Below, piece after piece: positions 1 to 36,975 of a DNA stretch of 36,975 nucleotides (positions within the stretch are counted from its first letter, which is position 1; the number at the start of each line of letters is the position of its first letter). Location: assembly GCA_016871615.1 (NCBI GenBank), contig VHCX01000032.1:1-36975 (forward strand), given 5' to 3'. This DNA is from Verrucomicrobiota bacterium (GTDB lineage: Bacteria; Verrucomicrobiota; Verrucomicrobiia; Limisphaerales; UBA9464). A program made the translations under genes and the position numbers. Under the pieces are notes generated by a model. That model had not been told where the DNA came from. It ran no database searches and saw only the letters and a list, made by a program, of their open reading frames with translations.

Positions 1-1
1 C

Positions 2-436
2 ATCGACTGGGTGGAGCCCATGGCGCGGACGCTGCAGGCCCTCGGGCTGCGGCGGGCCATGGTGGTCTCAGGCGAGGTTCCCGGCCACGGCACGCTCGAC
101 GAGTTGTCCACGCTCGGGACCAACCATGTGGCCGAGTTCTACCAGGACCGCGGCTTCAGCACCTCGACCGGATCGCCGACCGACTTCCCGGTGGCGCCGG
201 CGACCCTGGCGGACCTAGAGGGCGGCAGCGCCGCCGACAACGCCGCGATCCTCGTGCGCCTGCTGGAGGGTGCGGACCAAGGTCCCCGGCGCGATGCGGT
301 GCTGCTCAACGCCTCGGCGGCGCTCTTCGTTGCATCCCGCGTGCGCAGCATGGGGGAGGGTTGGGATCTGGCCGACAAACTCCTGCGGGACCGCCGTGTG
401 CTGAAAACCCTCGAGGCGCTGCGCCAAACCAGCTGA
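2..436 (+). CDS. trpD: Anthranilate phosphoribosyltransferase, C-terminal part (5' end outside window)
   Basis: The frame is open from the first bases of the window and ends at TGA 434-436, so only the last ~144 residues are present. The piece carries the TrpD C-terminal signature: the VVSGE strand, the LDELS segment, and the GGSAADNAAIL / GPRRDAVLLNASAAL stretch that lines the phosphoribosyl-anthranilate site. TrpD transfers phosphoribose from PRPP to anthranilate in cytoplasmic tryptophan synthesis. A GTG at 11 and an ATG at 20 lie in frame, but the sequence N-terminal to them (IDWVEPMA) is still TrpD-like, so neither is the true start. A trpG-type gene lies about 4.3 kb away on the opposite strand, so the pathway genes are near each other but not in one operon. 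Confidence 0.93.
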   Translation: MDWVEPMARTLQALGLRRAMVVSGEVPGHGTLDELSTLGTNHVAEFYQDRGFSTSTGSPTDFPVAPATLADLEGGSAADNAAILVRLLEGADQGPRRDAVLLNASAALFVASRVRSMGEGWDLADKLLRDRRVLKTLEALRQTS

Positions 437-519
437 ACCATCCCTTGGAGAGGACCCTGGCACCGGACCACCCCCGCGGCCGATCCCCGGCTCCGCATCC
501 ATAGATCCCCAGCGAATCG

Positions 520-1263
520 ATGCCTCCCGAACTGACCCTGCAACAGTGGGCGCTGGCCTGCCTGGCCGCCGTGGGCATCGGGGTCTCCAAGAGCGGTCTG
601 CCCGGGGTGAGCCTGCTGCATGTGGTGCTCTTCGCCCAACTCTTCCCCGGACTGCAGTCCACCGGAGTCGTCCTTCCGATGCTCGTGGCGGGCGACATCG
701 GTGCGGTGCTGCTCTTCCGGCGCCATGCCGATTGGCACCACATCCGACGCACCCTCGCGCCGGCCGGCCTCGGGGTGGTCGCCGGCTGGGCGGTGATGCA
801 GCTGCAGGGACAGACCGACTTCCGGCCGGCGATCGGCGCCATCGTGCTGGCCCTGGCGGTGATCCAGCTCATCCGGCACTGGCGGCCCCAGACGCTCTCC
901 GAACTGCCGCATACGCGCGGCTTCGCCTGGGGCATCGGCCTGCTGTCCGGCGGCGTGACCATGGTCGCCAACGCGGCCGGCCCGGTGATGGCCCTCTACC
1001 TCGTGGCGGTGGCACTGCCCAAGAACGTGTTCGTGGGAACGAGCGCCTGGTTCTTCCTGCTCATCAACCTCTTCAAGATCCCGTTCAGCCTGCAGTTGGG
1101 ACTCATCAACGGGCACTCGCTGGCCCTCAACCTGCGACTGCTGCCGCTGGTGGTCGCGGGGCTCTTCCTGGGCCGGGCCGTGGTGTCGCACCTGCCCCAG
1201 CGCACCTTCGACACCTTCATCCTGGTCTTCGCCTGGGTGGCAGCCCTGCGACTGCTACTGTAG
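520..1263 (+). CDS. TSUP-family permease (sulfite exporter TauE/SafE-like)
   Basis: This is a 247-residue, strongly hydrophobic protein with about seven or eight membrane segments arranged as two similar halves, as in the TauE/SafE (TSUP) family. The first half opens with a loop bearing GVSKSGLPG and the second with LLSGGVTMVANAAGPVMALYL, the family's paired Gly/Pro-rich loops. Members move small anions or organosulfur compounds (sulfite, sulfoacetate, similar) across the inner membrane; the substrate here cannot be read from sequence. It starts at ATG 520, 83 bases after trpD, without a visible Shine-Dalgarno sequence. It ends convergently with the transglycosylase gene 57 bases away. cysK lies about 1.3 kb further on, which makes a sulfur role tempting but unproven. 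Confidence 0.85.
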   Translation: MPPELTLQQWALACLAAVGIGVSKSGLPGVSLLHVVLFAQLFPGLQSTGVVLPMLVAGDIGAVLLFRRHADWHHIRRTLAPAGLGVVAGWAVMQLQGQTDFRPAIGAIVLALAVIQLIRHWRPQTLSELPHTRGFAWGIGLLSGGVTMVANAAGPVMALYLVAVALPKNVFVGTSAWFFLLINLFKIPFSLQLGLINGHSLALNLRLLPLVVAGLFLGRAVVSHLPQRTFDTFILVFAWVAALRLLL

Positions 1264-1320
1264 GCGACCCCGGAGAACAGGAGCCTGCCTGGGGCGCCGA
1301 TCCGGTCGTCAGTCCGACGG

Positions 1321-2394
1321 TCATCGACGCACCACCGGCGCCGTGGCTGCCGGCAACCGGGCCAGCGACCGGCCCTCGCGACGCTGGAGGACCTCGTCGA
1401 TGCGGGGCACGTACATCTGGGTCTCCGCCGGGAGGTGGCGGGAAATCTCCTCGAAGGATCGGGCACGATGCCGGGCCAGCAGGTTGGCGACCCGGGTCTC
1501 GCCGGCATTGTAGGCGGCCAGGGCCAGCGGCCAGTCCTGGAACCTTCGGTGCAGGGCCGCCAGGTAGCGGGCCGAGGCCCGGGCGTTCTTCTCGGGCCGG
1601 TAGCGCTGGTCGAAGGGGAAGGTTGAGAGGCCCTGGGAACGGGCGGTGCCGGGCATGAGCTGGTACAACCCGGCCGCACCGGCCGGGCTGCGGGCGTCCG
1701 GATCGAAGGAGGACTCCACCTCCGCGATCCAGACCAGTTCCTCGGGCACCCCCTCCGCGCGGAAGATGGGCTTGAGTTGCGGGACGCGGCGACGGGCCTC
1801 GGTGGGCCAGGGCTCCACGATGGTGATGTCGGACCACACCCGGCGTTGCTGGGCGGCGGTGGGCACGCGGGTCGACGCCGTCGGGGCCTGGGCCGGGACC
1901 CGGGGAACGGACGGCGGGAGCACCGGACCCGGTGGAGTCCCGGGTCCCGGACCCGGTGGCCGGGGAACCAGCGATGGACGCTGGACCGGCGGCCTCACCC
2001 CGGGAGGCGACGCCATCTCGCGGGCCAGCAACCCGGCCGCCCGGAAATAGTCCATGCGGGCCCTCAGCCATGGGACGTAGGGCTGCAAGGCCGTTTCACG
2101 CTCAAGCCACGGGAGCAACGCCCCGGCCACCCGACCCAACTCGGCCAGGTCGAGCACGTCCTCGGCCACCAACCGGTCCTGGAGGCGTTTGAGCAGGGGC
2201 TCGACCTGCGACGGGTCGAGTTCGGGCAGCGGGGGCAGGGCCTCTTCGTCGATGTTCTCTTCCCACCAGCGCTGTCCGGCCTCCAGCAGGGTCCCGAGGT
2301 CCCCGGCGGCACCGGGGGCGACCGCCTGGGCGTGCAGGCAGACGGGCATCGCCAGGATCGCGGCGAGCAGGAGGAATCGGGAGTGGGACTTCAC
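1321..2394 (-). CDS. MltD-like lytic transglycosylase (SLT domain), secreted
   Basis: The 357-residue protein starts with GTG and a signal peptide (residues 1-23, ending near LHAQA). Residues 30-125 are an unassigned helical region and 130-180 a Pro-rich linker. The catalytic SLT domain runs from about 205 to 330. It holds the family motif with catalytic Glu227 in EVESSFDP, then GAAGLYQLMPGTA, a YRPEKNARASARYL helix and LALAAYNAGE, as in MltD/Slt enzymes that cleave the MurNAc-GlcNAc bond to 1,6-anhydro products. Unlike E. coli MltD it has no C-terminal LysM repeats. Location is periplasmic or outer-membrane attached; I see no lipobox cysteine at the cleavage site. It is divergent from cysK across 167 bases. 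Confidence 0.85.
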   Translation of the reverse strand: MKSHSRFLLLAAILAMPVCLHAQAVAPGAAGDLGTLLEAGQRWWEENIDEEALPPLPELDPSQVEPLLKRLQDRLVAEDVLDLAELGRVAGALLPWLERETALQPYVPWLRARMDYFRAAGLLAREMASPPGVRPPVQRPSLVPRPPGPGPGTPPGPVLPPSVPRVPAQAPTASTRVPTAAQQRRVWSDITIVEPWPTEARRRVPQLKPIFRAEGVPEELVWIAEVESSFDPDARSPAGAAGLYQLMPGTARSQGLSTFPFDQRYRPEKNARASARYLAALHRRFQDWPLALAAYNAGETRVANLLARHRARSFEEISRHLPAETQMYVPRIDEVLQRREGRSLARLPAATAPVVRR

Positions 2395-2561
2395 GCTGGG
2401 ACCTGGCGGAGCATCGTGCGGGACAGGCCCCCGGGCAAACCCGGGACAGCCGATACGCCAGGAGGCTCGCGGCGATGTTCCCGGGCGAAAGGGCGAAAAC
2501 CCGGACTTGCGGCGACGGATCCGACCGACAAACTCCCGTCGATCTCCAAACTCCTCCGATC

Positions 2562-3557
2562 ATGGGCCGCATCTACAACAACATCGTCGAGACCGTCGGG
2601 CGCACGCCGCTCGTCCGCCTGAACCGCATCCCCGCCAGCCTGGGCGTGGATCCCTCCACCCAGGTCCTCCTCAAGTGCGAGTTCTTCAACCCGCTGGGAT
2701 CGGTGAAGGACCGCATCGGCATGGCCATGATCGAGCAGGCTGAGCGTCGCGGCGTGCTCAAGCCGGGCACCACCATCATCGAGCCCACCTCGGGCAACAC
2801 CGGCATCGCGCTGGCCTTCGTTGCCGCCGCCAAGGGCTACAAGGTCATCCTGACCATGCCCGAGACCATGTCGCTGGAGCGCCGCACGCTGCTGGCGCTG
2901 CTCGGGGCCAAGCTGGTGCTGACCCCCGGCAGCGAGGGCATGCGCGGCGCGATCGCCCGGGCCGAGCTCCTGGCCAAGGAGATCCCCGATGCGTGGATCC
3001 CGCAGCAGTTCGAGAACGGCGACAATCCCTCGATCCACACCGCGACGACCGGGCCGGAGATCTGGGAGGACACTGGAGGGGCCGTGGACGTCCTGGTCGC
3101 CGCGGTGGGCACGGGCGGCACCATCACCGGCTGCTACGAGTACATCAAACCGCTCAAGCCGTCCTTCACCGCCATCGCGGTCGAGCCCAAGGACTCGCCG
3201 GTCATCTCGCAGACCCTGCACGGCGACCCGGTGAAGCCGGGACCGCACAAGATCCAGGGCACCGGGGCCGGCTTCGTGCCGAAGAACCTCCGGCTCAAGG
3301 ATGCCGCCGGCAACGCCCAGATCGTCGAGGCCGTGCAAGTCGGCAACGACGACGCCTTCGCCATCGCGCGCCGCCTGGCCAAGGAGGAGGGCATCCTCGC
3401 CGGCATCTCGTCCGGGGCCAATGTCTGGGCCGCCATCGAGGTGGCCAAGCGCCCCGAAAACCAGGGCAAGACGATCGTGACGGTCGCCTGCTCGACCGGT
3501 GAGCGCTACCTGTCCACCGCCCTGGCCGCCGAGGCGCGCGCCGAGGTCGGAGGCTGA
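2562..3557 (+). CDS. cysK: Cysteine synthase A (O-acetylserine sulfhydrylase)
   Basis: The 331-residue protein is a textbook fold-type II PLP enzyme. Lys49 in NPLGSVKDR is the Schiff-base lysine. The TSGNTG loop that binds the amino-acid substrate, the GTGGTITG phosphate-binding loop and a C-terminal SSGAN segment are all present. It condenses O-acetylserine with sulfide to give cysteine. The start is the ATG at 2562, because the sequence matches the CysK N-terminus (MGRIYNNIVETVGRTPLVRL) from that point; the open frame upstream is not CysK-like. No Shine-Dalgarno is visible. The gene stands alone and is closed by a hairpin terminator at 3591-3625. An extra ~15 residues around GVDPSTQ lengthen the first loop slightly. 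Confidence 0.97.
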   Translation: MGRIYNNIVETVGRTPLVRLNRIPASLGVDPSTQVLLKCEFFNPLGSVKDRIGMAMIEQAERRGVLKPGTTIIEPTSGNTGIALAFVAAAKGYKVILTMPETMSLERRTLLALLGAKLVLTPGSEGMRGAIARAELLAKEIPDAWIPQQFENGDNPSIHTATTGPEIWEDTGGAVDVLVAAVGTGGTITGCYEYIKPLKPSFTAIAVEPKDSPVISQTLHGDPVKPGPHKIQGTGAGFVPKNLRLKDAAGNAQIVEAVQVGNDDAFAIARRLAKEEGILAGISSGANVWAAIEVAKRPENQGKTIVTVACSTGERYLSTALAAEARAEVGG

Positions 3558-3590
3558 AACTCCTCGAAGACCCTCCCGTTGAAACGAACC

Positions 3591-3625
3591 AGGCCGCGTG
3601 GCATCCCATGCGGCCTGTGGTTTTT
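3591..3625 (+). terminator. Rho-independent terminator after cysK
   Basis: A 10-bp stem (3591-3600 paired with 3607-3616, one G-U pair) closes a 6-base loop (3601-3606) and is followed, after GTGG, by five T residues at 3621-3625. It starts 34 bases after the cysK stop. The same hairpin could act weakly for the convergent dehydrogenase gene, but there is no good U-tract in that direction. Confidence 0.85.
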
Positions 3626-3671
3626 CAGGGCGAAGCGAACCCCTGAAGCTCGGTGGAACCGGCCCGGGCGA

Positions 3672-4676
3672 TCAGGGCTCGCTCGACAGGCGGACCACCA
3701 GCTTGCCGAACTGTTCGCCGCGCTCCATCCGCTCGAAGGCCGCGCCGACGTGGTCCAGGTCGAACACTTCGCTGACCACCGGCTTGATGGCGTGGGTCTT
3801 CACGAACGCCACCATGCCGGCGAAGTCGGCCGGGCTGCCCATGGTGGTGCCCAGGAGCGAGATCTGGCGCCAGAACAGCTTGCGGGTCGGCAGCTCCGGC
3901 GGATTCCCGCGGGTCGCCCCGAAGAAGACGATCCGCCCGCCCGAGGCGGTGAGGTCGATGAGCGTCTCGAAGCCGGGGCCGGCGGCACTGTCGACCACCA
4001 CGTCGAAGGGTCCGTGGTGCTTGCCGAATTCGACATGCCAGTCGGGCAGGCTGTAGAGGGTGCCGGCCTTGGAGCCCAATTCGTGGGCGCGCTCGAGCTT
4101 CCAGGGCGCGCTTGAGGTGACGCACGGGATGGCTCCGGCGGCGGCGGCGAACTGCAGGGCGAAAAGGGCCGTGCCTGCGCCGATGCCGTGGATGAGGATG
4201 CGCTCGTGGGCCTTGAGACCAGCACGGCTGAAGACCGCGCGGTAGGCGGTGAGTCCGGCCAGCGGCAGCACCGCGGCCTCCTCCCACGACAGGTGCGTGG
4301 GCTTCGGGGCCAACTGTGTCGCCGGGATGCTGACGAACTCGGCCAGCGTGCCGTCGCGCGGCAACCCCAGGATGGAGAAACGGGGCTCCTGGGCCTTCTC
4401 GGAGTGCCCCCAATCGAGCGACGGATTCAGGATGACCTCCTGCCCCACCAGCGCGGGATCCACACCCGGGCCGGTCTCGACCACGGTGCCCGCGCCGTCG
4501 GAGCCGGGAATGACCGGGAACTTCAAGCCGGCGTAGTGCCCACCCTTGATCCACACATCCCGGTGGTTCAGCGCGGCTGCGTGCAATCGAACGACCACCT
4601 CGCCGGCATGCGGCGTCGGTTGCGGCACGGTGTCGACGACGAGTTCCTGGACTCCACGGAGGACGGCGGCTTTCAC
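3672..4676 (-). CDS. Zinc-type alcohol dehydrogenase-like / quinone oxidoreductase (MDR superfamily)
   Basis: The 334-residue protein starts with GTG. It has an N-terminal GroES-like domain with ALNHRD (residues 35-40), where Asn37 replaces the zinc-binding Cys of true alcohol dehydrogenases. The FPVIPGSDGAG strand comes next, then a Rossmann domain with the nucleotide-binding loop HGIGAGTALFAL (about 163-174). The four-cysteine structural-zinc loop near residues 90-110 is absent. This places it with the zinc-independent NADPH:quinone reductase/enoyl reductase-like MDR enzymes; the substrate is unknown. It lies 48 bases downstream of trpG on the same strand and may be co-transcribed, but it also has a -10-like TACACT 9 bases before its start. 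Confidence 0.88.
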   Translation of the reverse strand: MKAAVLRGVQELVVDTVPQPTPHAGEVVVRLHAAALNHRDVWIKGGHYAGLKFPVIPGSDGAGTVVETGPGVDPALVGQEVILNPSLDWGHSEKAQEPRFSILGLPRDGTLAEFVSIPATQLAPKPTHLSWEEAAVLPLAGLTAYRAVFSRAGLKAHERILIHGIGAGTALFALQFAAAAGAIPCVTSSAPWKLERAHELGSKAGTLYSLPDWHVEFGKHHGPFDVVVDSAAGPGFETLIDLTASGGRIVFFGATRGNPPELPTRKLFWRQISLLGTTMGSPADFAGMVAFVKTHAIKPVVSEVFDLDHVGAAFERMERGEQFGKLVVRLSSEP

Positions 4677-4685
4677 GGGGACAGG

Positions 4686-4714
4686 AGTGTACGGCCGGCA
4701 ACCTGCCGAGGCGA
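4686..4714 (-). promoter_or_regulatory. Candidate promoter for the MDR dehydrogenase (leaderless type)
   Basis: On the minus strand a -10-like TACACT (4686-4691) lies 9 bases before the GTG at 4676. A weak -35-like TCGCCT (4709-4714) is 17 bases upstream of it. Initiation about 7 bases after the -10 would put the RNA 5' end within a few bases of the start codon. The -35 match is poor, so confidence rests on the -10 and the recurring spacing seen in this window. Confidence 0.35.
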
Positions 4715-4724
4715 GCCCCGGGAC

Positions 4725-5294
4725 TCAACCCAGCCTGAGGAAATTGGCCAGGAGAGTCTTGCCGTTCTCCGTGAGGATGCTCTCGGGATGGAACTGCACG
4801 CCCCAGATCGGCAGCGCCGTGTGCCTCACGCCCATCACCTCGCCCTCCTCGGTCCATGCCGTCACCACCAGTTCGGGCGGCAACGTCTCGCGCCGCGCCA
4901 CCAGCGAGTGGTAGCGGGTGGCGTTGAAGGGGTTGGGCATGCCCTCGAAGAGGTCCTTGCCGTCGTGGAAGATGGGCGAGGTCTTGCCATGCATCATGCG
5001 GTGGTTGACCTCCACCGTCGCCCCGAAGGTGTGGCAAATGCACTGATGCCCCAGGCAGACCCCGAGGATCGGCACCCGGCGCGCGGAGAAGGCGCGGATC
5101 AGGTCATTGGAAAGGCCGGCCTCCCGCGGCGAGCAGGGCCCGGGCGAAATCAGCACCCGTTCCGGCTTCAGCGCCAGGGCCTCCTCCACGCGGATCTGGT
5201 CATTGCGATGCACCTGCATCTCCACGCCCATCTCGCCGAGGTACTGGACGAGGTTGAAGGTGAACGAGTCGTAGTTGTCGATGACCAGCAGCAT
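4725..5294 (-). CDS. trpG: Anthranilate/aminodeoxychorismate synthase glutamine amidotransferase subunit
   Basis: The 189-residue protein is a class I glutamine amidotransferase with the complete triad: Cys80 in GVCLGHQ, and His169 and Glu171 in FHPES. The N-terminal [15 protein letters not shown] and ISPGPCSP motifs are those of the TrpG/PabA family. It releases ammonia from glutamine for the chorismate-using partner (TrpE or PabB), giving anthranilate or 4-amino-4-deoxychorismate. TrpG and PabA cannot be told apart by sequence alone, and one protein often serves both pathways. trpD nearby favours the tryptophan role. No trpE/pabB is in the window. The length is normal for the family. A promoter-like element sits 9 bases upstream of the ATG. 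Confidence 0.93.
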
Positions 5295-5303
5295 GACCCG
5301 GAC

Positions 5304-5332
5304 ACGCTAGTCGCGCCGGGCCGGGTTGGGAA
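5304..5332 (-). promoter_or_regulatory. Candidate promoter for trpG (leaderless type)
   Basis: Minus-strand TTCCCA (5327-5332), a 17-base spacer, then TAGCGT (5304-5309), which ends 9 bases before the ATG at 5294. Predicted initiation falls at or within a few bases of the start codon. No leader peptide, attenuator hairpin or TRAP-type repeat is visible in the 196 bases between trpG and the divergent protease gene. Confidence 0.45.
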
Positions 5333-5490
5333 GCCCGGCCCCCCCGGGGTCGACGTGGGCCGCCGGTGCCGACCCTGAACCGGTCACCGGGGCGGCACGG
5401 GCCGTGCGGCGGCTTCCACCCCGGAAAACCGCTGGCGCGGCCGGGGTCCGGGATCCAGCTTCCCCCGCGGGACAACGATCCCGCATCCGC

Positions 5491-8400
5491 ATGAACCGGT
5501 TCCTCCGACTGCCCCCCCCGCTCCTCGGCCTCGTCTGGACCCTCGGCGGGTCGGCGGCACCGGCCACCTACCAGTTGATCCTGATGGGCGATTCCGTGGT
5601 GGAGGCACGCGAGTCGCAGGCCAAGTCGGGCCGCCCCCGGAAGGACCAGGTCGAGGCGGGCAAGGCCCGTCACCGGGCCCTCGTCGGCGAACATGCCGTG
5701 CTCCAGAAACGCCTGGCCGGGTCGGGCACGGTCGTGATCGGGAGCACCTCTACGCTGGTGAACAGCCTCGTCGTGACGGCCGAACCGACGGAACTCGACC
5801 GGCTGCAGGCCCTTCCCGGGGTGCTCCGGGTCGAGCGGGTGCGGCCGATGGAGCGCCACACCCGCACCTCGGTGCCCTTCATCGGCGCGCCTCAGGCCTG
5901 GCTACCTCAGGGCGCGGAATCCGGCATCACCGGCAAGGGACTGCGCATCGCGGTGATCGACTCCGGGATCGACTACCTCCACGCCCAGTTCGGCGGCTCC
6001 GGGGATCCGGCCGACTACGCCGGGAACAACCCGGCCCTCGTCGAGCCGGGCACCTTCCCCACGGCCAAGGTCGTCGGCGGATGGGATTTCGCCGGCGACG
6101 ACTACGACTCGTCGGGGGAATTCGGCCGGACATCCCCCCGGCCCGACGCCGACCCGCTCGACCCGCTGCCCAACGGTCATGGCTCCCACGTGGCCGGGAT
6201 CGCCGCCGGTCTGGGCGTCCTGCCCGACGGCACCCCCTTCGCCGGCCCCTACGCCCCGGGCATCCACACCAACGGGTTCCGGATCGGCCCCGGCGTGGCG
6301 CCGGAAGCCTCGCTGCTGGCCTTCAAGGTTTTCGGCGCACGCGGCACCACGGCCCTCGTGCCGCTGGCCCTCGACCGGGCGGCGGATCCCAACCGGGACG
6401 GCGACACCTCCGACCGCGCGGACGTGGTCAACCTGTCCCTCGGCTCGGCCTTCGCCACCGACACCGAGACGACCCAGACCGCGGCGATCCGCCGACTCGC
6501 CACGCTGGGCTCGGTGGTGGTGATCTCGGCCGGGAACTCCGGGAACACCCATTACATCATCGGGGATCCCGGCGCCGCTCCGACCGCCGTCACGGTCGCC
6601 AACACCTTCGACGACGGCTCCACGTCCTCCACCATCACCGTCAACGCACCTGCGGAGGTGGCCGGGGACTACGCGATGATCGAGGGGGCGTTCACCCGGC
6701 CCATCGCCAACGGGCCCAGGATCTCCGCCCTGGTCGTGGCCACCCAGCCGGCTAATGCCTGCCGCGACGGCGACAACGGCTTGGTGACCAACACGAACGA
6801 ACTCCGGGGCCGCATCGCGCTGATCGACCGGGGCACCTGCTTCTTCACCAGCAAGGTCCGGGCGGCCCAGCAGGCCGGGGCGGTGGCCGTGGTGATGGTG
6901 AACAACGTGGACGGCTCTCCCATCCCGATGGGCGCGTCCGGCGACACCTCCGACATACGGATTCCCGGCGTGATGATCTCGAGGACCGACGGGGCCATCC
7001 TCAAGCGCCGTCTGGCCGAGGGCCTGACGATCACCCTCGAGCCGCGTGCGGCGACGGTCCGCCCCGAACTGGCCGACCGGCTCAACGACTCCAGCTCCCG
7101 CGGCCCGGTGGCCTTCTCCAGCCGGCTCAAGCCGGACCTGGCCGCGCCCGGCAGCGGCATCCCCTCGGCGAAGGCCGGATACGGTTTCGAGGCGCTGCCG
7201 ATGTCCGGGACCTCGATGTCGGCGCCGCACGTGGCCGGGGCGGCGGCCCTGCTCCGGCAGGCACGGCCGGACTGGAGCCCCCTCGAGATCAAGGCCGCAC
7301 TCATGAACACGGCGGTGCGTGCGGCCAATGGCGACGGCGTCGCGTACCCGGAGTCGCGGGTCGGCGCCGGACGGGTGTCGGTGCCCGCGGCGATGGCCAC
7401 GACGGTGATCGCCCAGGACGAGGCCTCGCCCGAGGAGGTCTCGGTGTCGCTCGGCGCGCTGGAATTGACCGGGCCCCTGAGCCTCGAACGCCGGGTGCGT
7501 CTGACCAACAAGGGGCCACGGCCGGTGACCCTCACGGTCTCGGCGAGCAACACGGTGGGCGCGGCCGCCGCGCGCATGGTGCCCGGGGTCGCCACGGTGA
7601 GCCTCGAGGCCGGTGCCAGCGCCTCGGTGCCGTTCCGCCTCGAGGCCGATCCGGAACGCGTCGGCGACGATCCGACCACGGGGGACATCCAGGGGACCCG
7701 GTTCCGGCCGAAGATGCCGGAGGCCAGCGGCCAGCTGTGGTTCCATGGCGGCCCGGTGCCGATCCACCTCCCGTGGCACGCGATCGTGCGCCCCCTCGCG
7801 CCGGCCCGGGCGGGCGCGCTCCGGGTGGGCCTGCCGGACGGATCAGGCCCCGTGTCCGTGCCGCTGCCGACGGTGCGGGAGGGCGCCCGGCCGACGGGCC
7901 GGGTGGGGGTGTTCCAGTGGGGAGGCTCCAGCGGCTCCCGCAACCTGCGGTTCCCCGACGGGGCCGGCGACCTGATCGGCTTCGGCGCCGCGACCGACCT
8001 CGCAGGAGGCGACATCGCGACGGCCAGGGTCTTCTTCGGCGTGGCGACGGCCGGCAAGTGGATCAGTCCCCAGCGCAGCTTCGTGCGGGTCGATGTCGAG
8101 ATCGACCTCGACAACAACGGCACGGTGGACGCCCGGGTGGTCAACACCTCCGCCGGCAACCTCAACGGGGACGACATCACCGACGACTCCCTCGCCGACG
8201 ACTTCCTCGTGTCGGCATCCCGGCGCACCCTCGGCACCAACTGGACCGGGGGCGACGTGCTCAACCTGCTCGACCCAAGGACGCAGGACACGGCCGTCTT
8301 CCACAATGGGGTGATGGTCCTGTCGGCCCCGGCCCCGGCGATCGGTCTGGGGGCGCGCAAGACCTCGTTCCGCTACCGGGTCGCCGTGGCCACCGAGGGG

Positions 8401-8976
8401 GCCAACGAGACCTCGGGATGGGCGTCGTTCGACCTGGCCGCACCGCTGGTGTCGACCGCGACGCCGGGCATCGACGGCTCGCCCTGGTTCGAGGAGGGGC
8501 GCCGCCTGCCGCTGCGGGTGGCCCGGACCGGATCGACGGTCCAGGTGCTGTTGCTGCACCTGCACAACCGCATCGGGGCGCAGGCCGAGGTGGTGCGCCT
8601 CGATCCCTCGGGCGACGACCTCGACGGCAACGGTCTGCCCGATGTGCTCGAACTGGCCCATTTCGATGGACTGGGCAACGTCGCCACCGCCGACCCGGAC
8701 GGCGATGGGCTGTCCACGGCCGATGAGTTGCGCCAGGGATCCGACCCCGTCGACGCGGTGTCGCCCCTCCGGGTGGAGGCGTTTTCGGCCGCCGCCGGGA
8801 CCGAGCTCCGATGGCCGGGCCGGGAGGGCCGGAGGTATTCGGTGCTCCGGGCCGACCGGCTCGAGGGCCCCTTCACGCCGGTCGCCACGGGTCTAGGCGG
8901 GGCGGCCGTGCCCCAGGCCTTCCGGGATCCCCAGGCCCCGGCGGGCGGGGCTTTCTACCGCGTGCGGGCCGATTGA
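5491..8976 (+). CDS. Secreted subtilisin-like (S8) serine protease with PA insert and C-terminal surface module
   Basis: Starting at ATG 5491, where a signal peptide (about residues 1-27) begins, the protein is 1161 residues. Residues ~30-130 look like an I9-type propeptide ending in a degenerate LQALPGVLRVERV. The S8 domain has Asp157 (AVIDSGID), His230 (NGHGSHVAG), Asn in ISAGNSGN and Ser575 (GTSMSAPHVAG). A protease-associated (PA) domain is inserted near 434-475 (GRIALIDRGTCFF). Beyond 620 come beta-rich domains of unassigned type, then a calcium-binding-like DPDGDGLSTADELRQGSDP stretch and a ~70-residue end module finishing in FYRVRAD. Predicted role: extracellular or cell-surface protein degradation. 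An in-frame ATG at 5326 would add 55 residues unlike a signal peptide and is not favoured. Confidence 0.9.
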   Translation: MNRFLRLPPPLLGLVWTLGGSAAPATYQLILMGDSVVEARESQAKSGRPRKDQVEAGKARHRALVGEHAVLQKRLAGSGTVVIGSTSTLVNSLVVTAEPTELDRLQALPGVLRVERVRPMERHTRTSVPFIGAPQAWLPQGAESGITGKGLRIAVIDSGIDYLHAQFGGSGDPADYAGNNPALVEPGTFPTAKVVGGWDFAGDDYDSSGEFGRTSPRPDADPLDPLPNGHGSHVAGIAAGLGVLPDGTPFAGPYAPGIHTNGFRIGPGVAPEASLLAFKVFGARGTTALVPLALDRAADPNRDGDTSDRADVVNLSLGSAFATDTETTQTAAIRRLATLGSVVVISAGNSGNTHYIIGDPGAAPTAVTVANTFDDGSTSSTITVNAPAEVAGDYAMIEGAFTRPIANGPRISALVVATQPANACRDGDNGLVTNTNELRGRIALIDRGTCFFTSKVRAAQQAGAVAVVMVNNVDGSPIPMGASGDTSDIRIPGVMISRTDGAILKRRLAEGLTITLEPRAATVRPELADRLNDSSSRGPVAFSSRLKPDLAAPGSGIPSAKAGYGFEALPMSGTSMSAPHVAGAAALLRQARPDWSPLEIKAALMNTAVRAANGDGVAYPESRVGAGRVSVPAAMATTVIAQDEASPEEVSVSLGALELTGPLSLERRVRLTNKGPRPVTLTVSASNTVGAAAARMVPGVATVSLEAGASASVPFRLEADPERVGDDPTTGDIQGTRFRPKMPEASGQLWFHGGPVPIHLPWHAIVRPLAPARAGALRVGLPDGSGPVSVPLPTVREGARPTGRVGVFQWGGSSGSRNLRFPDGAGDLIGFGAATDLAGGDIATARVFFGVATAGKWISPQRSFVRVDVEIDLDNNGTVDARVVNTSAGNLNGDDITDDSLADDFLVSASRRTLGTNWTGGDVLNLLDPRTQDTAVFHNGVMVLSAPAPAIGLGARKTSFRYRVAVATEGANETSGWASFDLAAPLVSTATPGIDGSPWFEEGRRLPLRVARTGSTVQVLLLHLHNRIGAQAEVVRLDPSGDDLDGNGLPDVLELAHFDGLGNVATADPDGDGLSTADELRQGSDPVDAVSPLRVEAFSAAAGTELRWPGREGRRYSVLRADRLEGPFTPVATGLGGAAVPQAFRDPQAPAGGAFYRVRAD

Positions 8977-9157
8977 GCGCCGCCTCCCGGTGCGCCCCGC
9001 CCGGCACACCTGCCCGACGACCGTGGGACCGGGCACCGCGCAGGCCCCGGTGCGTCGACTCCAGATTATTACGTGACGGGATGGCCGGGGATGGTGTAGG
9101 CAATGTCTTTTCCGCGGGTTCCGGTCGGTCGGTTCCAGGGCGGAAACGATCGCGACG

Positions 9158-10054
9158 ATGAAACACGTGTTGAGCCTCGAGGCCCTGTCCGGTGCGGACA
9201 TGCGCGACATTCTCGGCCGGGTGGCCGCCTTCAAGATCGGCCGTGGACACCATGCCAGGCCGCTCTGCGGACAGACCTGGGCACTGATCTTCAGCAAGAG
9301 CTCCACGCGCACGCGGGTGAGCTTCGAGGTGGGCCTGCGCGAACTGGGCGCAGAGGTGCTCTTCCTCAACGCCGGGGACATCCAGCTCGGACGCGGCGAG
9401 CCCATCCAGGACACCGCAAGGGTGCTCGGCCGCATGGTCCACGGGGCCGTCATCCGCACCTTCGCCCAGCAGGACGTGGAGGATTTCGCCCGCTTCTCCG
9501 GCATCCCCACGGTCAACGCGCTGACCGACGCCGAGCATCCCTGCCAGATCCTCACCGACGTGTTCACCTTCGAGGAGCTGCGCGGCGGGCCGATCCAGGG
9601 CAAGGTGGTCACCTTCGTGGGCGACGGTGCCTGCAACGTGCCGGCCAGCTGGATCTGGGCGGCCGCGCGCCTGGGGTTCGAGCTGCGCATCGCCGCCCCG
9701 AAGGCCTACCAGCCCGACGCGGAGCTGCTGCGGCGGGCCGGCGGCTCGGTGCACTGCACGGAGGACCTCATGGCCGCGGCCACCGGGGCCGACCTGCTCT
9801 ACACCGACGTGTGGGTGTCGATGGGCAAGGAGGCCGAGGGCGCCCAGCGCCTGAAGGACCTGGCCGGCTACCAGATCAACGACGCCCTCGTGGCCCGGGC
9901 CAACCCGGGCGCACTGGTGATGCACTGCCTGCCCGCCTACCGCGGCAAGGAGATCACCGGGGAGACCCTCGAGAGGCACGCCGACACCATCTTCCAGGAA
10001 GCCGAGAATCGGCTCCACACGCAGAAGGCCATCGTCGACTGGATGGTCGGCTGA
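9158..10054 (+). CDS. argF: Ornithine carbamoyltransferase
   Basis: The 298-residue protein has the carbamoyl-phosphate motif STRTR at 49-53, HPCQ at 127-130, the ornithine-loop DVWVSMG (about 217-223) that separates OTC from aspartate carbamoyltransferase, and HCLP at 256-259 with the catalytic Cys257. It joins carbamoyl phosphate and ornithine to give citrulline in arginine synthesis, in the cytoplasm as a trimer. The ATG at 9158 starts the recognisable N-terminus (MKHVLSLEALSGADM). The 181 bases before it hold a short AT-rich patch (9063-9072) in an otherwise GC-rich gap and a GGTTCC direct repeat at 9117-9136. The metallophosphoesterase gene follows 24 bases later and is probably co-transcribed. 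Confidence 0.96.
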   Translation: MKHVLSLEALSGADMRDILGRVAAFKIGRGHHARPLCGQTWALIFSKSSTRTRVSFEVGLRELGAEVLFLNAGDIQLGRGEPIQDTARVLGRMVHGAVIRTFAQQDVEDFARFSGIPTVNALTDAEHPCQILTDVFTFEELRGGPIQGKVVTFVGDGACNVPASWIWAAARLGFELRIAAPKAYQPDAELLRRAGGSVHCTEDLMAAATGADLLYTDVWVSMGKEAEGAQRLKDLAGYQINDALVARANPGALVMHCLPAYRGKEITGETLERHADTIFQEAENRLHTQKAIVDWMVG

Positions 10055-10078
10055 GGCCGGCACCGCGACCGCCCGCCC

Positions 10079-11044
10079 ATGAGACTGCTGGTGGTCAGCG
10101 ACCTCCACTGGGCCGGGCCGGCCGAGCAGGCCCGGGCCGGGTACGAATCCCGGGCCATCCCCAACCCGCTGCAGCGGGCCCTGGCGGCCGCCTGGCGCCG
10201 TGGGTTCTGGCTGTCGGACCCGCTGGCGCACAACCACCGGCTCGACCGCATCCTCGCCCTCAACCCCGACCCGGACCTCGTCGTGGCCAACGGCGACTAC
10301 TCGGTGGACTCGGCCTTCGTGGGACTCTCGGACGACGCCTGCTGCGACAGCGCCGAACGCTGCCTGTGCACCCTGCGCGCCGCCTACGGTGCCGATCGCC
10401 TGCTGGCCGTGCCCGGCGACCATGAACTCGGCAAGCTCAGCCTCTTCGGCGGCGTCGGAGGACCGAGGCTCGAGAGCTGGCGGCGGGTCGGTTCCCGGCT
10501 GGGCCTGCCGGACTGGTGGCAGCGCGACATCGGTCGTCACCGCCTCCTGGGTGTGCCCTCCTCGCTGGTCGCACTGCCGGCCTTCGAAACGGAACTCCTG
10601 CCGGGGGAGGTTCCGATGTGGAAGGCCGAACGCGAGCGGGTGCTCGCCGGGATCGCCGGCGCGCTCGCCTCGGCGGGACCGGATCGGCGGATCGTCCTCT
10701 TCTGCCACGACCCCACGGCCCTGCCCCACCTCGCGGCGTTGCCGGAGGTACGCGAGCGGCTGCCTCAATGGGAGGCCACGGTCATCGGCCACCTGCACTC
10801 GCCCGGGATCGCGCGGCTGGCCCGCGCGCTGGCCGGCATGCCCGAGATCCGGGGACTGGGCTCGACGGTGCGGCGCTACTCGGCCGCGCTGAACCGCGCC
10901 CGGGCGTGGGAGGCCTTCCGGGTGAGGCTTTGTCCGTCGCCCACCGGGGCCGAGGCGCTGAAGGACGGTGGATGGCTGACCGCCGAGTGGGACCCGGACC
11001 GCACGGACCCGATCGTCTGGACCCGCCACCGGCTGCCCTGGTGA
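10079..11044 (+). CDS. Calcineurin-like metallophosphoesterase
   Basis: The 321-residue protein, with no signal peptide, carries the binuclear-metal motifs in order: Asp8-x-His10 (VVSDLH), NGD at 71-73, GDHE at 113-116, His210 (LFCHDP) and GHLH at 237-240. These define the calcineurin-like phosphoesterase superfamily. The usual GNH[DE] block reads GDHE, so the Asn that normally bridges to metal and substrate is Asp here. The family covers phosphatases, nucleotidases, cyclic-nucleotide and DNA phosphodiesterases, and the substrate cannot be assigned. It follows argF by 24 bases on the same strand. No Shine-Dalgarno is seen. Confidence 0.85.
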   Translation: MRLLVVSDLHWAGPAEQARAGYESRAIPNPLQRALAAAWRRGFWLSDPLAHNHRLDRILALNPDPDLVVANGDYSVDSAFVGLSDDACCDSAERCLCTLRAAYGADRLLAVPGDHELGKLSLFGGVGGPRLESWRRVGSRLGLPDWWQRDIGRHRLLGVPSSLVALPAFETELLPGEVPMWKAERERVLAGIAGALASAGPDRRIVLFCHDPTALPHLAALPEVRERLPQWEATVIGHLHSPGIARLARALAGMPEIRGLGSTVRRYSAALNRARAWEAFRVRLCPSPTGAEALKDGGWLTAEWDPDRTDPIVWTRHRLPW

Positions 11045-11166
11045 GCGGCCGCTCTCCGCATGCCCCCCACCGGAGACGCCCGTCGCGGGGCCCGCGCCTC
11101 CGCCCGCCTCGACGCTCGACCGCGGGGGCGGGGCCGGCTATGCCTCCGGGCAACCTCCCCGCCCCG

Positions 11167-13326
11167 ATGTCCTCCCGAGTCGCCCTCCTCGCCGCCGGCC
11201 TCCTGCTGTGGACGGGCCTCCGCGCCCGGACGGAGTCGACGCCCGGGACCCCGGACACCGGGCCGGCGCTGCGACCGAGGCCGTTCGCGATCACCGGGGC
11301 CGACCGGTCGCATTGGGCCTTCGTCCCCGTCCGAGCCCCGGCCACGCCGGCCGGGAGCCACCCGGTGGATCATCTGCTGGCAGCCCGCTGGGCGGCCGGG
11401 GGGCTGAGGCCAAACCCGCCGGCCACACCGCGCGAGCAGGTGCGCCGCGCCCACCTGGACCTCTGGGGCCTGCCGCCGGCCCCCGAGGTCGTCGCCGAAT
11501 TCGAACGGCACCCCACCGACGAGGCCTGGGCGCGGCTGGTCGACCGGTTGCTCGCCTCGCCCCATTACGGGGAGCGCTGGGGACGTCACTGGCTGGACCT
11601 CGTGCGCTACGCCGAGAGCAACGGCTACGAGCGCGACGGACCCAAGCCCCACGCCTGGCGCTACCGCGACTACGTCCGGGAGAGCCTCGACGCGGACAAA
11701 CCGTACGACCGCTTCGTGCGCGAGCAGATCGCCGGCGATGAACTGGCCGAGGCGGCGATCGCCTCGGAACCGACCCTCGGCCCCGACGGACGGCAGGCCC
11801 TCATCGCCACGGGCTTCCACCGCCTGCACGTGTGGGACGACGAGCCCGACGACACCGCCGCCGCCGAATACGATGATCTCGACGACGTGATCCACACCAC
11901 GGGCACGGCCTTCCTCGGGCTGACCATCGGCTGCGCCCGGTGCCACGACCACAAATTCGATCCCATCGCACAGGCCGACTACTACTCGATGCTGGCGTTC
12001 TTCCGAAACCTCGACGCCTATGGCCGGCAGCACACCGGAGGCGGTGGCCGGGGCACCGGACGCATCACCCGCCCGCTGGCCTCCGACGCCGAATGGGCCG
12101 CCTGGCGCACCCGGCAGGACACCCGGCTGGCGGCCTTGCGGCGGCAGGTGGCACAGGCCCCGGACGCCGGGGCGAAGCGGGCGGCCGAAGCCGGGCTCAA
12201 GCAGGCCGAGGCGGAGGATCCCCCCTTCGGGATGGCGCTGGCCGCCACCGAGACCGGGTCCGACCCGCGCCCCACGCGCATCCTCCTGCGCGGGGATGTC
12301 CGCTCGCCGGGCCCCGAGGTGTCCCCCGCCTTCCCGGCCATCTTCGGACTTCGGCCGCCCATGCCGCCCTCGCGCCCGGCCGGGGCCCCGTCCACCGGAC
12401 GGCGGCGCCAACTGGCCGACTGGATCGCCGACCGGTCCAACCCGCTGACGGCACGGGTGATCGCCAACCGCGTGTGGCTGCACCACTTCGGGGCCGGCCT
12501 GGTGCCCACGCCCGACGACTTCGGCCTCACCGGGCTGCCGCCGACCCACCCGGAACTGCTCGACCACCTCGCGGCGGAACTCATGGACCGCGGCTGGCGG
12601 CTCAAGGCGCTGCACCGGCACGTGATGACCAGCCGGGCCTACCGCATGTCCTCGCGGACACCCGCCGGCACCGGCCCGGGAGACCGCCGTGGCGGAAGGG
12701 CCGCAGGACTCGCGCCGGAGTCGGCGCCGGGGCGGCCGTTGCTGCGGCGGCTGGACGCCGAGGCGATCCGCGACTCGATCCTCGCCGTGAGTGGCCGCCT
12801 GAACCCGGCGCGGGGAGGCCCGAGCGTGTTCCCGACGCTGCCGCCGGAGGTGCACACGACCCAGGACTCGGCGGGCAAGGGGTGGCAGGACAGCCCCCCG
12901 GACGAACAGGACCGACGGAGCGTGTACCTGGTGGTGAAGCGGGCGCTGCGGGTGCCGCTGCTGGAGTGCTTCGACGGGGCCAACCCCACGGCGCCCACCG
13001 GCCTGCGGCCCCGGACGACGGTGGCGCCGCAGGCGCTGATGCTGCTGAACGACCCGTGGATGGCCGCCCAGGCCGACGCCTTCGCCCGGCGCGTGGCCCG
13101 CGAGGCCGGCCCCGATCCGGACCGTCGGATCGACCGTGCCTTCGCGCTGGCGCTGCAGCGCGCCCCCGACGCGGCCGAGCGCCGTGCCGCCCGCCGGCTG
13201 CTGCGCGACCAGGCCGCCGATGCGGCCCCGTCGGTCCTGCGGCCCGCCGTCGACTCGCGGCACCGGGCGCTGGCCAGCCTCTGCCGGGGCCTGCTCAACC
13301 TCAACGAGTTCCTGGTCTCCGAATGA
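11167..13326 (+). CDS. DUF1549/DUF1553 (PSCyt2/PSD1) protein without PSCyt1 heme domain
   Basis: From ATG 11167, which opens a signal peptide (LLAAGLLLWTGLRA), the protein has 719 residues. The DUF1549 (PSCyt2) domain spans about 59-270 and contains the hallmark GERWGRHWLDLVRYAES and the CARCHDHKFDP motif (Cys256, Cys259, His260). DUF1553 (PSD1) spans about 413-705, starting at LADWIADRSNPLTARVIANRVW. The family is common in Planctomycetota and Verrucomicrobiota, is paired with DUF1501 proteins, and is thought to act in the periplasm in polysaccharide or electron-transfer processes; its biochemistry is unsettled. This copy lacks the N-terminal PSCyt1 domain and most of the usual middle region, unlike the 1049-residue homologue at 22097-25246. 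An in-frame ATG at 11140 is a less likely start. Its stop overlaps the next gene. Confidence 0.88.
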   Translation: MSSRVALLAAGLLLWTGLRARTESTPGTPDTGPALRPRPFAITGADRSHWAFVPVRAPATPAGSHPVDHLLAARWAAGGLRPNPPATPREQVRRAHLDLWGLPPAPEVVAEFERHPTDEAWARLVDRLLASPHYGERWGRHWLDLVRYAESNGYERDGPKPHAWRYRDYVRESLDADKPYDRFVREQIAGDELAEAAIASEPTLGPDGRQALIATGFHRLHVWDDEPDDTAAAEYDDLDDVIHTTGTAFLGLTIGCARCHDHKFDPIAQADYYSMLAFFRNLDAYGRQHTGGGGRGTGRITRPLASDAEWAAWRTRQDTRLAALRRQVAQAPDAGAKRAAEAGLKQAEAEDPPFGMALAATETGSDPRPTRILLRGDVRSPGPEVSPAFPAIFGLRPPMPPSRPAGAPSTGRRRQLADWIADRSNPLTARVIANRVWLHHFGAGLVPTPDDFGLTGLPPTHPELLDHLAAELMDRGWRLKALHRHVMTSRAYRMSSRTPAGTGPGDRRGGRAAGLAPESAPGRPLLRRLDAEAIRDSILAVSGRLNPARGGPSVFPTLPPEVHTTQDSAGKGWQDSPPDEQDRRSVYLVVKRALRVPLLECFDGANPTAPTGLRPRTTVAPQALMLLNDPWMAAQADAFARRVAREAGPDPDRRIDRAFALALQRAPDAAERRAARRLLRDQAADAAPSVLRPAVDSRHRALASLCRGLLNLNEFLVSE

Positions 13327-14828
13327 ATACCGACATCCCCCTCCGCCCGCGCCGCCGGTTCCTCTGGGAGATGGGCGCCGGGTTCGCCGGACTCGCCCTG
13401 AGCTCGATGCTCGAGGCCGACGGATTCTTCATGCGCCGGCCCGGCGCCACCGGCACGGGCCGGGCCCCGGCCCCGCCGCCCCACCCGCTGGCACCCCGGC
13501 CGCCGCACCGGCCCACCCGGGCCAAGTCGGTGATCTTCCTCTTCATGTTCGGGGGCCCCTCGCAGGTGGACACCTTCGACTACAAGCCCGGGCTGCAGCG
13601 CCGCGACGGTCAGACCATCGACAACGAGTTCCGCCGCAACACCCGGACCCGGGCGGTCCTGCAGGCCAGCCGGCGCACCTTCCGCCAGCACGGCCAGTCC
13701 GGCCTCTGGTGCTCCGACGCCTTCCCGCACCTCTCCCGGCACATGGACAAGATGGCCGTGGTGAAGTCGCTCCACAGCGACTCCTTCGCCCATGGCAGCG
13801 CGGTGCTCCAGATGAACACCGGCCGCATCCTGCAGGGTCATCCGTCGATGGGTGCGTGGCTGAGCTACGGGCTGGGGACGGTGAACCGCAACCTCCCGGC
13901 CTATGTGGTCATGCTCGACCCGCGCGGCGGGCCCACGACCGGCGCGCCGAACTGGTCCAGCGGCTACATGCCCGGCGCGCACCAGGGCACCGTGCTGCGC
14001 ACCTCGGGCGATCCGATCCTCAACCTGAGGCCGCCGGCAGGCGTCGCCACGGAGCACCAGCGCCGCGAGCTTGAGTTCCTCCAGGAACTCAACGCGCGTC
14101 ACCAGCGTCGCCACCCTGACAGCCCCGACCTGGCTGCGCGCATCGCCAGCTACGAGCTGGCCTTCCGCCTGCAGGCCTCCGCACCCGAGGCGCTGGACCT
14201 GTCGCAGGAGGACCCGCGCACCCTGGAGACCTACGGCATCCACGAACCCAAGCCCACCTGGCATCCGCTGGCCCAGGGCCCGGCCCCCTTCGGACGGCAA
14301 TGCCTGACGGCGCGGCGGCTCGTGGAGCGCGGGGTGCGCTTCGTGCAAATCTACTCGGGCGGCGGCGCGGCCGGCGGCCAGAACACCTGGGACGGCCACC
14401 ACGGCATCGAGGAGAACCTCCGGCTGCATTGCCCGGAGGTCGACCAGCCGATCGCCGCCCTGCTGGCCGATCTCGAGCAGCGGGGCCTGCTGGACGAGAC
14501 GCTCGTCGTGTGGGGTGGCGAGTTCGGCCGGATGCCCGTCTCGGAGACCTTCAACACCGGGGGCAAGCCCGGCGGGCGCGACCACAACCCGAAGGGCTTC
14601 ACCTACTGGCTGGCCGGGGCGGGGGTGAAGGCCGGCACGAGCTACGGCGAGACCGACGAAGTGGGCGAGGCGGCCGCCGTGAACCCGCATCACCTGCGCG
14701 ACCTGCACGCCACGATCCTGCACCTGATGGGCCTGGATCCCCAGCGGCTGAGCTTCCTCCACGGGGGGCTGGAGCAGAAGCTCACCGGCGTCGTCGAGGC
14801 CTCGCCGATCCGCGGCATCCTCGCCTGA
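13323..14828 (+). CDS. DUF1501 domain protein, Tat-type leader
   Basis: The 501-residue protein starts inside the stop of the preceding DUF1553 gene (ATGA at 13323-13326), so the pair is translationally coupled. The N-terminus has a twin-arginine-like RRRFLWEMGAGFAGLAL, pointing to Tat export. The body shows the DUF1501 landmarks: FLFMFGGPSQVDTFDYKP, KMAVVKSLHSDSFAHG, GVRFVQIYSGGG, TLVVWGGEFGRMPVSE, GRDHNPKGFTYWLAGAGVK and a final LHATILHLMGLD. The fold is related to the alkaline phosphatase/sulfatase superfamily, but a catalytic activity has not been settled. Such proteins are usually encoded next to DUF1549/DUF1553 partners, as here. An extra His/Pro/Ala-rich segment follows the leader (residues ~40-65). 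Confidence 0.9.
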   Translation: MNTDIPLRPRRRFLWEMGAGFAGLALSSMLEADGFFMRRPGATGTGRAPAPPPHPLAPRPPHRPTRAKSVIFLFMFGGPSQVDTFDYKPGLQRRDGQTIDNEFRRNTRTRAVLQASRRTFRQHGQSGLWCSDAFPHLSRHMDKMAVVKSLHSDSFAHGSAVLQMNTGRILQGHPSMGAWLSYGLGTVNRNLPAYVVMLDPRGGPTTGAPNWSSGYMPGAHQGTVLRTSGDPILNLRPPAGVATEHQRRELEFLQELNARHQRRHPDSPDLAARIASYELAFRLQASAPEALDLSQEDPRTLETYGIHEPKPTWHPLAQGPAPFGRQCLTARRLVERGVRFVQIYSGGGAAGGQNTWDGHHGIEENLRLHCPEVDQPIAALLADLEQRGLLDETLVVWGGEFGRMPVSETFNTGGKPGGRDHNPKGFTYWLAGAGVKAGTSYGETDEVGEAAAVNPHHLRDLHATILHLMGLDPQRLSFLHGGLEQKLTGVVEASPIRGILA

Positions 14829-14943
14829 GAACCTGGCCTCCGGCACCCCGGGGGCGCCGCCGCCGGCCCACCAGACCAACGGACACCCACCCACCGGACC
14901 ACTTGCCCGCCGGGGGAGGCCTCGTCGATCCTCCCGCCGAGTG

Positions 14944-15885
14944 ATGCCCGACTCGCCCCGACTCGTCTTCATGGGAACCGCCGACCTCGCCGCCACCGTG
15001 CTGCGCCGTCTGGCGGCCGATTCGCGCTGGTCGGTGGTCCTGGCGGTGAGCCAGCCCGACCGACCCAAGGGCCGCGACCTGGCCCTGGAACCGACGCCCG
15101 TGAAGCGGGCCGCGCTCGCGGCGGGTCTCCCCGTCGACCAGCCGGCCCGGGCCCGCGATCCCGGGTTCCTCGACCGGCTGCGCGCCCTGGCGCCCGACCT
15201 CATCGTGGTGGCCGCCTACGGCCAGCTCCTGCCCCAGGCCCTGCTGGACATCCCGCGCCACGGCTGCATCAACGTGCACACCTCGCTGCTGCCGGCCTAC
15301 CGGGGCGCGGCCCCGATCCAGTGGGCGCTGGCCGACGGCCTGGCTGAGACGGGCGTGACCCTCATGCTCATGGACGCCGGCCTCGACACCGGGCCCATCC
15401 TGGCCTCGGACACCACGCCGATCCGCGACGAGGACACGGGCCAGTCGCTGCACGACCGCCTGGCGGACCTCGGGGCCGGCCTGCTGGTCCGGTCGCTGCC
15501 CGACCACCTCGCCGGCCGGCTGCCCCCGCGACCCCAGCCCGCCGGGGGCGTGAGCCTCGCGCGCAAGATCTCCAAGGAGGACGGCCGCATCGCCTGGGAC
15601 CGGCCGGCCGTGGAATCCTGGCGACGCCTCCGGGCCTTCACGCCCTGGCCCGGGGCCTTCTGCCACATCGGGTCGGGCGGTCGCACCCTGCGGGTGAAGG
15701 TCCACGAGGCGGTTCCCTGCGAGGGTTCGGGCCGGCCCGGAGACCGGATCGACGCCGGACGCGGCCGACTGGTGGTGGCCTGCGGCACCGGCGCGCTCGA
15801 CCTGCTCACGCTGCAACCGGAGGGCGGCCGCCGGATGACGGCCGAGGCCTTCCTGGCGGGTCACCCGGTGGAGCGGTTCTCCTGA
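14944..15885 (+). CDS. fmt: Methionyl-tRNA formyltransferase
   Basis: The 313-residue protein has the Fmt catalytic residues Asn110 and His112 (CINVHTSLLPAYRG) and Asp148 (MDAGLDTGPIL). It also has the PIQWAL helix, the KISKEDGRI block that opens the C-terminal OB-like domain, and LRAFTPWPGAF. It formylates Met-tRNAfMet with 10-formyl-tetrahydrofolate for translation initiation. The start is ATG 14944; the GTG directly before it (14941) would add one residue. The N-terminal GTPDF motif reads GTADL. No def gene, its common partner, is beside it. The last 25 bases overlap the convergent MFS gene. Confidence 0.96.
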   Translation: MPDSPRLVFMGTADLAATVLRRLAADSRWSVVLAVSQPDRPKGRDLALEPTPVKRAALAAGLPVDQPARARDPGFLDRLRALAPDLIVVAAYGQLLPQALLDIPRHGCINVHTSLLPAYRGAAPIQWALADGLAETGVTLMLMDAGLDTGPILASDTTPIRDEDTGQSLHDRLADLGAGLLVRSLPDHLAGRLPPRPQPAGGVSLARKISKEDGRIAWDRPAVESWRRLRAFTPWPGAFCHIGSGGRTLRVKVHEAVPCEGSGRPGDRIDAGRGRLVVACGTGALDLLTLQPEGGRRMTAEAFLAGHPVERFS

Positions 15886-17111
15886 CCGGTGCCGGCCTGG
15901 CCCACGGCGGCGGGGTGCCCGCCGGTCTCCACGTTCCGCACGCGGCTGGCCAGCCACAGGCTCAGGAAGCCCGAGGCCACCGCCAGCCATCCGAGCCGGT
16001 CGTAACCCTCGATCCGACCGTCGGGCGTCTTGGTGACCATCCAGCCGCCGACGGCCGTCGTGAGCCCCGCCATGAGGTCGCGCGCGCAGCCGCCGAGGCT
16101 CAGGAAGGCTCCCCGCCGGTGGGGCGGCACCGACAGGCTCAGGATGGCCTGCGCCGGGACGAAGCGTCCGCTGGCGAACACGAAGAACGAGCCTCCGAGC
16201 AGCGCCAGGAACGCCACGGGCATCGGGCGCGCATGGGTGATGCCGAGGGTGATCAGCGCGGCGAAGACCATGAGCACGGCATACACGCGGACGCGGCCGA
16301 AGGCGTCGGCCCAGCGGCCGATGCGCGGCGTCGAGTAGAGGCTGGCGATGCCGCCCACGAGGTAGATCAGGAACAGGCGCGCCTCGGGCAGCCCGACGTT
16401 GCCGATGAGGTGCGGGGCCAGCATGGGGATGATGGTGAAGTGGGCGAAGACCAGCACCCCATAGAAGGCCAGGGCGCGCCGGGCGTTGGGATCGCCGAGC
16501 GCCTCGAGGGTCGGGGCCAGGCCGAAGCGACCGCCCGATCGCAGGTGCCCGTCCAACTTCGGCAGCACGAGGCCCGAGGCGACGCACAGCACGCACGACA
16601 CCGCCACCAGAAACCAGAACGGCGCCTCCCAGGCGAACCGGCCGGCCAGCGACAGGCCCAGCGGCACGCCGAAGGCCGCCGCCACCGAGAACGAGGTCGT
16701 CACCAGGCCGAGGCCTGCGGCCCGGCGCTGCGGCGGCACGAGGTCCGAGGCCACCGTCATGACCATCGACCCGCAGAGGCCCCCGAAGAGGCCGCAGAGC
16801 GAGCGGGCCACGGCCAGCACGGTCGCACTGTGGGCCAGAGCACAGCCCAGGGTCCCGAGGATGAACCCGAGGTAGCTGGCCACCAGCAGCCACCGGCGCT
16901 CGAACCGGTCGATGAAGGTCGAGCCGATCAGGCCCGCGAGGCCGGAGGCCACCGAGTAGCAGCCCAGCAGCGCGCTGAAGCCGACCGGGCCGATGTCCAG
17001 TTCGCGCATCAGCTGCGGCCCCATTGGCAGCATCACCATGAAATCCATCACATGGGTGAACTGCACGGCCGCCAGCAACAGCAGCAGTCGTCGTTCTCGG
17101 GATTCGGTCAT
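15861..17111 (-). CDS. MFS transporter (DHA1-like drug/sugar exporter type)
   Basis: The 416-residue protein has twelve predicted membrane segments. The first begins just after the start (LLLLLAAVQFTHVMDFMVMLPMGP), a layout common in the AraJ/YdhP-like DHA1 exporters. The loop between helices 2 and 3 carries GLIGSTFIDRFERRWLL, the family's charged motif A in modified form. The substrate is unknown. ATG 17111 is preferred because the hydrophobic segment follows within 10 residues. An in-frame ATG at 17192 would add a 27-residue polar extension and cannot be excluded. The 3' end overlaps fmt by 25 bases tail to tail, and the gene is divergent from lnt. Confidence 0.87.
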   Translation of the reverse strand: MTESRERRLLLLLAAVQFTHVMDFMVMLPMGPQLMRELDIGPVGFSALLGCYSVASGLAGLIGSTFIDRFERRWLLVASYLGFILGTLGCALAHSATVLAVARSLCGLFGGLCGSMVMTVASDLVPPQRRAAGLGLVTTSFSVAAAFGVPLGLSLAGRFAWEAPFWFLVAVSCVLCVASGLVLPKLDGHLRSGGRFGLAPTLEALGDPNARRALAFYGVLVFAHFTIIPMLAPHLIGNVGLPEARLFLIYLVGGIASLYSTPRIGRWADAFGRVRVYAVLMVFAALITLGITHARPMPVAFLALLGGSFFVFASGRFVPAQAILSLSVPPHRRGAFLSLGGCARDLMAGLTTAVGGWMVTKTPDGRIEGYDRLGWLAVASGFLSLWLASRVRNVETGGHPAAVGQAGTGQENRSTG

Positions 17112-17274
17112 GCGCTCGGGGGGAGAGCTGGCGGCGGAGTCGGTCGACCCGCGACGGTTGCCGGATTCGTCCCGAAAGCCAATCCCCGACATCCCGGCGC
17201 CCGCGGTCGTCCGGAACCAGGAGCCCGTCCAGGGGACCGCAAAGGGTTCCTCGCCGGCAGCCGGCGGGCGGGCT

Positions 17275-17280
17275 TAGGCT
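17275..17280 (+). promoter_or_regulatory. -10-like element directly before lnt
   Basis: TAGGCT ends 7 bases before the GTG start at 17288, matching the spacing seen before trpG, mtnA and the beta-propeller gene. I do not find a convincing -35 at 16-19 bases; TTCCTC at 17247-17252 is too far (22 bases). Confidence 0.3.
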
Positions 17281-17287
17281 CGGCGGC

Positions 17288-19093
17288 GTGACGAGGGGTT
17301 GGATCCACCGGGAGACGCCACGGTATCTGGTCGCGGTGCTGGCCGGCCTCGCCGGGGCGCTGGCCCATCCGACCCCGGGCTGGGCCGGACTGGCCTGGAT
17401 CGCCCCGGCGATCCTCTGGTTCGGGTCCGGGGGCCTGCGGGGACCGCAGGCCTTCCGTTACGGCTACGTGGCGGGACTGGTGCAGTTCCTGGTGCTGCTG
17501 CGCTGGATGCGGCACATCCCCTTCCCCATCGGAGCGTACTCCGGCTGGATCGCCCTCGGCGCATACTGCGCATGCTTCCCCGCGGCATGGGTCTGGCTGG
17601 GCCGCCGCCTGGACCCCGGCCCGGAGGCCCCGGTCCCGGCGGGAACCACGGCGACCCCAATGGCCCCAATGGCCCCGACCATCCCGGAGCCACCCGGCGA
17701 CTGGGCCCGATGGCAGGCCGCCTCGCGGGCCTATGTGCACCGGCCGTGGTCCTCGCGGGCGGGCCTGCTGCTGTCGCTGGCCGTGCTCTGGGTGGGCCTG
17801 GAATACCTGCGCGCCCACCTCCTCGGCGGATTCCCCTGGGCCCCGCTCGGGGCCAGCCAGTGGCGACAGCTGCCGCTGATCCAGCTGGCCGGCATCACCG
17901 GCGTGTACGGCGTGTCCTTCCTGGTATGCTGGAGCGGCCTCGCCCTGGGTGGCGCCTTCCTGAGCCTGGGTCTCCGGCCGGAGGCACGCTGGAGCTGGAC
18001 CGCCGAGGCGCGCGTGCCGCTGCTGGTCACGCTCGCCGTGATGGGCTGGGGGTTCTGGCAGGTCATGGGCCACCGGCGCCTCGAGCGCCAGCTCAACCCG
18101 GAGACCGTGCGCCTGGCGCTGGTCCAGCCGTCGGTGCCGCAGACCCTGCAGTGGGACCCGCAGGAACAGGGCCGGATCTTCGACAAGATCGAGGGACTGT
18201 CCCGCCAAGCGTTGGCCCTCGAGCCCGAGGTGTTGATCTGGCCCGAGGGAAGCTTCGGGCTGTCGGAGACCAACTACGGCCGGATGACGTCCCTGATCGG
18301 CAGGAACGGTCCCGACTGGATCCTCGGGGCCGACGACTCCGTGACCCGGGACACCGATGGCGCCCCCCCGGCCGTCGCCCGCTACAACGCGGCCTTCCTG
18401 AGGCGGGGCGACGGCTCGATGCCCCCGGCCTACTGGAAGCGCCGTCTGGTGCCCTTCGGCGAGTTCGTGCCCCTGGCCCGGTGGCTGCCCTTCCTCCGGT
18501 GGCTCACGCCCATCGGCGACGGCTTCGAGAGCGGGGACCGCCCGGGAACCTTCCGGCTCACGGGCGGAGGGACCGCCGCCCCGGTGATCTGTTTCGAGGA
18601 CGTCTTCCCGCACGGCATCCGCGACCACGTCCAGCCCGGGGTGGACTTCGTGCTGGGACTGACCAACGATGGCTGGTTCGCCGAGAGCGCGGCGCAATGG
18701 CAGCACACCGCCAGCGCGGTCTTCCGGGCCGTGGAGAACGGCGTGGCGCTCGTGCGGGTCTGCAACAACGGCATCACGGGATGGTGGGACGCCTGCGGCA
18801 CGCCCCGCGACGTGCTGGGTCTGGCCGACGGCGACATCCACCGGCCGGGGGTCCTGCTCGTGAGCGTGCCGGTCGGCCTGCCGCGAACCCCCACGCCGTA
18901 CCACCGGCATGGCGACCGCTTCGCCCAGGTGTGCCTCGCGCTGGCGGCATGGCGCGTGGTGCGACCCCCGCGCCGCCCGGGACCGGGTGCCGGGACGTCG
19001 GCCTGGACGACCGGACCGGGGACCCCGCGATCGGGAGCCGTCCGCCTCGGGGCCGCTCCGATAGGAGTTCCGCCGCCGCCGGGGCCGGGATAG
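17288..19093 (+). CDS. lnt: Apolipoprotein N-acyltransferase
   Basis: The 601-residue inner-membrane protein begins with GTG. The first ~245 residues hold the Lnt membrane helices, followed by a periplasmic nitrilase-like domain with the catalytic triad Glu320 (LIWPEGS), Lys384 (YWKRRLVPFGEFVP) and Cys435 (VICFEDVFP). The Glu-Lys-Cys spacing (64 and 51 residues) is close to that of E. coli Lnt (68 and 52). LTNDGWF and the final ENGVALVRVCNNG are also typical. It adds the third acyl chain to lipoproteins. A Pro/Ala/Thr-rich cytoplasmic-loop insert (about residues 115-140) with a short MAPMAP repeat is unusual, as is a ~50-residue Pro/Gly-rich tail. The beta-propeller gene follows 9 bases later. 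Confidence 0.95.
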   Translation: MTRGWIHRETPRYLVAVLAGLAGALAHPTPGWAGLAWIAPAILWFGSGGLRGPQAFRYGYVAGLVQFLVLLRWMRHIPFPIGAYSGWIALGAYCACFPAAWVWLGRRLDPGPEAPVPAGTTATPMAPMAPTIPEPPGDWARWQAASRAYVHRPWSSRAGLLLSLAVLWVGLEYLRAHLLGGFPWAPLGASQWRQLPLIQLAGITGVYGVSFLVCWSGLALGGAFLSLGLRPEARWSWTAEARVPLLVTLAVMGWGFWQVMGHRRLERQLNPETVRLALVQPSVPQTLQWDPQEQGRIFDKIEGLSRQALALEPEVLIWPEGSFGLSETNYGRMTSLIGRNGPDWILGADDSVTRDTDGAPPAVARYNAAFLRRGDGSMPPAYWKRRLVPFGEFVPLARWLPFLRWLTPIGDGFESGDRPGTFRLTGGGTAAPVICFEDVFPHGIRDHVQPGVDFVLGLTNDGWFAESAAQWQHTASAVFRAVENGVALVRVCNNGITGWWDACGTPRDVLGLADGDIHRPGVLLVSVPVGLPRTPTPYHRHGDRFAQVCLALAAWRVVRPPRRPGPGAGTSAWTTGPGTPRSGAVRLGAAPIGVPPPPGPG

Positions 19094-19096
19094 GGT
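19068..19096 (+). promoter_or_regulatory. Candidate promoter inside the lnt 3' end for the beta-propeller gene
   Basis: TTCCGC (19068-19073), a 17-base spacer, and TAGGGT (19091-19096), which ends 6 bases before the ATG at 19103. Initiation about 7 bases past the -10 would start the RNA at the A of the start codon. A Shine-Dalgarno-like AAGG directly abuts the ATG and is too close to work. Confidence 0.45.
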
Positions 19097-19102
19097 CCAA
19101 GG

Positions 19103-20656
19103 ATGTCCTCCCGGCGCCCCTGGATCCCGGTGCTCTGCCTTGCCGCCGCCGTGCTGAAGGCGGCCGACCGACCGCAATTCGGCGAGGCCTGGTCGCGGAA
19201 CATGACCTCGCCCGAGGTCGACCTGCCGGCCACCTTCGACCCGGCCGGTGGCAGGCACCTGCGCTGGAGCGTTCCCCTGGCCGGGCCGGGCACCGAAACC
19301 CATGCCACGCCGGTCATCGCGCGAGGACGGGTGTTCATCGGGACGAACAACGAGCTTCGGAGGGATCCCCGGCGCACGGGCGACCGCGGGGTGATGCTCT
19401 GCCTGTCGGAGGCCACGGGGGCGCTCGAGTGGCAACTGGCCGTGCCGAAGCGCGAGGAGGACATCTACCACGACTGGCCCAAGACCGGCATGGCCTCGCC
19501 CGTCACCGTGGAGGGCGACCGGGTGTACCTCGTCGACAACCGCGGCGTGGTGCAGTGCCTCGACCTGCGCGGGCAGGCCGACGGCAACCAGGGACCCTTC
19601 CGCGAGGAGGCCGCCTACCTGAACCCCCGGGGCACCAACGCCCCGCCCGTCCCCGTGCCCGCGGCCGTGCCTGACGCCGACATCCTCTGGTCCTTCGACC
19701 TCACCCGCGAGGCCGGGATCTGGTCGCACGACGGCGCCCACAGCTCCATCCTCGTCCACGGCGACCACCTCTACCTCAACACCGGCACCGGCGTGGACAA
19801 CACCCACCGGGTGATCCGGACCCCACAGGCGCCGAGCCTGGTGGTCCTCGACAAGCGCACCGGACGCTGGCTGGCCCACGACGGCCTCGGCATCGCGCCC
19901 AGGATCTTCCACTGCACGTGGTCCTCGCCGGCGCTCACGACCGCGGGCGGCGGACCGAGGATCCTCTTCGCCGGCGGCGACGGCGTGGTCTACGGCTTCG
20001 ATCCCCACCGGCCGACCGGCCGGGCCGCCGGGCCGGTGGTGCTCTCCAATCCGTGGCGCTTCGACTTCGACCCGGCCGGACCGAAGACCAACGTGGGAAG
20101 CTTCCTGAACAACCGGCGCGAGGGACCCAGCAACATCTACGGCATGCCCGTGGTGGTCGGGGACCGGATGTACGTGGCCGGCGGCGGCGACTGGTTCTGG
20201 GGCAAGAACGAGGCGTGGGTGCGCTGCGTCCGGCTGGACGGCCGTGGCGACGTCAGCGCCTCCAACACCGTGTGGTCGTACCCGCTGGGCCGGCACACCA
20301 TGGGCACACCGGCCGTCGCCAACGGCATGGTCTTCTGCGCCGATTCCACGCGCACGCTGCACTGCATTGATGCGGAGACCGGCCGCGGCCTGTGGACCCA
20401 CGAGCTGGACGGCGAGGTCTGGGCCTCGGCGCTGGTGGCCGACGGCAAGGTGTACCTGGGCACCCGCCGCGGCGGCTTCTGGACCTTCGCCCTGAGCCGC
20501 GAGAAGCTGCTCCTGGGACACGTGCCGCTCGGCTCGCCCATCAGCGCCACGGCCGTCGCCGCCAACGGCACCCTCTACGTGGCGACCGGGAACCGCCTCT
20601 ACGCGGCCGCGCTGAAGACCACTCCCGGCAGGAAGGCCGGCCCGGGCCTCAGATGA
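19103..20656 (+). CDS. Secreted PQQ-binding-like beta-propeller protein
   Basis: The 517-residue protein has a signal peptide (about 1-21, LCLAAAVLKAADR). It then has repeated beta-propeller blades of the PQQ/quinoprotein type: alternating 'GRVFIGTNN', 'DRVYLVDNRGVVQCLDL', 'NGMVFCADSTRTLHCIDAETGRGLWTHEL', 'DGKVYLGTRRGGFWTF' and 'NGTLYVATGNRLYAAAL' segments. It lacks a recognisable dehydrogenase active site or heme motif, so the fold is clear but the activity is not; many such proteins in these phyla are BamB-like or of unknown substrate. It follows lnt by 9 bases and overlaps the convergent DUF1501 gene by 8 bases. Its closeness to the DUF1501/DUF1549 pair may reflect a shared periplasmic pathway (inference). 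Confidence 0.85.
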   Translation: MSSRRPWIPVLCLAAAVLKAADRPQFGEAWSRNMTSPEVDLPATFDPAGGRHLRWSVPLAGPGTETHATPVIARGRVFIGTNNELRRDPRRTGDRGVMLCLSEATGALEWQLAVPKREEDIYHDWPKTGMASPVTVEGDRVYLVDNRGVVQCLDLRGQADGNQGPFREEAAYLNPRGTNAPPVPVPAAVPDADILWSFDLTREAGIWSHDGAHSSILVHGDHLYLNTGTGVDNTHRVIRTPQAPSLVVLDKRTGRWLAHDGLGIAPRIFHCTWSSPALTTAGGGPRILFAGGDGVVYGFDPHRPTGRAAGPVVLSNPWRFDFDPAGPKTNVGSFLNNRREGPSNIYGMPVVVGDRMYVAGGGDWFWGKNEAWVRCVRLDGRGDVSASNTVWSYPLGRHTMGTPAVANGMVFCADSTRTLHCIDAETGRGLWTHELDGEVWASALVADGKVYLGTRRGGFWTFALSREKLLLGHVPLGSPISATAVAANGTLYVATGNRLYAAALKTTPGRKAGPGLR

Positions 20657-22094
20657 TGTCCCGGATCACCCGGCCGGCGATCCCGGTCAGGCGCACGTCG
20701 AGGCCCTGGAACTTCACCGACAGGCGGGTGTGGTCGACGCCCAGCTGGTGGAGGATGGTGGCGTGGAGGTCGTGCACGTCGACCGGGGAATCGACGGCCG
20801 AATAGCCCAGCTCGTCGGTCGCGCCGTAGACCATGCCGGGGCGGATCCCGCCGCCGCACATCCACACGGTGAAGCCCGCGTTGTGATGGTCGCGGCCGCT
20901 GCCGCCCTGGCTCATGGGCGTGCGCCCGAACTCGCCCGCCCACACGATCACGGTGTCCTTGAGCAGGTCGCGCTGCTTGAGGTCGGTGATCAACGCCATG
21001 CAGGCCCGGTCGATCTCGGCCGCCTTGAACTCGACGCCCTGCTTGACCTCGCCGTGGTGGTCCCAGTCCTTGTGGTAGAGCTGGATGAAGCGCACCCCGC
21101 GCTCGGCCAGCCGCCGGGCCAAAAGACAGTTCGAGGCGAAGGACCCGTCGCCCGGCTTGCAGCCGTAGAGGGCCTGGACGGAGGCGGGCTCGCTGGCCGT
21201 GTCCATCAGCTCGGGCACGCTGGCCTGCATCTGGAAGGCCATCTCGTACTGGGCGATCCGGGTGGCGATCTCCGGGTCGTCCACCACGGTGTCGTGCTGG
21301 CGGTTGAGTTCGTTGATGGTCCGCACCACCTCGTGCTGTCGCTCGCGGGTGACCCCGGCCGGGGCGCCCAGGTACATCACCGGGTCGCCCTTGCCCCTCA
21401 GGTGCACCCCTTGGTAGCGGCTGGGCAGCATGCCGGCGGCCCACTGGCGCGCGGCGATGGGCTGGTTCTGGCCGCCCCGTCCCAGCGAGGTGAGCACCAC
21501 GAAGCCGGGCAGGTTCTCGGCCTCGCAACCCAGCCCGTAGGTCACCCACGACCCCATGCTTGGCCGGCCCGCGATCTGCGAGCCGGTGTTCATGAACATG
21601 TGCGCCGGGTCGTGGTTGATGGCCTCGCTGGTCATCGACCGCACCCAGCAGATCTCGTCGGCCACCGAGCCCAGGTGCGTGAAGAGCGAGCACAACTCGA
21701 CGCCGGACTTGCCGAAGCGCCGGAAGGGCAACTGCGGCCCGTAGCACACGAGCTTCTGGCCCTGAAGCTGGGCGATCTGCTTGCCCCGGGTGAACGACTC
21801 CGGCATGGGCTTGCCATGCATCTCCACCAGCTTGGGCTTGGGGTCGAAGGTCTCGAGGTGCGACGGCCCGCCGGCCATGCTGAGCCAAATGACCCGCTTC
21901 GCCCGGGCCGCGACATGGAGCGGATCGACGACCCCGGCCATGCCTCGGGGCCGCACGGCCGCCGCCCCGAGGAGCCGCGGCTGGAGGATGGACCCGAGCG
22001 CGACGGCACCCAGGCCCTGGGAGGCCCGGCCGAGGAACACGCGCCGGGTCTGTTGCTGGCGGAGGAACTGACGGATCTCCGGGGAAGGATTCAT
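20649..22094 (-). CDS. DUF1501 domain protein with Tat signal
   Basis: The 481-residue protein starts at the ATG at 22094, 2 bases after the stop of the DUF1549 gene, so the two are surely one operon. A clear Tat motif TRRVFLGRAS and a hydrophobic stretch lie at residues ~16-45. The DUF1501 landmarks are present: IWLSMAGGPSHLETFDPKP, RSMTSEAINHDPAHMF, GVRFIQLYHKDWDHHG, DTVIVWAGEFGRTPMSQ, GRDHHNAGFTVWMCGGGIRPG and DLHATILHQLGVD. It is the closer match to the common family form of the two DUF1501 proteins in the window. Its function is not experimentally settled. A 23-residue upstream extension in the same frame is not used, because it would overlap the partner gene without a Tat-like sequence. 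Confidence 0.92.
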   Translation of the reverse strand: MNPSPEIRQFLRQQQTRRVFLGRASQGLGAVALGSILQPRLLGAAAVRPRGMAGVVDPLHVAARAKRVIWLSMAGGPSHLETFDPKPKLVEMHGKPMPESFTRGKQIAQLQGQKLVCYGPQLPFRRFGKSGVELCSLFTHLGSVADEICWVRSMTSEAINHDPAHMFMNTGSQIAGRPSMGSWVTYGLGCEAENLPGFVVLTSLGRGGQNQPIAARQWAAGMLPSRYQGVHLRGKGDPVMYLGAPAGVTRERQHEVVRTINELNRQHDTVVDDPEIATRIAQYEMAFQMQASVPELMDTASEPASVQALYGCKPGDGSFASNCLLARRLAERGVRFIQLYHKDWDHHGEVKQGVEFKAAEIDRACMALITDLKQRDLLKDTVIVWAGEFGRTPMSQGGSGRDHHNAGFTVWMCGGGIRPGMVYGATDELGYSAVDSPVDVHDLHATILHQLGVDHTRLSVKFQGLDVRLTGIAGRVIRDII

Positions 22095-22096
22095 GG

Positions 22097-25000
22097 TCAG
22101 GAACGGGTGATGGTCTCGTGGAGGTTGAGGAGGGCGCGGGCCACGTCGGTCCAGGCCGCCCATGGGACGGGGTCCAGCCCGGCGGGCATGGTGGCCTTGC
22201 CGGTGCGGGTGAACCGCGAGGCCGCCTCGGGATCCCGGGTGAAGGCCGCCCGCTGGGTGTCGAGCAGGCGGCGCAGGGCCGCCAGCTCGGCGGCGGTGGG
22301 GTCCCGGGCGAGCGCCTGGCGCCAGGCCCAGGCCAGCCGGGCGGCGTCGTCGCCGGAGGCCTCACGAAGGATGCGTGCGGCGAAGGCGCGGGCCGCCTCG
22401 ACGTAGCTCGGGTCGTTCAGCAGGACCAGGGCCTGCTGCGGAATGTTGGAGCGGTTGCGCTCGGCGGCGCATTCCTCACGGGTGGCCGCGTCGAAGGCCA
22501 GCATGCTCGGGTGCACGTAGGAGCGCTGCCACCAGGTGTAGAGGCCCCGACGGTGCTGCTCGCCGCCCTCGCTGGCATCGTAACCGCGCTGCGGGAAGTT
22601 GAGGTTCTCCCAGTAGCCGTCGGGCTGGTAGGGCCTCACGCTCGGGCCGCCGATGCGGGGCACCAGCAGGCCGGAGACCTGCAGGGCCGTGTCTCGGACC
22701 ATCTCGGCCTCGACGCGCCAGCGGCCCTGTCGGGCCAGGTCGCGGTTGTCGGGATCGCGGGCCAGCAGCTCACGCGGGGCGACCGACGACTGCCGGTAGG
22801 TGCGGCTGGTGACGATGGAGCGCACCAGACGCTTGACGTCCCAGCCGCCGTCCCGGAACTCCACGGCCAGCCCGTCGAGCAGTTCGGGGTGCCGGGGCGG
22901 CTCGCCCTGGGCGCCAAAATCGTCGAGCACCTTGGACAGTCCGGTGCCGAAGAACTGACGCCAGAAGCGGTTGACCACCACCCGGGCGGTCAGGGGGTTC
23001 TCCGGCGAGACCAGCCAGTCGGCCAGGTCGAGCCGGGTGAGCCTGCGATCGGAGGCGGACCGTGCGGTGGGACGGAACCGGGCCGGGATGGCCGGCTCCA
23101 TGATCTCGCCGGTCTCGAGGAGCCAGTTGCCGCGGGGCAGCACCCGGACGGTCCGGGGCTTGTCGGACCGCTCGGTGACCAGCGTGCGCGGGATGGTGCC
23201 CTCGAAGTCGGCCCGGGCCTTGTCGGCGGCGGCCACCTCCGCACGCAAGCCCGCCAGCTCCGGGGCGACGGCACGGAACCCGGCCCACAGGCCGGCCGTC
23301 TGCTCCGGGGTGCGACGGGCCGGATCCACCCGGATCCACTCGGCCAGTCCACCGGTGGGCATCGGCACGGCGGGCGGCACCAGCGCGGCCGAATCGCTCG
23401 CGACGCCCAGGCGGAAGCATCCCAGCGTGTGGTTGCCGTGCCCGTGCTTCTGCTGCAGCTCGACCTCCAAGCGCTCGCCGGCCGCCAGGGTCAGGGGCTC
23501 GCGCAGGCGCAGGCGCAACTGCGAGGGCTTGCCGGCCTCGGGCAGGATGGCCCATCCGGCGAAGGACCCGCGCGCGTCGCGGTCGATCACCGAGGCCGCC
23601 GTCCACCGGCCGTACGGGTTCTTCTCGGCCGAGACGGTCTGCTCGTGGCTGGCCCACGCCGACTCGAAGGCCAGATCCCGGGCAGGGGCCCCGTCACGGA
23701 CCACGCGGGCCACCACCTCGGTGAGCACGAAGTTGCCATTGCCGGCCCGACCCGGACCCTTCGAGGGCAGCGCCTGGTCGGGCAGCACCTCCAGCCGAAG
23801 ACCGACGACCCCGGCAGGAAGCCCCACCAGGAAAACGGTGGTGCTGTCGGTGTCGGGAAGTTTGCCCCCGACCAGCACCGAGTGGTCGTCCCGGATGGTC
23901 ACCGTGGCCCCTCCCGACGACTCGGCCGACGCCGGAGCCACGGCCTTCCAGAGCGCATCGGCCTCGAGGACGCGCAACCGCTCCAGCCGCCAGCCTTCCA
24001 GGGACGCCGCCAGCTCCAGGTGGGGACCCTCGAGACGTTCCTTGAGGGCCCGGGCCGCGTCGGTGCGCCGGGCCAGTTCGCGGGCCTGGGCCTCGGTCGG
24101 CACCAGCATGCCGTCCTCGCGACGGCCGATGATGGTCTCCTTCACGTCGGCGAAGAAGGCACCCATCGCGTAGAAGTCGCGGGTGGAGATCGGGTCGAAC
24201 TTGTGGTCGTGGCACTGCGCGCACCCGATGGTCTGGCCCATCCACACGGTGCCCACGGCCCGCACCCGGTCGGTGAGGTAGCGCGACTCGTAGTCCTTCT
24301 CCTGCGCGCCGCCCTCCTCGGTGGTCAGCAGCAGGCGGTTGAAGCCCGAGGCCACGCGGGACTCGGTCGAGGCGTCGGGCAGCAGGTCGCCGGCGAGCTG
24401 CTCGCGTGTGAAGCGGTCGAAGGGCTTGTTGGCGTTGAAGGACCGCAGGACGTAGTCGCGGTAGGGCCAGATGTTCCGCGGCGTGTCGGAGTGGTAGCCG
24501 ATCGTGTCGGCGAAGCGCACGACATCGAGCCAGCCGATGGCCATGCGCTCGCCGTATTGCGGTGTGGCCATGAGGCGGTCGACCAGCCGCTCGTAGGCCC
24601 CCGGCGCCCCGTCGGCCTCGAAGGCGGCGACGAGTTCCGGGGTCGCAGGCAGGCCCGTGAGGTCGAGGCTCAGCCGGCGGGCCAGCGTCCGGCGGTCCGC
24701 CTCGGGCGCGGCCTTCAACCCGTTCGCCTCGAGGTGGGTGCGGACAAACCGGTCGATGGACCCCTCGCCCGCGTCCCCGGTAGGCACCGCAGGCCGCACC
24801 AGCGGTTGGTAGGCCCAGTGGCCCTGGTACCCGGCTCCGTCGGCGATCCAGCGCTTGAGCAGGGCCTTCTGGACGGGCGTGAGCGGCTTGTGGGCCTCGG
24901 GCGGCGGCATCAACTCGTCGGGATCGGCGCTGTCGAGGCGGTGCACCAGTTCGCTGCCGGCCACATCGCCGGGCACGATGGCCTTCTTGCCGGACTTGGC

Positions 25001-25246
25001 CAGCCCGAGCGCCGCGTCCCGGAGGTCGAGCCTCAGGCCGCCCTTCATCTTCTGCACGTCGGGCCCATGGCATGAGAAGCAGTGCTCGGAGAGGATCGGC
25101 CGGATGTCGCGGTTGAACTGGATGCGGGCCGGGACCGGGGCCGATGCCGGCGAGGTCGCCGCCGTCGCGCCGAGGGCCACCGAGCCTCCCCCCAGGACCG
25201 CGACGACCACCGGGCGGACCGCCAGCCTGCGAACGAAAGCCTTCAT
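22097..25246 (-). CDS. PSCyt1-DUF1549-DUF1553 protein (planctomycetal c-type heme protein)
   Basis: The 1049-residue protein has a signal sequence (about 1-31) and a PSCyt1 domain at ~42-135 with the c-type heme site Cys56-x2-Cys59-His60 (HCFSCHGPD), which ends in the usual LLKRWIADGA. DUF1549 (PSCyt2) runs ~165-375 with Cys342-x2-Cys345-His346 (CAQCHDHKFDP). A variable middle region of ~350 residues (about 380-730) has a jelly-roll-like stretch, and DUF1553 runs ~735-1035 (LADWLVSPENPLTARVVVNRFW). It is expected in the periplasm, probably accepting electrons through its heme. Partnered DUF1501 proteins suggest oxidation or breakdown of a complex substrate, but no substrate is proven. The divergent neighbour is the second Lnt-like gene, 256 bases away. 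Confidence 0.93.
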   Translation of the reverse strand: MKAFVRRLAVRPVVVAVLGGGSVALGATAATSPASAPVPARIQFNRDIRPILSEHCFSCHGPDVQKMKGGLRLDLRDAALGLAKSGKKAIVPGDVAGSELVHRLDSADPDELMPPPEAHKPLTPVQKALLKRWIADGAGYQGHWAYQPLVRPAVPTGDAGEGSIDRFVRTHLEANGLKAAPEADRRTLARRLSLDLTGLPATPELVAAFEADGAPGAYERLVDRLMATPQYGERMAIGWLDVVRFADTIGYHSDTPRNIWPYRDYVLRSFNANKPFDRFTREQLAGDLLPDASTESRVASGFNRLLLTTEEGGAQEKDYESRYLTDRVRAVGTVWMGQTIGCAQCHDHKFDPISTRDFYAMGAFFADVKETIIGRREDGMLVPTEAQARELARRTDAARALKERLEGPHLELAASLEGWRLERLRVLEADALWKAVAPASAESSGGATVTIRDDHSVLVGGKLPDTDSTTVFLVGLPAGVVGLRLEVLPDQALPSKGPGRAGNGNFVLTEVVARVVRDGAPARDLAFESAWASHEQTVSAEKNPYGRWTAASVIDRDARGSFAGWAILPEAGKPSQLRLRLREPLTLAAGERLEVELQQKHGHGNHTLGCFRLGVASDSAALVPPAVPMPTGGLAEWIRVDPARRTPEQTAGLWAGFRAVAPELAGLRAEVAAADKARADFEGTIPRTLVTERSDKPRTVRVLPRGNWLLETGEIMEPAIPARFRPTARSASDRRLTRLDLADWLVSPENPLTARVVVNRFWRQFFGTGLSKVLDDFGAQGEPPRHPELLDGLAVEFRDGGWDVKRLVRSIVTSRTYRQSSVAPRELLARDPDNRDLARQGRWRVEAEMVRDTALQVSGLLVPRIGGPSVRPYQPDGYWENLNFPQRGYDASEGGEQHRRGLYTWWQRSYVHPSMLAFDAATREECAAERNRSNIPQQALVLLNDPSYVEAARAFAARILREASGDDAARLAWAWRQALARDPTAAELAALRRLLDTQRAAFTRDPEAASRFTRTGKATMPAGLDPVPWAAWTDVARALLNLHETITRS

Positions 25247-25257
25247 GGAATGGGCCC

Positions 25258-25285
25258 ATATTGGACCCGCTCGTGGGGAAGCCAA
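25258..25285 (-). promoter_or_regulatory. Candidate promoter of the PSCyt1/DUF1549-DUF1501 operon
   Basis: Minus-strand TTGGCT (25280-25285), a 16-base spacer and CAATAT (25258-25263), which ends 11 bases before the ATG at 25246. This is one of the few AT-rich patches in the 256-base divergent gap. It predicts a 5' leader of only a few bases. Confidence 0.45.
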
Positions 25286-25441
25286 CCCAGAAAACCTCGC
25301 CAAGGACACGTCCACGCCGCGCCGCGCACACCATTGGGTCCCCGGAGTCGTTCGACGGCCCAGCGGGCCCCTCCATGGGCGCCGGGTCCTTGGGCATCCA
25401 GCGCCAGCGGATTGGGCCCTGATCCAGGTCCACCGACCGCC

Positions 25442-25470
25442 TTGCCCGTCCCGAACCGGGCTCCTACGGT
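25442..25470 (+). promoter_or_regulatory. Candidate promoter of the second Lnt-like gene
   Basis: TTGCCC (25442-25447), a 17-base spacer and TACGGT (25465-25470). The -10 ends 32 bases before the ATG at 25503, which leaves a leader of roughly 25 bases without a clear Shine-Dalgarno sequence. Confidence 0.45.
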
Positions 25471-25502
25471 TCCGGTGCACCTCCGATGGAATCCCACCCG
25501 GC

Positions 25503-27059
25503 ATGAGTCCCACCCCGCGACTCCGGGCCGTCCCGGCCACCCTCCTGGCCCTCGGCGCGGTGGCCTGCTTCCATCTGGCCTTCCTGGTCCCGGCCCTGGG
25601 GTGGCTCGTGGTCGGATACCTCGGCGGCCTTTGGGAACTCCGGCGTCTGCCCACGCCACGGCAGGCGTTCTACTCGGGCGTGGCGATCGGTCTGGGAGTG
25701 TACGTGCCGCAGATGTCCTTCCTCTGGAGCATCTTCCACGGCGCCGCGCTTCCCCTGTGGGCGATCCTGGCGCTCTTCCACGGAGCCTTCCTGCTGATGC
25801 TGAACCGGGTCGGGGTCCGCTGGGGAGACCGGTGGGCCGCATGGCTCATGCCCGTGCTCTGGTGCGGCATCGAGCACCTCCGCAGCGAGGTCTGGTGGCT
25901 GCGCTTCGCCTGGTTCACGGCCGGGTCGTGCTGGCCGGTCTCGCTGGAACCGAAGGCGCTGCAACGCCTCGGCGTGTATGGCCTGGGCTTCGTGCTGTCG
26001 CTCGTCGCCGCCCAAGGCCTGGGATGGCTCCGGGAGACCGACCCACGCCGGCGGCGCCGGTCCGCCCTCGGCCTGGTGGCCGGCGTTGCCGTGCTCCTGG
26101 GGGCCGCCCTTTGGCCACCCCACCGACCGGGCGGATCCGGGGATCGTCGGGTGCCGGTGGTGGGTCTCCAGCTCGAGTTCCCCTCGCTTCCCGACGTGCT
26201 TGAGGGACTCGACGGCCTGGTTCGGTCCCATCCGGAGGCCGGGTTGCTCATGCTCAGCGAGTACACGCTGGAGGGCCCGCCCCCGAGGGCGCTCAAAGAC
26301 TGGTGCCGGCGGAACCGCAAATGGCTGGTGGTCGGGGGCAAGGAGCCCGTCGTGGATCCCGCCCCGGGGACGCCTCCCGCGGCGGCCGCCGGTCCCGAGC
26401 CCGCCACCGGCACCCCCACCGCGACGCCGTCGCTGCTGTCGGCGCCCAGCCTGCCCTGGAAGCGATCCAGCCCCGGCAAGGAGCGCTTCCACAACACGGC
26501 CTTCGTGCTCGGTCCGGACGGCGGGATCGCCTTCCGGCAGGCCAAGTCGAGGCCCATCCAGTTCTTCGACGACGGGGAGCCGGCGCCCTCGCAGGCGGTC
26601 TGGGAATCCCCCTGGGGTCGCCTGGGCATCGCCATCTGCTACGACGTGAGCTACCGGCAGGTCATGGACGGACTGATCCGTCAGGGAGCCGTCGGCCTGC
26701 TCGTCCCCACCATGGACCTCGAGACCTGGGGAGCCCACGAGCATGGCCTCAACGCCCGGATGGCGGTGATCCGGGCGGCTGAATACGGCGTGCCGATGTT
26801 CCGGGTCGCCAGCTCGGGCATCTCGCAGCTCATCGACCGGACCGGCCGCCAAACGGCCACCGCCCCCTTCCCCGGACAGGGCGAGGTCTTGGCTGGCACC
26901 CTCGTGCTGCCCGCCTCGGGCGGGGCGGTCCCCCCGGATGCCTGGCTCGCCCCCGCCTGCACCTGGGTCACCCTCGCGTTGCCGCTGGTGCTGCTGGCCG
27001 GTCGGTGGCGGGAGCGCAACCCCCACCCCCCTGCCCCGGCCGCGAGCAGGGCAGCCTAG
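25503..27059 (+). CDS. Divergent Lnt-like membrane nitrilase-fold protein
   Basis: The 518-residue protein from ATG 25503 has a hydrophobic N-terminal half resembling Lnt (helices through ~residue 225, including LMPVLWCGIEHLRSE). A carbon-nitrogen-hydrolase domain follows, with the triad Glu253 (LMLSEYTLEG), Lys348 (RQAKSRPIQFF) and Cys379 (AICYDVSYR), and then a C-terminal membrane helix. It differs from the clear Lnt at 17288-19093 in three ways. The Lys-Cys gap is 31 residues, as in soluble nitrilases, rather than ~51. The Glu-Lys segment carries a ~40-residue Pro/Ala/Thr-rich insert. The WPE motif is replaced by LSE. It may acylate lipoproteins or another amine, or act as a membrane amidase. 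The stop overlaps the next gene on the other strand by 4 bases. Confidence 0.8.
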   Translation: MSPTPRLRAVPATLLALGAVACFHLAFLVPALGWLVVGYLGGLWELRRLPTPRQAFYSGVAIGLGVYVPQMSFLWSIFHGAALPLWAILALFHGAFLLMLNRVGVRWGDRWAAWLMPVLWCGIEHLRSEVWWLRFAWFTAGSCWPVSLEPKALQRLGVYGLGFVLSLVAAQGLGWLRETDPRRRRRSALGLVAGVAVLLGAALWPPHRPGGSGDRRVPVVGLQLEFPSLPDVLEGLDGLVRSHPEAGLLMLSEYTLEGPPPRALKDWCRRNRKWLVVGGKEPVVDPAPGTPPAAAAGPEPATGTPTATPSLLSAPSLPWKRSSPGKERFHNTAFVLGPDGGIAFRQAKSRPIQFFDDGEPAPSQAVWESPWGRLGIAICYDVSYRQVMDGLIRQGAVGLLVPTMDLETWGAHEHGLNARMAVIRAAEYGVPMFRVASSGISQLIDRTGRQTATAPFPGQGEVLAGTLVLPASGGAVPPDAWLAPACTWVTLALPLVLLAGRWRERNPHPPAPAASRAA

Positions 27060-27511
27060 TTGATGCGCGACCGGATCATCGGATCGATGGCCCCGATGTC
27101 TCCACTCGAGACATCCTGCACCAGGATGAGGAAGTCGAAGAGGATGTCGTCGTCGGCCTTGAGGTAGTCATCGGTGACCGCGAGGTTGCTCGCTCCCTCG
27201 TTCCGGCTGAGTGACACCGCGGGGAATTCATCGACCCCCACCCCGTCGGCGGAGGGCAGGAATGCCAGGCCGAGGAGGGTGTATCGGGCATCCGGCAGCG
27301 TGAAATTCAGCACGACCTGGCCCGAAAACCCCTCGGGAACGCTCACGAGGATCACCTCGCCGTTCATGGTGAAGATGCCGGGCGGCTGGCTCTTTGGCGG
27401 TGGCTGGAGGGCCAGATCCGCCTCGGTGCACGGAGTAGACTGGACGTTGCCGGACATCGGCACGAATTGGATGCCGGAGATGAGGATGGTGGCGGCGTAG
27501 GTGTCGTTCAT
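27056..27511 (-). CDS. Small beta-rich protein of unknown function
   Basis: I do not recognise this 151-residue protein with certainty. It has no signal peptide or membrane helix. It starts with alternating hydrophobic strands (TYAATILISGIQFVPMSG), has a Pro-rich turn (PPPKSQPPG), and ends with FDFLILVQDVSSGDIGAIDPMIRSRIN, where an 'xIDPxIxN' ending follows a strand. That ending recalls small beta-sandwich proteins of the AidA/PixA inclusion-body kind, a weak resemblance from memory only. It lies 36 bases downstream of the broken kinase-TPR gene on the same strand, so it is probably the last gene of the sigma-factor cluster. The reading frame is intact and codon use is similar to neighbours. 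It overlaps the convergent Lnt-like gene by 4 bases. Confidence 0.7.
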   Translation of the reverse strand: MNDTYAATILISGIQFVPMSGNVQSTPCTEADLALQPPPKSQPPGIFTMNGEVILVSVPEGFSGQVVLNFTLPDARYTLLGLAFLPSADGVGVDEFPAVSLSRNEGASNLAVTDDYLKADDDILFDFLILVQDVSSGDIGAIDPMIRSRIN

Positions 27512-27547
27512 GAGCGTGATGTGGTTTGGTTTCCGTCGGAAAAATGT

Positions 27548-29433
27548 TCAGGGGTCGAGCCCGAGGGCCGCTGCGATCCTGGGATCGCGGGCGCGGAACC
27601 CGAAGGCCTTCAGCCGATCGATCAAAACCTGGGCCGAACGGGATTCCCCCTCGACCCGGAGGGCCTCGGCCAACGGCACCAGGATGCGCCAATCGTTCGG
27701 TGAGACCGCAATGCGGCGCGTGAGCGCGTCGATCAACTGCCGCACCCGGGAGCGGGACGGGTCGGGCCGACCGGCGGCGGCCTCCTGGCGTCGGGAGAAC
27801 CGCAGCACACGGGCCGACTCCCAAAGCAGCCGGGCGTCCGAGCCTTGCCGGGCGGTGAGCCGCCCGAGGATGGACTCCGCCTGGGAGGCCAGGCGCGCCG
27901 CCTCGGCGGGGGCATCGGCGACCGCAAGCTCGGCCTCGAGCCGCAGGGCCCTCGCGAGATCCGCGCCGGCCTCGACCGACCTCGGCTCCGCGGCCACCAT
28001 GGCGGAGAGCTGCTCCACCGCCGGGCGGAGGATGGCTCCCGCGGCATCGGTCCTGCCGTCGGCGATGAGCCACTCGGCCCGGGACAGGGCCACGGTCAAG
28101 GCGAAGCTTCTCCAGTACTGGTTGGCGGGATCCGAGACCACCAGCGCATCGAGCTGGGACTGGGCGAGCTCGAGACCCTCGGAGGCCTCCGAGGCACGGC
28201 CCGACAACCCGAGCGCCAGCGCGACCATCGCCCGGTACCGTGCCGAGCGGAAGCGGAGCGCAGGATCCTAGGTATCGACGGCCCAAAGCGCCTCGACCCG
28301 CGCCAGGCAGCCCTGGCGTCTCTCGAGGGCGCTGGCATAGAGCCCGTCGGCCTCGTCCACCCTCGAGAGCCAGATGCCGGACTCGTCCAGTTCGGAGGCC
28401 AGATCCAGGTCCGCAGGCCGGGCGGCGACCGCGGAGGCGAGTTGCTCCTGCTTGGCCAGGAACCCCGCACGGGCAGCCGCCAGGTTCCCCCAGTCGAACT
28501 CCAGGACAGCCAGATTGTGGACGCCGTACAGGCGCTCCGAGGTGGCCCGTTCGGTCGGCCTCTCGAGGCCGGCCAGTGCCACGGCCGAATCGCGGTACCG
28601 GCTCAGCCAGGCGTGGGCGAGGCCGAGGTTGCCCTGTTCGCGGGCCACCACACCCAGCCAGTATTCGGTCTGGGCCCTCTCGAAGAGGAAGTCGGCGTTT
28701 CGGGGCTGACGTTCGACCAGGTTGGTTGCCCGACGGTGGGCCGACTCGAAGGAGGCGAGGGCGTCGGAATGGCGGCTCTGGTCGAGCCGGATCTCGCCGA
28801 TCTGGACGAGGGTCCGGCAATGCCGCGACAACACCGTGTCGGTCAGGTCGACCGGATCAAGCGCGGCGAAGTGGACCATGGCCTTGTCGCCGACGGCATC
28901 GAGCAGGTCCAGGCGGCCGATGCGGCCGAGTCCGGCCCGGAAATCCCCGAGCATGAACCCGAGCAGGTCCTCGGCCTGCGCCTGCCGGCGCCGGGCGTCG
29001 TCCAGCGCACGTCCCTCGGCCAGGCGGGCCGCGACCGCGGCGTCGCGGTCGGAGACGGCCTGCCGTTCGGCCCGGGCGGCGCGCGACCACCTGCTCGGTG
29101 TCGAGGCCCTGCCGGATCACCTTCAGCGCCACGAGCCGGCGGATCGGCTCATCCTGCCCGGCCAGATAGACGACACCACACCCCCCGGAGCCGATCCTGC
29201 GGACCAGCCGGTAACGCCCGATCATCTCGCCGGCGGCCCGCTCGGGCAGGGGCTCGGGCCTCGAACGCCGGAACGCCGGCGTGCCGAGGAAACTGCCCGG
29301 GGCCTCGAGACCGCGCAGCAGGGCCTCGACACGGGCCCGCTGGTCCGGGTCGCCGACACAGGCACGCTCGAGATGGGCGGGACGTTCGGCGGCCGGCAGT
29401 TCGGCAGCCTCGGCGAAGATCTCGTCGTCCCAT
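27548..29433 (-). pseudogene. Broken Ser/Thr protein kinase-TPR gene (three lesions, kinase core deleted)
   Basis: The remains match the kinase-TPR fusions that follow sig-70_X6 sigma factors in these phyla. At 29433 an ATG is followed by one extra G. Read one base over, the sequence is family-like (DDEIFAEAAELPAAERPAHL...), then the kinase start MIGRYRLVRRIGSGGCGVVYLAG and VALKVIRQGLDTEQVVAR. At about 29078-29086 the frame shifts into the family's post-kinase coiled region (AERQAVSDRDAA... QAEDLLGFMLGDF). The rest of the kinase domain, including the HRD and DFG motifs, is missing. The TPR part runs on to 28271, meets an in-frame TAG (28268-28270), resumes with DPALRFRSARYRAM and ends normally at 27548. 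Fragments 28268-28954 and 27548-28228 are each open. A separate TPR-only product from ATG 28954 is possible but unproven. The sigma gene ends 52 bases upstream. Confidence 0.88.
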
Positions 29434-29485
29434 TTGATCGATCCGGATCGTCGTCACCGCCCGGGTTCCTCCGGGCCGGGACGGA

Positions 29486-30064
29486 TCAGCCGTTCCTGAG
29501 CCGCTGCACCTCGTTGAAGAGCCACGCCCGGGCGTAGGACCAGTCGCGCTTGGCCGTCCGGTGGGCGATGCCGATGGGGTCGGCGGCCTCCTCCAGCGTG
29601 AGACCGACGAAGTACTTGAGCTTTACCAGCTCGGCCTTGCGCGGGTCGTGCGCCGCGAGGCCATCGAGGGCTTCGTTCATCAGGATCAATTCGTCGTTGT
29701 CGGCCTCCTGGACCGGCATCTCGAAACCCGTGGCATCGGCACTGACCCGCTCCAGGCGTCCTCCGTGCCGGATGGCCCGCTTGCGCCGGGCGTTGTCAAC
29801 GAGGATTCGGCGCATGCTCTCGGCGGCGGCCGCGAAGAAATGGGAGCGGTTGCGCCACTGCGGTTGCTGGTCGCCTCCCAGGCGGAGCCAGGCCTCGTGC
29901 ACCAGGGCCGTCGGCGCCAGCGTTTGGCCCGGGTTCTCCCGGGACATCCTGACGGCGGCGAGCCGCCGAAGTTCGCCATAGACCACCTCGAGAAGCCAGT
30001 CGGCGGCCCCCGGGTTGTCAGGCCCGATCTGCTCCAGGATGGAGGGGATGTCCGTCTCGTTCAT
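29486..30064 (-). CDS. ECF-type RNA polymerase sigma factor (sig-70_X6 / SigH-like subfamily)
   Basis: The 192-residue protein shows the subfamily's region 2 (LLEVVYGELRRLAAVRM, then TLAPTALVHEAWLRLG and RSHFFAAAAESMRRILVDNARR). Region 4 follows with LVKLKYFVGLTLEEAAD and a helix-turn-helix ending in TAKRDWSYARAWL. It directs RNA polymerase to a specific promoter class. Such factors have no classical anti-sigma gene beside them and are usually followed by a Ser/Thr kinase-TPR gene, as here, where the kinase is broken. The start ATG overlaps the stop of the 407-residue gene (ATGA, 30061-30064), so its translation is likely coupled. Region 4 has ADPIGIAHRT where Gly-Ile-Ser is usual, but it looks intact. 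Confidence 0.92.
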   Translation of the reverse strand: MNETDIPSILEQIGPDNPGAADWLLEVVYGELRRLAAVRMSRENPGQTLAPTALVHEAWLRLGGDQQPQWRNRSHFFAAAAESMRRILVDNARRKRAIRHGGRLERVSADATGFEMPVQEADNDELILMNEALDGLAAHDPRKAELVKLKYFVGLTLEEAADPIGIAHRTAKRDWSYARAWLFNEVQRLRNG

Positions 30065-31284
30065 GAGGCAGGCCCAGGAACCGGGGTCGTCGACCCACGG
30101 GTGAGGGATCGCTTCGCCGGCGGAGCGGGGGTGGCAGATCCCGACCGGTGATCCAACGCCAACCCATCCGGGCACTGCGGGAGCGCGACCGGACCGGCAG
30201 GGACCTCGGCGGGGAGGTCTCCCGGGAATCCATCGTCTGGAGCAGACCACCCGGCGGCCGGGTCCATGGAACCTCCACGAGACCGGGTGACCGGCGGCCC
30301 CGAGGCCCCGGACTCCGCGCCAGCCGCCCGAAGCATGAGCTGGGCGGCCAAAATCGCCGTGCCCGTGGTGGCCACCCGGGCCCAGGCCCCGCCGAGCGTG
30401 CCGAACGCCGAGCCCACCCGCCGGGCCAGGACCGCCCAGGCCCAGACCCCGACATGGATGGTCCCGTCGGCCGGGAGATCGGGTTCCACGGCGGGATCGG
30501 AAACGCGGGCCGGACCGGCTCCGGGGAAGGCGGCGGCGGGGCCTCCGCACTCGAAGTGTCCGCGTGCGTCGACCCACAGGAGCCCTCCCAGGTCCTTCAA
30601 CGGATGACCCACGAGGTTGTATTCCGCGACGAGCCGGCCTGAACGGTCGGTCCGGAGGTCCAACGCCTCGATCCTTGCGGGGAATTCCCCCTCCAACGCG
30701 ATCGGACCCCGGGGAACCAGGTGGACGCTCCGACAGGCACCCGAGAGGTCCAGGTCGGCCAGCAGGCACCGTTTCCCCAGGTACAGGGAACGCCCCGGAC
30801 GGGTCGCCTCCGGCAATCCGCAGGAGCCATCCACGGCCGGCTCGCCAACCGACCGGGTGGATTCCAGGCGCAGCAAGCCGCCAACGGCAACCGATTCGAG
30901 GTGCTGGCGGAGCATCCCGCCCAGCACGGCCACCCATCCTCCACCCATCGGGCCACCGGGAACCTCCAGCCCGAAGACCGCCTTGGCCCCGGAAAGATCG
31001 ACAGCGACCTCAGGGGCGGATCCGGATCCATTCCCGGGGCCATGAAACCGGGTCGGTGCGGTGATGTGCAACCGGGTCCCGGGCGGGATGCGGATGGGAT
31101 GTCCCAGGAGCGTGAAGACGCCCTCCATCGGCAGGGTGACCCGGGAATCGACGAAGTCCTCCGACCACCCCCCGGCAGGAGTCCGGAAGCATGGCGAACC
31201 CAGCGACCTGATGAATTCGAGGCCGCCCAGACGGAGCCGGAGTTCACGACCGGCCAAGATGCGAGCCTCCATGGCCGTGGTCAT
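30061..31284 (-). CDS. Unrecognised 407-residue protein coupled to the ECF sigma gene
   Basis: No family recognised. It starts at ATG 31284, overlapping the stop of the upstream 126-residue gene by ATGA, and its own stop overlaps the sigma start by ATGA. A second in-frame ATG at 31272 is an alternative start. Residues 1-270 are rich in short beta strands (VTLPMEGVFTLLGHPIRIPPG, AVFGLEVPGG, CLLADLDLSG, LVAEYNLVGHPL). A Pro-rich stretch follows, then a 35-residue hydrophobic/amphipathic helix (about 300-335; TTGTAILAAQLML), and the last ~75 residues are disordered, rich in Pro, Ser, Gly and Ala. There is no signal peptide. The one-nucleotide-scale packing against a sigma gene makes a regulatory or linked structural role likely (inference only). 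Antisense and alternative-frame reading are less plausible, because both gene overlaps depend on this frame. Confidence 0.65.
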   Translation of the reverse strand: MTTAMEARILAGRELRLRLGGLEFIRSLGSPCFRTPAGGWSEDFVDSRVTLPMEGVFTLLGHPIRIPPGTRLHITAPTRFHGPGNGSGSAPEVAVDLSGAKAVFGLEVPGGPMGGGWVAVLGGMLRQHLESVAVGGLLRLESTRSVGEPAVDGSCGLPEATRPGRSLYLGKRCLLADLDLSGACRSVHLVPRGPIALEGEFPARIEALDLRTDRSGRLVAEYNLVGHPLKDLGGLLWVDARGHFECGGPAAAFPGAGPARVSDPAVEPDLPADGTIHVGVWAWAVLARRVGSAFGTLGGAWARVATTGTAILAAQLMLRAAGAESGASGPPVTRSRGGSMDPAAGWSAPDDGFPGDLPAEVPAGPVALPQCPDGLALDHRSGSATPAPPAKRSLTRGSTTPVPGPAS

Positions 31285-31661
31285 GTGGCGGCCGGTTGGC
31301 GGGACAGCCCGTCGGCCAGCGCCCGGATACCGGTCCGCAGGCCCTGGGGCAACCCGATCGGGGCCTCGTCCAGCGCACGCAGGGGATCGGTCACGAACAG
31401 GCGCGCGTTGCCCGGCGAGGCGGAAATCCATCCCAGGAGCGCGGCCTCGTAGGGGACCAGACGGCTCAGCATCGCTTCGATGCGGTCCACTTCGGAGGGC
31501 GCCCCGCTGGGCCGGCGGCGCATGGCCCTCGGGGCGGAAGCGTGGAAACACACGCGGACCATCGGTCGGCCGCCCGGCGAGCCGGGGGGCTCGATCGGGA
31601 TGGCGACGGGGGACGGGGGTGTCGCGACCGTCGGGGTCGTCGGAGGGGAGGACGCCTTCAT
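31281..31661 (-). CDS. Unrecognised 126-residue protein, first gene of the sigma cluster
   Basis: Starting at ATG 31661 it has a ~35-residue Pro/Ser/Thr/Ala-rich head, a short basic stretch (RAMRRRPSG) and a C-terminal ~70-residue helical part (VDRIEAMLSRLVPYEAALLGW, then FVTDPLRALDEAPIGLP and GLRTGIRALADGLSRQ). The F-x-x-DP-x-x-AL...G-(I/L)-x-LP pattern has the look of helical leader or adaptor domains, but I cannot name a family. It overlaps the 407-residue gene by ATGA. A GGAAC-N16-GTC element ends 9 bases before its start. An in-frame start further upstream (31757) is possible but would pass through that element. Codon use and GC are as in the neighbours. Confidence 0.6.
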   Translation of the reverse strand: MKASSPPTTPTVATPPSPVAIPIEPPGSPGGRPMVRVCFHASAPRAMRRRPSGAPSEVDRIEAMLSRLVPYEAALLGWISASPGNARLFVTDPLRALDEAPIGLPQGLRTGIRALADGLSRQPAAT

Positions 31662-31670
31662 GGGATCTCG

Positions 31671-31696
31671 GACTCCGGTCGAACGGTGCGTTCCAA
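31671..31696 (-). promoter_or_regulatory. Candidate ECF-type promoter of the sigma-factor cluster
   Basis: On the minus strand TTGGAAC (31690-31696) is followed by a 16-base spacer and GTC (31671-31673), which ends 9 bases before the ATG of the first cluster gene. GGAAC-N16/17-GTC is the general shape of ECF sigma promoters (known for group IV factors). No housekeeping -35/-10 pair is evident here. It would fit self-activation by the sigma factor encoded in the same operon (inference). Confidence 0.45.
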
Positions 31697-31861
31697 GACG
31701 AACCGGGGCCCATCCTCTCCAGCGGATTTTCCCGGCCAAAGGGGCCACCCCATCCACTCCTGCCTAGCGGAGGCAGCTTCGCAGGGCTCGATCTCCCCCC
31801 GGGGCGGAAGAAGCCGTCCGCGCACCACAGCGGGCGACGACCCCGGCCCTGTGCCCTCGGC

Positions 31862-32659
31862 CTACTGGTTCAGGCGCGGCTCGTTGTCGGCGTTCCAGCG
31901 CGCCCGCATGGCCGGGTCGCGCGCGACGGCACGGTCCTGGCGGATGAACTCGGCATGGCCGTCGCAGAACATGAAGTTCGCGCCGCCGCCTTGGCTGGAC
32001 TTGATCTTGCCGCTGCCCGGCTTCGGGGCACCCGAGCCCCCGTGACGGCTGCTGGGCCACTCCGACTGCTCGGGCCCCTTGGGATCGCCATCGGCAGGGT
32101 CGATGGCGGTGTCCCAGACCGCATCCGAGCGGCTGTCGGCCAGGCAGATCATGTCGGAGGGCGATTTCACGAAGGACTCGACCGGCTCGATGTGCCACGG
32201 CTCGGAGCCGCCGCCGATGTCACCGCCCAGCCCCTGGTAGGGCTTGGTGAATTCCGAGACACCGCCCCAGTCGTTGTAGCCGTAGGTGAATCCGGTGCTG
32301 GGGGTGAGGATGAGCGGTTGGCCGGTCTTGGCGTCGTTGGTCCAGTAGAACTTCGGGCTCTCGGTGGGGCAGTTCCACACCGTGAGGTTGGAGGCGCAGT
32401 AGGGCAGGAGCCGCGGCGGGTAGATGATGCGGCCGGAGGTCACGAGGTAGTGGCCGGGATACCGGTGGTGGTCCTGGACGTATTGCACCAGCGAAAGGCC
32501 GATCTGGCGCAGATTGTTCATGCAGCGCGTCTGGTTGGCCCGCGACTTGGCCTTGGCCAGGGCCGGCAGGAGCATGCCGGCGAGGATGGCGATGATGGCG
32601 ATGACCACCAGCAACTCGATGAGGGTGAAGGCGGCCCGGGAACGCGGCAAAGGCTTCAT
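31862..32659 (-). CDS. Type II secretion-like pseudopilin with H-X9-DG-type C-terminus
   Basis: The 265-residue protein has a short basic leader and the prepilin site AA/FTLIEL (Phe11 becomes residue +1, Glu at +5). The hydrophobic helix [21 protein letters not shown] follows, and then the globular part seen in the many pseudopilins of Verrucomicrobiota ([16 protein letters not shown]). Near the C-terminus SSRHGG and [12 protein letters not shown] form the H...DG signature of this paralogous family. The residue before the cut is Ala rather than Gly, which is common in this phylum. Role: exported, assembled or free in the periplasm through prepilin peptidase; the specific function is unknown, and no secretion genes are adjacent. 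A candidate promoter lies 21 bases upstream. Confidence 0.9.
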
Positions 32660-32680
32660 GGTGCAATCGGGGACGCCCCC

Positions 32681-32708
32681 ATCAAATCCATCGCCAGCAA
32701 GGAGTCAA
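32681..32708 (-). promoter_or_regulatory. Candidate promoter of the pseudopilin gene
   Basis: Minus-strand TTGACT (32703-32708), a 16-base spacer and TTTGAT (32681-32686), which ends 21 bases before the ATG at 32659. The -35 is a near-perfect housekeeping match; the -10 matches four of six. Confidence 0.4.
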
Positions 32709-32767
32709 TCCCGGCATTCGGGCCACCGCAGGCCAACTGCGGCGACCGGACGCCTCGTGCGAAAAGC

Positions 32768-32798
32768 TTCGCGGTGCCCTGTCGGGGTCTGCTAGGGT
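32768..32798 (+). promoter_or_regulatory. Candidate promoter of the DEAD-box helicase gene
   Basis: TTCGCG (32768-32773), a 19-base spacer and TAGGGT (32793-32798), which ends 12 bases before the ATG at 32811. The -10 is identical to that proposed before the beta-propeller gene at 19103. The spacer is long, so the -35 is doubtful. No cold-box or long structured leader is visible. Confidence 0.35.
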
Positions 32799-32810
32799 TT
32801 CTCCCTGAGC

Positions 32811-35051
32811 ATGAGCACGAAACTGTTTTCCGAACTCGGGCTGTCGGAAGAGATCCTCAAGGCCGTCCAGCGCCTCGGGTTCGAACAAGCCTCCCCCATC
32901 CAGGCCGAGGCCATCCCGGTGCTGATGAGCGGCCGGGACATCGTGGGGCAATCGCAGACCGGCTCGGGCAAGACCGCCGCCTTCGCGATTCCGGCCATTG
33001 AGCGGATGGATCCCAAGGCCGCCGGCCCCCAGGTGCTCATCCTGTGCCCCACCCGCGAGCTGGCCATCCAGGTCAGCGAGGAGGTGCACAAGCTGGCGTT
33101 CTTCCAGCGCGGCGTGAAGCCCCTGCCCATCTACGGCGGGCAGAGCTACGAGCGCCAGTTCGCCGGGCTGCGCGCCGGGGCCAATGTCATCATCGGCACC
33201 CCGGGCCGCATCATCGACCACATCGACCGCAAGACCCTGCAGCTGGGCGGCATCAAGACGGTCATCCTCGACGAGGCCGACGAGATGCTCAACATGGGCT
33301 TCCGCGACGACATCGAGAAGATCCTCTCCTCCACGCCGGCGGAGCGGCAGACGGTGATGTTCTCCGCGACGGTCCCCAGGCCCATCGAGGAGCTGATCGC
33401 GCGCTACACGAGGCAACCGGTGCGCGTGCGCATCGAGGCCAAGGCCCTGACCGTGCCCACCATCGAGCAGGTGTACTTCGAGGTGGACCGGCGCTGGAAG
33501 TTCGAGGCCCTCACGCGCCTCATCGACCTGCACGACGTGACCTTGGGCATCATCTTCGCCAACACCCAGCGGGTGGTCGACGAACTGACCGAGGCGCTGG
33601 TCGGTGCGGGCTACACGGCCGACTGCATCCATGGAGGCATGCCTCAGGCCTTGAGGGACCGGGTGATGGGCAAGTTCCGCTCGGGCGGCTTGCGCTTCCT
33701 CGTGGCCACCGACGTCGCCGCGCGCGGCATCGACGTGGACGACATCCAGGTGGTGTTCAACTTCGACCTACCCTACGACGCCGAGGACTACGTCCACCGC
33801 ATCGGGCGCACCGGCCGGGCCGGCCGCAGCGGCATGGGCATCTCCTTCGCCAGCGGGCGCGAGGTGTTCCTCATCCGCGACATCGAGCGCTTCACCCGCC
33901 AGCGGATGCGCCGCGGCGAGATCCCGAGCCTGGGCGAGATCGAGGACGCCCGGCGCGACCAGTTCCTGTGCAGCCTGCGCGAGACGCTCCAGGCCGGCGA
34001 TTTCCGGCATTACGACCACGTGATCGAGGCGCTGCTGGAGGAAGGCTTCGACTCGCTCGACGTCGCGAGTGCCGCCATCCACCGCCTGATCGGCAAACCG
34101 GGCGAGGAGACCCCCAAGGCGGCAAAGACGCCCGGCCCGTCCAAGCCGGCCAAGGCCGCCAAGGCCCCGCCAACCGGGGCGATGGCGACGCCTCCGCCCA
34201 CCTCCCCGGCATCGGTCGCCCCAGCCATGCGGGCGACGCCGGCCCCATTGCCGGCCCCATGGTCGCCACCACCGAAGGTGGCCCAGGCACCGACCCGGGC
34301 GACCGCTCCTGCGGTTCCGGCCGCGGCCGAACCGGCGCCGACAGCACCGCCCGCCCCCGTGGTGCTCCCCCCGGCGTCCGCCACGTCAGGAACCACGCTT
34401 GGAACCACGCCGGCATCCAAGGCGGTCGAACCCCGTCCCTTCGAACCCCGGCGTCTCGAACCCGGAGCCGAGGCGGCGGTCCGCGCCGGACGCGCCCGTC
34501 ATGACCTGCCGCGCACGCTCGCCACGCAACCCCCGACGCCGGTCCCGTTCGTGCCGCCGGCGGTGCCCAAGACGGGCGCCGTGATCCCCGCCGCACCGGC
34601 GGCACCGGCCACGACGCCCGCCACGACGGCACCGGCGGGGGAAACCGGGAAGGCCACGCCGGCCGCCAGGCCCGCGAAGATTCTCCGGCCCGCCAGGATC
34701 CCGGCGACCGCGCCGGCCGACCCCGCGCCGGCCGCGCCGTCCCTGCCGACGCCCCGCCCCAACGAGGCCGAGGCCGTGGATTCCAAGTCGGCGCCACCGC
34801 CGCCGCCGTCTGGCGCCGTGGGCACCACGCGGCTGTGGATCGGCGCCGGCGAGGAGCATGGGGCCACCGCGGACTCGTTGCGCACCTTCATCCTCGGCAC
34901 CACGGGCGAACCGGCGGCGTCGCTCGGTGCGATCGACCTCCGTGCGCGGCACGCCTTCGTGGACGTGCCCGGCGACCGGGCCGCCTCCTTCGTCTCGCGC
35001 CTGAAACGGGCCGATTTCGCCGGCAAACGGCTCAAGGCCAAGGTCGCCTGA
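32811..35051 (+). CDS. DEAD-box ATP-dependent RNA helicase with DbpA-type RNA-binding domain
   Basis: The 746-residue protein has all helicase motifs in order: Q motif (FEQASPIQ), Walker A SQTGSGKT with Lys54, PTRELA, TPGR, DEAD at 154-157, SAT at 185-187, IIFANT, ATDVAARGID and HRIGRTGRAGR (about 329-339). After a helical segment (345-430), a low-complexity tail of ~235 residues rich in Ala, Pro and Thr leads to a ~75-residue C-terminal domain (TTRLWIGAGEEHGATADSLRT... GKRLKAKVA) of the DbpA/CsdA RNA-binding type. It probably remodels ribosomal or structured RNA; CsdA/DeaD-like proteins do this in ribosome assembly and at low temperature. Most homologues have a much shorter linker. Intact, and starts at ATG 32811. 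Confidence 0.94.
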   Translation: MSTKLFSELGLSEEILKAVQRLGFEQASPIQAEAIPVLMSGRDIVGQSQTGSGKTAAFAIPAIERMDPKAAGPQVLILCPTRELAIQVSEEVHKLAFFQRGVKPLPIYGGQSYERQFAGLRAGANVIIGTPGRIIDHIDRKTLQLGGIKTVILDEADEMLNMGFRDDIEKILSSTPAERQTVMFSATVPRPIEELIARYTRQPVRVRIEAKALTVPTIEQVYFEVDRRWKFEALTRLIDLHDVTLGIIFANTQRVVDELTEALVGAGYTADCIHGGMPQALRDRVMGKFRSGGLRFLVATDVAARGIDVDDIQVVFNFDLPYDAEDYVHRIGRTGRAGRSGMGISFASGREVFLIRDIERFTRQRMRRGEIPSLGEIEDARRDQFLCSLRETLQAGDFRHYDHVIEALLEEGFDSLDVASAAIHRLIGKPGEETPKAAKTPGPSKPAKAAKAPPTGAMATPPPTSPASVAPAMRATPAPLPAPWSPPPKVAQAPTRATAPAVPAAAEPAPTAPPAPVVLPPASATSGTTLGTTPASKAVEPRPFEPRRLEPGAEAAVRAGRARHDLPRTLATQPPTPVPFVPPAVPKTGAVIPAAPAAPATTPATTAPAGETGKATPAARPAKILRPARIPATAPADPAPAAPSLPTPRPNEAEAVDSKSAPPPPPSGAVGTTRLWIGAGEEHGATADSLRTFILGTTGEPAASLGAIDLRARHAFVDVPGDRAASFVSRLKRADFAGKRLKAKVA

Positions 35052-35108
35052 CCCGCCGCCGTCTCCACGCCCGGCGGCGACGGCACCGTCCAAGGGCGGG
35101 CTCGGGGC

Positions 35109-35137
35109 TTGGGCCCTCGGCCCGCCTGCCGTAGCCT
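35109..35137 (+). promoter_or_regulatory. Candidate promoter of mtnA (leaderless type)
   Basis: TTGGGC (35109-35114), a 17-base spacer and TAGCCT (35132-35137), which ends 9 bases before the ATG at 35147. This is the best -35/-10 pair among the short-leader promoters in the window. No SAM or other riboswitch-like fold is seen in the 95 bases before the gene. Confidence 0.5.
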
Positions 35138-35146
35138 CCCGCCCGC

Positions 35147-36253
35147 ATGAACGTCACGCTTCGGGGCAGGAGCCGGCCCCACCGCACCGTCGGATTCGAC
35201 CCGATCTCCAACGAGGTCGTGCTCATCGAGCAACGCCTCCTCCCGCATGAGTTCCGGCTGGTGAGGACCCGCGATTTCCGCCAGACGGCCGGGGCCATCA
35301 CCGACATGGTCGTGCGGGGAGCCGGTGCGATCGGCGCGACGGCCGCCTACGGGCTGGCCCAGGGAGCCCGGGCCTTCCGGGGCACCCGACTCGAGCGCTT
35401 CGAGGCGCATGTCGAGACGGTGTACCAGACCCTGAGGCATGCCCGGCCCACCGCCGTCGATCCGGTCAACGCCATGGACGCCATCCGCGCGGAGATGGCG
35501 CTTGGGGAGACGGTGTCCGAGCGACAGGACCTCGCCTTCGCTTCGGCCTCGCGATTCGCCGAGGAGGACGTGGCGCATTGCCGCGCCATCGGCGCGCACG
35601 GCGCGCCGTTGATCCGGGAGGGCATGCGGGTATTGACGCACTGCAACGCCGGATGGCTCGCCTTCGTGGACATCGGCACGGCCACGGCCCCGATCTATGC
35701 CGCGCAGGCGGCCGGGCGGAAGTTCCATGTGTACTGCGATGAGACCCGGCCCCGCTGCCAGGGAGCCTCGCTCACCGCCTGGGAATTGGCCCAGCAGGGC
35801 GTGTCACACCAGGTCATCGCCGACTCGGCGGCCGGCTTCCTCATGAGCCGGGGTGAGATCGACATGGTGATCGTGGGCAGCGACCGGGTGCTGGGCAGGA
35901 CCGGCGAGGTCGCCAACAAGATCGGCACCTACACCAAGGCGGTGCTCGCGCACCGGCATGGCATCCCCTTTTACGTGGCGATCCCGCTGTCGACCATCGA
36001 CTGGGAGCTGAACTCCGGGCTCGCGATCCCGATCGAGGACCGCTCCGGCGACGAGGTGCTGGGGGCCTGGGGCACGCTGCCCGGCCGCGGCGGGAAGCCG
36101 GGGCGGCGCGCCTACGTGCGCATCGCCAACCCGGGAAGCACCGCCCGCAACCCAGGCTTCGACGTCACCCCGCCGGAGCTGATCACGGGCATCATCACGC
36201 CCCACGGCATCCTCAAGCCCAAGGCGTTGGGCCGGTTGCGTGGACGTCGGTGA
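35147..36253 (+). CDS. mtnA: S-methyl-5-thioribose-1-phosphate isomerase
   Basis: The 368-residue protein belongs to the MtnA/eIF2B-like family. The catalytic pair is present: Cys166 in THCNAGWLA and Asp246 in IVGSDRV. VVRGAGAIGATAAYG, DETRPRCQGASLTAWEL and ANKIGTYTKAVLAHRHGIPFYVA are signature blocks. It converts methylthioribose-1-phosphate to methylthioribulose-1-phosphate in the methionine salvage pathway. Residue 170 is Trp where the CNAG block usually continues with Ala or Gly, and VRGAP is VRGAG; both are near the active site. No other salvage gene (mtnB, mtnC, mtnP) is in the window. The C-terminal ~25 residues are basic. It ends convergently, 58 bases from the next gene. Confidence 0.92.
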   Translation: MNVTLRGRSRPHRTVGFDPISNEVVLIEQRLLPHEFRLVRTRDFRQTAGAITDMVVRGAGAIGATAAYGLAQGARAFRGTRLERFEAHVETVYQTLRHARPTAVDPVNAMDAIRAEMALGETVSERQDLAFASASRFAEEDVAHCRAIGAHGAPLIREGMRVLTHCNAGWLAFVDIGTATAPIYAAQAAGRKFHVYCDETRPRCQGASLTAWELAQQGVSHQVIADSAAGFLMSRGEIDMVIVGSDRVLGRTGEVANKIGTYTKAVLAHRHGIPFYVAIPLSTIDWELNSGLAIPIEDRSGDEVLGAWGTLPGRGGKPGRRAYVRIANPGSTARNPGFDVTPPELITGIITPHGILKPKALGRLRGRR

Positions 36254-36311
36254 AGGCGTTCCGAACCAGCCCCCGGCCCACGGCCCCGATTCCGGGGGCT
36301 CGGCCCCCCCG

Positions 36312-36974
36312 TCACGGTTTGAAGAACCGGTAGAACTGGAGGCGATTGGTCGACGCCCCGGACGGGAGGACCACCTTCTGGAGGTTGGTGGTGCCGTCAC
36401 CCTGGAGCGGATTCGGGACCCCGGGGACCGCGATCCAGTCGCCGCCGATCGAGGGCGCCTGCTGCAGGACATAGCGGGCCCCGGATGGACCGGAGAAACG
36501 AAGCTCGAGGGCCCCTCCGGCCAGCGGAACCAACGACAGGCGGGCTGCGACGAGCGCCGGCTGGAGCACGATGATCTGGAATTCCGCGGGAACCGTCACG
36601 ACGCCGTCGTCCACGGTGACCCGGACCCGGTTGGTGCTGGGCCCCTGCGCCGCCGTCGGCGTCCAGGACAGCACCCCGTTGGTCGTCACCCCCAGACCGC
36701 CCGGGCCGTCGACAAGGGCGTACCGCAGGGTCTGCACGGGCAGGTCGGCGTCGGTGGCACGCAGTTGGAGCCGGAGCGCCAGGCCGGCGGTCACCCGACG
36801 GATGCCCGGGTCGGTCCACACCGGTGCCTGGTTGCGCTCGGCGACGATCACGTCGAACTCCCGCGGCACGGTGACGAAGCCGTCGCTCACTCTCACCCGC
36901 ACCCGGTTCGTGCTCGGTCCCTGCGCCTCCGTCGGCTGCCAGGTCACCAGGCCATTGGTCGACACCGTCAGGCC
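36312..36974 (-). CDS. Large secreted repeat protein, C-terminal part (5' end outside window)
   Basis: The frame runs in from the right edge, so only the last ~220 residues are seen. There are at least two Ig/cadherin-like repeats of 92 residues. Each has an NGxxxWxPTxAQGPSTNRVRVxVxDGxVTVPxEF core (residues ~7-40 and ~99-131 of this fragment). They resemble the 'putative Ig' repeats of large verrucomicrobial surface proteins. A ~75-residue end module follows (LELRFSGPSGARYVLQQA ... RLQFYRFFKP), the beta-sandwich type that often closes secreted proteins in this phylum. A GTG at 36965 is in frame but lies inside a repeat and is not the real start. Probable role: adhesion or surface structure. 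Confidence 0.8.
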   Translation of the reverse strand, partial: GLTVSTNGLVTWQPTEAQGPSTNRVRVRVSDGFVTVPREFDVIVAERNQAPVWTDPGIRRVTAGLALRLQLRATDADLPVQTLRYALVDGPGGLGVTTNGVLSWTPTAAQGPSTNRVRVTVDDGVVTVPAEFQIIVLQPALVAARLSLVPLAGGALELRFSGPSGARYVLQQAPSIGGDWIAVPGVPNPLQGDGTTNLQKVVLPSGASTNRLQFYRFFKP

Positions 36975-36975
36975 C
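36579..36975 (-). repeat. 276-bp coding repeats in the surface-protein gene
   Basis: Two copies of a 276-bp unit (92 codons) are visible, for example the GAA at 36579 and 36855 and the CTGCGC at 36645 and 36921. Nucleotide identity is high in the STNRVRV-coding part, which suggests fairly recent duplication. The array continues beyond the window. Confidence 0.75.

Follow-up and report, generated by a model that had tools for sequence, protein, structure and literature searches.

In the available text of two reports, ECF43 sigma factors are described as having a conserved threonine and no acidic motif in region 2.2, and as being activated by a neighbouring Hanks-type kinase (PMC13147305, PMC8999054). 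Within the same available text, such switches are described from Vibrio parahaemolyticus, Xanthomonas citri and Hyphomonas neptunium (PMC8999054). Like EcfK-PknS of X. citri and EcfP-PknT of V. parahaemolyticus, as presented in those texts (PMC13147305, PMC8999054), the verrucomicrobial locus analyzed here encoded a sigma factor with an uncharged region-2.2 motif and a conserved threonine, next to a gene for a kinase that has one membrane stretch and whose C-terminal region gave weak TPR matches. It was unlike both pairs in that two orphan genes preceded the sigma factor gene through ATGA overlaps, a gene for an SO1698-like protein followed the kinase gene, and the kinase looked broken in the genome under study.

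The known part of this locus is an ECF43-kinase switch, and its new part is a set of genus-restricted companions, named hereafter by their lengths (126, 407 and 151 aa). The favored reading, to which a probability of about one half is given, is that of an accessory ECF43-kinase signalling operon, in which the 126-, 407- and 151-aa proteins would be outputs or accessories of the switch and not anti-sigma factors.

Gene set, junctions and genomic setting

All genes of the set lay on the reverse strand of the window (the whole stretch of DNA analyzed, 36,975 nucleotides), in the order 126-aa gene (31281-31661), 407-aa gene (30061-31284), gene for a 192-aa ECF43-type sigma factor (29486-30064), remnant of a Ser/Thr kinase-TM-TPR gene (27548-29438) and 151-aa gene (27056-27511). 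The preliminary description had delimited an operon at 29486-31661, made of the first three genes joined by two exact ATGA stop/start overlaps. Frames and overlaps were recovered (ATGA at 31281-31284 and 30061-30064, read from 31284 to 31281 and from 30064 to 30061), and the three genes were present at those limits, but the set was longer, the kinase and 151-aa genes downstream having been left out. The 407-aa frame stayed open further upstream, to an ATG at 31713, while homology with its relative in a second genome of the genus (G007) began at the ATG at 31284. The overlap between the 407-aa and sigma genes was also found in a third genome (G010), whereas in G007 the 126/407 and 407/sigma gaps were of 4 and 143 bp, respectively. 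ATGA junctions are therefore conserved only in part, and strict coupling of the 407-aa and sigma genes is not required, since 143 bp separate them in G007. No promoter was identified by a scan for the sigma-70 type.

The set was located between an Lnt-like gene and a prepilin-like gene, the latter adjoining a DEAD-box helicase gene (names assigned by eye). In the window the interval between the Lnt-like and helicase genes spanned 25503-35048. This interval varied within the genus, with an esterase-like gene (by eye) in G011, G003 and G018, as well as a PQQ-repeat-like gene in G011. Between the two flanking genes of these three genomes, where both were on one stretch, no gene of the set was found. 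A search of 16 stretches, 11 of which surrounded an Lnt-like or a prepilin-like gene, was also negative for genes of the set. A tree of the Lnt-like protein from 11 genomes did not fix the position of G007, so that gain, loss and transfer of the set could not be told apart.

The sigma factor matched TIGR02999 (Sig-70_X6) with 194.8 bits (cut-off 126.15) and PF07638 (Sigma70_ECF) with 173.6 bits (cut-off 21.1); we take the first of these models to correspond to ECF43. In region 2.2, the acidic DxxD was replaced by an uncharged QPTA or APTA, with threonine at the position of EcfK T51. The window protein displayed APTA (APTA-LVHE), in which Thr52 (codon at 29909-29911) is the equivalent of T51 as judged by motif. 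Threonine occupied this position in 29 of 30 aligned sequences, followed by alanine in 29 (aspartate in G007), and glutamine was found two residues before it in 27; a six-row sigma alignment whose L027 row fell outside the sigma frame was excluded from these counts. The APTD of G007 holds one acidic residue, as does the QATE given for EcfK in the available text.

A close relative of the sigma factor was encoded in 38 of the 50 genomes of the family, and a kinase homologue was found near the sigma gene at 17 of 23 loci (the three loci of the set and 20 chosen among sigma matches in the family). Five of the six other loci were cut by contig ends, and one (L058) had full flanks. The sigma factor had first been contrasted with kinase-linked members of its family. 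This contrast did not hold, as a Ser/Thr kinase gene adjoined the sigma gene in all three genomes, intact in G010, intact as far as the contig reaches in G007 and apparently broken in the window.

Distribution and constraint of the 126- and 407-aa proteins

At a GC content of about 71%, and with 55 open reading frames of at least 80 aa overlapping positions 26000-35500, open frames alone were poor evidence for genes. The 126- and 407-aa genes are regarded as real because of their relatives and of the selection acting on them. Among 59 related genomes, five gave a match to the 407-aa protein at E ≤0.01, three of them strong (the window genome, G000, along with G010 and G007) and two short and weak. 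Identity was 57% with G010, where the contig ends within the gene, and 42% with G007. The 407-aa protein was found in 3 of the 50 genomes of the family, and in 2 of the 28 more complete ones. In the order, 10 of 320 genomes matched at E ≤0.01, strongly in the same three only (at most five candidates per genome scored). Of 377 genomes sampled across the phylum, 3 matched, namely the window genome and two weak ones (at most four candidates per genome scored). Searches of the order and phylum were less sensitive than those of the 59 and 50 genomes. In the order, up to 13 candidates per genome were scored for the 126-aa protein and up to 12 for the 151-aa protein, and many genomes were incomplete.

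Weak matches to the 407-aa protein were set aside. Five, with E 3e-4 to 7e-3, came from one genus; the gene was read by eye as a ThrE-like membrane protein in L074 and L076, and the same reading was assumed for the remaining three, for which only the opposite strand was read. Those in G012, G044 (twice), G177, G354 and G552 were discarded on score and length.

The 126-aa protein, with a proline-rich N-terminus, matched strongly in the window genome and G007 (with the chosen thresholds, 6 of 59 and 6 of 320 genomes matched, those beyond these two weakly), with 42% identity between the two; matches at E 0.001-0.005 were discarded as weak. In G007, relatives of this protein stood in tandem as 93-aa (L003:681-959, just upstream) and 119-aa copies, an indication that this small gene duplicates. 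The gene order there was the 93-aa copy, then the 126, 407 and sigma genes and the start of the kinase gene up to the contig end; a different contig carried the TPR-encoding part of the kinase gene and, after it, the 151-aa gene. In G010, the order was the 407-aa gene (cut by the contig end), sigma, kinase and 151-aa genes.

Within the reach of these searches, the 126-407 pair was confined to a single genus (3 of 19 genomes); the set was seen in three genomes, all draft assemblies, one with an incomplete 407-aa gene. Conservation of the 126-407-sigma order, which the preliminary description had suggested as a check, was seen in G007, and for 407-sigma in G010, but did not extend across Verrucomicrobiota as far as the search of the order went: of its 320 genomes, with at most five candidates scored in each, only 3 gave strong 407-aa matches, and these belong to one genus. 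No relatives were found among viral contigs.

Window and G007 sequences of the 126-aa protein had in common the C-terminal motif LLxWxxxSPxNARLFVTDPLRALxxAxxGLP. The Asp-Pro pair D92-P93 (31383-31388) was also present in both G007 relatives. In the 407-aa protein, a segment GxIHVxxWxWxxLAxRxxSxFGTLGxAWxxVATxxA was conserved within residues 274-319. The best 20-residue blocks against G007 were 161-180 (13 of 20) and 121-140 and 281-300 (12 of 20 each). The latter block was also the best against G010 (17 of 20), whose copy is without the first half of the protein, and the tail from residue 321 was poorly conserved. An AlphaFold model of the 407-aa protein built from three sequences was not usable (mean pLDDT 36.8); at this low confidence its first half was beta-rich and residues 281-300 were helical.

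The preliminary description had recognized no family for either protein, and searches of Pfam, NCBIfam, PADLOC, PHROGs and PDB sequences agreed with it, returning no credible match. The best match of the 126-aa profile was a capsid VP3 (E 1.4), and a PHROG of unknown function was reached with the G007 relative (E 0.36); neither was credible. No anti-sigma family was matched by the 126- or 407-aa protein, and a diverged domain of this kind could be present.

Both frames are under purifying selection, the absence of which would have counted against the preliminary proposal. In alignments built in the true frame, which favours that frame, dN/dS was 0.48 for the 126-aa gene against G007, and 0.40 and 0.60 for the 407-aa gene against G007 and G010, respectively. 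Control frames gave 0.93-2.03 when shifted forward and 0.53-1.64 in reverse, one reverse frame of the 407-aa gene being low as well (0.53 vs 0.40 with G007, 0.65 vs 0.60 with G010). Column shuffles reached the true value in 0 of 200 cases for the 126-aa gene (G007) and in 0 of 200 (G007) and 1 of 200 (G010) for the 407-aa gene. Constraint was far stronger on the sigma factor (0.13 with G007, 0.11 with G010), and the 126- and 407-aa genes (0.40-0.60) thus evolved faster than the gene they precede.

An output or accessory role for these proteins is preferred over restraint of the sigma factor, since ECF43 factors reportedly stay inactive for want of a phosphate and not through an anti-sigma factor, and since the two proteins evolve faster than the sigma factor and displayed no anti-sigma domain. 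This role is drawn from position and evolutionary rate, and translational coupling would suit a regulator equally well. A less probable alternative is that one or both proteins regulate the sigma factor, as a new soluble anti-sigma factor or co-regulator co-translated with it at a fixed ratio. Such a role would fit the ATGA junctions of the window, the 407/sigma one being kept in G010, as well as residues 281-300 of the 407-aa protein, which are among its better conserved parts and are helical in the low-confidence model. It is weakened by the lack of an anti-sigma family match, by the absence of the 407/sigma junction from G007, and by the presence of the 407-aa protein in only 3 of 50 family genomes, as opposed to 38 of 50 for a close sigma factor.

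The kinase gene, intact in G010 and apparently broken in the window

The kinase of G010 matched Pkinase with 154.5 bits (residues 105-392 of the frame), gave a TPR match below the cut-off and displayed a single strong hydrophobic stretch (428-446), a layout that resembles the one reported for PknS. In the window copy, the interval from the upstream stop to the conserved N-terminus contained no ATG, GTG, TTG or CTG, and MKRDDEIF of G010 was replaced by IKWDDEIF, with ATC instead of ATG at 29436-29438. ATC is a rare start codon at best. The window copy was also devoid of about 915 bp and carried a frameshift, with loss of the membrane helix and of the greater part of the kinase domain. The deletion junction (29058-29103) lay between stretches that form imperfect direct repeats in G010. 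The window kinase looks like a pseudogene, which is likelier than a single assembly fault because there are two lesions. If it is dead, the intact 126-aa, 407-aa and sigma genes would need another cause, such as recent loss of the kinase, cross-talk from another kinase or an error in the consensus.

The absent start codon and the frameshifted deletion speak for another reading, in which the whole set would be a decaying remnant in the window genome, the kinase being already a pseudogene and the remainder persisting by chance. This is rather unlikely, since the 126-aa, 407-aa, sigma and 151-aa genes were all open, the sigma dN/dS between the window genome and G010 was 0.11, and the sigma factor had a single private residue at columns conserved to at least 70%, as compared with 2, 2, 4 and 1 in the four others examined.

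The 151-aa protein and a model for the operon

The 151-aa gene began 36 bp past the stop of the kinase frame in the window (36-40 bases in the three genomes), and its product, whose C-terminal end reads GAIDPMIRSRIN, had relatives of 151-156 aa in these genomes. Among 320 genomes of the order, strong matches came from three, the same ones as for the 407-aa protein (at most 12 candidates per genome scored). Weak matches in five genomes (E 1.6e-4 to 6.6e-4) were discarded. The gene in G002 was read by eye as a secreted Ig-like protein, and the other four were judged alike from common neighbours. In the true frame dN/dS was 0.18 (G007) and 0.42 (G010), with a low reverse frame at 0.43 and 0.62, respectively.

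The predicted structure (pLDDT 73, pTM 0.72) was a beta-sandwich whose nearest fold was SO1698 of Shewanella oneidensis (Foldseek E 3.5e-4; Z 9.6 over 114 residues, 3.2 A), with PixA (Z 9.3) and MakD (Z 9.2) tied with it within the stated error. A best Z of 7-8 is typical for models without clear relatives. SO1698 belongs to the DP-EP family (PF08985), the former DUF1888. Its PDB entries are titled aspartic peptidase and include D116A and P117A mutants. In the available text of one paper, a Shewanella sequence is called a self-cleaving endopeptidase, with a 2012 DUF1888 paper cited for it (PMC11655445). Asp143-Pro144 of the 151-aa protein was invariant in the three relatives. SO1698 chains ending at residue 116 aligned up to residue 144 of the model, so that the C-terminal Asp-Pro lies near D116 of SO1698, the two pairs being at most one residue apart. 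Identity with SO1698 was 10%, and self-cleavage of the 151-aa protein is a candidate property.

Pfam DP-EP matched the G007 protein alone, over nearly the whole profile (E 0.022, 15.6 bits, below the cut-off of 25), and no match was listed for the G010 or window protein. A search of the order with the same profile gave matches at E 0.007-0.036 in 6 of 320 genomes, all below the cut-off, and the three genomes with the set were not among them; the two best matches were FixH-like by eye, and no such sigma factor or kinase was present in the flanks examined for the six genomes. The G007 match is accordingly weak when taken alone, because FixH-like proteins score alike and the genomes with the set are missing among the six. 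The 151-aa protein is SO1698-like in its predicted fold and is not filed here as a DP-EP member. Its N-terminal half (about residues 4-76) showed a weak profile similarity to norovirus capsids (E 0.02-0.7), probably by chance. A pattern search for the C-terminal DP motif across the 23 loci gave nothing similar to the 151-aa protein outside the set.

Under the favored reading of an ECF43-kinase operon with its own outputs or accessories, and by analogy with characterised relatives, the sigma factor would be made in an inactive form. The kinase, whose TPR part would lie on the outer side of the inner membrane, would sense a signal and phosphorylate the sigma factor at T52, which would then bind RNA polymerase. 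The 126-, 407- and 151-aa proteins may be products or targets of this switch, the first two made at a fixed ratio as a cytosolic pair and the third possibly cutting itself at Asp143-Pro144. In the window genome the kinase looks broken, so that the switch has probably fallen silent or been given up recently.

A more elaborate version is improbable, namely a five-part system in which the phospho-activated sigma factor would control both the 126-407 pair and a self-cleaving Asp-Pro beta-sandwich that frees or swaps its last strand, thereby linking an outside kinase signal to the assembly of a protein structure. Hardly credible is the idea that the 126-aa protein is a peptide-precursor-like (NHLP-leader-like) protein with the 407-aa protein as partner or modifier, which draws on its tandem 93- and 119-aa copies in G007 and on the mere resemblance of its motif, in our view by eye, to the leader pattern FxxDPxxALxxAGxxLP. 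Against it, NCBIfam gave no NHLP match with the proteins of the window and of G007, no core-like C-terminus was seen by eye, and TIGR03793 had no match in any of the three genomes with the set, although 5 of 14 control genomes gave matches below the cut-off; an NHLP-type leader identity was rejected.

An operon that perhaps carries its own outputs would offer a compact test of what an ECF43 switch drives, in a family where 38 of 50 genomes encode a close sigma factor. The window genome, with a seemingly dead kinase and the rest of the set open, would be a natural experiment in this respect. Two proteins that have no known relatives, and a third that may cleave itself, would then be linked through one pathway.
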